Part shown: piece by piece, positions 1-64,000 of the stretch
How the letters are laid out: each line of letters begins with the position of its first letter
Numbering within the stretch: position 1 is the stretch's first letter
From: Ancylobacter amanitiformis
Lineage (GTDB): Bacteria > Pseudomonadota > Alphaproteobacteria > Rhizobiales > Xanthobacteraceae
NCBI RefSeq assembly: GCF_030814815.1
Contig: NZ_JAUSVR010000011.1
Span: forward strand, 1-64,000
Length of the DNA stretch: 64,000 nucleotides
Direction: 5' to 3'
The notes under the pieces: generated by a model
What the model was told of the DNA's origin: nothing
The model's database searches: none
What the model saw: only the letters and a program-made list of their open reading frames with translations
Made by a program: the position numbers and the translations under genes

Positions 1-447
1 GAGGAGCGATCCCGTTGCATGGGTCGCTCACGCGGCGGCCTGACCACCAAGATCCATGCCCTTGTCGATGCGGAAGGCCGCCCGATCCGCCTGAAGCTGA
101 CCGAAGGCCAGGCTCACGACGGGCGCTCGGCCGCCGACATGCTGGACACCATCCAGCCGGGAAACATCCTGCTCGCCGACAGGGCTTACGACAGTGACGC
201 CCTGCGAGAGAAGATGAGCGCGCGCGGCGCGTGGGCCAATGTCCGCGCCATGCCCAACAGGGTCAAAACCTTCCCCTTCAGTGCCTGGGTCTACCGCCAA
301 CGCAACGCCGTCGAGCGCTTCTTCAACAAACTCAAACACTTCAGGGCCGTCGCTACCCGCTATGACAAACGAGACGACAATTTCCTCGCCTCAATCCAAC
401 TCGCGTCAATCCGCATCTGGTTGCGGAGTTATGAGTCGGTCTCCTAG
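1..447 (+). CDS. IS5-family transposase, C-terminal part (cut by window edge)
   Basis: The reading frame is open from base 1 (codons GAG GAG CGA...), so the gene starts outside the window. The visible part matches the C-terminal half of IS5-type (IS427-like group) DDE transposases: the entry motif GRSRGGLTTKIHALVDAEGR, the second catalytic Asp in LLADRAYDSDALR and the catalytic Glu in RNAVERFFNKLKHFRAVATR. The first catalytic Asp would lie upstream of base 1. The stop at 445-447 falls where the right inverted repeat of such elements usually begins; the left end is not visible, so the repeat could not be paired. The element sits just upstream of prfB. It may be intact outside the window or a remnant. 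Function as a transposase is secure; activity is unknown. Confidence 0.85.
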   Translation, partial: EERSRCMGRSRGGLTTKIHALVDAEGRPIRLKLTEGQAHDGRSAADMLDTIQPGNILLADRAYDSDALREKMSARGAWANVRAMPNRVKTFPFSAWVYRQRNAVERFFNKLKHFRAVATRYDKRDDNFLASIQLASIRIWLRSYESVS

Positions 448-695
448 AGCTCCTGTTCATCGGACGGAATGACCGGATCGATGAGAAAACGTTATGGTTT
501 CAATAAGCTGAGCCGCTTTCCCATCCCGAAGGTCGATCCGCTCCCGCGCAAAACGCTCGGGCGGGGCGCGGGCGGGGCGTGATCGCGGCGTAATCGCGCG
601 CCTCATCGGGCGTCCATGCATGGCGGGCGTTTACAGCCCCCCGCAACGTCTCTATTTTCCGCCGCCTTCTGCCGTTCTCACCGAGAGTGTCCAAT

Positions 696-1826
696 ATGCG
701 CGCCGAGCTCGCCACGAGCGTCGACGAAATCCGCGAAGCGGCCGGCCTGCTCCGGCAGCACATCGATTTCGACCGTTCCAAGGCCCGCCTCGCCGAGCTC
801 AACGCGCTCGCCGAGGACCCGAACCTGTGGAACGACCCGGAGCGCGCGCAGAAGCTGATGCAGGAGCGCGGCACGCTGGAGGATGGGCTCCATTCGCTGG
901 AGCGGATCGAGCGCGAGCTGAACGACAATGTCGAACTCATCGAGCTCGGCGAGATGGAGGGCGACGAGGGCATCGTCGCCGAGGCCGCCGCGGCGCTCGC
1001 CAAGCTGAAGGCCGAGGTCGCCCGCCGCCAGCTGGAGGCGCTGCTTTCGGGCGAGGCCGACGCCAATGACAGCTATCTCGAAGTCCATGCCGGCGCCGGC
1101 GGCACCGACAGCCAGGACTGGGCCCTGATGCTGCTGCGCATGTACACGCGCTGGGCCGAGCGGCGCGGCTTCAAGGTCGAGATCGTCGACGAATCGGGCG
1201 GTGAAACCGCCGGCATCAAGTCCGCCACCATCCTCGTGAAGGGCCACAATGCCTATGGCTGGCTGAAGACCGAGGGCGGCGTGCACCGGCTGGTGCGAAT
1301 CTCGCCCTTCGATTCGAATGCGCGGCGCCAGACCTCGTTCTCCAGCGTCGACGTCTATCCCGTCATCGACGATCGCATCGTGGTCGACATCAAGGAAAGC
1401 GACCTGCGCATCGACACGATGCGTTCGGGCGGCGCCGGCGGCCAGCACGTCAACAAGACCGAATCGGCGGTGCGCTTCACCCATATCCCCACCGGCATTG
1501 CCGTGGTGGCGCAGGGCGATCGCTCGCAGCACAAGAACCGCGCCACGGCGTGGGAAATGCTGCGCGCCAAGCTCTACGAGATGGAGCTGAAGAAGCGCGA
1601 GGCGCAGGCCGCCGCCGATCAGGCCGCCAAGACCGATATCGGCTGGGGCCACCAGATCCGCTCCTATGTGCTGCAGCCCTATCAGCTGGTGAAGGACCTG
1701 CGCACCGGCGTCACGTCAGGCACCCCGCAGGAAGTGCTGGACGGCGATCTCGACCCGTTCATGGAGGCGGCGCTCGCCCAGCGTGCCTATGGCGGCGGCC
1801 CGGCGAGCATCGACGACGTCGACTGA
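696..1826 (+). CDS. prfB: Peptide chain release factor 2
   Basis: RF2 ends translation at UGA and UAA codons in the ribosomal A site. The 376-residue protein carries the peptidyl-tRNA hydrolysis motif GGQ (RSGGAGGQHVNKTESAV) near residue 245 and the stop-codon recognition tripeptide SPF (RISPFDSNARR), which distinguishes RF2 from RF1. ATG 696 is chosen over GTG 687 because GAGAG lies about 8 bases upstream of it and relatives begin MRAE. The whole gene is in one frame, with no in-frame UGA and no CTTTGA slippery site near codon 25, so the autoregulatory +1 frameshift found in many bacterial prfB genes is absent. Bases 448-695 upstream hold the edge of the IS element and no recognisable gene. 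Confidence 0.96.
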   Translation: MRAELATSVDEIREAAGLLRQHIDFDRSKARLAELNALAEDPNLWNDPERAQKLMQERGTLEDGLHSLERIERELNDNVELIELGEMEGDEGIVAEAAAALAKLKAEVARRQLEALLSGEADANDSYLEVHAGAGGTDSQDWALMLLRMYTRWAERRGFKVEIVDESGGETAGIKSATILVKGHNAYGWLKTEGGVHRLVRISPFDSNARRQTSFSSVDVYPVIDDRIVVDIKESDLRIDTMRSGGAGGQHVNKTESAVRFTHIPTGIAVVAQGDRSQHKNRATAWEMLRAKLYEMELKKREAQAAADQAAKTDIGWGHQIRSYVLQPYQLVKDLRTGVTSGTPQEVLDGDLDPFMEAALAQRAYGGGPASIDDVD

Positions 1827-1879
1827 GCCATGCCGCCCGGCCTTGCGGCGGCGCTCCCGCCGCCGCCGGTGTGCGGGTG

Positions 1880-2344
1880 CTACAGCGCCTGCGCCGCGGC
1901 CAGCACGTCCTCGGCATGGCCGGCGACCTTCACCTTCGGCCAGATCCGGGCGATGCGGCCGTCGCGGCCGATCAGCACGGTGGTGCGCTCCACCCCCATG
2001 TATTTCTTGCCGTACATGCTCTTCTCGGTCCAGACGCCATAGGCTTCGAGCAGCCCGTGCGTCTCGTCGCCGGCGAGCGCGAAGCCCAGCCCTTCCTTGG
2101 CGCGAAAGCGCGCCAGCGCCTTGTCCGAATCAGGCGAGACCCCGATGACCCGCGTGTCCGCCGCGTCGAACTGGGATTTGAGCCGGTTGAAGTCATGCGC
2201 CTCGATGGTGCAGCCCTGGGTTCCCGCCTTGGGATAGAAATACAGCACGAGCTTGTGACCCAACGATCCGGCGAGATCTACGCTCTCCCCCGTATCGGTG
2301 GTAAGTGAGAAGTCGGGTGCGGTACTGCCGACAGCGATTGTCAT
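1880..2344 (-). CDS. bcp: Thioredoxin-dependent peroxiredoxin, Bcp/PrxQ family
   Basis: A 154-residue cytoplasmic thiol peroxidase of the Bcp subfamily, expected to reduce hydrogen peroxide and organic hydroperoxides at the expense of thioredoxin. The family opening (GSTAPDFSLTTDTGESVDL) and the peroxidatic cysteine motif YFYPKAGTQGCTIEAHDF around residues 36-53 are clear. Two details are unusual: the active-site TPGC of most Bcp proteins is TQGC here, and the resolving cysteine five residues after the peroxidatic one is replaced by His, so this looks like a 1-Cys type. The gene converges on prfB and is divergent from the AsmA-like gene, with about 150 bases between the start codons. Confidence 0.92.
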   Translation of the reverse strand: MTIAVGSTAPDFSLTTDTGESVDLAGSLGHKLVLYFYPKAGTQGCTIEAHDFNRLKSQFDAADTRVIGVSPDSDKALARFRAKEGLGFALAGDETHGLLEAYGVWTEKSMYGKKYMGVERTTVLIGRDGRIARIWPKVKVAGHAEDVLAAAQAL

Positions 2345-2496
2345 TTGCCTTCCTTTCGGCGGGTTTTAAATGGATCGGCTGGTTTGGCCACCGGCAAGCG
2401 GCTGACCGCCCGGCATCGCGCCGGGTGCTGAAAAGGGTCGCGGCTGGCGATGGCCTGTGGGCATGATGGCGTAGCGTGCGGGGAATCGAGCCGTTC

Positions 2497-5400
2497 ATGA
2501 AAGAGCCGACGTCGCGGAAAGTGGATGCTCGCCCGAAGCGAGGCGTCAAGCGGCTCCGGGTTCGTCGCCCCGGCGAGGCCCTTCGTGCCGCGCGTGCCCG
2601 GCGCGCGCCGCGCTGGCTGCGCGTCTGCGGCTGGTCGGCCGGCGGTATGTTCGGGCTCGCCATGGCCGCGAGCCTGGTGATCTATGCCCTCTTCTTGACC
2701 GGCATCATTACCGTCGACATGGCGCGGCCCTATGTGGAGCGCGCGCTGGAAGCCCGCCTCGGCCCGGGCCAGACCGTGCAGATCGGTGCGATCACGGCTG
2801 AGCGCGCCAGCGATGGCGGCATGCTGCTGCAGGCCAGCAACATCGTCGTGCGCGATCCCGCCGGCGAGGTGATCGCTCTCGCGCCGCAGGCCGAAGTGGA
2901 GATGCAGAACTCGCTGCTGCCCTGGATCATGCGTCCGCGCCGCGTCGATCTGGTCGGCGTCAAGGTCACGGTGGTCATCGACAAGGACGGCGCCGTCGCC
3001 ATTTCCACCGAAGGCGGACGCCCGCTGGGCGCCGAGCCCGGCAAGCCGACCTTGCCCGCGCCCGCGCCCCTGGCGGATGATGCGGGCGGCAAGCGCGCCG
3101 GCGAAGCGGCCATGGAGAGCGCCGGCGGTCCGCTGCGCTTTGCCGCGCTGGCCGCTATCGCCGATGGCATCGACCGCGGCGGCTTCGATGGTGGCGTGCT
3201 CGACCAGATCGGCCTCAAGGACGGCACCCTGCTGGTGCGCAGCGAGATCAGCGGCCGCCAGTGGACCTTCGACGACATCGATATCTCGGTCTCGCGCCCG
3301 GCCGAGGGGGGCGTGGCGTTCGACCTCGGCTCCGGCGGCACCGGCGGACGCTGGTCGGCGCGAGCGACGGTCGGCGGGCTCGCGGACGGGCAGCGCGCGG
3401 TTGCCCTGCGCCTGCGCGACCTGTCGCCGCGCGATCTGCTGATCGCGGCGGGCAAGGCCGACGCGGACCTCGTCGCCACCTCGCCGCTGTCGCTGGACAT
3501 TGCCGCGCATATCGATGCCGCCGGCACGCTGCTTTCCAGCGAGGGACGGGCCGTCATCGGCGCCGGTGACGTGCAGCTTGGCACCGACAAGGCCAGCCGG
3601 TTCCGGCTCGACGAGGCCTCGGTGGCCTTCCATTTCGATCCGGCGCTGCATGTGATCAATCTCCAGCCCGTCAGCATCAAGGCGGGGCCGTTTACCACCC
3701 AGATCGTCGCCGTCGTCAACGGCAGTACGGATGACGGCGTGTGGCGGATCAAGATCGATTCGGCGACCGCGAATTTCGCCGGCGGCGGTCCCTTCGCGGA
3801 GAAGGAGCGGCCCTTCGTGCTCGACAATGTTGCGCTCGAAGGCGAGATTGATCTGGCGAACCGCCGCTTCACCGTGCTGCCCGGCACGCTCAAGGGGCCG
3901 CAGGGCGGCATGACGCTGGGCCTTGTGCTCGACCTCGGCGCGGCCGATCCGTTCTTTTCGCTCACCGCCAACATGACGCCGCTGCCGGTCAATGCGCTCA
4001 AGCGCATGTGGCCGATCACCGCGGCGCCGGATGTGCGCAAATGGGTGGGCGACCATGTCATCGCCGGCGACGTGGCGAAGGCCGACATCGCGCTGAACAT
4101 GCCGCTGCGCGCCATCGGCAACCCGCAGATCAAGCTGCCGCCCGAATCGATCGCCATCAATATCCAGGGCACCGGCGCCATGCTGCGGCCGGTCCCGGAA
4201 CTGCCGGCGATCCGCGGCGCCGACGTCGCGGTGCGCGTCGATGCCCGCAGCGCTCATGTCACGGCGACCAACGGCACGGTGGACACGCCCGAAGGCCGGC
4301 ACATGAATCTCTCCAACGTGGTGTTCGACGTGCCGGAGACGGCGATGCTGTTTCCGCCCGCGAAGGTGGTGGTGTCGCTCGACGGCCCCGCCTCCGCCGC
4401 GGTCGAACTGGCCTCGATGCCGCCCCTGCGGGGGGTGTCGAACGAGCAGATCGATCCTGAATCGGTGCATGGCACGCTCACCGGCACCGCGCAGGTCAAC
4501 ATCAAGCTGTCGGACCACATCACCCCCGCCGATGTCGACTACGCCTTCGACGCCGATCTCAGCAATTTCACCGCCGACAAGGTGTTTCTGGGCCAGACGC
4601 TGGATGACGCGACCGTCAGGGCCTTCATGACGCCCGCGGCCACGGTGCTGCGCGGCGAAGGCAAGATCGGCGGCGCGCCGGCAAGCTTCGAGTTCACCCG
4701 GCCCAAGACCGGCGATCCCACCTTCGTGCTGGCGGCGACGCTGGATGACGCCGCGCGCACCAAGCTCAACCTTGAACTGGCCGGCGTGTCGGGCTCGATC
4801 GGCGTCAAGCTCACCGGGACGATCGGCCCGAAGAGTCGGGTCGCGGATGTCGATGTCGATCTCACAGGTGCGCGTCTGGCGGAACTCGTGCCCGGCTGGT
4901 CCAAACCGCCGGGACGTCCGGCGCGCCTGACCGCCAAGGCCTCCTCGACCAGCAACGGCACCAAGTTCGAAAATCTGGTGATCAGCGGGCAGGGCGTCGA
5001 TATTCGCGGCACGCTGGAACTCGATGCCAAGGCGGGGCTCGTCTCCGCCTATCTCCCCACCTTCCAGCTTTCCGACGGCGACAAGGCCAGCGTGAAGGCG
5101 GACAATTCGGACGGCGTGTTGCGCCTCACCGTGCGCGGCGAGATCATCGAGGCGCGCGCCTTCCTCAAGAACCTGCTGCAGGCACCGATCGCCGGGCGCA
5201 AGAACGACAAGCCATTCGACGTGGATCTCGACGTGAATCTCGACGTCGTGGTCGGCAATAGCGGTGAGACGCTGCGCAACGCCGTGCTCAAGCTGTCGCG
5301 GCGCGGCGGCAACCTCACCGCCTTCTCGCTGGGTGCCCTGGTGGGGCGTGGCGGGGCGGTGAACGGCGATCTCATCGCCAATGGCGGCCAGCCGAGGCTG

Positions 5401-6021
5401 CGCGTGGCGACCAGCGATGCCGGCGCGTTGCTGCGCTTCGTCAATCTCTATCCCCGCATCTATGGCGGCGACCTGTGGCTCGATGTCGACGCGCCGCGCG
5501 GCGATGGCGCGCCACAGGCCGGTGTCATCAACATGCGCGACTTCGTGATTCGCGGTGAGCCGGGGCTCGACCGGCTGATCGCCGCCGCCCCTGCGCGCGG
5601 CGACGGGCGGCCTTCGCCGGGCTCGGCCATCGCTTTCCAGAAGCTGCAGGTGGAGTTCACCCGCACGGCCGAGCAACTCGACATTCGCGACGGCGCCATC
5701 TGGGGCCCGGCCATCGGTTCCACCTTCGACGGCAACCTCGATTTCGCCAATGACCGGATCTCGGTACGCGGCACCTATGTGCCGGCCTATGGCCTGAACA
5801 ACCTGTTCAGCCGGTTGCCGGTGCTCGGCTTCCTGCTGGGCGGCGGGCCCAATGAGGGGCTGGTCGGCGTGACCTATGAGGTGGTCGGGCCGCTCAACGG
5901 GCCGACCCTGCGGGTAAACCCGATTTCGGCTGTTGCGCCGGGCTTCCTGCGCAAGATCTTCGAATTCCGCCAGGCGCCCGACCCGACGCCGCCAGCGCTC
6001 GTGCCGGTGCCGACCCGGTAG
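2497..6021 (+). CDS. AsmA-like / DUF3971 envelope protein
   Basis: A very long protein (about 1174 residues) with a basic N-terminus, one membrane segment at about residues 45-67 (GLAMAASLVIYALFLTGII) and a large repetitive beta-rich periplasmic region. The C-terminal stretch (FSRLPVLGFLLGGGPNEGLV) matches AsmA-like C-terminal regions. This architecture is that of the DUF3971/YhdP-type AsmA family, known in other bacteria to bridge the periplasm and take part in phospholipid transport to the outer membrane; that role is inferred here. ATG 2497 is preferred; GTG 2476 is an in-frame alternative that adds seven residues. Its stop codon lies inside a dispersed intergenic repeat. Confidence 0.85.
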   Translation: MKEPTSRKVDARPKRGVKRLRVRRPGEALRAARARRAPRWLRVCGWSAGGMFGLAMAASLVIYALFLTGIITVDMARPYVERALEARLGPGQTVQIGAITAERASDGGMLLQASNIVVRDPAGEVIALAPQAEVEMQNSLLPWIMRPRRVDLVGVKVTVVIDKDGAVAISTEGGRPLGAEPGKPTLPAPAPLADDAGGKRAGEAAMESAGGPLRFAALAAIADGIDRGGFDGGVLDQIGLKDGTLLVRSEISGRQWTFDDIDISVSRPAEGGVAFDLGSGGTGGRWSARATVGGLADGQRAVALRLRDLSPRDLLIAAGKADADLVATSPLSLDIAAHIDAAGTLLSSEGRAVIGAGDVQLGTDKASRFRLDEASVAFHFDPALHVINLQPVSIKAGPFTTQIVAVVNGSTDDGVWRIKIDSATANFAGGGPFAEKERPFVLDNVALEGEIDLANRRFTVLPGTLKGPQGGMTLGLVLDLGAADPFFSLTANMTPLPVNALKRMWPITAAPDVRKWVGDHVIAGDVAKADIALNMPLRAIGNPQIKLPPESIAINIQGTGAMLRPVPELPAIRGADVAVRVDARSAHVTATNGTVDTPEGRHMNLSNVVFDVPETAMLFPPAKVVVSLDGPASAAVELASMPPLRGVSNEQIDPESVHGTLTGTAQVNIKLSDHITPADVDYAFDADLSNFTADKVFLGQTLDDATVRAFMTPAATVLRGEGKIGGAPASFEFTRPKTGDPTFVLAATLDDAARTKLNLELAGVSGSIGVKLTGTIGPKSRVADVDVDLTGARLAELVPGWSKPPGRPARLTAKASSTSNGTKFENLVISGQGVDIRGTLELDAKAGLVSAYLPTFQLSDGDKASVKADNSDGVLRLTVRGEIIEARAFLKNLLQAPIAGRKNDKPFDVDLDVNLDVVVGNSGETLRNAVLKLSRRGGNLTAFSLGALVGRGGAVNGDLIANGGQPRLRVATSDAGALLRFVNLYPRIYGGDLWLDVDAPRGDGAPQAGVINMRDFVIRGEPGLDRLIAAAPARGDGRPSPGSAIAFQKLQVEFTRTAEQLDIRDGAIWGPAIGSTFDGNLDFANDRISVRGTYVPAYGLNNLFSRLPVLGFLLGGGPNEGLVGVTYEVVGPLNGPTLRVNPISAVAPGFLRKIFEFRQAPDPTPPALVPVPTR

Positions 6022-6110
6022 AGCGTTTTCGAGCGAAAGGGTTCCGGTTCGCGTGAAGAAAGCGCGTCAAACCCTTCATCCGGAGCATTTCCGGTGAACC
6101 GGAATTTCCT
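6019..6110. repeat. Hyphomicrobiales-type dispersed intergenic repeat
   Basis: The segment runs from TAGAGCGTTTTCGAGCGAAA through GGTTCCGGTTCGCGTGAAGA to the palindrome TTCCGGTGAACCGGAA (6089-6104). I recognise it as a motif scattered between genes in many Hyphomicrobiales genomes; this is recall, not a search. The stop codon of the AsmA-like gene (6019-6021) is its first triplet. The rest of the 322-base gap to tyrS (6111-6343) contains no gene I can support. No second copy was noticed in this window. Confidence 0.6.
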
Positions 6111-6343
6111 GTGAAGTGCGCGAGCGCTTCGAGGCGGGGCGCCGCCGGCAGACCCCCGTTGGGCGGGTCATCGCGGGGATGATGCCCGATGTCGCGACGT
6201 GCGGGAGCGCCGGCCGGCCGCTTGCGGTTGATGTCGACCGATTGAATCGATCTCGCCGAGAAACTCCCGAAGGTCTTGGAAGTGAACACGTTTCCAGACC
6301 GCAAGCGGGCGGCCCGCCGGTGGGAAATACCGGACGTCGCCGT

Positions 6344-7600
6344 TCAGGCAGGCCGCAGCAGCACGTGTTTCTTCTTGCCGAAGGAGAGCTTGATCACCCC
6401 CTCCGGCGTAAGGTCGCGAAGGGTCAGCACCTGCTTGTCGTCGGTGACGACGACGTCGTTCACCTTGAGCCCGCCGCTCTTGACCTGCCGGCGCGCCTCG
6501 CCATTGGAGGCAACGAGCCCGGCCTTCTCGGCGAAGGCGGCGAGCACGCCGATGCCCGCTTCCAGTTCGCCCGAACCCACCTCGACGCTCGGCAGGTCGG
6601 CGGCGAGACCGCCCTCCTCGAAGGTCTTGCGGGCCGTCTCGGCGGCGGCTTCCGCGGCGCTGCGGCCGTGCAGCATGGCGGTGATTTCCGTGGCAAGGAT
6701 CTTCTTGACCTCGTTGATCTCCGAGCCGGCAAGCAAGGAGAGCCGGGCGATCTCGTCCATCGGCAGCGTGGTGTAGAGCTTGAGGAAGCGCGGGACGTCG
6801 GCATCCTCGGTGTTGCGCCAGTACTGCCAGAATTCGTAGGCGCCGAGCATGTCGGCGTTCAGCCACACCGCGCCATTCAGCGACTTGCCCATCTTGGCGC
6901 CCGACGCCGTGGTGAGCAGCGGCGAAGTCAGCGCGTAGAGCTGGGGAGTGCCCATGCGGTGGCCCAGATCGATGCCGTTGACGATGTTGCCCCACTGATC
7001 GGAGCCGCCCATCTGCAGGCGCACGCCGTAGCGCTTGTTCAGCTCGACGAAGTCGTAGGCCTGCAGGATCATGTAGTTGAATTCGAGGAAGGACAGCGAC
7101 TGCTCGCGATCCAGCCTTGTCTTCACGCTGTCGAAGGACAGCATGCGGTTGACCGAGAAATGCCGGCCGACGTCGCGCAGGAATTCGAGGTAGTTGAGAT
7201 CGCGCAGCCAGTCGGCATTGTTGATCATCAAGGCGTCGCGGGGACCCTCGCCATAGCTGAGATAGTTGGCGAACACCTTCTTGATCGAGGCGATGTTGGC
7301 TTCGATGGTGTCGACCGTCATCAGCTGGCGGGCGTCATCCTTGAAGGAGGGATCGCCCACCATGCCGGTGCCGCCGCCCATCAGCGAGACCGGGCGATGG
7401 CCGGTCGCCTGCATCCAGTGCAGCATCATGATCTGGATCAGGCCGCCGGCATGCAGGCTCGGCGCGGTGGGATCGAAGCCGATATAGGCCGTCACGGTCT
7501 CCGTCGCGAACAGCTTGTCGAGGCCTTCCTCATCGGAAATCTGATGAATGAAGCCGCGCTCGTCGAGGGTGCGGAGGAAATCGGATCGGAACGTGCTCAT
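6344..7600 (-). CDS. tyrS: Tyrosyl-tRNA synthetase
   Basis: A 418-residue class I aminoacyl-tRNA synthetase that charges tRNA-Tyr. The HIGH-type signature is in [20 protein letters not shown] (about residues 42-61), the tyrosine-binding region includes [20 protein letters not shown], and the KMSKS loop reads [14 protein letters not shown]. The last 80 residues carry an S4 RNA-binding domain ([20 protein letters not shown]). Length is normal for bacterial TyrRS. The gene is divergent from anmK. Confidence 0.97.
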
Positions 7601-7783
7601 CTCGGGCCTGCCGGCATCAACGCCATGTTAGGAACGGCAAATTAGATCATGATCGGGCGAACCAATCGGCCCCATGGGAAGCCGTCTGGATCGCGGTCAT
7701 GTATCAGTTCCATGCGGCGAAAGCATCCCGGGATGCGCGCATTGCGCCCGCCGGGCCCGGCGCCGCCCCGGGAGACGAATCCG

Positions 7784-8935
7784 ATGGCGAAAACCGTGAA
7801 GGCGATCGGCCTGATGAGCGGCACCTCGCTCGACGGCGTCGACGTGGCGCTGATCGAGACCGATGGCGAGACCGTCGCCGTCTTTGGGCCCGGTCGCACC
7901 TATCCCTATGACGCGGCGGATCGGGCGCTGCTGGCGCGCGCGCTGGAAGATGCCCGGGGGCTGGCCGACCGCCTGGCCCGCCCCGGCGTGCTGGGGCAAG
8001 CCGAGCAGCGGCTCACCGTGCGCCATGAGGAGGCGTTGGCCGCTTTCTTCCACGCGTTTCCCCAGCATCGCGACGTGTCCGTGGTCGGCTTCCACGGCCA
8101 GACCGTGCTGCACCGGCCCGAGATGCGCCTCACCGTGCAGATCGGCGACGGGCCGGCGTTGGCGCGGGGCCTGCGCGCGCTGACCGGTCCGCCGGGGCCG
8201 GCGCTGGTCCACGACCTGCGCGCCGCCGATGTCGCGGCGGGCGGGCAGGGGGCGCCGCTCGTGCCGGTCTACCATCAGGCGCTGGTGCGGAGCCTGCCGC
8301 AGGCCGGGCCGGTGCTGGTGCTCAATCTCGGCGGGGTGGCGAACATCACCTATCTCGACGGCGACGCGGATCCGATTGCCTGCGACACCGGCCCGGCCAA
8401 TGCGCTGATCGACGATTTCATGACGGCGCGCACCGGCGCCCCGATCGATCGCGATGGCGCGGCGGCGGCGGCCGGGCGGGTCGACGAGGCGGCGATCGCG
8501 CGGCTCCTGGATCATCCCTTCTTCGCGCTGCGGCCGCCCAAGTCGCTGGACCGCAACGCATTTCGCGACTGGGTCGCCGCGCGGGGCGGCCTCGACGGCC
8601 TGAGCACGGAAGACGGCGCGGCGACGCTGACCGCGCTCACCGCCGCCACGGTCGGCGCGGTGCTGGCGCATCTGCCGCGCCGCCCGGCGCTGGCGATTGC
8701 GGCCGGTGGCGGGGCGCATAATCCCACGCTCCTCGCCATGCTGGCCGCGCGAACCGGCATTCGCGTGCTTACCGCCGAGGATGTCGGCTGGTCGAGTGAT
8801 GCGCTGGAAGCACAGGCCTTCGCTTTTCTCGCCGTGCGGGCACTGCGCGGGCTGCCGATCAGCTTTCCCACCACCACCGGCATTGCCCGGGCGCTGACGG
8901 GCGGCGTTATCGCACTGCCAAACGGTGCCCAGTAA
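7784..8935 (+). CDS. anmK: Anhydro-N-acetylmuramic acid kinase
   Basis: A 383-residue cytoplasmic sugar kinase that cleaves and phosphorylates 1,6-anhydro-MurNAc to MurNAc-6-phosphate in peptidoglycan recycling. The family signatures are present: the opening [47 protein letters not shown] and the C-terminal [15 protein letters not shown] 7784 is chosen because GGAG sits at 7771-7774 and it gives the expected MAK...[10 protein letters not shown] start; longer in-frame openings upstream do not match the family. tyrS and anmK as divergent neighbours are common in alphaproteobacteria. Confidence 0.95.
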
Positions 8936-9145
8936 CCGTTAACGATAGGAAAGCTGAAGGCGACATTCAATTTATCTGAAATTCAGACACGATTGTCGCA
9001 GTATTCCTGAAATGCATTGGTGCAATGCAGAAGCGAATGATGCGCCGCAGCAATTGTTGGCTATCTTGAGGGCTCCCGGAAGTCCGGCTCGCCAGGCAGG
9101 CAGCTTCCTATCAACACGCCTGGACAGAACTTTGGAGCAGTCGAC

Positions 9146-9514
9146 ATGCGCAGCCTCATTCGAGACCTTCTGCCCCTCGCCGTCGCGGGCGGGCTCATCG
9201 CCGTCGCCGTCATCGCCCCGGTCCGTGCCGCCGACAAGGCCGCGGGCCTCCGCCCGGCCACCGCGCAGAGCATCCAGCTCGGCTACGTGAAGGGCACCGC
9301 CTATTACACCCAGGAACGCGATGGCTTCCATGTCATCGCCACGCTCAGCGTTGCCGATGGCGCGCCGGTGCGCGTCGCCGCCACGCTGCAGCCGGAGCAG
9401 GCGGTCAGCTTCTCCGTGCCCGGCTCTGTGGACGGGGTGACCCGCGCGGTCGAGATCGTGCGCCGCGGCGACGTGATCACCGTCAACGAGCCCTCGCGGC
9501 TCGTGCTGAACTGA
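9146..9514 (+). CDS. Small exported protein of unknown function
   Basis: A 122-residue protein with a clear Sec signal peptide: positively charged start MRSLIRDLL, a hydrophobic core about residues 9-24 and a probable cleavage site after PVRA (about residue 28). The mature part of about 95 residues is beta-rich, with no cysteines and no motif I recognise, and is probably periplasmic. GGAG precedes the ATG at a normal distance. It is followed by a strong terminator, so it is likely transcribed alone from the AT-richer 210-base gap after anmK (8936-9145), in which I see no clear promoter. Confidence 0.75.
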   Translation: MRSLIRDLLPLAVAGGLIAVAVIAPVRAADKAAGLRPATAQSIQLGYVKGTAYYTQERDGFHVIATLSVADGAPVRVAATLQPEQAVSFSVPGSVDGVTRAVEIVRRGDVITVNEPSRLVLN

Positions 9515-9534
9515 CACGGCACCCTCATCCCAAC

Positions 9535-9570
9535 AAAAAGGCCCGGCGTGGTGAGCGCCGGGCCTTTTTT
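9535..9570. terminator. Bidirectional rho-independent terminator
   Basis: A perfect 9-bp stem, GGCCCGGCG (9540-9548) paired with CGCCGGGCC (9556-9564), with a 7-base loop. It is preceded by AAAAA and followed by TTTTTT, so it can end transcription of the exported-protein gene on the left and of the convergent hydrolase gene on the right. Confidence 0.93.
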
Positions 9571-9608
9571 CATGGAGAGGACAGGTTGTCCCGCAACGCG
9601 CCGACCGC

Positions 9609-10277
9609 TCAGGCGGCGGTGATCTTCTTCGCGTTGGTGCCCGGCAGGCGCTTGTCGAGATAGGTGCCGACCACTTCCATCAGCTCTTCGGTCTTGCCGT
9701 CGAAGAAATGGTTGGCCTCCGGCACGGTCTGCTGCTCGATGACGATACCCTTCTGCGTCTTCAGCTTCTCGACGAGGCCGGTGACGGCGGAGAAGGGCAC
9801 GACGGCATCCTTGTCGCCATGCACGAACAGGCCCGAGGACGGGCAGGGCGCGAGGAACGAGAAGTCATACAGGTTCGCCGGCGCGGCGATGGAGATGAAG
9901 CCTTCCACCTCCGGGCGGCGCATCAGCAGCTGCATGCCGATCCAGGCGCCGAAGGAGAAGCCGGCGATCCAGCAGGCCCGCGCATCCGGGTTGATCGACT
10001 GCGCCCAGTCGAGCGCCGCGGCGGCATCGGCCAGTTCGCCCTGGCCATGGTCGAACGACCCCTGGCTGCGGCCCACGCCGCGAAAGTTGAAACGCAGCGT
10101 GGAGAAGCCGCGATTCACGAACTGGTAGTACATGTTGTAGACGACCGGATTGTTCATCGTGCCGCCGAACTGGGGGTGCGGATGCAGGATGATGGCGATC
10201 GGCGCGTGGCGCGTCTTGGCCGGCTGGTAGCGGCCTTCAAGCCGCCCCTTCTCGCCGGTGAAAATGACTTCAGGCAT
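9609..10277 (-). CDS. Alpha/beta hydrolase, COG2945-like
   Basis: A 222-residue serine hydrolase of the alpha/beta fold. The oxyanion-side motif ILHPHPQFGGTMNNPVVY near residues 30-47, the nucleophile elbow GFSFGAWIG (Ser near residue 107), the acid in VHGDKDAVVPF and the catalytic His in PEANHFFDGK are all present. The HPHPxxGG motif and length place it in the small cytoplasmic COG2945 group. The natural ester or amide substrate of this group is not established, so none is proposed. It is transcribed toward the shared terminator at 9535-9570. Confidence 0.85.
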   Translation of the reverse strand: MPEVIFTGEKGRLEGRYQPAKTRHAPIAIILHPHPQFGGTMNNPVVYNMYYQFVNRGFSTLRFNFRGVGRSQGSFDHGQGELADAAAALDWAQSINPDARACWIAGFSFGAWIGMQLLMRRPEVEGFISIAAPANLYDFSFLAPCPSSGLFVHGDKDAVVPFSAVTGLVEKLKTQKGIVIEQQTVPEANHFFDGKTEELMEVVGTYLDKRLPGTNAKKITAA

Positions 10278-10414
10278 GAAGTTCGAGACCTTGGATTGGC
10301 GCGCCCGGTGTGCTCTCCGTCGCGAACGCGGCCGGGCGGCAGGGCCTTGCGCGGCGTTCGCAGAGCGGCAGTCTACCGCAGGCGCCTTGACGAGACGGGA
10401 TGCGAACCCTAACT

Positions 10415-10433
10415 TATTAGAATAGTTCTAATA
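10415..10433. promoter_or_regulatory. Irr-box-like palindrome upstream of the suf operon
   Basis: TATTAGAATAGTTCTAATA is a perfect inverted repeat with 8-bp arms around a 3-base centre. Its core TTAGAA-N3-TTCTAA matches, as I recall it, the iron-control element bound by Irr in Rhizobiales and relatives. It lies about 190 bases before the first suf-operon start, in a 344-base gap (10278-10621) that otherwise holds no gene. Binding by Irr is inferred from the pattern and from known Irr control of suf genes in alphaproteobacteria. A TTGACT at 10573-10578 could be a -35 element, but no convincing -10 is seen. Confidence 0.65.
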
Positions 10434-10621
10434 TTCTACGTCGGGTTGCAGTGGTTGCGCCCACAACCTGCGGATCCGGCGCCTTTGTCAGAGATGACGG
10501 AAGCCAAGCTATGCAGGAGGCCGCCTTATTTTGCAAGCAAATCGAGCAAGAGGCAGGCGGAACGGACATTGGTTGACTATATAGATCGCGAACGCCGGAA
10601 TTCGAGCCCGCAGACGCAACA

Positions 10622-11788
10622 ATGAACGAACGCATCTATCTCGATCACAACGCCACCGCGCCGGTGCGCCCGGAAGCGCGCAGCGCTTTGATGGAGGCGC
10701 TGGACACGACAGGCAATGGCTCCTCCGTGCATGGCGAGGGGCGGGCGGCGCGCGCCGTGATGGATCTGGCGCGCGCCCGGGTGGGGGCATTGGTCGAGGG
10801 TGATGCGGGCGGCGTGGTCTTCACCTCGGGCGGGACGGAGGCGAATGCGCTGGCGCTGACGCCCGATTACCGCCGGGGCGAGGAGCCGATCGCGCTCGAT
10901 GTCCTGATCACCAGCGCGGTGGAGCACCCGGCCGTGCTGCGGGGCCATCGCTTCTCCGCCGAGCGGGTCGAGGTGCTGCCCGTGGACGCGCGCGGCCGGC
11001 TTCGGCTGGAGGCGCTGGACGAGGCGCTTGCCCGGCATCACGCCGCCGGGCACCGGGCACTGGTCTCGCTGATGCTGGCCAATAACGAGACGGGCGTGAT
11101 CCAGCCGGTGGCCGAGGCGGCGCAGCGTGCCCATGCCCATGGCGCCCTGATGCATACCGATGCCGTGCAGGCCGCCGGGCGCATGCCGGCCTCCATGGTG
11201 GCGCTGGGCGTCGACCTCATGTCGGTGTCCGCCCACAAGATCGGCGGCGCTCCCGGCGCGGGCGCGCTCGTCATCGCCGACCCGGACCTGCGGCCCGCGC
11301 CGCTGCTGGCCGGCGGCGGGCAGGAGAGGGGGCGGCGCGGCGGCACCGAGAACGTGCCGGCCATCGCGGCTTTCGGCGCGGCGGCGATGAGCGCGCGGGA
11401 CAGTTTGGAATCAGAACAAATACGTATCGCCGCCTTGCGCGCGAGGCTTGAAAGCGCTCTAAGGTGCGAATTTCCGGAGCTTGTCCTGCTCGTCGGGGAT
11501 GTCGATCGCCTGCCCAACACGTCCTGCCTGTCGCTCCCGGGCGTGCCGGCCGAGACCATGGTCATCGCTCTCGATCTCGCGGGCCTTGCGGTGAGCGCCG
11601 GCTCGGCCTGTTCGTCGGGCAAGGTGGCCGCCTCGCACGTTCTCGCGGCGATGGGCGTGCCGGAGCGCATTGCGCGTTCGGCCTTTCGCCTGTCTTTCGG
11701 CTGGTCGAGCGGCGAAGAAGATGCCCACCGGGCACTCGGCGCGTTCCGCCGGGTGATGCCGGGCCTTTTGCGTCGCCGCGCGGCGTAA
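10622..11788 (+). CDS. Cysteine desulfurase, group I (IscS/NifS-like), first suf-operon gene
   Basis: A 388-residue PLP enzyme that removes sulfur from cysteine as an enzyme persulfide. The N-terminal YLDHNATAPVRPEAR, the aldimine lysine in SVSAHKIGGAPGAGAL and the mobile catalytic cysteine in SAGSACSSGKVAASH show a group I enzyme, distinct from SufS further down the same operon. It is followed after a 179-base gap (11789-11967, no gene seen) by sufB on the same strand. A group I desulfurase leading a suf operon is a common alphaproteobacterial arrangement. No iscR/rirA-type regulator gene precedes it here. Confidence 0.92.
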   Translation: MNERIYLDHNATAPVRPEARSALMEALDTTGNGSSVHGEGRAARAVMDLARARVGALVEGDAGGVVFTSGGTEANALALTPDYRRGEEPIALDVLITSAVEHPAVLRGHRFSAERVEVLPVDARGRLRLEALDEALARHHAAGHRALVSLMLANNETGVIQPVAEAAQRAHAHGALMHTDAVQAAGRMPASMVALGVDLMSVSAHKIGGAPGAGALVIADPDLRPAPLLAGGGQERGRRGGTENVPAIAAFGAAAMSARDSLESEQIRIAALRARLESALRCEFPELVLLVGDVDRLPNTSCLSLPGVPAETMVIALDLAGLAVSAGSACSSGKVAASHVLAAMGVPERIARSAFRLSFGWSSGEEDAHRALGAFRRVMPGLLRRRAA

Positions 11789-11967
11789 TGGCAAACGCCG
11801 CGTGAGCGGCACATTTACAGGGCCCCTGCCGCCTCGTGGGCATGGGTCAAAGGCCGATCGATCGTGCAGACGATGGATCGGAGCGGCATCGCCCATCGAT
11901 GCCCGCGCACGTGACGAGTTGACCTGACCCGCGGGCCTTGAACCCGCGCGGGAGAGGAGATGAGACG

Positions 11968-13440
<1,473 letters not shown>

Positions 13441-13451
13441 GGAGGCGTTCG

Positions 13452-13817
13452 ATGGGCATATTTGATGAAGCCAAGCAGGTGCTTCTGAAGGAAGCGGCCG
13501 ATCAGCTTCGGCGAGAAGAGGCATTGAAGGCCTCGCAAGAGCAAGTAGCTCGTGCAATTGCGGGGCAGCTAGTTCGAGATTTGCCGAATTTGACCGAGAA
13601 TAAAATCGAAGTTGTGACGCAGGGGAATTTAATAACCGTAACTAATAATGGCGAACATATATACGTATGTTGTGAGTCTAGTGACGAATTTCGTCTTAAA
13701 GTCGATAGTGGACGTGGAATTTTAAAAGAGCTGAGCGGTAGCTCTGTCGAAATTATTTATAGCAAACAGCAGATGGCTCGTGCAGTCGTCACTTGGATTC
13801 AAAGGAGTGCTGACTAA
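13452..13817 (+). CDS. Unrecognised AT-rich gene inserted between sufB and sufC
   Basis: A 121-residue protein that I do not recognise. It begins 11 bases after the sufB stop behind GGAGG (13441-13445) and its TAA stop overlaps the sufC ATG (TAATG at 13815-13819), so it looks translationally coupled on both sides. Base use changes abruptly: codons such as TTA, ATA and AAA and AT runs are frequent from about 13540 to 13800, unlike the GC-rich neighbours. The first 40 residues are predicted helix (DEAKQVLLKEAADQLRREEA), the rest looks like a mixed alpha/beta domain with a CC pair (YVCCESS); no signal peptide or membrane segment. It is not part of any suf operon I know. A horizontally acquired gene kept in frame with the operon is the simplest reading. 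Confidence 0.75.
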   Translation: MGIFDEAKQVLLKEAADQLRREEALKASQEQVARAIAGQLVRDLPNLTENKIEVVTQGNLITVTNNGEHIYVCCESSDEFRLKVDSGRGILKELSGSSVEIIYSKQQMARAVVTWIQRSAD

Positions 13818-14581
13818 TGGCCCTGCTCGACATCGACAACCTCCACGCGCGCATCGGCGGCGACCACGGCAAGGAGATCCTCAAGGGTCTCTCGCTCACC
13901 GTGAATCCGGGCGAGGTGCACGCCATCATGGGGCCGAACGGCTCCGGCAAGTCGACGCTGTCCTATATCCTCGCCGGCAAGGACGATTACGAGGTCACCG
14001 ACGGCGCGGTGACGTTCGACGGCGAGAATTTGCTCGACATGGAAATCGACGAGCGCGCCGCCAAGGGCGTGTTCCTCGCCTTCCAGTACCCGATCGAGGT
14101 GCCCGGCGTCGCCACCATGACCTTCCTGCGCGCGGCGCTGAATGCCCAGCGCAAGAAGCGCGGCGAGGCCGAGGTCTCCACGCCCGACTTCCTGCGCCTC
14201 GTGAAGGAGCGCGCCGGCCATCTCGGCATCAACCAGGACATGCTGCGGCGCGGCGTCAATGTCGGCTTCTCCGGCGGCGAGAAGAAGCGCGCCGAAATCC
14301 TGCAGATGGCCATCCTGCAGCCCAAGCTGTGCATCCTCGACGAGACGGATTCCGGCCTCGACATCGACGCGCTCAAGGTGGTGTCGGAAGGCGTCAACGC
14401 GCTGCGCTCGCCCGACCGCGCGATGATCGTCATCACCCACTACCAGCGCTTGCTCAACCACATCGTGCCGGACTTCGTGCACGTGATGAACAAGGGCCGC
14501 ATCGTGCGCTCGGGCGGCAAGGAACTGGCGCTGGAACTCGAGGCCAATGGCTATGCCGAGTATCAGCAGGACGCGGCGTGA
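13817..14581 (+). CDS. sufC: Fe-S assembly ATPase SufC
   Basis: A 254-residue ABC-type ATPase of the SufBCD complex, which drives the conformational change needed for cluster formation. Walker A is GPNGSGKST (about residues 38-46), the signature region is GFSGGEKKRAEILQMAIL, and Walker B with the catalytic acid is CILDETDSGLDID. Its start codon shares a base with the stop of the inserted orphan gene. Confidence 0.96.
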   Translation: MALLDIDNLHARIGGDHGKEILKGLSLTVNPGEVHAIMGPNGSGKSTLSYILAGKDDYEVTDGAVTFDGENLLDMEIDERAAKGVFLAFQYPIEVPGVATMTFLRAALNAQRKKRGEAEVSTPDFLRLVKERAGHLGINQDMLRRGVNVGFSGGEKKRAEILQMAILQPKLCILDETDSGLDIDALKVVSEGVNALRSPDRAMIVITHYQRLLNHIVPDFVHVMNKGRIVRSGGKELALELEANGYAEYQQDAA

Positions 14582-14591
14582 GGAGGCTGAG

Positions 14592-15908
14592 ATGAACGCC
14601 GAGATCCGTCCGATCCGCACCCCGGCCGAACAGGGCCTGTCGGGCGAGCTGAAAGCTCTCTCCCGCGCCGGCGGCCCGCGCATCGTCGCGCTGCGCACGG
14701 CCGCTGCCCAGGCTTTCAACGATAACGGCCTGCCCCACCGCCGCGTGGAGGAGTGGAAATACACCGATCTGCGCACGCTGATGCGCGAGGCGCTGCCGCT
14801 TGCCACGCCCGCCGCCGTGGCGCAGGTGGAGGCGCATCAGGGCCTGCTGCTCGACACCGGCGCCCGCCGCATCGTCGTCGCCAATGGCGCGGTGGTGCCC
14901 GAACTGTCCGATCTCGCCGATCTGGAGCCGGGGCTGTCCATCCTCACCCTGGCTCAGGCTCTTGCGGGCGCCGGCGAGACGCTCGCCCGGCTCGGCACGC
15001 TGGAGCCCGGCCGCTACGATGCGGCTCTGGCGCTCAACACCGCGCTCGCCACCGATGGCGTGGTGATCGAGGTCGGGGAGGGCGCGCAGATCGCGCGGCC
15101 GGTGCATGTCGCGCATGTGGTCTCCGGCCACCGGCCGGCGGCCAGCTTCGCGCGCAGCCTCGTCGTGGTCGGCGCCGGCGCGCATTTCACCTATGCCGAG
15201 AGCTTCGAGGGTCCGGCCGGCCTCGGCTATCAGGTCAACAGTGCCACCGAGTTCGTGGTCGGCGATGAGGCGCATCTCGACGTGGTGCGTCTGCAGGAGG
15301 ACAGCGCCAGCGCCCTTCACCTGTCGACCCTGCTGTTCGAGATCGGCCGCGCCGCGAAGGTGCATGCGTTCAGCTTTGGCATCGGCGCGGGCGTGGCGCG
15401 TACCACGCTCTACGCCAACCTCGCGGGCGAGGACAGCCAGGTCGGCTTCAACGGCGCCTCGCTGCTCAAGGGCCGCCAGCACGCCGACGCGACGCTGTTT
15501 CTCGACCATCAGGTGCCGGGTTGCGAGAGCCGCGAACTGTTCAAGACCGTGCTCGACGACAGCGCCCGCGGCGTGTTCCAGGGCAAGATCGTCGTCCGGC
15601 AGGCGGCGCAGAAGACCGATGGGCGGATGATGAGCCGCGCCTTGGTGCTCGGCGACGATGCGGAGATGGACAACAAGCCGGAACTGGAGATCTTCGCCGA
15701 CGACGTGCAGTGCGGCCACGGTGCCACCTGCGGCGCGATCGACGACGACCTGCTGTTCTACCTGCGCGCCCGCGGCATTTCGCTGAAGGACGCGCAGAGC
15801 CTGCTCGTGCAGGCCTTTGTCGGCGAGGCGATCGAGACCGTCGAGCATGACGGGCTGCGCGAGGCGCTGGTGGCGCGGGCGGAAGCCTGGCTCGCGGCGC
15901 GGGGCTGA
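14592..15908 (+). CDS. sufD: Fe-S cluster assembly protein SufD
   Basis: A 438-residue paralogue of SufB and third member of the SufBCD scaffold, needed for iron acquisition during assembly. Landmarks are the N-terminal RRVEEWKYTDLRTLMREALP, the central beta-helix, and the C-terminal CGHGATCGAIDDDLLFYLRA with the conserved cysteine and histidine. ATG 14592 follows AGGAGG at 14581-14586, 10 bases after the sufC stop, so the two are co-translated. A 268-base gap full of hairpins follows before sufS. Confidence 0.95.
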   Translation: MNAEIRPIRTPAEQGLSGELKALSRAGGPRIVALRTAAAQAFNDNGLPHRRVEEWKYTDLRTLMREALPLATPAAVAQVEAHQGLLLDTGARRIVVANGAVVPELSDLADLEPGLSILTLAQALAGAGETLARLGTLEPGRYDAALALNTALATDGVVIEVGEGAQIARPVHVAHVVSGHRPAASFARSLVVVGAGAHFTYAESFEGPAGLGYQVNSATEFVVGDEAHLDVVRLQEDSASALHLSTLLFEIGRAAKVHAFSFGIGAGVARTTLYANLAGEDSQVGFNGASLLKGRQHADATLFLDHQVPGCESRELFKTVLDDSARGVFQGKIVVRQAAQKTDGRMMSRALVLGDDAEMDNKPELEIFADDVQCGHGATCGAIDDDLLFYLRARGISLKDAQSLLVQAFVGEAIETVEHDGLREALVARAEAWLAARG

Positions 15909-15933
15909 GGCGCGCGCCGCCGGCCATTGATGT

Positions 15934-16145
15934 CGTCATCCCTGCTCGCCGCTCAGGCCGGGATGACGAGAATTCAATCTCCCCACCCGAACTCGGCTGT
16001 TGCCGAGTCCGGTTTCGGCGAGACAGAAGCCGGAAATATCCGGCTTCTGCGGAGAGGTGGCCCGCGAAGCGGGTCGGTGAGGGGCCGCACGATTGCGGAG
16101 CGGTGAAGACCCCTCACCCCAGCCCTCTCCCCGGCGGGGAGAGGG
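15934..16145. repeat. Cluster of four hairpin-forming intergenic repeats inside the suf operon
   Basis: Four separate inverted repeats lie between sufD and sufS: CGTCATCCC/GGGATGACG (15934-15942/15960-15968), ACTCGGC/GCCGAGT (15991-15997/16002-16008), CAGAAGCCGGA/TCCGGCTTCTG (16024-16034/16039-16049, perfect 11 bp) and CCCTCTCCCC/GGGGAGAGGG (16123-16132/16136-16145, perfect 10 bp, 3-base loop). The last resembles a REP-like motif common in many proteobacterial genomes. None has a T run, so they are not classical terminators. They may modulate mRNA stability within the operon; that is inference. Confidence 0.8.
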
Positions 16146-16176
16146 AACTGCGTGCGGTTGTCAGAAAGGTCCGGCC

Positions 16177-17424
16177 ATGACCACCCTCCACCCCGCCGTC
16201 ATCGACGGCACTTATGACGTCGCCCGCGTGCGGCAGGATTTTCCGATCCTCGCCAAACAGGTTTACGGCAAGAAGCTGGTCTATCTCGACAATGCCGCCT
16301 CGGCGCAGAAGCCGGTGCAGGTGCTGGACCGCATGCGCTTCGCCTATGAGAACGAATATTCCAACGTCCATCGCGGCCTGCATTACCTCGCCAATGCGAT
16401 GACCGAAGCCTATGAGCAGGCCCGCGAGCGCTGCCGCGCCTTTCTCAATGCGCCGACGCTGGAAGAAGTGATCTTCGCCCGCTCGGTGACGGGCGCCATC
16501 AATCTCGTGGCGTCCTCGCTCGGCCAGTCGATCGGCGAGGGCGACGAGATCGTGCTCTCGATCATGGAGCACCACTCCAATATCGTGCCGTGGAACTACC
16601 TGCGCGAGCGCAAGGGCGCGGTGATCAAATGGGCGCCGGTGACGGAAGACGGCGCCTTCGACATGGAGGCGTTCAAGGGCCTGCTCACGGAGCGCACCCG
16701 GATCGTCGCGATCACCCATATGTCGAACGTGCTCGGCACGGTGACGCCGATCAAGGAAATCGCCCGCCTCGCCCATGAGGTCGGCGCGGTGGTGGTGGTG
16801 GACGGGGCGCAGGCGGCGGTGCACATGCCGGTCGACGTTCAGGATCTCGACGTCGATTTCTACGGCGTCACCGGCCACAAGCTCTATGGGCCGACCGGCA
16901 TCGGCGTTCTCTACGGCAAGCGCGCGCTGCTGGACAAGCTGCCGCCTTACGAGGGCGGCGGCGAGATGATCCGCACCGTCACCGAGGCCGGCGTCACCTA
17001 TGGCGAGCCGCCGCACCGCTTCGAGGCCGGCACCCCGCCCATCGTGCAGGCGATCGGCCTCGGCGAGGCGCTGGTCTACATGGAAAGCCTGGGGCGCGCG
17101 CGCATCGCCGCGCACGAGGCCTCGCTCGGCGCCTATGCGCGGGAGCGGCTCTCCGCCATCAACTCGGTGCAGATCTACGGCGATGCACCGGGCAAGGGCG
17201 CCATCTTCGCCTTCGACGTGAAGGGCGCCCATCCGCATGATATCGCCACCGTCATCGACCGCGCCGGCGTCGCCGTGCGCGCGGGTACCCATTGCGCGAT
17301 GCCGCTGCTGGGGCGATATGGTGTGACAGCGACGTGCCGGGCGTCGTTCGCGCTCTACAACACGCATGAGGAAGTCGACGCCCTCGCCGACGCCCTCATC
17401 AAGGCTCAGGATCTGTTCGCATGA
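16177..17424 (+). CDS. sufS: Cysteine desulfurase SufS (group II)
   Basis: A 415-residue PLP enzyme supplying sulfur to the Suf scaffold. Group II hallmarks are LVYLDNAASAQKPVQVLDRM, the histidine stack in MEHHSNIVPWNYLRERKGAV, the aldimine lysine in VTGHKLYGPTGIGVLYGK and the catalytic cysteine on a short loop, RAGTHCAMPLLGRYG. ATG 16177 gives the normal length; the longer upstream opening runs through the repeat cluster and is not credible. Group II enzymes normally need SufE or SufU as sulfur acceptor, and neither is in this window. Confidence 0.95.
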   Translation: MTTLHPAVIDGTYDVARVRQDFPILAKQVYGKKLVYLDNAASAQKPVQVLDRMRFAYENEYSNVHRGLHYLANAMTEAYEQARERCRAFLNAPTLEEVIFARSVTGAINLVASSLGQSIGEGDEIVLSIMEHHSNIVPWNYLRERKGAVIKWAPVTEDGAFDMEAFKGLLTERTRIVAITHMSNVLGTVTPIKEIARLAHEVGAVVVVDGAQAAVHMPVDVQDLDVDFYGVTGHKLYGPTGIGVLYGKRALLDKLPPYEGGGEMIRTVTEAGVTYGEPPHRFEAGTPPIVQAIGLGEALVYMESLGRARIAAHEASLGAYARERLSAINSVQIYGDAPGKGAIFAFDVKGAHPHDIATVIDRAGVAVRAGTHCAMPLLGRYGVTATCRASFALYNTHEEVDALADALIKAQDLFA

Positions 17425-17795
17425 GCGAAACCCCGACGTCCGTTGAACCGAATGTGCCCGCGATCGATTCCAGCATTCCCCAGGAAGAGCTGGACCGGCT
17501 GACCGACGAGATCGTCGCGGCGCTGAAGACCGTCTACGATCCGGAAATTCCGGTCGACATCTATGAACTCGGCCTCATCTACAAGGTCGACATCGCGGAT
17601 GATCGCCAGGTGGCCGTCGAGATGACGCTGACCACGCCGAACTGCCCCTCCGCCGCCGAGCTTCCCGGCATGGTGGAAGGCGCGGTGGCGAGCGTCGGCG
17701 GCGTGTCGGGCGTGGCGGTCAACCTCACCTTCGATCCGCCATGGGATCAGGGCCGCATGTCGGAAGAAGCCCGGCTCGCGCTCAATCTCTGGTGA
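17421..17795 (+). CDS. sufT: SufT, MIP18/DUF59-family Fe-S maturation protein
   Basis: A 124-residue protein with a DUF59 (MIP18-like) domain spanning most of it: EIVAALKTVYDPEIPVDIYE, LGLIYKVDI and the conserved cysteine motif TTPNCPSAAELPGMVE. This family helps mature a subset of Fe-S proteins when demand is high. Its ATG overlaps the sufS stop (ATGA at 17421-17424), which argues for translational coupling. Confidence 0.93.
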   Translation: MSETPTSVEPNVPAIDSSIPQEELDRLTDEIVAALKTVYDPEIPVDIYELGLIYKVDIADDRQVAVEMTLTTPNCPSAAELPGMVEGAVASVGGVSGVAVNLTFDPPWDQGRMSEEARLALNLW

Positions 17796-17800
17796 GCGCC

Positions 17801-18241
17801 ATGGCGCAGCCCTCCGGCCGGAATGCCGCGCCGCCGATCGCCGGCGTGCTGGAGACCGGGCTCTATGTCGACGACGTGCCGCGCGCCCGCGCCTTCTACG
17901 AGGGCGTGCTCGGCCTCAGGCCCATGGTCGCCGATGAGCGCTTCTGCGCCTACAATGCCGGTCCGGCCAGCGTGCTCCTGCTGTTCCGGCGCGGCGCGAC
18001 GCTGGAGCCGCTGACCCTGCCGGGCGGCGTCATTCCCCCGCATGACGGCCACGGCCCGCTGCATTTCGCGCTGGCGATCCCGGAAAGTTCGGTCGAGCAC
18101 TGGGTGGCGCATCTGGCCGCGCACCACGTCGCCCTTGAGAGCCGGGTGGAGTGGAAGGGCGGTGGGGTGAGCCTGTATTTCCGCGATCCCGACGACAATC
18201 TGGTCGAGCTGGCGACGCCGGGGCTGTGGCTGAATTACTGA
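17801..18241 (+). CDS. VOC-family (glyoxalase-like) protein within the suf operon
   Basis: A 146-residue protein with a single vicinal-oxygen-chelate domain: VLETGLYVDDVPRARAFYEG at the start, GPLHFALAIPES in the middle with a candidate metal His, and YFRDPDDNLVELATPGLW at the end with a candidate metal Glu. VOC proteins range from glyoxalases to dioxygenases and resistance proteins, so the reaction is not predicted. An alternative GTG at 17792 overlaps the sufT stop. The gene lies between sufT and sufA on the same strand. Confidence 0.85.
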   Translation: MAQPSGRNAAPPIAGVLETGLYVDDVPRARAFYEGVLGLRPMVADERFCAYNAGPASVLLLFRRGATLEPLTLPGGVIPPHDGHGPLHFALAIPESSVEHWVAHLAAHHVALESRVEWKGGGVSLYFRDPDDNLVELATPGLWLNY

Positions 18242-18264
18242 GATGGTGCGCCGGAAGGAGATAT

Positions 18265-18405
18265 GGCCGAAGAGTCCTGCGCTGGATCCCGGATCGGCGC
18301 TGCGCTGCGCGCAGCTGGTCCGGGAAACAGTAGGTCTTCGTTTCCCGGACAAGTGACGCCGCAGGCGGAACGCCGATCCGGGATCCAGCGCAAGACTCTT
18401 CGGCC
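18265..18405. repeat. 141-bp composite palindrome between the VOC gene and sufA
   Basis: Outer arms of 35 bp (18265-18299 and 18371-18405) are inverted copies with one mismatch; they include GCGCTGGATCCCGGATCGGC on the left. A second perfect 11-bp stem, GTCCGGGAAAC/GTTTCCCGGAC (18318-18328 and 18340-18350), lies inside. The whole could fold into a long cruciform or RNA hairpin. It looks like a palindromic MITE or REP-pair unit. The sufA leader follows from 18406 to 18533. Confidence 0.9.
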
Positions 18406-18533
18406 GAATCCCTCTTCCTCGCTGCGGGATGGCTGATCCGCGTCGCCTGATCTTGTGTCCGGCGACGGAGTGCCCCATTTTAAGCGGACCGATCCGCCGG
18501 CCTTTAACCGGCGTCGATTAGGAGACGATCGAC

Positions 18534-18923
18534 ATGACCAGCCAAGCCCGCCCACGTCCCGCCGTTATGAGCCTGACGGATGCCGCCGCGGAGCGCGTGC
18601 GTTCCATCATCGCCCGCTCCGAAAAACCCGTCGCGGGCCTGCGCGTCGGCGTGAAGAATGGCGGCTGCGCCGGCATGGAATACACGATCGAATTCGCGGA
18701 AGAACCCGGGCGCTTCGACGAGGTGGTCGAGGACAAGGGCGTGAAGGTGCTGATCGACCCGAAGGCGATCCTCTATCTGCTCGGCACGCAGATGGACTTC
18801 AAGGCCGACAAGTTCTCGGCCCAGTTCGTGTTCAACAATCCCAACCAGACCTCGGCCTGCGGCTGCGGTGAATCGGTTGCCATCACCCCGGTGCGCGCGG
18901 ACCTCGCCGACGCGCACGCCTGA
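18534..18923 (+). CDS. sufA: HesB/IscA-family Fe-S carrier SufA
   Basis: A 129-residue A-type carrier that receives clusters from the scaffold and passes them to target apoproteins. The three conserved cysteines are in NGGCAGMEYTIEF (about residue 45) and SACGCGESVAI (about residues 108-110). Length is typical. As the last suf gene it lies 292 bases after the VOC gene, with the long palindrome in between, so it may have its own promoter or reduced read-through. Confidence 0.94.
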   Translation: MTSQARPRPAVMSLTDAAAERVRSIIARSEKPVAGLRVGVKNGGCAGMEYTIEFAEEPGRFDEVVEDKGVKVLIDPKAILYLLGTQMDFKADKFSAQFVFNNPNQTSACGCGESVAITPVRADLADAHA

Positions 18924-18938
18924 ACGCAGGCGCCCCCG

Positions 18939-19274
18939 ATGGACGAGGCGGCGATCGGCGATGTCTTCGCCGCCTTCCGGCCGGTGCGCTGCCGGCGTAC
19001 GTTCGGCGGCCTCGGTCTCTATGCCGAGGGCGTGATGTTCGGCCTCGTCGCCGGTGATCGCATCTATCTCAAGACCGACCCGGCCTTTGCCGCCGAACTG
19101 GCGCGGCACGGCGCCGTGCCCTTTGTCTATGCGGCGCGGGGGCGGCAGGTAAGGGTGGCCTATTGGTCGCTGCCGGATGCGGCGCTGGATGATGCCGAGG
19201 CCGCGGCGGACTACGCCATGCGCGCGCTGGGGCTGGCGCTCGCCGCAAAGGCGATGAAGCCGCCGCGCCATTGA
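18939..19274 (+). CDS. TfoX/Sxy N-terminal domain protein
   Basis: A 111-residue protein made of one TfoX N-terminal domain: RRTFGGLGLYAEGVMFGLVA, GDRIYLKTDPAFAAELARHG and VRVAYWSLPDAALDD match the family pattern. Sxy/TfoX proteins regulate competence in gammaproteobacteria, but stand-alone N-terminal domains in alphaproteobacteria have no firmly assigned role. It starts 15 bases after the sufA stop and is probably co-transcribed with it. Confidence 0.85.
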   Translation: MDEAAIGDVFAAFRPVRCRRTFGGLGLYAEGVMFGLVAGDRIYLKTDPAFAAELARHGAVPFVYAARGRQVRVAYWSLPDAALDDAEAAADYAMRALGLALAAKAMKPPRH

Positions 19275-19325
19275 ACCTTGCCCCCGTCCAGCCGTTTCCA
19301 TGGGTACCCCATGGAGTGATGCGGC

Positions 19326-20150
19326 ATGAATCTCGACACTTTCGGCGCGACCGGCGAACGCGGCACGCTCGCCGACCTGTTCATTCTCTATGGGCTCAAC
19401 GCGCTCTACGCGCTGGGCCTGCTGGTTCTGGGCTGGTATGCCGCCTCCGTCGTGGAGCGGCTCGTGCTGCGCGCCTTCGGCGCGGCGCGGCGGGTCGATC
19501 CCACGGTGGGCGTGTTCCTCGCCTCGATCGCGCGCTATGGCGTGCTGGTCTTTGTCGGCGTGGCGGTGCTGCAGCGCTTCGGCATCCAGACCACCAGCAT
19601 CATCGCCGTGCTGGGCGCCACCTCCCTCGCGGTCGGCCTCGCCCTCCAGGGCACGCTGTCCAATGTCGCGGCGGGGGTGATGCTGCTGCTGTTCCGCCCG
19701 TTTAAGCTCGGTGATCAGGTCGAGATCGGCGGCATGGCCGGCACGGTGAAGGGGCTGACCCTGTTCATCACCGAACTGGCCGCCGGCGACAATGTTCAGG
19801 TGCTGATGCCGAATGGAAAGGTGTGGGGCGCGCCGATCGTCAACAAGTCGGTCTATGGCGCGCGCAGCTTCTCGTTCGCGCTGGAACTGAAGCCGGATGC
19901 CGATATCGAGGCGGTGCTGGCCAAGGGGCTGGACTTCCTCACGGCGGATTCGCGCGTGCAGACGCAGCCGGGACCGACGGCCGCCATCTCACGGATGGCG
20001 CTTGATCGCGTGGAAATCGCCTTTTCCGGCTGGGCAGCGGCGGGAGATGCCGGCGCGGTGCGCGGCGATCTGATCCGCCATCTGCGCGGCGTGCTGAAGG
20101 ACGCGACGCCCGCCACGTCCCCCAGGAGCCCGAGCATGGCGAACGCCTGA
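19326..20150 (+). CDS. Small-conductance mechanosensitive channel, MscS family
   Basis: A 274-residue inner-membrane channel that opens on membrane tension to release solutes during osmotic down-shock. Three hydrophobic segments lie at about residues 20-40, 62-82 and 86-115; the last is the pore-lining TM3 with the Ala/Gly packing IIAVLGATSLAVGLALQGTL. The cytoplasmic beta domain follows (FRPFKLGDQVEIGGMAGTVK, MPNGKVWGAPIVNKS). The start is supported by GGAG about 10 bases before ATG 19326. Confidence 0.93.
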   Translation: MNLDTFGATGERGTLADLFILYGLNALYALGLLVLGWYAASVVERLVLRAFGAARRVDPTVGVFLASIARYGVLVFVGVAVLQRFGIQTTSIIAVLGATSLAVGLALQGTLSNVAAGVMLLLFRPFKLGDQVEIGGMAGTVKGLTLFITELAAGDNVQVLMPNGKVWGAPIVNKSVYGARSFSFALELKPDADIEAVLAKGLDFLTADSRVQTQPGPTAAISRMALDRVEIAFSGWAAAGDAGAVRGDLIRHLRGVLKDATPATSPRSPSMANA

Positions 20151-20193
20151 GGGCGTTCGCGCGGCAGGCGAGGCGAACCTCGCGAGGCGGGGC

Positions 20194-21831
<1,638 letters not shown>

Positions 21832-22048
21832 CTGGGGTCAATTCTGCGGCTGCGCACCGCTCACCGGAGCCCCGAGCCGTAACCGGGGATGGCTGCATCG
21901 TCGTCGCGCGGAACGCATCAGTCGGGTATGGTCGGACGACGCGTTGCACCATACGGATAAAGCCCGGAAAGTCAACGAAGTTTACCGATGTCAAGGGTTT
22001 GTACGGGCATTTTTGCCCAGCGACGCCCTTTCGGGGGCTGGAGACGCC

Positions 22049-22525
22049 ATGAGCCGTGCCTTCGTCAAGGAAGATAGCGGCGCCGAGGCGCTGCCCGAAC
22101 GCCCGGTCAGCCCTGAGCGCAATCTCGTCACCCGGCGCGGGCTGGCGCTCATCGAGCAGGAGGGCGCGCGCCAGCGCGAGGCACTCTCCGCCGCCGGTGC
22201 GGCGGGTGAGCGCGACCGCGTGGCGGCGGCCTCGCGCGAGCTGCGCTACTGGAGCGCGCGCCGCGCCAATGCCGAGCCGGTCGACCCGCCGGCCAGCGGC
22301 GAGGCGATCACTTTCGGCATGGCGGTCACGATCGAGGACGAGGCGGGCCGCCGCCGCACCTACCGAATCGTCGGCGAGGACGAGGCGGACCCGCGCGAAG
22401 GGCGCATCGCCTGGATTTCCCCGGTCGCCCGCGCGCTGATGGGCAAATGGGTGGGCGACGAGATCCGCCTGCCGGCCGGAACCGCCGAGATTGTTGCGGT
22501 CGATCCCCTGCCGGAGCCGTTCTAG
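22049..22525 (+). CDS. GreA/GreB-family transcription elongation factor
   Basis: A 158-residue protein with the GreA/GreB architecture: an N-terminal coiled region (NLVTRRGLALIEQEGARQRE) and a C-terminal FKBP-like domain (ITFGMAVTIEDEAGRRRTYR, WISPVARALMGKWVGDEIRL). It should bind RNA polymerase and affect elongation or backtracking. The coiled coil is short and the tip acidic pair of true GreA is not obvious, so it may be a Gre-like anti-cleavage or Rnk-like factor. GGAG lies about 8 bases before ATG 22049. Confidence 0.85.
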   Translation: MSRAFVKEDSGAEALPERPVSPERNLVTRRGLALIEQEGARQREALSAAGAAGERDRVAAASRELRYWSARRANAEPVDPPASGEAITFGMAVTIEDEAGRRRTYRIVGEDEADPREGRIAWISPVARALMGKWVGDEIRLPAGTAEIVAVDPLPEPF

Positions 22526-22590
22526 GCACGCCGGATGCTGGACCCCGGCGGCAGAGCGGCTATCCTGTACCCCCGAGCCCGAAAATCAGC

Positions 22591-23721
22591 GTGTCCGTGT
22601 TCCGTTTCATCCATACGAGCGACCTCCATCTCGGCAAGCGCTTCGGCAACCTGCCCGAGGAATTGCGCGGGCGGCTGCGCGAGGCGCGCCATGGCGTGAT
22701 CGGCCGGCTGGCGGGCGCGGCGCGGGCGAACGGAGCCGGCGTGGTGCTGCTGGCCGGCGACACGTTCGACACCGAGACGCCCTCGCCGGAAATCCGCCGT
22801 CAGGCGCTGGCCGAAATGGGCCATCACGCGCCGCTGACCTTCGTGCTGCTGCCGGGCAATCATGATTCGCTGCAGGCCACCTCGCTGTGGAGCGCGCTGC
22901 GCGAGGGTGCGCCACCCAATGTGATCCTCGCCACCGAGCCCGTGCCGCTGACGCTGGCGCCCGGCGTGAGCCTGCTTCCGGCGCCCTGCACGACGCGTCG
23001 GCCCGGCCGCGACCTTACCGAATGGATGAGCGGCGCGCCGACGCCCGAGGGCGCGCTCCGGCTTGGCCTCGCCCATGGCGCGATCCGCGATTTCTCGGAG
23101 GAGGGGAACGCCGCGGAGGTTCTCGCACCCGACCGTGCCGCCCGTGCCGGCCTCGATTATCTCGCGCTCGGCGACTGGCATGGCGCCATCGCGGTGGATG
23201 CGCGCACGCGCTACAGCGGCACGCCGGAGCCGGACCGCTTCAAGCATGGCCGGCCGGGCGAGGCGCTACTTGTCCATGTCGCCGCCGCCGGCGCGCTGCC
23301 GGAAGTGACGCCGTTCCCCACCGGCTCGTTTGACTGGCGGATCGTGCCGCTGCATCTGTTGCCGGGAGATGACGGCCCCGCGCAACTGGCGGGGCTGCTG
23401 CCGGCTGGCCCGCAGCGGCGCCAAAGCCTGTTGCGCATCGCCGCCACGGGCCGGGCGAGCCTTGCCGGCCGCACCGCGCTGGCCGCCGCCGTGCAGCATG
23501 CCGCGCCGGAATTCGCCCTGCTCGAATTCGACGATGGCGACCTCGCCACCGAGTGCGAGGCGACCGATCTCGACCTGATCGACCGCGCCGGCGCGCTGCG
23601 CGAGGCGGCCGAGACGCTGAGTGCCGCCAGCCTCGATCCGTCGGCGTCGGCGGGCGAGCGGGACACCGCCCGCGCCGCGCTGGTACGGCTGTTCTCCTAT
23701 TGCCAGAAGATCGCCTCATGA
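22591..23721 (+). CDS. Mre11/SbcD-like DNA repair exonuclease
   Basis: A 376-residue metallophosphoesterase of the SbcD/Mre11/YhaO group. The metal-binding motifs occur in order: HTSDLHLGKRFG, LLAGDTFDTE, LLPGNHDSLQ and LGDWHGAIA. The GTG at 22591 gives the expected start just before the DLHLG motif; ORF extension further upstream overlaps the gre-like gene and is not credible. Its stop overlaps the start of the SbcC/Rad50-like ATPase (ATGA), so the two form a complex-encoding pair that likely processes DNA ends. Confidence 0.9.
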   Translation: MSVFRFIHTSDLHLGKRFGNLPEELRGRLREARHGVIGRLAGAARANGAGVVLLAGDTFDTETPSPEIRRQALAEMGHHAPLTFVLLPGNHDSLQATSLWSALREGAPPNVILATEPVPLTLAPGVSLLPAPCTTRRPGRDLTEWMSGAPTPEGALRLGLAHGAIRDFSEEGNAAEVLAPDRAARAGLDYLALGDWHGAIAVDARTRYSGTPEPDRFKHGRPGEALLVHVAAAGALPEVTPFPTGSFDWRIVPLHLLPGDDGPAQLAGLLPAGPQRRQSLLRIAATGRASLAGRTALAAAVQHAAPEFALLEFDDGDLATECEATDLDLIDRAGALREAAETLSAASLDPSASAGERDTARAALVRLFSYCQKIAS

Positions 23722-26360
23722 AGCTCGCGGCGCTGCGGCTCTACAATGTCAAGCGCTTCGCGCGGCAGGGCGTCGCCATCGAGGGCATCGGCGATGGCGT
23801 CAACGTGCTGTGCGCCGCCAATGAATATGGCAAGTCGACCAGTTTCGAGGCGCTGCACGCGCTGTTCTTCCTGCCGCATACCAGCGTCGCCAAGGATGTG
23901 CAGCGGCTCAAGCCCTATAGCGGCGGCAACCCGATCGTCCAGGCGGAGATCGAGGTGGCGCAAGGCCGGTTCCGCCTCACCAAGCAGTTCCTCGGCGGCA
24001 AGCGCGCGCAGGTCGAGCGGCTCGATGGTTTCGGCGGCGCGCATCTGGTCGCCCAGGCCGACGAGGCCGAGGGCTTCATCGCCGGCCTGATCCGCGGCGG
24101 CAGCGCCGGCCCGGCGGGGCTTTTATGGGTGCGCCAGGGCATTACCGGCCTCGAAGAGCGCAAGAAGAGCGAGGAGGAGGATGAACGCCGCGTGCGCGAG
24201 AGCCTGCTCGCCTCCGTGCAGGGCGAGGTCGAGGCGATCACCGGCGGACGGCGCATGTCGCAGATCATGGCGGCCTGCGAGGAGGAACTGGGCCGGCTCG
24301 TCACCGCCACATTGCGGCCCAAGGGCGGCGGGCCCTATGCCGCCGCCGCCGAGGAGGAAGCGCGCCTCAATGAGGAGGAGCGGCGTCTGGCCGCCGAGGT
24401 GAGGGCGCTGCGCGAGGCGCTGGACCGCCGCGCGGGGGCGCTGAAACGCCTCGCCGAGCTCGGCCATGCCGAGGAGAAGGCCGCCCGCCGCGCCGCCGTG
24501 GAGCAGGCGGAGGCGGCTTTCGAGGCGGCCAAGGCGCATGCGCAGAAGCTGAAGGCGGCCGAGGCGGAAGCCGCGCTCGCCCGCGAGCGTCGCGACGCGG
24601 CGGTGCGCGAGGTTTCCGCCTTCCGCGAGGCGCTGGAGCAGGCCGGGCGGCTCGGCGGCGAGCTGGAGGCCGCCCATGCGGCGCGCGAGGAGGCGAGGGC
24701 GCGGCGCGGCGTGGCCGTGGCGGCGATCGAACAGGCCAATGCCGCGGTGGTGGCCGCGGAGAGCGAGGAACAGGCGATCCGCGACCTTCTCGGCCGGCTG
24801 GATGCGGCGCTGCGCGCCCGGCAGGCGGCGGAGGAGCTGAGCGCGCTCGACGCGCGGCTGCGGCAGGGCGAGGCGCTGCGGGCCGGGCTGGAGCAGGGCG
24901 AGGCCGCGCTCGCGCTCATCGCGATTGCCGATGCGGCGGTCGACGGCCTGCAGCTGCTCGACATCGAGATTGCCCGGCTGCGCGCGGCCGAGGAGGCGGC
25001 ACTGCCGACGCTGCGCATGGCCTATGCGCCCACCGCCGGCGCGCCGCTGGTTCTGGACGGGGCGCCGCTCAGCGAGGGCGAGGAGCGGCCGATCCGCGAC
25101 CTGTCGGAGCTGGATATTCCCGGCATCGGCACGCTGACCCTGCGCTCGCACCGCCCGGACGGAGCCGACCGCGCCCGCCGCGCGGCGGAGCGCAAGCGTG
25201 CCGACCAGCTGGCGACGCTGGGCGTGGCGGACCTCGCGGAGGCACGCGGCCGGCAGGCTGCCGCCCGCGCGAAAAGCGCCGAGCTTGACGGGCTGCGGCT
25301 GGAACTGCGCCATGTGGCGCCCGATGGGCTGGCGCGGCTGCGCGAGGAGGTGGCGCGTCGTGCCGCCCTTGCGCCGGAAGTGCTGGAGCTCAAGGCCGAT
25401 CCCGAGGAGACGCGGCTGAAGCTGGCGCAGGCCGGCTTGCGCGTCGGCGCCGCGCGCAATGGCGTGCGTGAGGCGCAGCCGCAGCAGGGGCGGGCCAATG
25501 ACGCCTTCGTCGCCACGGAAGCGGCGGTGGCGCGGCTCAACGGCGAACTCGCCCGGCTCGACGCGTTTCTCGGTGACGCGGCAGAGCGCCCCGCCCGCGC
25601 GCAGCTTCTGGCGCAGGCGCGCGAGGAGCGCGAGGCGCTGTTCGCGCGGCACGAAGCGCTGGCGGTGGCCCTGCGGCAGGCCGCGCCCCATCTTCCCTCC
25701 GCCGAGGCGGCGCTGCGCCGCGCGAAATCGGCCGAGGACGCGGCGGCGCAGGAAGAGGGCCGGCTTGGCCGCGAACTCGCCGAGCTGAACGGGCAGATCC
25801 GCACCCGCGCCGACGACGCGGTGGAGGAGGCATGGCGCGAGACGGCCGAGGCGCTGGAAGCCGCGCGCGGCCGCGTCCGGGCCTTTGCCGCCGAGGTCGC
25901 GGCGCTCGACCGGCTGCGCGCGACCCTGCAAGCCTCGCGCTCGGCGGCGCGCGACCTCTACCTCAAGCCGGTGCTGACCGAGTTGCGGCCGCTGCTCGGC
26001 CTGCTGTTCGAGGATATTTCCATCGTGTTCGACGAGAAGAGCCTGCTGCCGCAGACCATCCGTCGCAACGGACAGGACGAGGAGATCGACCGGCTGAGCG
26101 GGGGCATGCGCGAGCAGCTCTCGGTGCTCACGCGCCTCGCCTTCGCCCGGCTGCTGGCGCGCGATGGCCGGCCGGCGCCGGTCATCCTCGACGATGCGCT
26201 GGTCTATTCCGACGATGACCGCATCGAGCGCATGTTCAACGCCCTGCACCTGCAGGCGCGCGACCAGCAGATCCTGGTCTTTTCCTGCCGCCAGCGGGCC
26301 TTTTCCCGGCTCGGCGGCAATGTGCTCGCCATGACGCCATGGCAGCCGGAGACCGCCTGA
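23718..26360 (+). CDS. Rad50/SbcC-like AAA ATPase (YhaN type)
   Basis: An 880-residue SMC-like ATPase. It has a Walker A of the RecF/SbcC type, CAANEYGKST (about residues 35-44), a long Ala/Glu/Arg-rich coiled-coil middle interrupted near residues 430-490, and a C-terminal signature LSGGMREQLSVLTRLAFARL with Walker B VILDDALVYSDDD. The coil lacks an obvious CXXC zinc hook, which argues for the YhaN branch rather than true SbcC. It is coupled to the nuclease gene by an ATGA overlap. Together they probably form a DNA-end tethering and processing complex. Confidence 0.9.
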   Translation: MKLAALRLYNVKRFARQGVAIEGIGDGVNVLCAANEYGKSTSFEALHALFFLPHTSVAKDVQRLKPYSGGNPIVQAEIEVAQGRFRLTKQFLGGKRAQVERLDGFGGAHLVAQADEAEGFIAGLIRGGSAGPAGLLWVRQGITGLEERKKSEEEDERRVRESLLASVQGEVEAITGGRRMSQIMAACEEELGRLVTATLRPKGGGPYAAAAEEEARLNEEERRLAAEVRALREALDRRAGALKRLAELGHAEEKAARRAAVEQAEAAFEAAKAHAQKLKAAEAEAALARERRDAAVREVSAFREALEQAGRLGGELEAAHAAREEARARRGVAVAAIEQANAAVVAAESEEQAIRDLLGRLDAALRARQAAEELSALDARLRQGEALRAGLEQGEAALALIAIADAAVDGLQLLDIEIARLRAAEEAALPTLRMAYAPTAGAPLVLDGAPLSEGEERPIRDLSELDIPGIGTLTLRSHRPDGADRARRAAERKRADQLATLGVADLAEARGRQAAARAKSAELDGLRLELRHVAPDGLARLREEVARRAALAPEVLELKADPEETRLKLAQAGLRVGAARNGVREAQPQQGRANDAFVATEAAVARLNGELARLDAFLGDAAERPARAQLLAQAREEREALFARHEALAVALRQAAPHLPSAEAALRRAKSAEDAAAQEEGRLGRELAELNGQIRTRADDAVEEAWRETAEALEAARGRVRAFAAEVAALDRLRATLQASRSAARDLYLKPVLTELRPLLGLLFEDISIVFDEKSLLPQTIRRNGQDEEIDRLSGGMREQLSVLTRLAFARLLARDGRPAPVILDDALVYSDDDRIERMFNALHLQARDQQILVFSCRQRAFSRLGGNVLAMTPWQPETA

Positions 26361-26404
26361 ACCGCGCCTGAGGCCGCGCGGGGCGGCAGCGCGGCGCGCC
26401 TTGG

Positions 26405-26436
26405 TGTGCTTTGGAGAGCTTTGGAGAGCTTTGGGG
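26405..26436. repeat. Short 10-bp tandem repeat
   Basis: The decamer CTTTGGAGAG occurs twice in tandem and then a third partial time, in the gap between the Rad50-like gene and the convergent GTPase gene. A GGCCGG/CCGGCC hairpin follows at about 26455-26475 without a T run. No gene is seen in 26361-26494. Confidence 0.7.
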
Positions 26437-26494
26437 GGAGAGGGAGTGCGGGGGCCGGAATGGACCCGGCCGCTTCTGCCACTTTCCGCTCCGC

Positions 26495-27709
26495 TCAGGC
26501 CGGCACGCGTTCCCATGTCGGGAACGGGTCGGGCAGGTGCTTGAACGGCTCGGGGTCGAACACGTTCGGCTTCATCGGGCCGATGAGGCAGGCGTCGAGC
26601 GCGGCGCGGATCGCCGCCTCGTCCAGGTTCACGCCGATGAAGACCAGTTCCTGCCGCCGGTCGCCATAGCCGGGCGTCCAGTGCTGGCGCAGCCAGGAAC
26701 GCCAGTCCGGCTGCGTCGGCCAGTGCTCGGTGGGGATCGCCGCCCACCATTGGCCGATCGAGCCGGTGCGGCAGATGGCGCCGGCCAGCGACATTTCCCC
26801 CACCCGGCGCGGGCGGGTCGCCAGCCAGAACAGGCCCTTGGCCCGCACGAGGCCCGGCCAGGTGCGGGCGAGGAAGGCGTCGAACTTCTCCGGGTGGAAC
26901 GGTCGGCGGGCGCGATAGACGAAGCTGGAAACGCCGTATTCCTCGGTTTCCGGCACATGGTCCTTGAAGCCGTTCAGCTCCTTGAACCAAGTCGGGTGTT
27001 CATGGGCGGCCTCGAAATCGAACCGGCCGGTGCCGAGAATGTCCTTGAGCGGCACATGGGCCTGATCGGTCTCGATGAGGCGCGCGTCGGGGTTCAGCGC
27101 CTTCACCACGGCCCGCACTTCCGCACGGCGGGCGGGGACGACGTCCGAAACCTTGTTGAGCACGACGACGTCGGCGAACTCGATCTGGTCGGTCAGCAGG
27201 TCGACCAGCGTGCGCTCATCCTCCTCGCCCGCCGTCTCGCCGCGATCGCGCAGGAAATCGCGGCAGCCGAAATCCTTGAGCAGGTTGGCGGCATCCACCA
27301 CCGTCACCATCGTATCGAGCCGGGCGACGTCGGAGAGTGAAAACCCGTCCTCGTCGCGGAACTCGAACGTGGCGGCGACGGGCAGCGGCTCGGCGATGCC
27401 GGTGGATTCGATCAGCAGATAGTCGAAGCGCCCCTCGGCCGCGAGCCGGCGCACCTCGGCGAGCAGATCGTCGCGCAGCGTGCAGCAGATGCAGCCATTG
27501 GTCATTTCGACCAGCTTCTCCTGCGTGTGCGAGAGGTTCGCCCCGCCCGCCCGCACCAGCTCGGCATCGATGTTCACCTCCGACATGTCGTTGACGATGA
27601 CCGCCACGCGCAGCCCCTCGCGATTGGCGAGGACATGGTTGAGCAGGGTGGTTTTTCCGGCGCCGAGAAAGCCGGACAGCACCGTGACCGGAAGGCGTGA
27701 ATCGGACAT
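26495..27709 (-). CDS. COG0523 zinc-metallochaperone GTPase (CobW/ZigA-like)
   Basis: A 404-residue G3E-family GTPase. Motifs in order: Walker [15 protein letters not shown] (about residues 11-24), the metal-binding GCICC of the CXCC type (about residue 70), [12 protein letters not shown] and the guanine-specificity NKVSD. A C-terminal CobW domain follows ([31 protein letters not shown]). This family delivers zinc to enzymes under zinc shortage. ATG 27709 is chosen because GGAG sits about 9 bases upstream, and a more upstream start (27754) would lie inside the Zur-like operator. Zinc, rather than cobalt or iron, is inferred from that operator. Confidence 0.9.
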
Positions 27710-27729
27710 AGGCGCGCGCTCCATGCGTA

Positions 27730-27750
27730 AAGTGATATAATGTATCACTT
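27730..27750. promoter_or_regulatory. Zur-box-like operator before the COG0523 gene
   Basis: A perfect inverted repeat AAGTGATA (27730-27737) and TATCACTT (27743-27750) around a 5-base AT-rich centre. Its position, 21 bases upstream of the GTPase start, and its AT-rich symmetric form resemble zinc-uptake-regulator boxes found before COG0523 genes in alphaproteobacteria. The exact match to a Zur consensus could not be tested here. Confidence 0.6.
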
Positions 27751-27929
27751 GCATGGTGAGCGCATCGGATCAAGCCCGTCGGTGCCGGAGAGAAACGCCG
27801 GCCCGTCAGGCCCGGGCCGGTCCGGTGGCCGGTGGCCGGCGGCTGGGCCGGGCGTTGCGGGGCAAAGACCCCGACGGATTCGCGCGAACGGCGGTACCGA
27901 ATGAGCGCCGGCGCCGGGTGGCGCCCCGT

Positions 27930-28595
27930 TCACAGGCTGTCGTAGAGTGCGTTCACATCGTCCAGCGCATAGGCGAACTCGACCGGGCGGGTGCAGCGCC
28001 AGCCCCCGAAAGCCTCGCCCTCCAGCGCCTTGAGTGCCTCCGGCATTCTGAGGATGCCCCCGCCATAGAGCCGGTTGGCCATGTCGAGCATGCCGGTGCG
28101 GTGCATCGCCTCGCTCATGCTGCCGCAGGCCTCCTTCACCAGGAAGACGCGGAAGCCGAGATAGACCGCGTCGAAGGTCGTCGCCGTCACGCAGCTGTCG
28201 GTGAGCACGCCGGCCACCACCAGCGTCTCGATTCCGCGCGCCTTCAGCCGCTCCTCCAGATCGGTATGGCGGAACGCGCTCGGCCAGTTCTTGTGGAGGA
28301 CGATATCGCCATCCTGTGGCGCGACCTCCGCACAGATTTCCGCGCCCGGTTGGCCCGCGACGGCCGAGCGGAACGTCTCGCCGACCGCTTCATCGTGTAG
28401 CGCATAGTCGCCGCGTTCCTCGTCCCGCACGTAGAACTGCGCGTGCACGACACAGACGCCGGCTTTCCGGGCCGTCGCCAGCAGCTGCGCGGCGTTGGCG
28501 AGGACGCTGTCATAGCCGACGATCGCCCAGGTGGCGCCGGGGCGGTACTCGTTCTGCAGGTCGATGAGGACAAGGGCGGAGGTCGCGGGCGACAT
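27930..28595 (-). CDS. Isochorismatase-family cysteine hydrolase
   Basis: A 221-residue hydrolase with the family triad: Asp in LVLIDLQNEYRPG (about residue 12), Lys in IVLHKNWPSAFRHTDLE and the nucleophilic Cys in GVLTDSCVTATTFDAVYLGF. Relatives include N-carbamoylsarcosine amidase and ureidoacrylate hydrolase, enzymes that release ammonia and CO2 from N-carbamoyl groups, which would fit the neighbouring hydantoinase and carbamoylase. The exact substrate is not evident. It is the last gene of the eight-gene leftward operon. Confidence 0.87.
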   Translation of the reverse strand: MSPATSALVLIDLQNEYRPGATWAIVGYDSVLANAAQLLATARKAGVCVVHAQFYVRDEERGDYALHDEAVGETFRSAVAGQPGAEICAEVAPQDGDIVLHKNWPSAFRHTDLEERLKARGIETLVVAGVLTDSCVTATTFDAVYLGFRVFLVKEACGSMSEAMHRTGMLDMANRLYGGGILRMPEALKALEGEAFGGWRCTRPVEFAYALDDVNALYDSL

Positions 28596-28640
28596 GCGGC
28601 GCCTTTTTCGTTGCGGGCAGGAGCAGAAGCACGGGCGGAT

Positions 28641-29582
28641 TCAGCCGCCGGCGGGTGGCAGGCGTGGCCCGGCGGTCTGCGCGATGAGCGCGTATTCGGT
28701 CGGGCGGCGATAGCGCGCGAAGTCGAAGCCCGCCTTGGCGCAGTCGTCATTCATGGCGAGGTCGGCGCGGTGAACGATCACCTCGTCGCCGAGCGAGTTG
28801 GCCAGCGCGACGATTTCCCCGCTGGGGGCGATGATGCAGGAGCCGCCGATCAGCGCCTGTCCCTCCTCGACCCCGGCCTTGGCGGCGGCGGCGATCCACA
28901 CCGTGTTCTGGTAGGCGCCGGCCTGCATGGGCAGATGGTTGTGGAACATGCGCAGATGCGCCAGCCGTGGGGTCTCGCTGAGCAGGAGCGGCGTGTTGTA
29001 GCCGATCAGCACCATTTCCGCGCCGTTGAGGCACAGCATGCGGTAGGTCTCCGGCCAGCGCCGGTCGTTGCAGATCGCCATGCCGATCCGCACCCCCTCG
29101 AAGGAAAATACCGGGAAGCCGAGATTGCCCGGCTCGAAATAGCGCCGTTCGAGATGCACGGTCACGCCTTCTTCCGGCTCCTCGGAGCCGGGCACATGCA
29201 TCTTGCGGTAGCGGCCGATCACCGCACCGTCGCGCCCCGCCAGCACCATCGTGTTGAACCGCCGTTCGCGTCCGTCCTCCACCACGCTCTCGCAATAGCC
29301 GAGCGCGAAGCCGACCTTGAGACGCCGCGCCGCCGCGAATAGCGGGGCGGTGTCCGGGCCGGGCATTTCGTGCTCGTAGAAGGCACGGATCTCGTCCGGA
29401 TCGGTCAGCTCCCAGCGGGGAAAGAAGGTGGTGAGCGCCATTTCCGGGAATACCGCCAGTTCGGCGCCTCCCGTCGCGGCGGTTTCCAGCAGGGCGATGA
29501 GCCGCGCCACCACGTCCGCCCGGCTCTCCGCACGGGCGATCGGGCCGGTCTGGCAGACGGCGACGTTCAGGCGGCGAGCCAT
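28641..29582 (-). CDS. N-carbamoyl-D-amino acid hydrolase (nitrilase superfamily)
   Basis: A 313-residue carbon-nitrogen hydrolase that resembles D-carbamoylase along its length: GPIARAESRADVVARLIALL, VFPEMALTTFFPRWELTD with the catalytic Glu, IGRYRKMHVPGSEEPEE with the catalytic Lys, KRYFEPGNLGFPV-type block as ERRYFEPGNLGFPV, and MAICNDRRWPETYRM with the nucleophilic Cys. D-carbamoylase hydrolyses N-carbamoyl-D-amino acids to D-amino acid, CO2 and ammonia. Its start overlaps the end of the hydantoinase gene by 16 bases, which strongly ties the two steps together. Confidence 0.88.
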   Translation of the reverse strand: MARRLNVAVCQTGPIARAESRADVVARLIALLETAATGGAELAVFPEMALTTFFPRWELTDPDEIRAFYEHEMPGPDTAPLFAAARRLKVGFALGYCESVVEDGRERRFNTMVLAGRDGAVIGRYRKMHVPGSEEPEEGVTVHLERRYFEPGNLGFPVFSFEGVRIGMAICNDRRWPETYRMLCLNGAEMVLIGYNTPLLLSETPRLAHLRMFHNHLPMQAGAYQNTVWIAAAAKAGVEEGQALIGGSCIIAPSGEIVALANSLGDEVIVHRADLAMNDDCAKAGFDFARYRRPTEYALIAQTAGPRLPPAGG

Positions 29583-30982
29583 GGCGTGGTGTCCTCGATG
29601 GGCAGGCGGAAGGTGGAGGGATCAAGAGGCCGGCGCGGCAGGAAGCGGCCCTGCGGCGGCCGCTCGGCGAGGCGGCCGTCGGCGACCACGGTTCGGCCGC
29701 GCAGCAGCACGGTGAGGGGCCGGCCGGTCAGCCAGCGCCCCTCGAAAGGCGTGTAGCCGGCACGCGAACGCTGCTCGGCGGCGCGGACCTGCCAGCGCGC
29801 GGCGGGATCCCACAATACGAGATCGGCGTCGAAGCCGGGCGCGATCGCCCCCTTGCCCTCGAGCCCGTAATAGCGCGCCGCCGCCGCGCCGGCGACGCTG
29901 AGATAGCGCGGCAGCGACAGGCGCCCGCTGGCCAGCCCTTCCGAGAACAGCAGCGGCAGGCGGGTCTCCAGTCCCGGTATGCCGCTCACCGCCTTGTCGA
30001 AATCCTCCGCCGCCACCTTGTCGGCCAGCGGGCCGGGCGAATGGTCGGAGGACCATAGCGCGATGTCGCCCGCTTCCAGCGCCTGCCACAGCGCGGCATG
30101 GCTGGCGGCTTCCCGCCCGGGCGGGCAGAACAGGAAACGCGCGGCGTCCTCCGCCGGCCCGTCCAGCGCGGCGGGCGGCACCAGCACATATTGCGGGCAG
30201 GTCTCGCCGGTCACGTCCGTGCCGCGCAGCCGGGCCCGCGTCAGTTCCTCGATCCCCTGCGCCGACGAGATATGGACGATCAGCACGCGCGCGCCCGTCA
30301 CCTCCGCCAGCGTCGCCACCCGGTGGATGGCCTCGCGTTCCACGGCCGCGCTGTGGGCGATGAGGTGATAGCGCAGCGCCGTGCGGCCGGCGGCGAGCAG
30401 CTTGTCGCGGCTGTGCCGGATGATCGCATCGTTCTCGGCATGGATCATCACCGTCATGCCGCGGGCGCGGGCGCCATCCATCAGCTCCAGCATCCGCTCG
30501 TCGGAGACGGCGAAGCCCTCATAGGTCATGAACGCCTTCACCGAGGGAATGCCCTGCGCGCAGAGCCAGTCCATCTGGTCCTGCGCGGGGCCGGTCGCCT
30601 CCGTGGCGATGGCGTGCAGGCTGTAATCGGCGAAGCTGCGGCCCTCGGCCAGCGCCAGCGAGCGCTCCACCGCCTGCGGCATGGTGGTGCCCGGCGCCGG
30701 CATGGCGAAGGGGACGATGGTCGTGGTCCCGCCGAACACCGCGGCGAGGCTGCCGGTGCCGAACCCGTCCGCCCCCTCGGTGCCGCCCCAGCTGGGCTGG
30801 TCGAGGTGGCAATGGGCATCGACGCCGCCCGGCAGCACCCAGAGGCCCGCCGCGTCGAGAATCTCCGCCCCTTTCAGGCCCTCGCCCAGCGCGGTGATGC
30901 GGCCGCCGTCGATGCCGATGTCGCAATCGGCCCAGCCGTCGGAAAGCCCGACGCGGCCATTGGTGATGACCCGTTCATGCAT
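29567..30982 (-). CDS. D-hydantoinase / dihydropyrimidinase
   Basis: A 471-residue cyclic amidohydrolase opening hydantoin or dihydropyrimidine rings to N-carbamoyl amino acids. All binuclear metal ligands are visible: HxH in GVDAHCHLDQPSWGG (about residues 57-59), the carbamylated Lys in GIPSVKAFMTYEG, His in TVMIHAENDA, His in VLIVHISSAQG and Asp in LWSSDHSPGP. The LDQPSWGG segment is typical of hydantoinase-type members. It overlaps the upstream ABC ATPase gene by 8 bases and the downstream carbamoylase gene by 16. Confidence 0.92.
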   Translation of the reverse strand: MHERVITNGRVGLSDGWADCDIGIDGGRITALGEGLKGAEILDAAGLWVLPGGVDAHCHLDQPSWGGTEGADGFGTGSLAAVFGGTTTIVPFAMPAPGTTMPQAVERSLALAEGRSFADYSLHAIATEATGPAQDQMDWLCAQGIPSVKAFMTYEGFAVSDERMLELMDGARARGMTVMIHAENDAIIRHSRDKLLAAGRTALRYHLIAHSAAVEREAIHRVATLAEVTGARVLIVHISSAQGIEELTRARLRGTDVTGETCPQYVLVPPAALDGPAEDAARFLFCPPGREAASHAALWQALEAGDIALWSSDHSPGPLADKVAAEDFDKAVSGIPGLETRLPLLFSEGLASGRLSLPRYLSVAGAAAARYYGLEGKGAIAPGFDADLVLWDPAARWQVRAAEQRSRAGYTPFEGRWLTGRPLTVLLRGRTVVADGRLAERPPQGRFLPRRPLDPSTFRLPIEDTTPWLAA

Positions 30983-33050
30983 GATGGGTGTGTGCCTCGT
31001 TCAGGCTGTCGGCGGCGATGATGATGGGTTCCATCGCCAGCAGCGTCTCGCGGGGAAGGTGGCAGGCGATGGCGTGGCCCTCGCCGAAGATCTGGGCGGG
31101 CGGCACGGTCCGCTCGCACAGGTCCTCGATGGCGTAGGGGCAGCGTGTGGAGAACGGGCAGCCTGCGGGCGGGTTGCTGGGCGAGGGCATCTCGCCCGAG
31201 ATCACCACCTTGCGCTTGGTGATGGTGGGATCGGCGATCGGCACTGCCGCGAGCAGCGCTTCCGTATAGGGATGATAGGGCGGGGCGAAGATGTCGCCGG
31301 TGCGGCCCTGTTCCATGATGCGGCCCAGATACATCACCACCACGCGGTCGGAGAGATAGCGCACCACCGAGAGATCGTGGCTGATGAATAGCAGCGTCGT
31401 GCCGTTGCGGCGCTGGATGTCCATCAGCAGTTCGGTGACGGCCGCCTGCACCGAGACGTCGAGCGCCGAGACCGGCTCGTCCGCCACCACCACCGCAGGG
31501 TCGCCCGCAAAGGCGCGGGCGATGCCGATGCGCTGCTTCTGCCCGCCGGAGAGCTGGCGCGGGCGGCGCCCGGCGAAGTCGCGCGGCAGCTTCACCATGT
31601 CGAGCAGCTCAAGCACCCGCTCGCGGATCTGCGTCTCGCTCATGCGGGCGCCGAACCGGCGCAGCACCCGGGCGATCTGGAAGCCGACCGTCTGGCTGGG
31701 GTTGAGCGTGTCGAACGGGTTCTGGAACACCATCTGCAGGCTGCGGATGGTGACACGGTCGCGCTTCGTCACCGGCAGGCGGGCAAGTTCCTCGCCCATC
31801 AGCGAGATCGAGCCGGAGGTGGCCTGGTCCAGCCCCATGAGGATGCGCGCGAAGGTCGACTTGCCGCAGCCCGATTCGCCCACGATCGCCAGCGTCTCGG
31901 CCTCCCGCGCCTCGAAGGTGAGGTCCTCGTTGGCGCGCACCGTGTGGTAGCGCTTCGAGAGCCCCTCGACTTGCAGCACGGTGCGGCCGATCGTCGTCTC
32001 CTCGCGCGTCACCGCGCCGGCCGGCGGCGCGTCCCAGTCGATCTCGGCGATGCGCCGGCAGCGCGAGGCGTGGGTGCGCGACACCTGCGCCATCGGCACG
32101 GCGGCGTCATCGCAGCGCCCCGGCTCGAAGAACGTGCAGCGCGGCCCGAAATAGCACCCGCGCGGACGGTTGGTCGGCGAGGGCAGCTGGCCGGGAATGG
32201 TGACGAGCGGCCGGCTGGCCTTGTCCGCGCTGGGCACGGGGATGGAGGCGAACAGCCCGCGCGTATAGGGATGGCGGACCTGGCGGAACACCTCGTCCAC
32301 CGGCCCGGTCTCCACCGCCTCGCCCGAATACATCACGGTGAGGCGCTGGCAGGTCTCCAGGATAAGGCCGAGATTGTGCGAGACATAGAGCATCGCCGTG
32401 CCGAACTCGGCGGAGATGTCGCGGATGAGGTCGACGATGCCGGCCTCGACCGTCACGTCCAGCGCCGTGGTCGGTTCGTCCAGCAGCAGCACCTTCGGGT
32501 TGGCGAGCAGCGCCATGGCGATGACGATGCGCTGCTGCTGCCCGCCCGAGAGCTGGTGCGGATAGGCCGCGAGGATGCGCCCGGCATCGGCGAGCCGCAC
32601 CCGCTCCAGCATGGCGGCGGCGCGGTCGAGGGCGCTTGCCCGGTCGAGGCCCTGATGCACGGTCAGCACTTCGGCGAGCTGGCGGCCGATGCGCATGGTC
32701 GGGTTCAGCGAGGCCATCGGCTCCTGGTAGATCATCGCGATGTCGGCCCCGCGCACGCGCCGCAGTTCCGCCGGCGAGAGGGTCAGCAGGTCGCGTCCAT
32801 CGAACAATACCTGCCCGCCGGTGATCCGCCCGTTGCGGCCGAGATAGCGCATGATGGCGAGCGCGATGGTGGACTTGCCGCAGCCGGATTCGCCGACCAG
32901 CCCGTGCGCCTCCCCGGGCATGAGCGTGAGATTGAAGTCGACCACCGCCGGCACCAGGCCCGCCCGCGTCTCGTAGGAGACCGAGAGATTGCGGCATTCG
33001 AGGATCGGGGAGGGACCGGCCGTCGCGGCCTGCGGGGGGTGCGTGTCCAT
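30975..33050 (-). CDS. Dipeptide-type ABC transporter, fused two-domain ATPase (DppD-DppF)
   Basis: A 691-residue protein with two complete ABC ATPase domains. Domain 1 (about residues 15-280) has GESGCGKSTIALAIM, LSGGQQQRIVIAMALL and VLLLDEPTTALD; domain 2 (about 355-610) has GESGCGKSTFARILM, LSGGQKQRIGIARAF and VVVADEPVSALD. Each ends with the cysteine-containing oligopeptide-transporter tail (RGCYFGPRCTFFEPGRC and AGCPFSTRCPYAIEDLC). It energises import through the two permeases encoded just upstream. No solute-binding protein gene lies in this operon. Confidence 0.94.
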   Translation of the reverse strand: MDTHPPQAATAGPSPILECRNLSVSYETRAGLVPAVVDFNLTLMPGEAHGLVGESGCGKSTIALAIMRYLGRNGRITGGQVLFDGRDLLTLSPAELRRVRGADIAMIYQEPMASLNPTMRIGRQLAEVLTVHQGLDRASALDRAAAMLERVRLADAGRILAAYPHQLSGGQQQRIVIAMALLANPKVLLLDEPTTALDVTVEAGIVDLIRDISAEFGTAMLYVSHNLGLILETCQRLTVMYSGEAVETGPVDEVFRQVRHPYTRGLFASIPVPSADKASRPLVTIPGQLPSPTNRPRGCYFGPRCTFFEPGRCDDAAVPMAQVSRTHASRCRRIAEIDWDAPPAGAVTREETTIGRTVLQVEGLSKRYHTVRANEDLTFEAREAETLAIVGESGCGKSTFARILMGLDQATSGSISLMGEELARLPVTKRDRVTIRSLQMVFQNPFDTLNPSQTVGFQIARVLRRFGARMSETQIRERVLELLDMVKLPRDFAGRRPRQLSGGQKQRIGIARAFAGDPAVVVADEPVSALDVSVQAAVTELLMDIQRRNGTTLLFISHDLSVVRYLSDRVVVMYLGRIMEQGRTGDIFAPPYHPYTEALLAAVPIADPTITKRKVVISGEMPSPSNPPAGCPFSTRCPYAIEDLCERTVPPAQIFGEGHAIACHLPRETLLAMEPIIIAADSLNEAHTHHA

Positions 33051-33054
33051 CGGT

Positions 33055-34092
33055 TCAATCCCTCAGGCTCATCTCGCGCAATCCGTCGGCCATCAGGTTG
33101 AAGCCGAGGATCAGGCTGCTGACCGCCACCGAGGGCACGATCATCATGTAGGCGAACTTCCACAGCAGCGCCGAACTGGCGGCCTCCTTGATCATCAGGC
33201 CCCAGTCGGGATCGGGCGGCTGCAGGCCGAGGCCGAGAAAGGTCAGCGTGGTGATGGCCACCGTGGTGTAGCCGAGCCGCAGGCAGGCATCGACGATGAG
33301 CGGCCCGCGCACATTGGGCAGGATCTCGACCACCATGATCCACGGCGCGCTCTCGCCACGCGTCTGGGCGGCCTGGATGTAGTCCCGGGTGGATTCAACC
33401 AGCGCCAGCCCGCGCACGATGCGCATGATGCCCGGCGCGGAGGAGAAGGTGACGGCGAGGATGATCGAGAAGCCGCTCTGGCCGAGAAAGTTCAGCACCA
33501 GGATGAGCAGCACCATGACCGGGAAGGACAGCAGGATATTGGCGATGAAGGACAGGATCTCGTCCCACCAGCCGCGCAGGTAGCCGGCCATGAGGCCGAA
33601 GGCGACGCCGACGACATAGGCGCAGGCGGTGGCGGTGATGCCCCACACGATCACCCGCTGCCCGCCCCACAGGGTGCGCGAGAGCATGTCGCGTCCGCGC
33701 ATGTCCGCGCCGAGCCAGAAGAAGTGCCCCGCCTTCGCCGTGAAGGGTGGGGTGAAGGGGGCGATCGGGCGGTTCGGATCGACCAGCGGCAGGTAGGGCG
33801 CGGCCACCGCCATGAGGATCCAGAACATCACCAGCGTGAGGCCGATGCGGGCAATGGCCGATTCCCGCCACGACACGATGCCGAGCCCATAGAGAACCAG
33901 CGCCGCCGGGATCGAGGGGATCAGCGCGGCGGCATGGGCCGGGCCCAGCGCATCGGGAAACACCACATAGGCGACCAGCGAGCACCAGACGAGCGCGAGC
34001 AGCGCCACCACCACCGGCAGGCGGGCGATTGTCGGGCGCCACGATGCCCGTTCGGGATGGGTTGTCGGCACGGGAGGGGAGGAAAGCGTCAT
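33055..34092 (-). CDS. ABC transporter permease, DppC type
   Basis: A 345-residue inner-membrane permease. It has six or seven hydrophobic segments, the OppC N-terminal region, and the EAA loop near ESTRDYIQAAQTRGESAPWI. The internal block FFWLGADMRGRDMLSRTLWG is characteristic of DppC/OppC. Its start overlaps the dppB-type stop by four bases (ATGA at 34089-34092), and the fused ATPase gene starts 5 bases after its stop. Confidence 0.93.
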   Translation of the reverse strand: MTLSSPPVPTTHPERASWRPTIARLPVVVALLALVWCSLVAYVVFPDALGPAHAAALIPSIPAALVLYGLGIVSWRESAIARIGLTLVMFWILMAVAAPYLPLVDPNRPIAPFTPPFTAKAGHFFWLGADMRGRDMLSRTLWGGQRVIVWGITATACAYVVGVAFGLMAGYLRGWWDEILSFIANILLSFPVMVLLILVLNFLGQSGFSIILAVTFSSAPGIMRIVRGLALVESTRDYIQAAQTRGESAPWIMVVEILPNVRGPLIVDACLRLGYTTVAITTLTFLGLGLQPPDPDWGLMIKEAASSALLWKFAYMMIVPSVAVSSLILGFNLMADGLREMSLRD

Positions 34093-35042
34093 CCGGCCGC
34101 TCCCACGCGCGGGTTGAGGAGGATATAGGTGATGTCGGACAGAAGCTGCGAGATGACCGCGACGGCCACCGCCACCAGCGTGGCGGCCTGCAGCACCGCG
34201 ATATCGCCGAACATCGCCGCCTCGTAGAGCATCCGGCCGAAGCCGGAATACTGGAAGAACACTTCCACCACGACGACATGCGACAGCAGCCAGTTGAGCT
34301 GCAGGAAGATCAGCGTGAAGGGCACGATGAGCGCATTGCGCAGCGCGTGCCCCATGATGACGTGCGAGCCGGCGAGGCCCTTGAGCACGGCGGTGCGGAT
34401 GTAGTTGGCGGACATCACCTCCGCCATCGAGGCGCGGGTCATGCGCACGACGTAGCCAATGTCGTAGATCAGCAGCGTCAGCAGCGGCAGCACCAGTTCG
34501 CGGAAGGAGAAGCCGCCCACCATGGCGGATTTCGCCGGCACCCAGCCCAGCCCCAGGCTGAGGAACACCGTGAGCAGCACCGCCGTCGCGATCTGCGGGA
34601 TCGAGGTAGTGACGACGGCGACGATGGAGATCACCCGGTCCAGCCGCCCGCCCTCGCGCATGCCGGCCAGCACGCCGAGCGTGAGCGAGATCGGCACCAT
34701 GAGCACGAAGAAGCAGGAGGCCAGGATGGCGGTGCGCTGCAGCCGGTCCGCCAGCAGCGTCGACACCGCCATGTTCTTCTCGATGGAGCGGCCGAGGTCG
34801 CCCTGCATCACATCGCCGACCCAGGTGACATAGCGCGACAGGAACGGCTCGTTCAGCCCCTTCTTTTCCAGCCACCCCTCGTAATCCGCCGCGTTCAGCG
34901 TGGCGACGCCGAAGCCGCCCAGCTCGGACACGGCAATCTGGCGACGGAACTGGTCGGTATCGAAGATCGCGAAGAGCAGGAGCGAGGTCACGCCCATGAT
35001 CAGGAGCATCTGCCCCAGCCGCTTTGCGATGAGCCTCGCCAT
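34089..35042 (-). CDS. ABC transporter permease, DppB type
   Basis: A 317-residue inner-membrane permease with the DppB/OppB N-terminus (MARLIAKRLGQMLLIMGVTS), the periplasmic loop including NEPFLSRYVTWVGDVMQGDL, and the EAA region around YIRTAVLKGLAGSHVIMGHA. It pairs with the DppC-type permease. It follows the RidA gene by about 80 bases in the leftward operon. Confidence 0.93.
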   Translation of the reverse strand: MARLIAKRLGQMLLIMGVTSLLLFAIFDTDQFRRQIAVSELGGFGVATLNAADYEGWLEKKGLNEPFLSRYVTWVGDVMQGDLGRSIEKNMAVSTLLADRLQRTAILASCFFVLMVPISLTLGVLAGMREGGRLDRVISIVAVVTTSIPQIATAVLLTVFLSLGLGWVPAKSAMVGGFSFRELVLPLLTLLIYDIGYVVRMTRASMAEVMSANYIRTAVLKGLAGSHVIMGHALRNALIVPFTLIFLQLNWLLSHVVVVEVFFQYSGFGRMLYEAAMFGDIAVLQAATLVAVAVAVISQLLSDITYILLNPRVGAAG

Positions 35043-35122
35043 CGATCGGTCTCTCTTCGGTTCGCGTCGGGGCGGGGGGCGGGACAGTGTGTCGGCCGGC
35101 GGTCCGCGCGGTGCGCGTGATG

Positions 35123-35470
35123 TCAGAGCGCCGCGATGACCATGATTTCCACCCGGTAGGCGTCACCGGCGAGGCGCCCTTCCACGGTGGCGCGCACCGG
35201 CATGGCCGAGCGGTCGATCCAATCGTCCCACACCCCGTTCATCCGGTCGAAATCGGCGATGTCGCGCAGCCAGATGGTGGCACTGAGCAGCTTCGAGCGG
35301 TCGCTGCCGGCGAGGCCGAGAAAATGATCGATCTTGGCGAGCGTGTCGCGCGTCTGCTGCACGACGTCGCCCGACGTGTCGTCGGCGGTCATGCCGGCGA
35401 GGTAGACGGTGCCGTTATGGGTGAGTACCCGGCAGAAGCGGGTGCCGTTCTCGATGCGGTTGATCGTCAT
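35123..35470 (-). CDS. RidA-family enamine/imine deaminase
   Basis: A 115-residue RidA (YjgF/YER057c/UK114) protein. Its core includes NGTVYLAGMTADDTSGDVVQ, QTRDTLAKIDHFLGLAGSD and the C-terminal MPVRATVEGRLAGDAYRVEI with the conserved Arg and Glu. RidA proteins hydrolyse reactive imines released by PLP enzymes and amino acid oxidases. Its start overlaps the stop of the FAD oxidase gene (ATGA), so it probably clears the imino acid made by that enzyme. Confidence 0.92.
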   Translation of the reverse strand: MTINRIENGTRFCRVLTHNGTVYLAGMTADDTSGDVVQQTRDTLAKIDHFLGLAGSDRSKLLSATIWLRDIADFDRMNGVWDDWIDRSAMPVRATVEGRLAGDAYRVEIMVIAAL

Positions 35471-36648
35471 CAGGCCGCTCCTTTGGTGGTGGACGGGGAA
35501 GACACCTGCGGCGCGGGCGCGAACCGCGCGGGCGACAGGTCGCAGGCCGATATGCCGAGCCGCCGGAGATCGGCGGGCAGGTCCTGCCCGCCGATCAGCG
35601 CGGCGGCGATGCGCAAGAGGCTGGACGAGGTCTTGATGCCGTAGCCGCCCTGTCCGGCCAGCCAGAAGAACCCCTCGGCCCGCGGGTCGAAGCCGACCAC
35701 GGGCGATTTGTCGGCCGCGAAGGTGCGCAGGCCCGCCCAGGAATGGCTGACGCGCGTGACCGTGAGATGGGTCGCGCGCTCCAGCCGCTCGGCGCCGATC
35801 GCAACATCCATGTCGTCCGCCCACGCGTCCATCGGCGCGCTCGGTGTGGCGTCGGCCGGAGACACCATGAGCTGCCCGCCGGCAACCTTGACGTAGAATT
35901 CCTCGCCCACATCGTTGACCAGCGGCCAATGCGCGATGGAGTGGCCCTCCGGCGCGGGGATGTTGAAGGCGGTGCGGCGCAGCGGCTGCAGCCCGAGCGG
36001 GGCGATGCCGGCCAGTTGCGCCACCTCGTCCGCCCAGGCGCCCGCCGCATCGACCACGACCGGCGCGGCGAACAGGCCGGCCGGCGTCTCCACCTGCCAT
36101 TCACCCTCGCGGCAGGCGATGGCGCGCACCGCCGCGCGGGTGACGATGCGCGCGCCGGCCGCGCGGGCGCTGCGCAGGAAGCCGTTATGCAGCGCGTCGA
36201 CATCGATATCCATCGAATGCGGCTCGAGGATCGCGCCGGCGAGATAGTCGCGCCGCAACACCGGCACGCGCGCGAGCGCGTCGTCGACCGAAACCGGCAC
36301 GATGCTGGGCACCAGCAGCCGCGCCCGCGTCAGCTCGGCGCCGAGCTGCTCCATCTGGTCGGCGCGGGCAATGGTGAGCATGCCGCGCGGGGTGAGCAGG
36401 GGATGATCGCAAAAGCCCGCCGGCGGAGAGGCGAGAAACGGCCGGCTGCCGAGTGCGAGGCGCCGGATCAGGCCGGTGCCGTAATTCTCCGTGAAACTCG
36501 CGGCCGAGCGGCCGGTGGAGTGATAACCACAGACGCTCTCGCGCTCCAGCAGGATGACCGAGCGGGTCTTGGCGATCTCATAGGCGGCGCCCGCACCGGC
36601 AATGCCGCCGCCGATGATCACCACATCCGCGTGTGCCACCTCGCTCAT
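35470..36648 (-). CDS. FAD-dependent D-amino acid oxidase/dehydrogenase (DAO family)
   Basis: A 392-residue flavoenzyme of the glycine/D-amino acid oxidase family: dinucleotide fold VVIIGGGIAGAGAAYEIAK (residues 9-27), SVCGYHSTGRSAASFTENYG, VVDAAGAWADEVAQLAG and a C-terminal GQGGYGIKTSSSLLRIAAAL. It would oxidise an amine to the imine, with RidA hydrolysing the imine to keto acid and ammonia. It is the promoter-proximal gene of the leftward operon. D-amino acid specificity is inferred from the co-encoded D-hydantoinase and D-carbamoylase; a sarcosine-type substrate is the alternative. Confidence 0.87.
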   Translation of the reverse strand: MSEVAHADVVIIGGGIAGAGAAYEIAKTRSVILLERESVCGYHSTGRSAASFTENYGTGLIRRLALGSRPFLASPPAGFCDHPLLTPRGMLTIARADQMEQLGAELTRARLLVPSIVPVSVDDALARVPVLRRDYLAGAILEPHSMDIDVDALHNGFLRSARAAGARIVTRAAVRAIACREGEWQVETPAGLFAAPVVVDAAGAWADEVAQLAGIAPLGLQPLRRTAFNIPAPEGHSIAHWPLVNDVGEEFYVKVAGGQLMVSPADATPSAPMDAWADDMDVAIGAERLERATHLTVTRVSHSWAGLRTFAADKSPVVGFDPRAEGFFWLAGQGGYGIKTSSSLLRIAAALIGGQDLPADLRRLGISACDLSPARFAPAPQVSSPSTTKGAA

Positions 36649-37269
36649 GCCCGGCCAGCCTGTTTCAGCGCGCGGCGCGACCCGCTGGCCAGATGCGGCG
36701 CGGGGCAGGGGCGCTCAACGTCTGACGCGCGAAAATTCCGGGCCATGGCGGCAATTCCGATTCTCATGGCGTTAAATTAGGCTGTGCTTCATCGCTGATC
36801 ACGCGAGGAATTCGTCGTCATTGACCCTTGAATCTTTGGCCAGCCCGCAGCCGTGGCGCCTCATGCCCTCCCGCCCCCTGCTTCCCCGTGGCTCGCGGTC
36901 GTTCATGCAGGATCAAGCGGATACCGCCTACCGGTGCGCCCTTCCGGTTGATCCGTTGGCAAGCGGCGCGGCGCCGAGCGCGGCGCGACCGCTCGCATGG
37001 CCTCTGGCACCCGCCGGCTCGGATCCGGCAGGGCCTCGCCGCACGGAGGCGGGTCGTGCCGGACAAGGCGGGTCATGCCGAACAAGGAGTGTCTTGCCGG
37101 ACAGCGGTTGCCTCAATTAAATCCGGGTCATTGCCCCCGCCCTATTTGATTGCGAGGCCTCCCCGGCGCGGCGTTATGCTGCCGGCGAATGAGCGATATC
37201 CGGCCCCGAGCCTACCCGCTCGCCGTGCGGGGGTCCGGTTCCATGCGGTCCCAGTCCGATGGGGGTTGA
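36649..37269. other. 621-base divergent intergenic region
   Basis: This gap separates the leftward hydantoin operon from the rightward Rieske operon and should hold both promoters. It contains the three-copy direct repeat annotated separately at 37053-37108 and an AT-richer patch at about 36730-36830 (GGCGTTAAATTAGGCTGTGC). Several short open frames are present, but none has coding character or a recognisable product. Confidence 0.6.
37053..37108. promoter_or_regulatory. Three 19-bp direct repeats (candidate regulator-binding iterons)
   Basis: Three imperfect copies of GTCNTGCCGGACAAGG start at 37053, 37072 and 37091, an exact 19-bp period. They lie about 160-215 bases upstream of the Rieske oxygenase start. 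Spaced direct repeats are the usual binding form of AraC-type activators, and a GlxA/GbdR-like AraC regulator is encoded at 55109-56107. The link to that regulator is inference. Confidence 0.55.
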
Positions 37270-38502
37270 ATGCTGAAACAGCGAATTGCCGGCCTGTTGA
37301 ACGAACGCCGTTCCGGCTTCTCCATGCCGCAGGCCTTCTATGTCGACGAGGAGATCTTTCAGGCGGACCTCGAGGCGGTCTTCGCCTCGGACTGGCTGTT
37401 CGCCTGCAGCGTGGCGGAGATCAAGCGGCCCGGCGACTATGTGACGATGGAAATCGGCCGCGATTCCGTGGTGATCCTGCGGGATCGCGACGGCGAGGTG
37501 AAAGCCTATTTCAACACCTGCCGCCATCGTGGCTCGCGTATCTGCCTGAAGGAGAGCGGCCGGGCCAACCGGCTGGTCTGCCCCTATCATCAATGGGTCT
37601 ACGAACTTGACGGCCGCCTCATCAACGCGCGGCAGATGCCGGCGGATTTCGACAAGAGCGGCTACGCGCTGGTGCCGGTGCACGTCGAGGTGATCTGCGG
37701 CATGGTCTATGTCAACGTCGCCGAAAACCCGCCCTCGCTCGCGCGTTTCCGCGACACCGTCACGCCCTATATCGCGCCGCACCAGCCGGACCGCACCAAG
37801 GTGGCGTTTTCCTCCACCATCATCGAGGAGGCGAACTGGAAGCTGGTCATCGAGAATAATCGCGAATGCTATCACTGCGCCGGCAATCACCCGGCGCTGC
37901 TGGTGACGCTGGTGGAGTTCGCCCTGCCGGACGACCCGGCGGCCAATGCCACGTTCAAGAACCTGATGGACACCTCGACCGCGCGCTGGGATCGCCTCGC
38001 CCTGCCGCACAAACCGGCCGATGGCGGCGTCGAGTTCCGCTGCATCCGCCTGCCGTTCAACGAGGATTGCGTGTCCTTCACCCGTGACGGCGCGCCGGCC
38101 TGCAACAAGCTGCTGGCGGATTTCACCGAGCCCGATCTCGGCTCGGTGCGCATGTTCCGCGTGCCGAACAACTGGAACCACTTCCTCGCCGACCACATCA
38201 TCCATTTCCGCGTGCTGCCGCTCGGCCCCAACCGCACCGCGGTGAAGACCACGTGGCTGGTGCATGAGGACGCGGTGGAGGGTGTCGATTACGACATCAA
38301 TCGCCTGACCGAGGTGTGGACCGAGACCAATGACGAGGACCGCATCCTCGCCGAGCATAATCACCAGGGCATCCAGTCGCGGGCCTACCGCCCCGGTCCC
38401 TTCGCGCCGTCCGAGTTCATGCTGAAGAATTTCGCGGAATGGTACTACGGCAAGATGTCCGATTACGTGCACGGCCCCGCGCACCGCATCGCCGCCGAGT
38501 GA
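37270..38502 (+). CDS. Rieske oxygenase alpha subunit, betaine/carnitine demethylase type
   Basis: A 410-residue terminal oxygenase. The Rieske 2Fe-2S ligands are in FNTCRHRGSRIC and LVCPYHQWVYELDG (about residues 84-110); the mononuclear iron site is in ENNRECYHCAGNHP (about residues 196-209). There a Glu occupies the position three before the first His, where most Rieske oxygenases carry the bridging Asp, as in carnitine monooxygenase CntA. The family includes GbcA, stachydrine demethylase and CntA, which act on quaternary ammonium compounds. The substrate is not certain. The reductase gene follows after 5 bases. Confidence 0.88.
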   Translation: MLKQRIAGLLNERRSGFSMPQAFYVDEEIFQADLEAVFASDWLFACSVAEIKRPGDYVTMEIGRDSVVILRDRDGEVKAYFNTCRHRGSRICLKESGRANRLVCPYHQWVYELDGRLINARQMPADFDKSGYALVPVHVEVICGMVYVNVAENPPSLARFRDTVTPYIAPHQPDRTKVAFSSTIIEEANWKLVIENNRECYHCAGNHPALLVTLVEFALPDDPAANATFKNLMDTSTARWDRLALPHKPADGGVEFRCIRLPFNEDCVSFTRDGAPACNKLLADFTEPDLGSVRMFRVPNNWNHFLADHIIHFRVLPLGPNRTAVKTTWLVHEDAVEGVDYDINRLTEVWTETNDEDRILAEHNHQGIQSRAYRPGPFAPSEFMLKNFAEWYYGKMSDYVHGPAHRIAAE

Positions 38503-38507
38503 GCCGC

Positions 38508-39578
38508 ATGACCATCGACATGCCGGCCGGGACGGCCGGGCTCAGGCTCACCTGCATCGACATCCGCCCCGAGACGCCCGGGGTGAAGACCTTCCGCTTC
38601 CGCGCCGGCGAGGGCGTCGCGGTTTCCGTCGTGCCGGGACAGGCGATGATGCTCGCCATCGAACTGGCCGGCGAGAGGCACTGGCGCAGCTTTTCCATCT
38701 CGGGGGCGGGCGCGGATGGCACCGTCGAGATGACCATCAAGGCGCAGGCGCCCGGCGGGGCCACCCATTGGCTGCATGAGCGGCTGGCGCCCGGCATGAC
38801 GCTGCCGGCACGGGCGGCACGTGGCGCCTTCACGCTGGCGGCACGCAGCGGCGGGCCGGTTGCCTTCATTTCCGCCGGCTCGGGCGTGACGCCGCTGATC
38901 GCCATGCTGCGCGAACTCGCGCGGACCGATCCCGAGGCGGATGTCGCCTGGGTCCACGCCGCCCGCCGCGAGGACGACATCCTGTTCGCGCCGGCGCTGG
39001 CGGACCTGCAACTGCGCATGCCGAACCTCGCGGCGTCGATCACCGTCAGCCATCCCGGTGCCGGCTGGTTCGGCTATCGCGGACGGGTCAACCGGCGCCT
39101 GATGTCGGTCATGGTGCCCGATTTCGCCGTGCGCGAGGTGTTCTGCTGCGGGCCCGCCGCCTTCATGCAGGAAGTCCGGCTCATCCACGCGGCGGAGGGC
39201 GGACGCAAGGAACGCTTCTACACGGAGCGCTTCCACACGGAACGCTTCCACACGGAGAGCGGGGGCGTCGCCGCGCCGGCGATCCCTGCGGAGGTTTCGG
39301 CAAGCGGGAACCCGGCGGGGGATTTCCATCTCCGGGCGGCCGGGCGGGAACTGGCGATACGCGCGGACGAGACGGTGCTGCAGGCCAGCCTGCGCCAGGG
39401 CGTCATCATCCCCTGCGGCTGCGGCGAGGGCCTGTGCGGCACCTGCATGGTCAAGCTCGATCGCGGCAGCGTGGCGCTGCGCCATCATGGCGGCATCACG
39501 CCGGAGGAGGAGGCCGAGGGTTATATCCTCGCCTGTTCCAGCTGGCCGGTCACGGATCTCGCCATCACCATCGGCTGA
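38508..39578 (+). CDS. Hybrid flavin/2Fe-2S reductase partner (GbcB/CntB-like)
   Basis: A 356-residue electron-transfer protein with an FAD-binding ferredoxin-reductase domain (HWRSFSISGAG), an NAD-binding domain (FISAGSGVTPLIAMLRELAR, VFCCGPAAFM) and a C-terminal plant-type 2Fe-2S domain with ligands in IPCGCGEGLCGTC and a final Cys in ILACSSWP. It passes electrons from NAD(P)H to the Rieske oxygenase encoded directly upstream. The linker before the ferredoxin domain contains a three-unit five-residue repeat, annotated separately. Confidence 0.9.
   Translation: MTIDMPAGTAGLRLTCIDIRPETPGVKTFRFRAGEGVAVSVVPGQAMMLAIELAGERHWRSFSISGAGADGTVEMTIKAQAPGGATHWLHERLAPGMTLPARAARGAFTLAARSGGPVAFISAGSGVTPLIAMLRELARTDPEADVAWVHAARREDDILFAPALADLQLRMPNLAASITVSHPGAGWFGYRGRVNRRLMSVMVPDFAVREVFCCGPAAFMQEVRLIHAAEGGRKERFYTERFHTERFHTESGGVAAPAIPAEVSASGNPAGDFHLRAAGRELAIRADETVLQASLRQGVIIPCGCGEGLCGTCMVKLDRGSVALRHHGGITPEEEAEGYILACSSWPVTDLAITIG
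39213..39257 (+). repeat. In-frame 15-bp tandem repeat in the reductase linker
   Basis: Three adjacent 15-base units (39213, 39228, 39243) encode RFYTE, RFHTE, RFHTE between the NAD-binding and ferredoxin domains. The units differ by only a few bases, so the expansion is recent and keeps the frame. It lengthens a flexible interdomain linker. Confidence 0.9.
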
Positions 39579-39618
39579 TCCTCGCCGCTTCAGTCTCGCT
39601 CGCGGAAATGTCTCGCGC

Positions 39619-40704
39619 ATGATCGCACCAATCCCGGCCGTGGCCGCCATGGCGCCCTATCCGCTGGCCGATCCGGTGCCGGAGGGGGCGATCTCGCTGG
39701 CGCAGAACGAGAGCGCCTTTCCCCCGAGCCCGCAGGCGCTGGCGGCGGGGGCGGCGGCGCTGGCCTGCGGCGCGCTCTATCCCGACCCGGACTGGAGCGA
39801 CCTGCGCGCGGCCATCGCCGCGGTGCATGACGTGCCGGGCGAGGGCATTCTCTGCGGGGCGGGGTCGATGGAGCTGATCGGCGCGGTGATCCGGGCCTTC
39901 AGCGGGCCGGGAGACACGGTGCTCGGCTCGCGCTTCGGCTATCTCTTCGTCGCCACCGCCTGCCGGCAGTCCGGCGCCCGCTATGTCTGTGCCGACGAGA
40001 CGGATTACACGGTGTGCGTCGATGCCCTCCTGCGCTCGGTCGGGCCCGACACGCGGATCGTCTTCGTCTGCAATCCGGGCAACCCGACCGGCACGCGCAT
40101 CGCCAATGCCGAGATTGTCCGCCTGCGCGCCGGCCTGCCCGCGCGGGTGCTGCTGGTGGTCGACCAGGCCTATGGCGAGTTCGATGACCAGGAGGGGCGT
40201 CCGGTTTTCGATCTCGTGGCCGGCGGCGGCACGGTGCTGCTGCGCAGCTTTTCCAAGGCCTATGGGCTGGCCGGTGCCCGCGTCGGCTGGGGACTGTTTC
40301 CCCCGGCGATCGGCGCCGAAGCCCGCAAGCTGCTCAACCCCAACAATATCGGCGCGGTGAGCCAGGCCATGGCGGCGGCGGCGATGCGCGACGGGGCGCA
40401 TATGCGCGCCATCGTCACCGAGACCCGCCGGGCGCGCGAGGCGCTTGCCGCCGCGCTGCGGGCTGCCGGCTTCGCGCCGCCCCGCAGCCACGCCAATTTC
40501 CTGCTCATTCCCTTTGACTGCCCGCGCGCGTGCCGCGCCGCCGATAGGTCGCTGCGCGCGGAGGGACTGCTGCTGCGCGGCATGGACGGCTACGGGCTTG
40601 GCCACTGCCTGAGGGTGACAGTGGGGCCCGCCGAGGCAATGGACCGCGTCGCCGCCCGGCTCGGCGCCGGCGGCCCCGCCTTCCCGGATACGGGGGGCGG
40701 GTAG
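39619..40704 (+). CDS. PLP-dependent aminotransferase, HisC-like (class I/II)
   Basis: A 361-residue fold-type I aminotransferase related to histidinol-phosphate aminotransferases: NESAFPPSPQALAAG, FVCNPGNPTGTRIANAEI, VVDQAYGEFDD, the PLP lysine in LLRSFSKAYGLAGARVGWGL and the C-terminal arginine region LRVTVGP. It lies 40 bases after the reductase and is probably co-transcribed, suggesting action on an amino acid produced or used in the oxygenase pathway rather than histidine synthesis. ATG 39619 gives the family-like start. Confidence 0.85.
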   Translation: MIAPIPAVAAMAPYPLADPVPEGAISLAQNESAFPPSPQALAAGAAALACGALYPDPDWSDLRAAIAAVHDVPGEGILCGAGSMELIGAVIRAFSGPGDTVLGSRFGYLFVATACRQSGARYVCADETDYTVCVDALLRSVGPDTRIVFVCNPGNPTGTRIANAEIVRLRAGLPARVLLVVDQAYGEFDDQEGRPVFDLVAGGGTVLLRSFSKAYGLAGARVGWGLFPPAIGAEARKLLNPNNIGAVSQAMAAAAMRDGAHMRAIVTETRRAREALAAALRAAGFAPPRSHANFLLIPFDCPRACRAADRSLRAEGLLLRGMDGYGLGHCLRVTVGPAEAMDRVAARLGAGGPAFPDTGGG

Positions 40705-40735
40705 GGCGCGGGGCCACATCAGCGCAACTTCGCGC

Positions 40736-41449
40736 CTATAGGTTCAACCGGGCTTCATGCGAACCTACATCGGTGAAAATACACCGTAGGACATCAACGG
40801 ACTGGGTCTCGCAATGTGGGATCGTGATCTTCAGGATGAACATAATCTGCGCCAGCAGGATGACCAGCCATGTGACAATGAACAGCTTTGCGATCCAGAC
40901 AGCGTAACCCGTGCCAACGTTGAAGGCGCTCCCTTGACCATAGGCTTGCGGCACGCGGTTCGGGTAAAGACCCCAAACGTTGTTTCGCTCTTCCCAATCT
41001 TCTTTGACTTTTTCGATGGCCTTTCGAGATGCCCATATTCCGCCAAGCGCGATGATCCCAAACGAGATGCCCATAACGGGAAGCACGGCCAGAATAACTT
41101 TACGTAGGGCGATGACGGCATCCCCGCCTGTCCAATTGAAGCCAACAAGAACGCCGATGGCTCCGATAAGAAAACCCTGGAACGTAATCGCCCATGTTAA
41201 TCGTTGATTTGTAATATTATCTTCATGTTCTATTTCATCTCGAACATAATCGTAGTACAGTTTAGGTATTTCTATGTCATTATTTTGATGCTTAAACTCA
41301 GATGAAACATTATTTATCACCATTGTAGATTTTTCTTTATTTAAGACAATTATCTTATCTGAGTATATTTTTATAAGAATAATAAGGAATGCGCACACAG
41401 AACCAATGATAATCAATAATATGATTAATAACATTTCAATATTAATCAT
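40736..41449 (-). CDS. AT-rich orphan membrane protein of unknown function
   Basis: A 237-residue protein that I cannot name. It has an N-terminal membrane segment (MLLIILLIIIGSVCAFLIIL, residues 6-25) and a soluble charged stretch with YYDYVRDEIEHEDNITNQRL (about residues 65-84). Three more membrane segments follow at about residues 87-105, 118-140 and 187-210. The gene and its upstream flank (41450-41655) are strikingly AT-rich compared with everything around them, including long A/T runs, consistent with transfer. The 206-base flank holds no supported gene and probably its promoter. Small membrane proteins of this shape occur near defence genes in some genomes, but nothing here proves such a role. 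Confidence 0.75.
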   Translation of the reverse strand: MINIEMLLIILLIIIGSVCAFLIILIKIYSDKIIVLNKEKSTMVINNVSSEFKHQNNDIEIPKLYYDYVRDEIEHEDNITNQRLTWAITFQGFLIGAIGVLVGFNWTGGDAVIALRKVILAVLPVMGISFGIIALGGIWASRKAIEKVKEDWEERNNVWGLYPNRVPQAYGQGSAFNVGTGYAVWIAKLFIVTWLVILLAQIMFILKITIPHCETQSVDVLRCIFTDVGSHEARLNL

Positions 41450-41655
41450 TTAATTCTCTCAATTTTAAGAGATATGATTTTATATCGCAATTTCTATCAA
41501 ATATTATTCTTTAACATAGAATCGCAATGTAATTGTTGTGCTTCGCTCGATTTTGCATTCGACATCAGTCGTGTATTCACGACTTCATTATTTTCGCAGC
41601 GAATTGTACGAAATACAATAAAGGAATCAGAAAATAACTGCCTGCTAAGTCTGTG

Positions 41656-42558
41656 TCAGGCCCGCGGCGGGTTGGCTTTGTTCGCGGCGGCGTGCGCGAC
41701 GATCCATTCCCGCACCGCGCGGCAGTAATTGCCCTTGGAGAGCGGATTTTCGACGAGATAATACGCCCATGGGCTCGGCCGCCGCACCGGCAGCGGCTCC
41801 ACCAGCAGGCCGCGCTCGATATAGACCTGCGCCAGCGACCATTGCGTGGCGACGATACCCGCCCCGCGGGCGGCCAGTTCCAGTGCCACATTGGTGGAGT
41901 TCGCCGCGAGGCTGCGCGGGCGTTCGGCGGTGCCCAGATGCAGCGCCTCGGCCATGATCTGCCAGCATTCCTGCCGCCCCAGCACCTGGATCCACGGCTG
42001 CCGCATCACATCGGCGCCGGTCCGCAGCGGCGCATCGCCCGCCAGCAGCCTGGGCGAGCAGACCAGCACGAGTTCGTCATCCCACAGCAAGGTGCCGGAA
42101 GAGGGCTGGTCGTCGAAGCGGCGGATCGCGATGGTGAGGTCGGAGAGCTGCTCGTCCGTGTCCTCCCAGACCGTGCCCTGCAGCACCACCTCGATGGCGG
42201 GATGCACGCCGTGGAAAGGCGCCATCACGGCGGCCAGCCAGTTTTCCGCGAGACTGACGGGGCAGGTGACGACGACAGTGCGGTTGCGCCCCTTGGCGAC
42301 GATGGCCTCGGTGGCATTGTCGATTTCCGCCAGCGCCTGCCGCAGCGTGGGCAGGAACGCCTCGCCCATGTCGGTGAGCTTGAGGCTGCGCGGGTAGCGG
42401 ATGAACAGCTGGCGCCCGATATACTGCTCCAGCGCCCGCACATGGCTGCTGATCGCCGCCTGCGTATAGCCCAGCTCCTGCGCGGCGGCGGTGAAGCTGA
42501 GATGGCGCGCCGCGCTCTCGAAGGAGCGGATATAGTTCAGGGGAGCCGGCGGCTTCAT
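41656..42558 (-). CDS. LysR-family transcriptional regulator
   Basis: A 300-residue regulator with the N-terminal winged helix-turn-helix HLSFTAAAQELGYTQAAISS (about residues 19-38) and a periplasmic-binding-like effector domain; the GcvA-like opening APLNYIRSFESAARHLSFTA is notable. It is divergent from the ABC solute-binding protein gene at 42945, which it may control. Confidence 0.92.
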   Translation of the reverse strand: MKPPAPLNYIRSFESAARHLSFTAAAQELGYTQAAISSHVRALEQYIGRQLFIRYPRSLKLTDMGEAFLPTLRQALAEIDNATEAIVAKGRNRTVVVTCPVSLAENWLAAVMAPFHGVHPAIEVVLQGTVWEDTDEQLSDLTIAIRRFDDQPSSGTLLWDDELVLVCSPRLLAGDAPLRTGADVMRQPWIQVLGRQECWQIMAEALHLGTAERPRSLAANSTNVALELAARGAGIVATQWSLAQVYIERGLLVEPLPVRRPSPWAYYLVENPLSKGNYCRAVREWIVAHAAANKANPPRA

Positions 42559-42944
42559 GTGGTATCCGGGTGACAGGCCATCCGTGCGAGCCTAGTGATG
42601 GCATTCCCCGCCGGCAATGCGCATCCCTTTCGCAGCGCAAAAAAAAGCGGGGCAATGGCCGTAAATTTCTTGCGTGATTGCGCGCTTGCCCACGATAGGC
42701 TTGGGTCAATCGAGCCATAAAAGACGCAACGACGCGGAATCCGGACGATCTGGAAGGCTCGGCGCGCCCGGCGTGCGGGGCGCGCGGTCGGTTGGTCGAT
42801 CGCGATCGCGGTAACATGTCGGCGTGGTGCGTCCGCGCCGCGCATCGTCCGCCTTCCGTGTCGATGCAGGCTCCGCGGCAACCATCGTTCCGGCCGTCCA
42901 CGCGTCGCATGAACCTTCCGCAATCAGATGAAAAAGGGGAACAA
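42559..42944. other. 386-base divergent intergenic region
   Basis: This gap lies between the LysR gene and the divergent solute-binding protein gene and should hold both promoters and the LysR site. I see an A run at 42639-42646 and no clear palindrome or gene. An in-frame start at 42909 for the binding protein is possible, but the GGGGA-preceded ATG 42945 is better. Confidence 0.5.
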
Positions 42945-44657
42945 ATGACCGGGTTTCAGGACAAGCCGCTCATCCGCGAACTCAAGCGTCAGCTCGATGA
43001 TGGCCAGATGGACCGTCGCAGCTTCGTCCGGATGGCGGCGCTGCTCGGCGTGTCGGTAGGCGCCGCCGGATCCATGGCCGGCCTCGTCAGCCCCGCCATG
43101 GCCGCGAACACGGCGCCCGTCGCCATGCCATGGCCGAAGATCGATCCCGATGCGAAGGCCGGCGGCGTGCTGCGCATCGGCCAGCGGGTGGCCAAGCTGG
43201 ACGACCCCGCGCTCTACAGCTGGAACGAGATGTCCAACCAGACCCGCCCGATCATCGAGCACCTCGCGCTGCTCGGGCCCGACAACATCACCCGGCCGAT
43301 GCTGCTGGAGGGCTGGGAGCCTTCCGACGACCTCAAGACCTGGGTGCTGCGCGTCCGCAAGGGCGTGATGTGGCACAATGGCGAGGAACTGACGGCCGAG
43401 CACGTGGCCTTCAACCTGCGCCGTTGGTGCGATTCCAAGCTCGGCTCGTCCAATATCGGCCTGTCGACCTTCAGTTCGCTCTCCGAGGAGACGGGCGAGA
43501 AGGATGCCAAGGGCAAGGCCATGCGCCGGCCGATCGCCAATGGCATCGAAGTCATCGATACGCACACGGTGAAGCTCAACCTCGCGCGGCCGGTCCTGTC
43601 GGTGCCGGAGGACTGCGCGCAATACCCCACCCAGATCGTGCACCCCTCCTTCAAGGCGCCGTTCTCGGACGCGCCTCTGGGCACCGGCCCGTTCACGCTC
43701 AAGCAACTCGCGGTTGGCGATCGCTGCATTCTCCAGCGCGTGAAGAAGACCACGGATGGCAAGGATTTCGTCTACTGGGGCGGCGACGTCTATCTGGACG
43801 AGGTGCATTTCTTCAATTTCGATCTGGAGAACCAGACCGCGGCGCTGGCCTCCGGCACGGTCGACGCCATTTATGAACTGACGTCGGACCAGCTCGAACT
43901 GGCCAAGTCGCTGCCCGACGTGAAGATCTATTCCGCCGTGTCGGCGCAGACCGTGTGCTGCCGCATGCAGAACGACAAGAAGCCGTTCGACGATATCCGC
44001 GTGCGGCAGGCGATCGTGAAGGCGGCCGACAATGACGCGATCCAGCAATTGCTGTTCCCGGAAGGCGGTGTGCCCGCCTATAATTTCCACGTCGCGCCGG
44101 TCCATCCGGAATATTTCCCGCTGCCGCCGCTCAAGCGGGATGTCGCGGGCGCCAAGGCGCTGCTGAAGGAAGCCGGCCATGCCGACGGCCTGGCGATCAC
44201 CATCGATTGCGGCAACACCGATGGCCCGTGGCATCAGGCCGTGTGCGAGGCGCTGCGCGACCAGCTGGCCGATGCCGGCATCAAGCTGGCGGTGAATGTC
44301 GTGCCGACCACCCGCTACTGGGAGATCTGGAAGGATACGCCGTTCGGCATCACCTCCTGGAGCCACCGCCCGCTCGGCACGATGACGCTTGGCCTCGCCT
44401 ATCGCAGCGGCGTGCCGTGGAACGAGAGCCACTATTCCAACCCGGCTTTCGACGCCGCGCTGGCGGACGCGGAATCGACCGTCGGGGTCGAGGCGCGCAA
44501 GGCGAAGATGGAGAAGGTGGAGAAGATCCTGCAGGACGACGCGGTGATGGTGCAGCCGGTCTGGCGGCCGGTCTACAACCTGTCGAGCGCCAAGGTGCAT
44601 GGCTATGCCGCGCATCCCTCGCGCGAGATCGACATCGTCAAGGTCTGGATGTCCTGA
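42945..44657 (+). CDS. ABC transporter solute-binding protein, family 5, Tat-exported
   Basis: A 570-residue periplasmic peptide/nickel-type binding protein. The N-terminus carries a twin-arginine signal, DRRSFVRMAALLGVSVGAAG, with cleavage expected after SPAMAAN. Family 5 motifs include LLEGWEPSDDLKTWVLRVRK, GVMWHNGEELTAEHVAFNLR and the C-terminal YYSNP-like region HYSNPAFDAALADAES. No permease or ATPase lies next to it; the only dipeptide-type ABC genes in the window are those of the hydantoin operon 8 kb to the left, which lack a binding protein. Sharing between them is inference. Confidence 0.92.
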   Translation: MTGFQDKPLIRELKRQLDDGQMDRRSFVRMAALLGVSVGAAGSMAGLVSPAMAANTAPVAMPWPKIDPDAKAGGVLRIGQRVAKLDDPALYSWNEMSNQTRPIIEHLALLGPDNITRPMLLEGWEPSDDLKTWVLRVRKGVMWHNGEELTAEHVAFNLRRWCDSKLGSSNIGLSTFSSLSEETGEKDAKGKAMRRPIANGIEVIDTHTVKLNLARPVLSVPEDCAQYPTQIVHPSFKAPFSDAPLGTGPFTLKQLAVGDRCILQRVKKTTDGKDFVYWGGDVYLDEVHFFNFDLENQTAALASGTVDAIYELTSDQLELAKSLPDVKIYSAVSAQTVCCRMQNDKKPFDDIRVRQAIVKAADNDAIQQLLFPEGGVPAYNFHVAPVHPEYFPLPPLKRDVAGAKALLKEAGHADGLAITIDCGNTDGPWHQAVCEALRDQLADAGIKLAVNVVPTTRYWEIWKDTPFGITSWSHRPLGTMTLGLAYRSGVPWNESHYSNPAFDAALADAESTVGVEARKAKMEKVEKILQDDAVMVQPVWRPVYNLSSAKVHGYAAHPSREIDIVKVWMS

Positions 44658-44763
44658 CGCGGCTTCCCGCCCGGCGTCGCGGCCCGCCCGGGCCGCCACG
44701 CCGGGCGCTCCAAGGGGCGCCTGCGCGCGTCCCATCACCGAAGTCGTGGCGGGCAATGTGCCA

Positions 44764-46047
44764 ATGACCCAGCGTGTTGCCGATTCCAGCGCGCGCCTCG
44801 CCGGCGTGCGCCTTGCCGGTGAACTCCTCGCCGATCTCGCCAGCGCCACGGCCGATCCGCCCGGCATTACCCGCGCCGCGTTCGGGGAGGGCGAGCACTA
44901 TGCCCATGCGCGGCTCGGCGCGGCGGTGGTCGCGCTGGGGGCGGAGCGGCGCGTCGACGCGTTCGGCAATCTCTACCTGACGCTGCCGGGACGGCAGCGG
45001 CAGCTTCCCGCTCTCCTCATCGGCTCGCATGCGGACAGCGTGCCGCATGGCGGCAATTTCGACGGCGCGGCGGGCGTGGCCGGCGGCATCGCGGTGATGG
45101 CGAACCTCGTCGCGCAGGGCGCCCGATTGCCGCGTGACCTGACCGTGCTGATCACCCGCGCCGAAGAGGCCGCGTGGTTTCCGCTGGCCTATCCCGGCAG
45201 CCTCGCCGCGCTCGGCCGTCTGCCGCCGGAGGCGCTGGAGGCACTGCGCAGCGATACCGGCCGCAGCCTCGCCGACCACATGGCGCAGGCGGGTTTCGAT
45301 CCCGAGCCGGTGCGGCGGGGCATCGTGCAGATCGCCCCGCGCGACATCGCCGCTTTCATCGAGCTTCACATCGAGCAGGGCCCACGGCTTGTCGCCGCCG
45401 GCGCGCCCATCGGCATCGTCACCGGCATTGCCGGCGGGCTGCGCTACACGGCGGCGCGCTGCGTCGGCCGCTATGCCCATTCCGGCGCCGAGCCGCGTTT
45501 CGCCCGGCACGACGCGGTGCTCGGCTTCAACGATTTCGTCACCGCGCTGGAGCGGGAATGGGACGCGATCGAGCAGCGCGGGGGCGAAGCGACCATCACC
45601 TTCGGCCGTGTCGAATCCGATCCCGCCCAGCATGGCGGCAGCCGCGTGCTCGGCGATCTCGGTTTCACGCTGGATCTGCGGAGCATCGACGCGGCGATCC
45701 TGACAGGACTGGAGCGCCGCATCGGCGAAATCTGCGCCGACATCGCGGCCCGCCGTGGCGTAAGCTTCGAACTGGGTCCGATCTTTCACTGGAACGCGGC
45801 GGCGATGGATGCGGGGCTGATGGCAGGGCTGTCGCGCGCGGCCGCCTCCTGTGGGCTTGCCGCGCCCCCGATTCCCAGCGGCGCGGGCCACGATGCCGCC
45901 GCCTTCGCCGAAGCCGGCGTGCCGACCGCCATGGTCTTCGTGCGCAACCGGAACGGTAGCCACAATCCCGACGAGGCCATGGAAATGGAAGATCTCGCCG
46001 CCGCCATCGCGCTGCTGACGGCGTTCGTGATCGCGTTCGATGGCTGA
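44764..46047 (+). CDS. M20-family amidohydrolase: N-carbamoyl-L-amino acid hydrolase / allantoate amidohydrolase type
   Basis: A 427-residue binuclear zinc hydrolase. Metal ligands are in LLIGSHADSVPHGGNFDGAA (His, Asp), RAEEAAWFP (Glu), ELHIEQGPRLVAAGAPIGIV (His) and a C-terminal His in RNGSHNPDEAM; the dimerisation-loop residues GRYAHSGAEP are present. The group contains L-carbamoylase, allantoate amidohydrolase and beta-ureidopropionase, which all release ammonia and CO2 from a carbamoyl or ureido group. It follows the binding protein by 106 bases and is probably co-transcribed. Two allantoinase-like genes at 51.3-53.6 kb make an allantoate role possible. Confidence 0.9.
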   Translation: MTQRVADSSARLAGVRLAGELLADLASATADPPGITRAAFGEGEHYAHARLGAAVVALGAERRVDAFGNLYLTLPGRQRQLPALLIGSHADSVPHGGNFDGAAGVAGGIAVMANLVAQGARLPRDLTVLITRAEEAAWFPLAYPGSLAALGRLPPEALEALRSDTGRSLADHMAQAGFDPEPVRRGIVQIAPRDIAAFIELHIEQGPRLVAAGAPIGIVTGIAGGLRYTAARCVGRYAHSGAEPRFARHDAVLGFNDFVTALEREWDAIEQRGGEATITFGRVESDPAQHGGSRVLGDLGFTLDLRSIDAAILTGLERRIGEICADIAARRGVSFELGPIFHWNAAAMDAGLMAGLSRAAASCGLAAPPIPSGAGHDAAAFAEAGVPTAMVFVRNRNGSHNPDEAMEMEDLAAAIALLTAFVIAFDG

Positions 46048-46427
46048 GCGTTCTCACCCGCGTGGATCGTGAGGCCGGGCATGCCGTGGACGCTGCCACG
46101 CCTCCCACGATTATTTCGAGGCCATAGCCCCCGGCGATCTTGCGTGATCGCCACCTTTCCGGCGCCTAGAGTTCATGTGTGCAGAAGCCAGGTGTGGCGC
46201 GGGGCCGGTGCCCCGGGTCGGAGCATGACGATCGAGAAACGCCGACGCGGCAGGCTCGCCGCGCCTTCTCGACGACAAGAGCGTGAGATGGTCTTCGGTC
46301 TCCTGAAATCGGCCCTCCGTCGGGATGAGCCCACCGCCCGTCACCTTCCGCCCCCGCCGGCGGCGCGGCGGCGGCCGGCGGTCATTGCCGGGCGCCGCCC
46401 CGGCCGCGCGGCGTGAGCGGGGTCTTC
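46048..46427. other. 380-base gap without a supported gene
   Basis: Between the M20 hydrolase and the hydroxyacid dehydrogenase. A short open frame encoding an Arg/Pro-rich peptide (from about 46288, MVFGLLKSALRRDE) ends at the next gene, but its tail is low-complexity GC-driven sequence. I see no RNA, repeat or clear promoter. Confidence 0.45.
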
Positions 46428-47393
46428 ATGCGCAGTCCGTCCGTCCTGATCCATAGCGACGAGCCGGCCATCGGGCGGGAAATTCTCGCCCGCGAGCACC
46501 CCGGCCTGCCGGTTGCCATCTGCGACAGCCATCACGGCCTCGCCGAGGCGATCCGCGCGAGCGAGGCCGAGGTCGTCTATTCCACCCGGTTCATGCGCGA
46601 CGAACCCTTTCCCCGCGCGGCGCTGCTCGGCAGTGCCGGCGTGCGGTGGATTTCGGTGGGAGGCTCGGGCACCGATCACCTCCACAGCTGGGATCCGGCG
46701 CGGGTAACGGTGACGAACGCGGCCGGCGTGGCGGCCGATCTCATGGCCGAATACATCCTCGGCATGATGCTGAGCTTCTCGCTCGGCCTTCCGGTTCTCG
46801 CCCGCGCGCAGCGCGCACAGGCATGGGCGTCGCACCAGCCGGAGCCCATCCAGGGCCGCACGCTGCTGGTGCTCGGCATGGGAGGCACGGGGCAGGCCAT
46901 TGCGCAGCGGGCGAAGGCGATGGGCATGAAGGTGCTCGGCGTCCGTGCCCGGCCCGCGCCAGCCGCGTCATTCGACGAGGTGCACGCCGCTGCGGACCTG
47001 CCCGACCTGTGGGGCCGCGCCGACTACATTGCCTGTTGCCTGCCGCTGACGCCCGCGACGCGCGCGCTGGTCGATGCCGCCGCCTTCGCCGCCATGCGCG
47101 CCACGGCGGTGTTGATCGACGTCTCGCGCGGCGGGGTGGTCGATGAAGGGGCGCTGCTGGCCGCGCTCGATGGCGGGCGCCTGCGCGGGGCGGCGCTCGA
47201 TGTCTTCCTCACCGAGCCGCTGCCGCCCGGACATCCGTTCTGGACGCACGAGAAGGTGCTCGTCACCCCGCATTGCTCATCGGCGGATGCGCAATGGTCG
47301 GCGCGGTCCTTCGAGCGGTTTTCCCGCAATCTCGCCGCCTATCGCCGGGGCGAGGCGCTGGCGAACGTCGTCGATCCCCAGCGCGGCTATTGA
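46428..47393 (+). CDS. D-2-hydroxyacid dehydrogenase, NAD-dependent
   Basis: A 321-residue oxidoreductase of the D-isomer-specific 2-hydroxyacid family (GhrA/glyoxylate-hydroxypyruvate-like). The NAD fold is in LLVLGMGGTGQAIAQRAKAM (about residues 142-161); catalytic Arg, Glu and His are in LIDVSRGGVVDEGAL, DVFLTEPLPPGHPFW and LVTPHCSSAD. It interconverts 2-keto and 2-hydroxy acids such as glyoxylate/glycolate, which would fit downstream of an allantoin-type route. Exact substrate is unknown. ATG 46428 has GGGG about 6 bases upstream; GTG 46413 is an alternative. Confidence 0.88.
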   Translation: MRSPSVLIHSDEPAIGREILAREHPGLPVAICDSHHGLAEAIRASEAEVVYSTRFMRDEPFPRAALLGSAGVRWISVGGSGTDHLHSWDPARVTVTNAAGVAADLMAEYILGMMLSFSLGLPVLARAQRAQAWASHQPEPIQGRTLLVLGMGGTGQAIAQRAKAMGMKVLGVRARPAPAASFDEVHAAADLPDLWGRADYIACCLPLTPATRALVDAAAFAAMRATAVLIDVSRGGVVDEGALLAALDGGRLRGAALDVFLTEPLPPGHPFWTHEKVLVTPHCSSADAQWSARSFERFSRNLAAYRRGEALANVVDPQRGY

Positions 47394-47491
47394 GACCGAA
47401 CGCAAGCCGGGCGCGCCCGCGCGCGTCGCACCGGATGACACCACGCCGGCACCGCCCGGTGCGACTCTCGATCCAACAAGGACGTTCCTCC

Positions 47492-49912
47492 ATGCGCACT
47501 CATGCACAGGCTGTGGTGATCGGCGGCGGTCTGGTCGGCTGCTCGATCCTCTACCATCTCGCCAAGCTCGGCTGGACCGATTCCGTCCTGCTGGAGCGCA
47601 GCGAACTGACCTCCGGGTCGACCTGGCATGCCGCGGCCAATATTCACGGCCTGCACGATTCCACCAATATCAGCCGGCTGCAGCACTACACGATGAAGCT
47701 CTACCGGGAGCTGGAGATCGAGACCGAGCAGAGCTGCGGCATCTTCCAGCCCGGCTCGCTCTATCTCGCCCAGACCGAGGCGCGCGAGCACCAGCTGCGC
47801 CTGCAGGCGGCCAAGGCCCGGCGTTACGGCATGAATTTCCACGAGGTCAGCCGCGACGAGGCCGAGCGGCTGCATCCGCTGGTCGATTTCGACGGCATTC
47901 GCTGCATCATGTTCGAGCCCGAGGGTGGCAATGTCGATCCCTCCGGCGTCACCCATGCCTATGCCAAGGGCGCGCGGCAGATGGGGGCGGAGATCCACCG
48001 TTTCACCCCCGTCATCGGCACCGAGCCGCAGGCCGATGGCGGCTGGATCGTGCGCACCGAAAAGGGTGACATCCGCGCGCAATGGGTGATCAACGCCGCC
48101 GGCCTGTGGGCGCGCGAGGTGGCCGCGATGGCGGGGCTCGAACTGCCGCTGATCCCGACCGAGCACCAGTATTTCGTCACCGAAACGATCCCCGAAATCG
48201 CCGGCCTCGGCCGTCGCCTGCCCTCGGTCGCCGATCGCGACGGCGAATATTATCTGCGCCAGGAGGGCCTCGGCCTGCTGGTCGGCGCCTATGAGCGCGA
48301 CATGCGCTTCTGGGCGGAGAACGGCACGCCGTTGAATTTCGGCCACGAACTGTTCCCCGACGATCTCGGCCGCATCGAGCCCAACATGATGCGCGCCATC
48401 GACCGGGTGCCCGCCGTCGGCGCGGTCGGCATCCGCCGCGTGATCAACGGCCCGATGATCTGGTCGCCGGACAGCGCCGCCCTGTTCGGGCCGGTGCCCG
48501 AGCTGAGCAACTATTTCTGCTGCAACGGCATCATCCCCGGCTTCTCGCAATCGGGCGGCCTCGGCCGGCTCGCCGCCGAATGGATGGTGGAGGGCGAGCC
48601 CTCGATGGACATGTTCGGCTGGGACCTGTCGCGCTTTGGTGCCTGGGCCGGCAAGGCCTTCACCAAGGCGCGGGTGGAAGACCAGTACAGCCACCGCTTC
48701 AAGATCCATTTTCCCAATGAGGAACGCGCCGCCGGGCGCCCCGTCCGCACCCGGCCCGCCTATGCGATGCAGCAGGCGCTCGGCGCCGTGTTCGGCCTCA
48801 ATTATGGCTGGGAGCACCCGCTCTGGTTCGCGGCCGAGGGCGAGGCGCGGGAGGAGACGACGGGCTTCGAACGGCAGAACTGGTGGGAGCCGGCGGGGCG
48901 CGAGGCCCGCATGCTGCGCGAGAGCGCCGGCATCATCGATATCTCCAACTTCGCCCGCTACGCGGTGACGGGCCCGGGCGCGCAAGCCTGGCTCGACGCG
49001 GTGTTCGCCAACCGCATGCCGCGCGCGCCCGGCCGCTCCTGCCTGACGCCGCTGATCGGCAAGCGCGGCGGCATTGCTGGCGACTTCACCGTGACCTGCA
49101 TCGGGCAGGACGATTATCTCGTCATCGGCTCGGGCATGGCCGAGCGTTACCACCAGCGCTTCTTCAAGGCCGTTCCACTGCCGGAGGGCACCTCTTTCCG
49201 CTCCATCACCGAGACGATGAGCGGTTTCAGCGTGGCCGGCCCGCGCTCGCGCGAATGGCTGCAGCGCCTGACCAACCAGGACCTGTCCAGCGAGGCCTTT
49301 CCCTTCGCGCAATCGCGCCGGATGAAGGTGGCCGGGGTCGATGTCACCGCGCTGCGGGTCTCCTTCACGGGGGATCTCGGCTGGGAACTGCATTGCGCCG
49401 AGGCCGACCAGACGACGCTCTACGGCGCGCTGCTGGATGCCGGGCGGGAACTGGGGGCCGGCCCGGTTGGCGGGCGGGCGCTGGCCTCGCTGCGCATCGA
49501 GAAGGGATATGGCAGCTGGGGCCGCGAATATTCGCCGGAATACTGGCCGCAGGAGGCCGGGCTCGACCGGCTGGTCAAGCTCGACAAGGGCGACTTCCTC
49601 AACCGCGATGCCTATCTCGCCATCGCCGACAAGCCGGCGCGCTCGCGCCTTGTCATGCTGAAGGTGGAGGCCGCGGGCACCGACGCCACCGGGGGCGAGC
49701 CGATCTTCCTCGCCGACGGCACGCCGGTCGGCCATGTCAGTTCCGGTGCCTATGGCTATTCGGTCGGCATGTCGCTGGCGCTCGGCTATGTGGAGGCGGG
49801 CCGCGCGGCGCCGGGCGATCGGCTCACCGTCGCCATTCTCGGGCGCGATCACGCGGCGGTGCTGCTCGACGCGCCGCCCTTCGACGCGGCCGGCGCGCGG
49901 CTGCGCGCCTGA
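47492..49912 (+). CDS. FAD oxidoreductase-GcvT fusion, dimethylglycine/sarcosine dehydrogenase-like
   Basis: An 806-residue two-part enzyme. The N-terminal DAO-type FAD domain (VVIGGGLVGCSILYHLAKLG) contains SGSTWHAAANIHGLHDS, in which the His matches the covalent FAD attachment site of dimethylglycine and sarcosine dehydrogenases. The C-terminal half, from about residue 420, is an aminomethyltransferase (GcvT) domain (GIIDISNFARYAVTGPGAQA, GDLGWELHC) that would bind tetrahydrofolate and capture the one-carbon unit as methylene-THF. With the Rieske demethylase at 37.3 kb, it could handle N-methylated glycines from betaine. Substrate specificity is inferred. Confidence 0.88.
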   Translation: MRTHAQAVVIGGGLVGCSILYHLAKLGWTDSVLLERSELTSGSTWHAAANIHGLHDSTNISRLQHYTMKLYRELEIETEQSCGIFQPGSLYLAQTEAREHQLRLQAAKARRYGMNFHEVSRDEAERLHPLVDFDGIRCIMFEPEGGNVDPSGVTHAYAKGARQMGAEIHRFTPVIGTEPQADGGWIVRTEKGDIRAQWVINAAGLWAREVAAMAGLELPLIPTEHQYFVTETIPEIAGLGRRLPSVADRDGEYYLRQEGLGLLVGAYERDMRFWAENGTPLNFGHELFPDDLGRIEPNMMRAIDRVPAVGAVGIRRVINGPMIWSPDSAALFGPVPELSNYFCCNGIIPGFSQSGGLGRLAAEWMVEGEPSMDMFGWDLSRFGAWAGKAFTKARVEDQYSHRFKIHFPNEERAAGRPVRTRPAYAMQQALGAVFGLNYGWEHPLWFAAEGEAREETTGFERQNWWEPAGREARMLRESAGIIDISNFARYAVTGPGAQAWLDAVFANRMPRAPGRSCLTPLIGKRGGIAGDFTVTCIGQDDYLVIGSGMAERYHQRFFKAVPLPEGTSFRSITETMSGFSVAGPRSREWLQRLTNQDLSSEAFPFAQSRRMKVAGVDVTALRVSFTGDLGWELHCAEADQTTLYGALLDAGRELGAGPVGGRALASLRIEKGYGSWGREYSPEYWPQEAGLDRLVKLDKGDFLNRDAYLAIADKPARSRLVMLKVEAAGTDATGGEPIFLADGTPVGHVSSGAYGYSVGMSLALGYVEAGRAAPGDRLTVAILGRDHAAVLLDAPPFDAAGARLRA

Positions 49913-49978
49913 CCGGGCCGGCGGAAATTCCCGGCCCGGCGGCATGGAGTCGCGGGGCCGGGCCGGGGACGCGGCGCC

Positions 49979-50392
49979 CTAATGGGCGAAGACGCTGTCG
50001 AAATCCTTGAAGCCCTTGACCTCGATCGGGTTTCCGCTCGGGTCGAAGAAGAACATGGTGCGCTGCTCGCCCGGCTCGCCTTCGAAGCGGATCACCGGGG
50101 GGATGTCGAAGGCGATGCCGCCTGCCTGAAGCCGCTCGGCCAGCGCGAGCCAGCCCTCCAGCGGCAGCACGACGCCCAGATGCGGCATCATCACCATATG
50201 GTCGCCGACCTTGCCGGTGCGCGTCACCGCGAAAGGCTCGCCCAGATGCAGCGAGATCTGGTGGCCGAAAAAGTCGAAATCGACCCAGGTCTGCGTGCTG
50301 CGGCCTTCGGTGCAGCCGAGCACGCCGCCATAGAAGGCGCGCGCCTCATCCAGATCGGTGACGTGATAGGCGAGGTGGAACAGCGATTTCAT
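49979..50392 (-). CDS. VOC-family (glyoxalase/dioxygenase-like) protein
   Basis: A 137-residue single-domain VOC protein: MKSLFHLAYHVTDLDEARAF at the start, GHQISLHLGEP in the middle, and TMFFFDPSGNPIEVKGFKDF at the end with a metal-binding Glu. Its size and motifs match stand-alone glyoxalase-fold enzymes of unknown substrate. It converges on the FAD-GcvT gene and is divergent from a LysR gene. Confidence 0.85.
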   Translation of the reverse strand: MKSLFHLAYHVTDLDEARAFYGGVLGCTEGRSTQTWVDFDFFGHQISLHLGEPFAVTRTGKVGDHMVMMPHLGVVLPLEGWLALAERLQAGGIAFDIPPVIRFEGEPGEQRTMFFFDPSGNPIEVKGFKDFDSVFAH

Positions 50393-50481
50393 GGGGCCTC
50401 CTGCACGCGTTCACCCCATGCTAAAGCATGCCACCTCAAGAAAAACCGCCGTCCATCTGGGTCTGAGCACAGGAAAAACCA

Positions 50482-51360
50482 TTGGATACGCGCTTTCTCC
50501 GCAGCCTGATCGCCGTGGTGGAAACCGGCTCCATCGCCGGCGCGGCGCGGCGGGAGAAGCTGACCGCCGCCGCCCTGAGCCAGCGCATCCAGGCGCTGGA
50601 GCGCGAACTGGACTGCACGCTGCTGGCCCGCGGCGCCCATACCGTGCGGCCCACCGAGGCATGTCTCGCCCTGCTGCCGCGCGCCCGCGGGATCCTGCGC
50701 GAAAGCGAAGCGCTGAGGGCCGACGTCGCGGGGGAGGAGCCGACCGGCGAATTGCGCATCGGCGCCATCTCCACCGCGCTTACCGGCCTGCTGCCGGCCA
50801 CCATCCGCGATGCGGCGGCGCGGGCGCCGCGGCTCCGGCTGCGGCTGGTGCCGGGGTCATCCTCCGCCCTGCTGGAGAGCCTGATCGCCGGCGATCTCGA
50901 CATGGCGATCCTGGTCGAGCCACCCTTCGCCCTGCCCAAGACGCTGGCCAGCACGCGGATCCGCAGCGAGCCGCTGGTCTACATGACGCGGGACGAACTG
51001 CCGCCGGAGGCCATCGCGCGCCACGCCTCGGCCCATCCCTTCATCCGCTACGAGCCGTCGAGCTTCGGCGGCCGGCTGGTGGCGCGCTACATGGCCGATA
51101 TGGGGATCGCGCCGCCCGTCCTGTGCGATCTCGATGCGCTGGAGGCCATCGCACTGCTGGTGGCCGAAGGGCTGGGCAACGCGCTGGTGCCGGCCTGGGC
51201 CGGGCTGCCGGGGGAGGGCGTGACGCTTCTCGCCCCGCCTTCCGGCACGGCCTATGCCCGGCACATCGTGGTGATCGAGCCGAGCCTGTCCGGCCGGCGC
51301 CGCGCCGCCGATTTCATCCGCGCCTCGCTCACGCGGGCCGCCCGTCCCGCCGGGGCGTGA
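50482..51360 (+). CDS. LysR-family transcriptional regulator
   Basis: A 292-residue regulator with the winged helix-turn-helix ETGSIAGAARREKLTAAALS (about residues 14-33) and a LysR substrate-binding domain. The only fitting start is TTG 50482, preceded by AGGAAA; no in-frame ATG exists nearby, so translation is likely modest. It is divergent from the VOC gene and its last 32 bases overlap the 3' end of the convergent amidohydrolase gene. Confidence 0.9.
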   Translation: MDTRFLRSLIAVVETGSIAGAARREKLTAAALSQRIQALERELDCTLLARGAHTVRPTEACLALLPRARGILRESEALRADVAGEEPTGELRIGAISTALTGLLPATIRDAAARAPRLRLRLVPGSSSALLESLIAGDLDMAILVEPPFALPKTLASTRIRSEPLVYMTRDELPPEAIARHASAHPFIRYEPSSFGGRLVARYMADMGIAPPVLCDLDALEAIALLVAEGLGNALVPAWAGLPGEGVTLLAPPSGTAYARHIVVIEPSLSGRRRAADFIRASLTRAARPAGA

Positions 51361-52681
51361 CCACCCGGCCGAGAGCCGGGCCGAGCGGCACGCCATCCTG
51401 CGCGATCCGCCGTCCGGCCAGCCACACGCTCTCGACATGATAGGGCACGCGCACGCCGTCGAACGGCGTCGCCGCCGCCTTGCTGAGCTGGTCGCCCGAA
51501 CGGATCGTGCTCGCCCGCGCGGGATCGACCGCCACCATGTCGGCGTCGAAGCCCTCGGCGATCTGGCCCTTGCGCGTGCCGAGGCCGAAGCGGGCGGCCG
51601 GGTTGGCGGCGCAGAGCCGGGCGATATCGGGCAGGGCGAGCACGCCGGTCGCGGCGAGATGCAGCATCATCGGCAGCAGGGTCTGCACGCCCGGCATGCC
51701 GCCGGGAATGTCGCCGAAGCGCGGGTAGTGCGCCGCCTTCTCGGCCGGGCTGTGCGGGGCATGGTCGGTGGCGACCATGTCGATCGTGCCATCGCGCACC
51801 GCCGCCCGCAGGGCCTCGACATCGGCCGGCTGGCGGAACGGGGGCGAGGCCTTGATGGCCGCACCGAGACGGACATAATCCTGCGCGGTGAACAGCAGGT
51901 TCTGCACCGTCGTCTCCGCACTCACGTCGGCGAGCGGCTTCATTGCCCGGAGCGTGGCGAGGCCGAGCGCGGAATTGACCTGCCGGATGTGCACGCGCGC
52001 ACCGGTGGCGGCCGCCGCGGTGATTGCCCGCGCGACGCCCATCGCCTCGGCGGCCGGCGGACGGCTGGCGCCGAACGCCTCGATCGACGCCCCGCCGAGC
52101 CTCTCCGCGGCGTCGAGCACCGACTGGTCCCCCGGCGAGATGCCCGCGACGACGCCGGCCGGACCGATCCGGGCGAGCGCGGCGATGAGGCTCGCCAGCG
52201 TGTCGTGCAGGAACAGCGCCGGCACATCGGCGGTGAACAGCTCGATGGAGACGGCGCCCGACCCGGCCAGCTCCGAAGGATCCGTGCCCTCGCGGGCGAG
52301 CGTCGTCTGAAAGCCGAGATCGACATGGGCGCGCGCCCGCGCCAGCGCCGTCTTCTGTTCGAGGTGCTCGGGCGCCTGCGTCCATGGCTCGTCGGTCGGC
52401 ATGACCAGCAGCGTCGTCACGCCGCCCGCTGCCGCCGCGCGCGTGCCGGAGGCGATGTCTTCCTTGTGCGTCAGGCCGGGCTCGCGCAGGTGCACATGCG
52501 CGTCGACGAGGCCGGGAAACAGCAGCCGCCCCGCGAGGTCGACGACATGGCCCGCCGCGATCGGCGTGCCCGGCGGCAGCAGGGCGACGATCCGCCCGTG
52601 CGCGACGGCGACATCCGCCGCCGCGACCCGGTCGGCATGCACGACCCGCGCGCCGGCCAGCAGGAGATCGACGCGCGTCAT
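51329..52681 (-). CDS. Allantoinase/dihydroorotase-like amidohydrolase with missing metal ligands
   Basis: A 450-residue cyclic-amidohydrolase relative. The first metal motif HxH (GLVDAHVHLREPGLTHKEDI) and the last Asp (ATDHAPHSPAEK) are kept. At the position of the carbamylated Lys (usually FKxF) this protein reads IELF; the HxEN His is replaced within VVAGISPGDQS; and the next His position reads ARVHIRQVNSALG, with Gln at the expected His. It therefore probably binds at most one metal or has changed function. It is the last gene of a leftward trio with a PuuE-like protein and an MFS transporter, overlapping the convergent LysR gene by 32 bases. Confidence 0.82.
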   Translation of the reverse strand: MTRVDLLLAGARVVHADRVAAADVAVAHGRIVALLPPGTPIAAGHVVDLAGRLLFPGLVDAHVHLREPGLTHKEDIASGTRAAAAGGVTTLLVMPTDEPWTQAPEHLEQKTALARARAHVDLGFQTTLAREGTDPSELAGSGAVSIELFTADVPALFLHDTLASLIAALARIGPAGVVAGISPGDQSVLDAAERLGGASIEAFGASRPPAAEAMGVARAITAAAATGARVHIRQVNSALGLATLRAMKPLADVSAETTVQNLLFTAQDYVRLGAAIKASPPFRQPADVEALRAAVRDGTIDMVATDHAPHSPAEKAAHYPRFGDIPGGMPGVQTLLPMMLHLAATGVLALPDIARLCAANPAARFGLGTRKGQIAEGFDADMVAVDPARASTIRSGDQLSKAAATPFDGVRVPYHVESVWLAGRRIAQDGVPLGPALGRVVTPRRDGRPA

Positions 52682-52691
52682 CGGGCCGGGC

Positions 52692-53624
52692 TCATGTTGC
52701 CGGCCCGTCCGCGTGATGATCGAGCCAGAAGGAGGCGATGTCGGCGCGCCGCAGGAAGGCGACGTCGCCGCGTGTCCGCACGTGCCGGATGACATCGCGC
52801 AGGCCCGAGGCGCGGTTCGGCTGCCCCGTCCAGCGCGCATGCACGGCAATGGTCATCATCCGCCCGCCGATCTCCTCGGCTTCGTCGGCGAGATAGTCGA
52901 TGGCGCAGCAGCAGTCGCGCGCGAAATCGCCCGGGTTGGAATAGCCCGGCGCGATGAGATAGCGGCTGTCGTTGAACGTCTTGGAATAGGGCACCACCAG
53001 CAGGCGGTTGCCCCGAACGTCGACGAAATAGGGCAGTTCGTCGTTGCAGGGGTCTGAATCATAGAGAAAGCCGCCCTCCTCGACGAGGAGATCACGCGTA
53101 TGGATGCTCGGCCGCGAGCGGCAGTTCCAGCCGAGCGGGCGTGCGCCGAGCACGCGCGTGTACAGCGCGATGGCCTCCTGCAACTGCCGGCGCTCTTCCT
53201 CGCGCGGCAGCGTCCAGTATTCGGTCCAGCGCAGCCCGTGGCCGAGCACGTCATGCCCGCGCTGCCGGATCCAGCCGACCAGTCCGGGGTTCATCTCCAG
53301 CGCCACCGCGGTGCCGGAGACGGTGATGGGCACATCATAACGGTCGAACAGCCGCGTCAGCCGCCACACGCCCGCGCGGGAACCGAACTCGAAATGCGTC
53401 TCGGTGCCGAGGTCGCGGCCGCTGTCGATGGAGGGCAGGCCATATTCGCCCCAGCTGTCATTGACGCCGTCCGTGGCGAAGTCGATTTCCGAGCCTTCCT
53501 CGTAGACCAGCACGAGATTGATCGCGACCTTGGCGCCGCCCGGCCAGCGCACCTTGGGCGCGAAGCGTCCATAGCCGGCATAGTCGCGCGGCGGGCCGCC
53601 GGTTCTGCCATCGTTCACGCTCAT
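52692..53624 (-). CDS. Polysaccharide-deacetylase-fold amidohydrolase, PuuE (allantoinase)-like
   Basis: A 310-residue protein with the NodB/polysaccharide-deacetylase fold in the PuuE branch: the opening RDYAGYGRFAPKVRWPGGAK, VYEEGSEIDF, SWGEYGLPSI and RQRGHDVLGHGLRWTEYW match that subgroup, some members of which are cofactor-independent allantoinases. Other members act on related cyclic imides or uracil-derived compounds, so the substrate is not fixed. It sits 10 bases upstream of the amidohydrolase-superfamily allantoinase-like gene, an unusual pairing of two unrelated folds for similar chemistry. Confidence 0.85.
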   Translation of the reverse strand: MSVNDGRTGGPPRDYAGYGRFAPKVRWPGGAKVAINLVLVYEEGSEIDFATDGVNDSWGEYGLPSIDSGRDLGTETHFEFGSRAGVWRLTRLFDRYDVPITVSGTAVALEMNPGLVGWIRQRGHDVLGHGLRWTEYWTLPREEERRQLQEAIALYTRVLGARPLGWNCRSRPSIHTRDLLVEEGGFLYDSDPCNDELPYFVDVRGNRLLVVPYSKTFNDSRYLIAPGYSNPGDFARDCCCAIDYLADEAEEIGGRMMTIAVHARWTGQPNRASGLRDVIRHVRTRGDVAFLRRADIASFWLDHHADGPAT

Positions 53625-53687
53625 GCGTCGGTCTCCCAAAGGGGCGCTATCGCGTCCATAGGTCGGTGAAAGGCGTCGCATGGCCGT

Positions 53688-54893
53688 TCATCGGGCCGTT
53701 CTCCGCCGGGAGCGCGCGAATTCCGCCACGCCGCCCACGCCGACGACAAGCGAGATGGCGCCGAGGAACAGGAACAGCGCCGCCGGCTCGATGCGGGCCA
53801 TCAATTCGTTGGACAGGGGCGGGGCGATGACCGCGCCGATCGAATAGACGAATAGCAGCCGGCCGGAAACCGCCACCACGAAGCGCCGCTCGACCGTCGC
53901 GCCGGCATAGGCGATGGCGACGGGATAGATGCACAGCGTCGTCGCGCCATAGACGAATAGCAGGACGAACAGCAGCGGCGTCGACAGATGGCCGAACAGC
54001 GCCGTCGCCAGGCAGCACAGCGCGGCGATGAGGCCCGCGCCGGCGAGGATCAGCGGCCGGTCGATCCGGTCGGAAAGCCAGCCCACGGGAAACTGCGCGA
54101 TGAAGCCGCCGAGGCTGAACACGATCACCAGCGCGGCGGCGGTGCCGGCGGGATGGCCGGTATGCGTGGCGTAGATGGGCGCCAGCACACCGAAATTCAT
54201 GTTCGTCATACCGGTCTGCAGCACGGCGAGCACCACGATGAGCGGGGTGATGCGCAGCAGCCGGCCGAAGGAGACGACCTCGTCGGTGGCCGGCTCGGCG
54301 CGGGAGGGATCATAGCCCGCCGGCCGCATGCGCCCGTCCACCGCGAAGGGCAGGGCGGCCGCCAGGCAGATCAACGCGGCGAGCAGGATCAGGCCGGCGC
54401 CGGTCGGGTCGCCGAGATTGATCATGGACTGGCCCGCGACAAGGCCGAGCGTGCTCATGATCATGTAGAAGGCGATGAGCGAGCCCCGGTTGCGCGGCCC
54501 GGAATCGAGGTTGATCCAGCTTTCCGCGACGGTGAAGATCACCGCCATGGCGAAGCCGTTGACGATGCGCAGCCCGGTCCAGACCCACACTTCCGACGAG
54601 GCGAGGAACAGCATCGTCGCAAGGCCGGTCAGCGCCGCCATCAGCTGGAAGGCCCGGCCATGGCCGATGCGGGCGATTAGCGGCCGCGCCAAGGCACAGC
54701 CCAGCAGGAAGCCGAGGGGATAGCCGGTGATGACGCTTCGTATCGCCCCCACGCTGGCCTTGGCGAGGGAGAGTTCCAGCGCCGTGCGGGTGGTCAGCAG
54801 GCCGCTGCCGGCCGTGACGATGGCGATGGCGAGCACGAGCGGGAGGATGGCCCGTATCGGGCCGAAATCTGCGGACGCGAGACGCCTCGACAT
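53688..54893 (-). CDS. MFS transporter, YcaD-like
   Basis: A 401-residue, 12-segment inner-membrane transporter. It has the SLAKASVGAIRSVITGYPLG opening loop, an MFS motif A-like ARPLIARIGHGRAF after the second segment, and FTVAESWINLDSGPRNRGSL, typical of the YcaD-type branch. It heads the leftward trio with the two allantoinase-like genes and is likely to import or export their substrate, which is not known. Confidence 0.9.
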   Translation of the reverse strand: MSRRLASADFGPIRAILPLVLAIAIVTAGSGLLTTRTALELSLAKASVGAIRSVITGYPLGFLLGCALARPLIARIGHGRAFQLMAALTGLATMLFLASSEVWVWTGLRIVNGFAMAVIFTVAESWINLDSGPRNRGSLIAFYMIMSTLGLVAGQSMINLGDPTGAGLILLAALICLAAALPFAVDGRMRPAGYDPSRAEPATDEVVSFGRLLRITPLIVVLAVLQTGMTNMNFGVLAPIYATHTGHPAGTAAALVIVFSLGGFIAQFPVGWLSDRIDRPLILAGAGLIAALCCLATALFGHLSTPLLFVLLFVYGATTLCIYPVAIAYAGATVERRFVVAVSGRLLFVYSIGAVIAPPLSNELMARIEPAALFLFLGAISLVVGVGGVAEFARSRRRTAR

Positions 54894-55108
54894 GGAGAAT
54901 GCCGGCTTTCACAAGCGGAAATGGACAGGCTGGCGGCCATCTCGGCCCTCTTTCACCGGCATCGTCCGCGGAGCGGGCAGCGTGGCTCGGGGTGCCGATC
55001 TGTGCGGGCAATTAAGACGAATCGCACCCGTGCCGATATGCTGTAACGCGACATCCAACATTCCTGACGCGACATGCGCGCAAGCGCATCGCCGGCCCGG
55101 CGCGGCGG

Positions 55109-56107
55109 CTACAGGCCGGCACCGCGCCGGGCCTGCGCCGGGGTGCTGCCGAACTGGCGCCGGTACATCCGGCCGAACGGGCCCAGGGTCTCGTAGCCGC
55201 AGTTCCGCGCGATCTCGGGCAGGCCCAGCGTGCTCTGGGTGATGAGTGCGCGCGCCCGCTCCATGCGCAGCCGGAGATAGAAGCCGGACGGCGTGTCCTT
55301 GAGATGGGTGCCGAACAGCCTTTCGAGCTGGCGGCGCGAGAGCGCGACGCGCCCGGCCAGCGTCGCGAGGTCGAGCGGCGCGTCGATATGCTCCTCCATC
55401 AGGCGGATCACCTCGCACAGCTTGGCGTGGGTGATGCCGAACTTGGCCTGCGGGCGCATGCGCTGCGCCTCGTCGTTGAGGCGGATCCGCGAGTGGTTGA
55501 GCTGTTCGGAAATGGCGGCGGCCAGCGGGCGGCCATGCGCCGCCTCGACGATGTAGAGCATCATGTCCAGCGTGACCGTGCCGCCGGACGAGGTGATGAA
55601 CGGCCCGTCGACGCTGAAAATGTCGCGCGTCAGCAGGCAGCGGGGAAAGGCGTCCTGGAATTCCGCCGCCGCCTCCCAATGGACCGCGCAGCGCCGGCCG
55701 TCCAGCATCCCCGCGCGGGCGAGCAGATAGGCGCCGGTGCTGATCGCCCCGAGGCGGCAGGCCTGCCGCCGGAGCCGGCGAAACCAGCTGAACAGCCGGC
55801 GGCTGTAATGGGCCGTCGTGTCCAGACCGGCGCAGACGATGACGAGGTGACAGGGCGGGGCGGTGTCGATCGAGCCATCCGCCGCCACGTCGACCGCCGC
55901 GCTGCTGCGCACCGGTCCACCGTCGGCGGAGATCAGCACCCAGCGATAGAGCGCGCGCCCGCTCAGGCGGTTCGCCTGCCGCAGCGGATCGATCGCCGCC
56001 GAGAAGGAAAGAAGCGGAAAGCCGGGAACCAGATAGAAGCCGATCACCACCGGCTCGGCGCCGCCGCCGAGAGCCCAGCCATCCGCGGCGGCGGCCGTTC
56101 CGGTCAT
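55109..56107 (-). CDS. GlxA-family AraC regulator (GbdR/CdhR-like)
   Basis: A 332-residue regulator with an N-terminal DJ-1/GATase1-like domain (VVIGFYLVPGFPLLSFSAAI, AISTGAYLLARAGMLDGRR) and a C-terminal AraC DNA-binding domain with two helix-turn-helix motifs (ATLAGRVALSRRQLERLFGT, LPEIARNCGYETLGPFGRMY). This family includes GbdR and CdhR, activators of glycine betaine and carnitine catabolism, in line with the Rieske demethylase and dimethylglycine-dehydrogenase-like genes in the window. ATG 56107 is chosen; a longer upstream frame is not supported. Confidence 0.9.
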   Translation of the reverse strand: MTGTAAAADGWALGGGAEPVVIGFYLVPGFPLLSFSAAIDPLRQANRLSGRALYRWVLISADGGPVRSSAAVDVAADGSIDTAPPCHLVIVCAGLDTTAHYSRRLFSWFRRLRRQACRLGAISTGAYLLARAGMLDGRRCAVHWEAAAEFQDAFPRCLLTRDIFSVDGPFITSSGGTVTLDMMLYIVEAAHGRPLAAAISEQLNHSRIRLNDEAQRMRPQAKFGITHAKLCEVIRLMEEHIDAPLDLATLAGRVALSRRQLERLFGTHLKDTPSGFYLRLRMERARALITQSTLGLPEIARNCGYETLGPFGRMYRRQFGSTPAQARRGAGL

Positions 56108-56389
56108 TCCGCCGCTCCGGAAATCGGTTGGCGGGCGCGGGGGCACGCGCCGCGCCGGTGAACCAAGGGTGTCGGCAGGAAATGTCGCATGCGCGCTCGG
56201 CACGGAGTTCAGCGGGAGTTCGGCACGCCGCGGGGGAGGGCGCGCGCCGCGATTATGGCGCGATGCCGGGGTTCCTCCCAACGGAATCCGCCACTCGCGC
56301 GCCGCATGTTGCCAAGGAGCAAGCGGGAGCGCGCCCTCGTGGCGCGCCGGGCGCGTCTGACCCCATTCTTGGTCTCGATCGAAGATGAG

Positions 56390-56436
56390 ACCCAACCCAT
56401 TGACATGAACTGAGGTCGCACATCTATATCTAGGGG
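56390..56436 (+). promoter_or_regulatory. Pair of NrdR-box-like sites overlapping the nrd promoter
   Basis: Two sites resemble the NrdR consensus core CWATATATWG: CAACCCATTG at 56393-56402 (7 of 10) and CTATATCTAG at 56424-56433 (9 of 10). Their starts are 31 bp apart, the three-helical-turn spacing typical of tandem NrdR boxes. They overlap the -35 and -10 elements, as expected for repression by NrdR with bound dATP/ATP. No nrdR gene is in the window. Confidence 0.65.
56400..56430 (+). promoter_or_regulatory. Promoter of the nrdAB operon
   Basis: A consensus -35 TTGACA lies at 56400-56405, with TATATC (56425-56430) as a candidate -10; the 19-base spacing is slightly long, and CTATAT one base earlier is an alternative. 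Transcription starting near 56437 would begin just before the cobalamin riboswitch. Confidence 0.55.
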
Positions 56437-56449
56437 TCACGGTCTCTCG

Positions 56450-56645
56450 AATCCATGGGGTTCGCGAGCTAAGAGGGAATTCGGTGCGCCATCGGTCCTG
56501 CGTCTGGGGACCAGGCAAAACCGGAGCTGCCCCCGCAACTGTAAGCGGCGAGCCGACGTCCATTCCGCGTCACTGAACCCGCAACGGTTCGGGAAGGCCG
56601 GACGGAGGCATTGACCCGCGAGCCAGGAGACCTGCCGCGACAGCA
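56450..56645 (+). promoter_or_regulatory. Cobalamin (AdoCbl) riboswitch in the nrdA leader
   Basis: The conserved cobalamin aptamer elements occur in order: AAGAGGGAATTCGGTG (56471-56486), CCGGAGCTGCCCCCGCAACT followed by GTAAGCGGCGAG (56521-56552), GGGAAGGCCGGACGG (56591-56605) and the B12 box AGCCAGGAGACCTGCC (56621-56636). The nrdA start is 125 bases after the B12 box, leaving room for an expression platform. In other bacteria such a switch represses the B12-independent class I reductase when cobalamin is available for a class II enzyme. The gap 56108-56389 upstream holds no supported gene. Confidence 0.95.
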
Positions 56646-56760
56646 TGTAACGTCCCTGGGCGGGGTGTCCCGGTGGTGCGCTGGCACTTCCGCGGCTCGT
56701 CCGCCGGATTCCCATCGCGTCCGCTCGGCCTTTGCCCCCCAACATCTGGGGTTCAAGCCG

Positions 56761-59655
<2,895 letters not shown>

Positions 59656-59675
59656 GCGGCGAGAAGGAAACCCTG

Positions 59676-60809
59676 ATGATGCTCGACTGGTCCGACCTCG
59701 ACAGCCCCCCGGCCCGCCCGCTTTCCCCCGCGCCCGCCGGCTACGCCCCGCCGGCGGATGCCGGCGGTCTCGGCGAGATCGACCGCTCCGGCGCGCGGGT
59801 CTCGGTGGACGACAAGCGGATGATCAACGCGCGAGCCGACGTGAACCAGCTTCTGCCGCTCAAATACAAATGGGCGTGGGAGAAGTACCTGTCCGGCTGC
59901 AACAATCACTGGATGCCGACCGAAGTGTCGATGCAGGCCGACATCGCGCTTTGGAAATCGCGCGATGGCCTGACCGAGGACGAGCGCCGCGCCATCAAGC
60001 GCAATCTCGGCTTCTTCGCCGCGTCGGAAAGCCTTGTCGCCAACAATATCGTGCTGGCGATCTATCGCCACCTCACCAATCCGGAATGCCGGCAATACCT
60101 CTTGCGACAGGCCTTCGAGGAAGCGGTGCATACCCACACCTTCCAGTACATCGTGGAAAGCCTCGGGCTGGATGAGGGCGAACTGTTCAACATGTACCGC
60201 GAGGTGCCCTCCATCACCGACAAGGCGGCGTGGGCGCTGAAGCATACCCGGCATCTCGACGACGCGGAATTCGCGACCGGCACGCCGGAGGCCGACCAGG
60301 CCTTCCTGCGCGATCTCGTGGCCTTCTATGTCGTGTTCGAGGGCATGTGGTTCTACACCGGCTTCGCCCAGATCCTGTCGCTCGGCCGACGCAACAAGAT
60401 GGTCGGAATTGCCGAGCAATATCAATATATTCTGCGCGATGAGAGCATCCACCTGAATTTCGGCATCGACGTGATCAACCAGATCAGGATCGAGAATCCG
60501 CATTTGTGGACGCCCGCCTTCCAGGACGAGGTGCGCGCCATGCTGAAGGACGCGGCCGATCTGGAAGCCGCCTATGGCCGCGACACCATGCCGAACGGGT
60601 TCCTCGGGCTGAACGCGGCCTTGTGCGAACAATATATGCACTTCATCGCGAACAGGCGCTGCGCCCAGATCGGGCTGGCGCCGGTCTTCGCGGAAACCCC
60701 CAACCCGTTCCCGTGGATGAGCGAGACCATGGACCTCAAGAAGGAAAAGAACTTCTTCGAGACCCGCGTCATCGAATACCAGAATGGCGGCGCGCTGGCC
60801 TGGGACTGA
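59676..60809 (+). CDS. nrdB: Ribonucleotide reductase, class Ic-type small (beta) subunit
   Basis: A 377-residue metallocofactor subunit. Metal ligands are in [41 protein letters not shown] and [11 protein letters not shown]. Two features mark class Ic: the residue four after the first ligand His, the radical Tyr of class Ia enzymes, is Phe (HTHTF), and the first ligand is Glu rather than Asp (ASES). Class Ic enzymes, known from Chlamydia, use a Mn(IV)/Fe(III) cofactor instead of a tyrosyl radical; metal content here is inferred. ATG 59676 has AGAAGGA upstream; GTG 59652 overlapping the nrdA stop is an alternative. Confidence 0.92.
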
Positions 60810-61149
60810 GCGCCCTGCCGTCCTTCTCAAGCTGGCATGGGTTCGCGCGCCGGAGGGAGGGCCCGGTGGTCTTGCCGCCGCCGGCAGGGGCCACCGGCGA
60901 CGGCGCCGCCGAGAAACCCCGAGGGTCCGAAAGGTGGGAACGATGCCCAGCGCCGCAAGGCCGCCGGGTCCATCGAGAACATTCGGGCCACGATCGTCGG
61001 CCGCCGTGCCGTCGCCATCACCGATATCGAATAGCTGAACCACAGCCCGGCAAAGGCGCGGCTCTCCAGCGGCGAGACCATTTTCATGAATCGGGCCTGT
61101 CACATGAAACGGTCTGTCACATGAAACGGCCTGTACTTGCCGCGAGCAA
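60810..61149. other. Intergenic region with gene remnants and a short direct repeat
   Basis: No intact gene is seen. The 16-base motif CTGTCACATGAAACGG occurs twice in direct orientation (61097-61112 and 61114-61129). On the minus strand a frame beginning near 61087 (MKMVSPLESRAFAGLWFSYS) resembles the start of a major-facilitator transporter before it decays, so this may be a degraded transporter 5' end with its leader; that assignment is weak. Confidence 0.4.
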
Positions 61150-61826
61150 GCCGGGCTGGCGCCCCAGCTGTCGCGGATGACGTGCCGCAGAACCCGCACG
61201 CCGAATTTCAGCGCCTCCACCGGCACGCGCTCGTCGACGGCGTGGAAAAGCCCGCAATAACCGAAATCTGCCGGCAGCTTCATGGGCACGAAGCCGTGGC
61301 CGTTGATGCCGATCTTCGACAGCCGCTTGCCGTCCGTACCACCCGGACGCAGATAGGCCACGACACGACCCTCGGCGTCGCGCAGCGACGCATGGATGGT
61401 CGAGGCGAAAAAGCCGAGTTCCGCCGATGGCTCATCGAACGTTTCATCGAGGAAACGGGTGCCCGGGAAATCTTCGAACCTCGCCAGCATGGCATCGAGT
61501 TGGGCGTGTGGTGGATCGGGAACGCGTGGGTGCCGATACGCTCGACCATCGCCGCCAGCCGGGCGATCGCGTTGTCGTCATTCACCAGCGCGCCATGGCC
61601 GGCGGTACCCTTCGCCGTCAGCTTGACGCGGGCGTCGCCCTTCTCGGCGGCGGCGAGCGGATAGGCCCGCTTGCCGTTCGGCCGCGTGATCGAGAAGCCG
61701 CCGTCTCCGCTGATGGCCACGGTGGCACCCGTTAAAAGCTGGCGCTCATGCTGGGTGAGCCAGGCGGAGCCATAGACGCTGCCATTCTCCTCGTCGGAGA
61801 ACCTGTCAGTCGGTCGCCACTTTTCT
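61150..61826 (-). pseudogene. Decayed M20-family metallopeptidase
   Basis: Pieces of an M20 peptidase/deacylase are spread over two reading frames on the minus strand. The upstream part reads FSDEENGSVYGSAWLTQHER then GTAGHGALVNDDNAIARLAA (middle and dimerisation domain); the downstream part reads ARFEDFPGTRFLDETFDEPS, YLRPGGTDGKRLSKIGINGH and CGLFHAVDERVPVEALKFGV, the C-terminal metal-His region. A frameshift near 61490-61510 separates them, and the N-terminal metal-binding half is missing or unrecognisable upstream of about 61826. The C-terminal stop is also lost. The gene cannot make an active enzyme. Confidence 0.85.
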
Positions 61827-62180
61827 GGCTCGGCCGCTGTGCCGGAGATGGTGGGACCGAACGGCGCTCCATGCGCGCCGAAGGCTCGGAATGCCAGCGT
61901 CGGCTCTCATTGGCGAGCGTGACGAACGCGGCCCGAAATCGGTGCTTGATCGTGGGTGCGACAAGCGGGCCTCGCAGATCGGCCACCACATCCCGTTCGG
62001 CGCGTCTGGTTGCGATCGCGTAACGGAAGGCCAACAACAAGGCCAACAAATTCGCGGGATGGGGCGGCTCTGGCTGATTCCGGCTGGGGCAGCGAGCGGA
62101 GGCTGGAAGTCAAATTATCCAGCGACTTTCAGAATTCGGGAGGGTGCAGGAAAAGCTGAGCCGCCCCGGAAACGGGGGAG

Positions 62181-62256
62181 TGGCTCCCTGAGCAGGACTC
62201 GAACCTGCGACCATTCGATTAACAGTCGAACGCTCTACCAACTGAGCTATCAGGGA
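62181..62256 (-). tRNA. tRNA-Asn (anticodon GTT)
   Basis: On the minus strand the gene folds into a full cloverleaf: acceptor stem TCCCTGA/TCAGGGA, D arm TAGCTCAGTTGGTAGAGCG, anticodon stem TTCGA/TCGAA around loop CTGTTAA (anticodon GTT), and T arm GCAGG-TTCGAGT-CCTGC. Discriminator G and an encoded CCA (62181-62183) follow. Length is 76 nt including CCA. Confidence 0.97.
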
Positions 62257-62347
62257 CCGGAGGCGCCGAGCGCCTCGGAGGTGGGCGATATAGCAACGTG
62301 GTTCCCATTTGTGAAGCGGGAACCGCGTGGCCATGTGGATAACCTTG

Positions 62348-64000
<1,653 letters not shown>

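Follow-up and report, generated by a model that had tools for sequence, protein, structure and literature searches.

The stretch of DNA analysed here (the window, 64,000 nucleotides from Ancylobacter amanitiformis) contains a cobalamin riboswitch that ends 108 nt 5' of nrdA, on the same strand as the ribonucleotide reductase operon nrdAB (Table 1). The aptamer matches the Rfam model RF00174 over model positions 1-189 of 189, with a score of 127.2 bits at a gathering score of 31.5 and E-values of 5.4e-33 (2.5 kb searched) and 1.4e-31 (whole window searched). At the Rfam gathering score, no second cobalamin riboswitch is found across the whole window. Judged by this covariance model, the element is a complete cobalamin riboswitch. 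An earlier note on this DNA had described a full B12 aptamer and suggested an Rfam search; the whole-model match bears out that description, although the span given there, 56450-56645, lies inside the match and misses the 5' side of P1.

Table 1 Features of the nrdAB locus in the window, and further riboswitches at related loci
Feature	Position	Strand	Remarks
Promoter region with TTGACA and two NrdR-box-like motifs	56390..56436	+	TTGACA 56400-56405; motif cores 56393-56402 (CAACCCATTG) and 56424-56433 (CTATATCTAG), 31 bp apart
Cobalamin riboswitch aptamer (RF00174)	56423..56653	+	127.2 bits, full-length match
Loop L5 (CCCCCG), complementary to L13	56530..56535	+	Position from the Rfam structure line; complementarity from sequence reading
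P13 hairpin (56656-56660 with 56669-56673)	56656..56673	+	Loop L13 56661-56668 (CGGGGUGU); conservation, RNAalifold
Shine-Dalgarno sequestor hairpin	56725..56761	+	CCCC 56735-56738 with GGGG 56748-56751; outer stem UCGGC/GCCGA
nrdA (large subunit of class I reductase; 964 aa; ATP cone at the N-terminus)	56761..59655	+	NF005544, 1693.8 bits; PF03477, PF00317, PF02867
nrdB (small subunit of class Ic type; 377 aa; radical site occupied by Phe156)	59676..60809	+	NF005550, 674 bits
Further riboswitch beyond nrdB, related loci	L063 10420-10624; L067 884-1094; L069 549-761; L073 11942-12146		

The nrdAB operon and its small subunit

Both genes score far above the NCBI equivalog cut-offs (NF005544 for nrdA, NF005550 for nrdB), and their position and strand agree with the earlier proposal that the riboswitch precedes an nrdAB operon of class Ic. 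One ATP cone is recognised in NrdA (PF03477). In class Ic reductases, the radical tyrosine is replaced by Phe, Leu or Val, while the carboxylate and histidine ligands are kept. The corresponding site of NrdB is F156, in the motif EEAVHTHTF, and a string search finds the remaining ligand motifs present. All 98 close NrdB homologues read (the window, 17 family relatives and the best 80 of at least 593 named loci) have Phe at this residue; three distant class I proteins (L080-L082) have Tyr there. Among solved structures, NrdB is best matched by 6y2n (678 bits), which we take to be the class Ic R2 of Saccharopolyspora, followed by 4d8f, 1syy and 2ani (456-458 bits), presumably class Ic R2 proteins of Chlamydia; NrdB is homologous to them and has Phe at the radical site. 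By these residues and matches NrdB is of class Ic type, and it would be expected to hold a Mn/Fe cofactor.

Outside the window, a 50-residue piece with 71% identity to the C-terminus of NrdB is located some 2 kb away from the intact nrdB of genome G016 (G016:C1:175037-175186), perhaps the remnant of a second copy. In one genus member, the second class I NrdB is a distant one and has Tyr (L082, G023:C18:93000-101000). In the window, the - strand carries a tRNA gene at 62184-62256 (RF00005 of Rfam, 75.2 bits).

Promoter motifs and expression platform

An upstream TTGAC is present in 60 of 64 alphaproteobacterial loci. The consensus of 59 loci aligned on it contains a C-W-A-T-A-T-N-T-W-G-like motif twice, at a spacing of 31 bp, a pair resembling tandem NrdR boxes. 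The pair in the window agrees with the consensus at 15 of 18 letters, and no other of the 63,950 positions scores as high at spacing 31; its first box is degenerate. A generic sigma-70 scan lists no + strand promoter at 56390-56436. The organism's own genome encodes nrdR (TIGR00244, 164.9 bits, G000:C4:189822-190256). Upstream of nrdJ, the best box pair reaches 14 of 18 letters (1,400 positions, three spacings searched), and NrdR control may thus extend to both enzymes. At the nrdAB promoter, the tandem pair would add NrdR control to that of the riboswitch, and two signals would then be read.

The P13/L13 block lies directly 3' of the Rfam aptamer and is nearly invariant across the 18 loci of the organism's own family. 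The CGGGG of L13 (56661-56665) complements the CCCCG of L5 (56531-56535), and the two loops are predicted to form a kissing loop; L5 is invariant, so covariation is unable to test this pairing. Further downstream, the sequestor hairpin pairs its CCCC with the Shine-Dalgarno-like GGGG, located 9 nt before the ATG in the window and 3-11 nt before it in the 60 loci modelled, and the last A of the outer stem is the A of the nrdA start codon. From 28 platforms, RNAalifold recovers P13 and the CCC/GGG hairpin unprompted, with 0 pairs changed on both sides. Paired cells amount to 95.0% for P13, 84.3% for the outer stem and 94.6% for CCCC/GGGG. Pair counts give 2 pairs changed on both sides, as many as are reached by 110 of 500 shuffles. 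The platform is kept mostly as sequence, so covariation lends little support.

The folding model covers 60 of the 64 alphaproteobacterial leaders, leaving out L101, L102 and L107, where the Shine-Dalgarno-like run was not found, and L135, where an in-frame AUG is absent. Across these 60 loci, the ribosome-binding site is unpaired with a mean probability of 0.122 in the free state, of 0.011 with L13 blocked to mimic its engagement by L5, and of 0.062 with other windows of the same length blocked. Among the 35 loci above 0.05, blocking L13 causes an at least fivefold fall in 30, versus 2 for the control-window mean; in 32 of the 35, at least one control window reduces access to the ribosome-binding site as strongly as L13 blocking does. 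In L073, blocking L13 slightly raises this access. In the free state, the C-rich arm of the sequestor pairs with L13 at a probability above 0.1 in 33 of the 60 loci and above 0.5 in 15, with a mean of 0.225 versus 0.632 for its pairing with the ribosome-binding site. For the window and its nearest relative, L064, the model gives a probability of 0.00 between the C-rich arm and L13 and a ribosome-binding site closed in both states, so the proposed alternative pairing rests on the relatives.

The platform suggests translational OFF control, with moderate support from the relatives. The idea of an intrinsic terminator was dropped, since no terminator-like site is found on the + strand of 56150-56800. 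A leader peptide starting from a GTG in L13 was set aside, since the aptamer-to-ATG distance among relatives is not constant modulo 3.

Occurrence of the riboswitch and of NrdJ among relatives

Within the organism's own family, the riboswitch precedes nrdA in 18 of 18 operons. Named genomes were scanned for relatives, of which the best 80 of at least 593 were kept. Five loci cut before the nrdA start (L085, L088, L127, L143 and L150) were dropped, as was L122, which has Ns upstream of nrdA and is only seemingly switch-less. Among the assessable named operons from these best 80 of at least 593, a cobalamin riboswitch is located before nrdA in 62 of 74 and is absent in 12. The total comes to 80 of 92 assessable close relatives, window included (the named part being the best 80 of at least 593). 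The earlier note had called the pairing with a class Ic enzyme less documented, which is fair in print, but in genomes it is the norm among close relatives of this operon. The 92 loci belong to Alphaproteobacteria, Acidobacteria and Actinobacteria, and are the best-matching relatives of one protein, no random sample of class Ic enzymes.

L162 is counted as switch-bearing by a home-made model alone (29.2 bits); with Rfam's own model it does not reach the cut-off. In L154, L155, L158 and L160-L162, which are actinobacterial and have a shorter NrdA, the first aligned residue served to decide by eye whether the riboswitch stands before nrdA. In the switch-less Actinobacteria, a filters-off search and a fuzzy motif search gave no convincing divergent riboswitch; two Nocardiopsis gave weak full-length matches in the filters-off search, at 9.7 and 4.9 bits.

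The prediction that an nrdJ lies elsewhere in the genome came true when the genome was checked: the gene is located at G000:C2 about 508976-512701 on the - strand (NF005736, 2298 bits, cut-off 1737), its start coordinate being taken from the beginning of the profile match. The same genome contains four cobalamin riboswitches. Two of these are divergent at C17, where the surrounding genes, from the proteins read, are presumably cobQ, cobO, a cobalt transporter gene and cobN, and CobI is found at C17:23993-24691. These B12-synthesis genes indicate that the organism probably makes B12 itself. All 30 genus genomes examined contain NrdJ and CobI, both above cut-offs. In 14 of the 30, NrdJ is the sole protein matched by the reductase model used (class III enzymes lie outside this search), so DNA synthesis there may depend on B12. 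Close homologues of the window's NrdB occur in 18 of 61 genomes (2 of 7 other family members, 0 of 24 members of other families and 16 of 30 in the genus), and the class Ic nrdAB operon is thus patchy within the genus.

Of the 78 genomes with the switch, 72 have a detected NrdJ, compared with 6 of the 12 that lack the switch (90 genomes, the named ones from the best 80 of at least 593; L123 and L134 left out; Fisher p 0.0009). For the named genomes alone, again from the best 80 of at least 593, the counts are 54 of 60 versus 6 of 12 (p 0.003); they are 32 of 35 versus 6 of 10 for the isolates among them, a weaker association (p 0.034), and 45 of 50 versus 1 of 6 when Actinobacteria are removed (p 0.0004). 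With shared descent allowed for, 6 independent pairs yield 3.9 that agree, 0.1 that oppose and 1.9 ties (median p 0.125), and the association is then a trend only.

Six loci have NrdJ and no switch (L140, L144, L147, L148, L156 and L159, five of them actinobacterial), and six have the switch with NrdJ undetected (L083, L086, L089, L120, L146 and L157, of which L086, L120 and L146 are metagenome bins). Neither is found in six further loci, including the metagenome bins L099 and L109. One of the loci with NrdJ undetected, L089 of Erythrobacter tepidarius, combines the riboswitch-bearing class Ic nrdAB with a second class I nrdA.

A comparison is also offered by class Ib operons. Genome G059 has NrdJ and a cobalamin riboswitch before a class Ib nrdHIEF-like operon (L081 1740-6237, G059:C1426; genes named by protein reading), and this riboswitch has a P13 and a CCCC/GGGG hairpin similar to those of the window. 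In contrast, G041 gives no match for NrdJ, and a riboswitch was not found before its class Ib operon; the nearby cobalamin riboswitch precedes metE (L080; named by protein reading). This contrast, together with the NrdJ counts, was taken in favour of the operon being a backup of NrdJ.

Proposed function, precedents and spread

We consider it very probable that an adenosylcobalamin-type OFF riboswitch governs the class Ic nrdAB operon as a backup for the B12-dependent NrdJ. Most likely, the cell would make the NrdAB backup only when B12 runs short. When B12 is plentiful, L5 of the bound aptamer would engage L13, the hairpin before nrdA would bury the GGGG ribosome-binding site, and deoxyribonucleotides would be made by NrdJ. 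When B12 or cobalt is scarce, the free L13 would instead pair with the C-rich arm of the sequestor, which would open the ribosome-binding site and allow NrdAB to be made.

Similar arrangements are known. The nrdABS riboswitch of Streptomyces coelicolor is reportedly the subject of Borovok et al. 2006. As described in an excerpt of PMC4991794, Streptomyces nrdABS encodes a B12-independent reductase called class Ia, preceded by a cobalamin riboswitch with transcriptional control. The S. coelicolor system resembles that of the window in its riboswitch before nrdAB and its nrdJ, with B12 thought to choose the enzyme (same excerpt), but the enzyme of the window is of class Ic type and its leader layout suggests translational control. 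Membership of the Streptomyces nrdABS enzyme in the same class Ic lineage was rejected: typical Streptomyces NrdB proteins have Tyr in 21 of 21 read and share 33-36% identity with that of the window (the S. coelicolor protein being unplaced among them). An exception is S. nanshensis (L151), with Phe at the NrdB radical site. The home-made model found no riboswitch in the Streptomyces nrdB loci, where the stretches reach only about 1.5 kb beyond nrdB and are uninformative on nrdA leaders.

Propionibacterium acnes likewise has cobalamin riboswitches at nrdAB and nrdDG, an NrdR box before nrdAB, and nrdRJ elsewhere; it differs in being an actinobacterium with a single nrd-box at the nrdAB promoter, where much transcription appears to stop before the first gene (excerpt of PMC3848588). 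In delta-proteobacteria, B12 elements precede nrdDG, whose product is also a B12-independent reductase with predicted B12 repression when NrdJ is present (excerpt of PMC545781), but of class III. Riboswitch-controlled metE, as in G041 (L080), is comparable in that B12 represses a B12-independent isozyme; the enzyme is a methionine synthase and no reductase. The rule invoked in the earlier note, that B12 shuts off the class I enzyme, therefore has precedents in Streptomyces nrdABS and in nrdDG (excerpts of PMC4991794 and PMC545781), and repression of a B12-independent reductase by B12 is already published for class Ia and class III enzymes, and for P. acnes nrdAB and nrdDG (excerpt of PMC3848588).

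Riboswitch control of a class Ic reductase was not found described in the literature searched, older subscription papers lying outside it, and the excerpt of PMC4428469, which treats mycobacteria, does not describe the pairing. A standing partnership of the riboswitch with a class Ic enzyme in several bacterial groups seems to be undescribed. The new elements here are its breadth, the likely translational platform, the NrdR-like promoter and the apparent mobility, whereas the logic is ordinary: a known rule is extended to a class Ic enzyme, which uses no tyrosyl radical.

Three other explanations were weighed. A riboswitch-like sequence arisen by chance or decay and without function has next to no probability, and an artefact was rejected: the match of 127.2 bits spans the complete RF00174 model, and 17 family relatives as well as 46 other alphaproteobacterial nrdA leaders show full-length matches too. 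The same riboswitch and logic could also act mainly on transcription, by premature (for example Rho-dependent) termination, and not on translation start. The transcriptional control described for Streptomyces nrdABS and the early stop seen for P. acnes nrdAB would fit this (excerpts of PMC4991794 and PMC3848588), as would the leader of the window, whose ribosome-binding site does not open in the folding model. We regard it as unlikely but a real possibility, since no terminator-like site is seen on the + strand of 56150-56800 and a conserved hairpin buries the GGGG, which in the 60 modelled loci lies 3-11 nt from the ATG.

It is improbable, in our estimate, that the switch serves a purpose other than NrdJ backup, such as metal economy or a choice between two B12-independent reductases. 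The six switch-bearing genomes with NrdJ undetected, including E. tepidarius with its second class I nrdA, point in this direction, but three of these six are metagenome bins, and NrdJ accompanies the switch in the other 72 of 78 genomes (named part from the best 80 of at least 593) and in the organism's own. Backup of NrdJ by a B12-repressed nrdAB operon is the reading we prefer.

The backup operon may also be mobile. Within a few kilobases, the upstream genes tested are common only to G005 (L064) among the 17 operon-bearing family relatives, and in four others the matches are confined to weak ones to ABC transporters, at about 30% identity. In the NrdA and NrdB tree (fasttree), Acidobacteria fall among Alphaproteobacteria and Erythrobacter among Phyllobacteriaceae, the latter grouping suggesting transfer of the L089 operon. 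In a tree of 135 riboswitches, those of nrd operons cluster as if they were inherited together with the operon, with 7 label changes where 100 shuffles give 42.1 on average and no fewer than 36; many branches of this short-RNA tree are weak. The Erythrobacter riboswitch groups with those of the window and L064, and the acidobacterial and actinobacterial switches form separate groups of their own. In both trees, moreover, L065 (G006, of the window's genus) falls together with Beijerinckiaceae and Methylobacterium. Together, the two trees fit joint transfer of switch and operon within Alphaproteobacteria.

Tentatively, and with somewhat less than even confidence, we propose that an NrdR-regulated promoter, a cobalamin riboswitch and class Ic nrdAB form a portable module that spreads among NrdJ-dependent bacteria, letting them swap a cobalt-based for a manganese/iron reductase under B12 or cobalt shortage. 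The RNA part of the module would move with the operon within Alphaproteobacteria and tend to go when NrdJ is lost, with clearly different versions before the same operon in Acidobacteria and Actinobacteria. The operon would thus resemble a transferable safeguard against a lack of B12 or cobalt that brings its own sensor, and the natural contrasts of presence and absence are available for testing when such control is kept or lost. In addition, four genus members carry a further cobalamin riboswitch that is oriented toward the operon and lies past nrdB, at a distance of about 2.5-5.3 kb; these four (L063, L067, L069 and L073) make up a separate cluster in the riboswitch tree.
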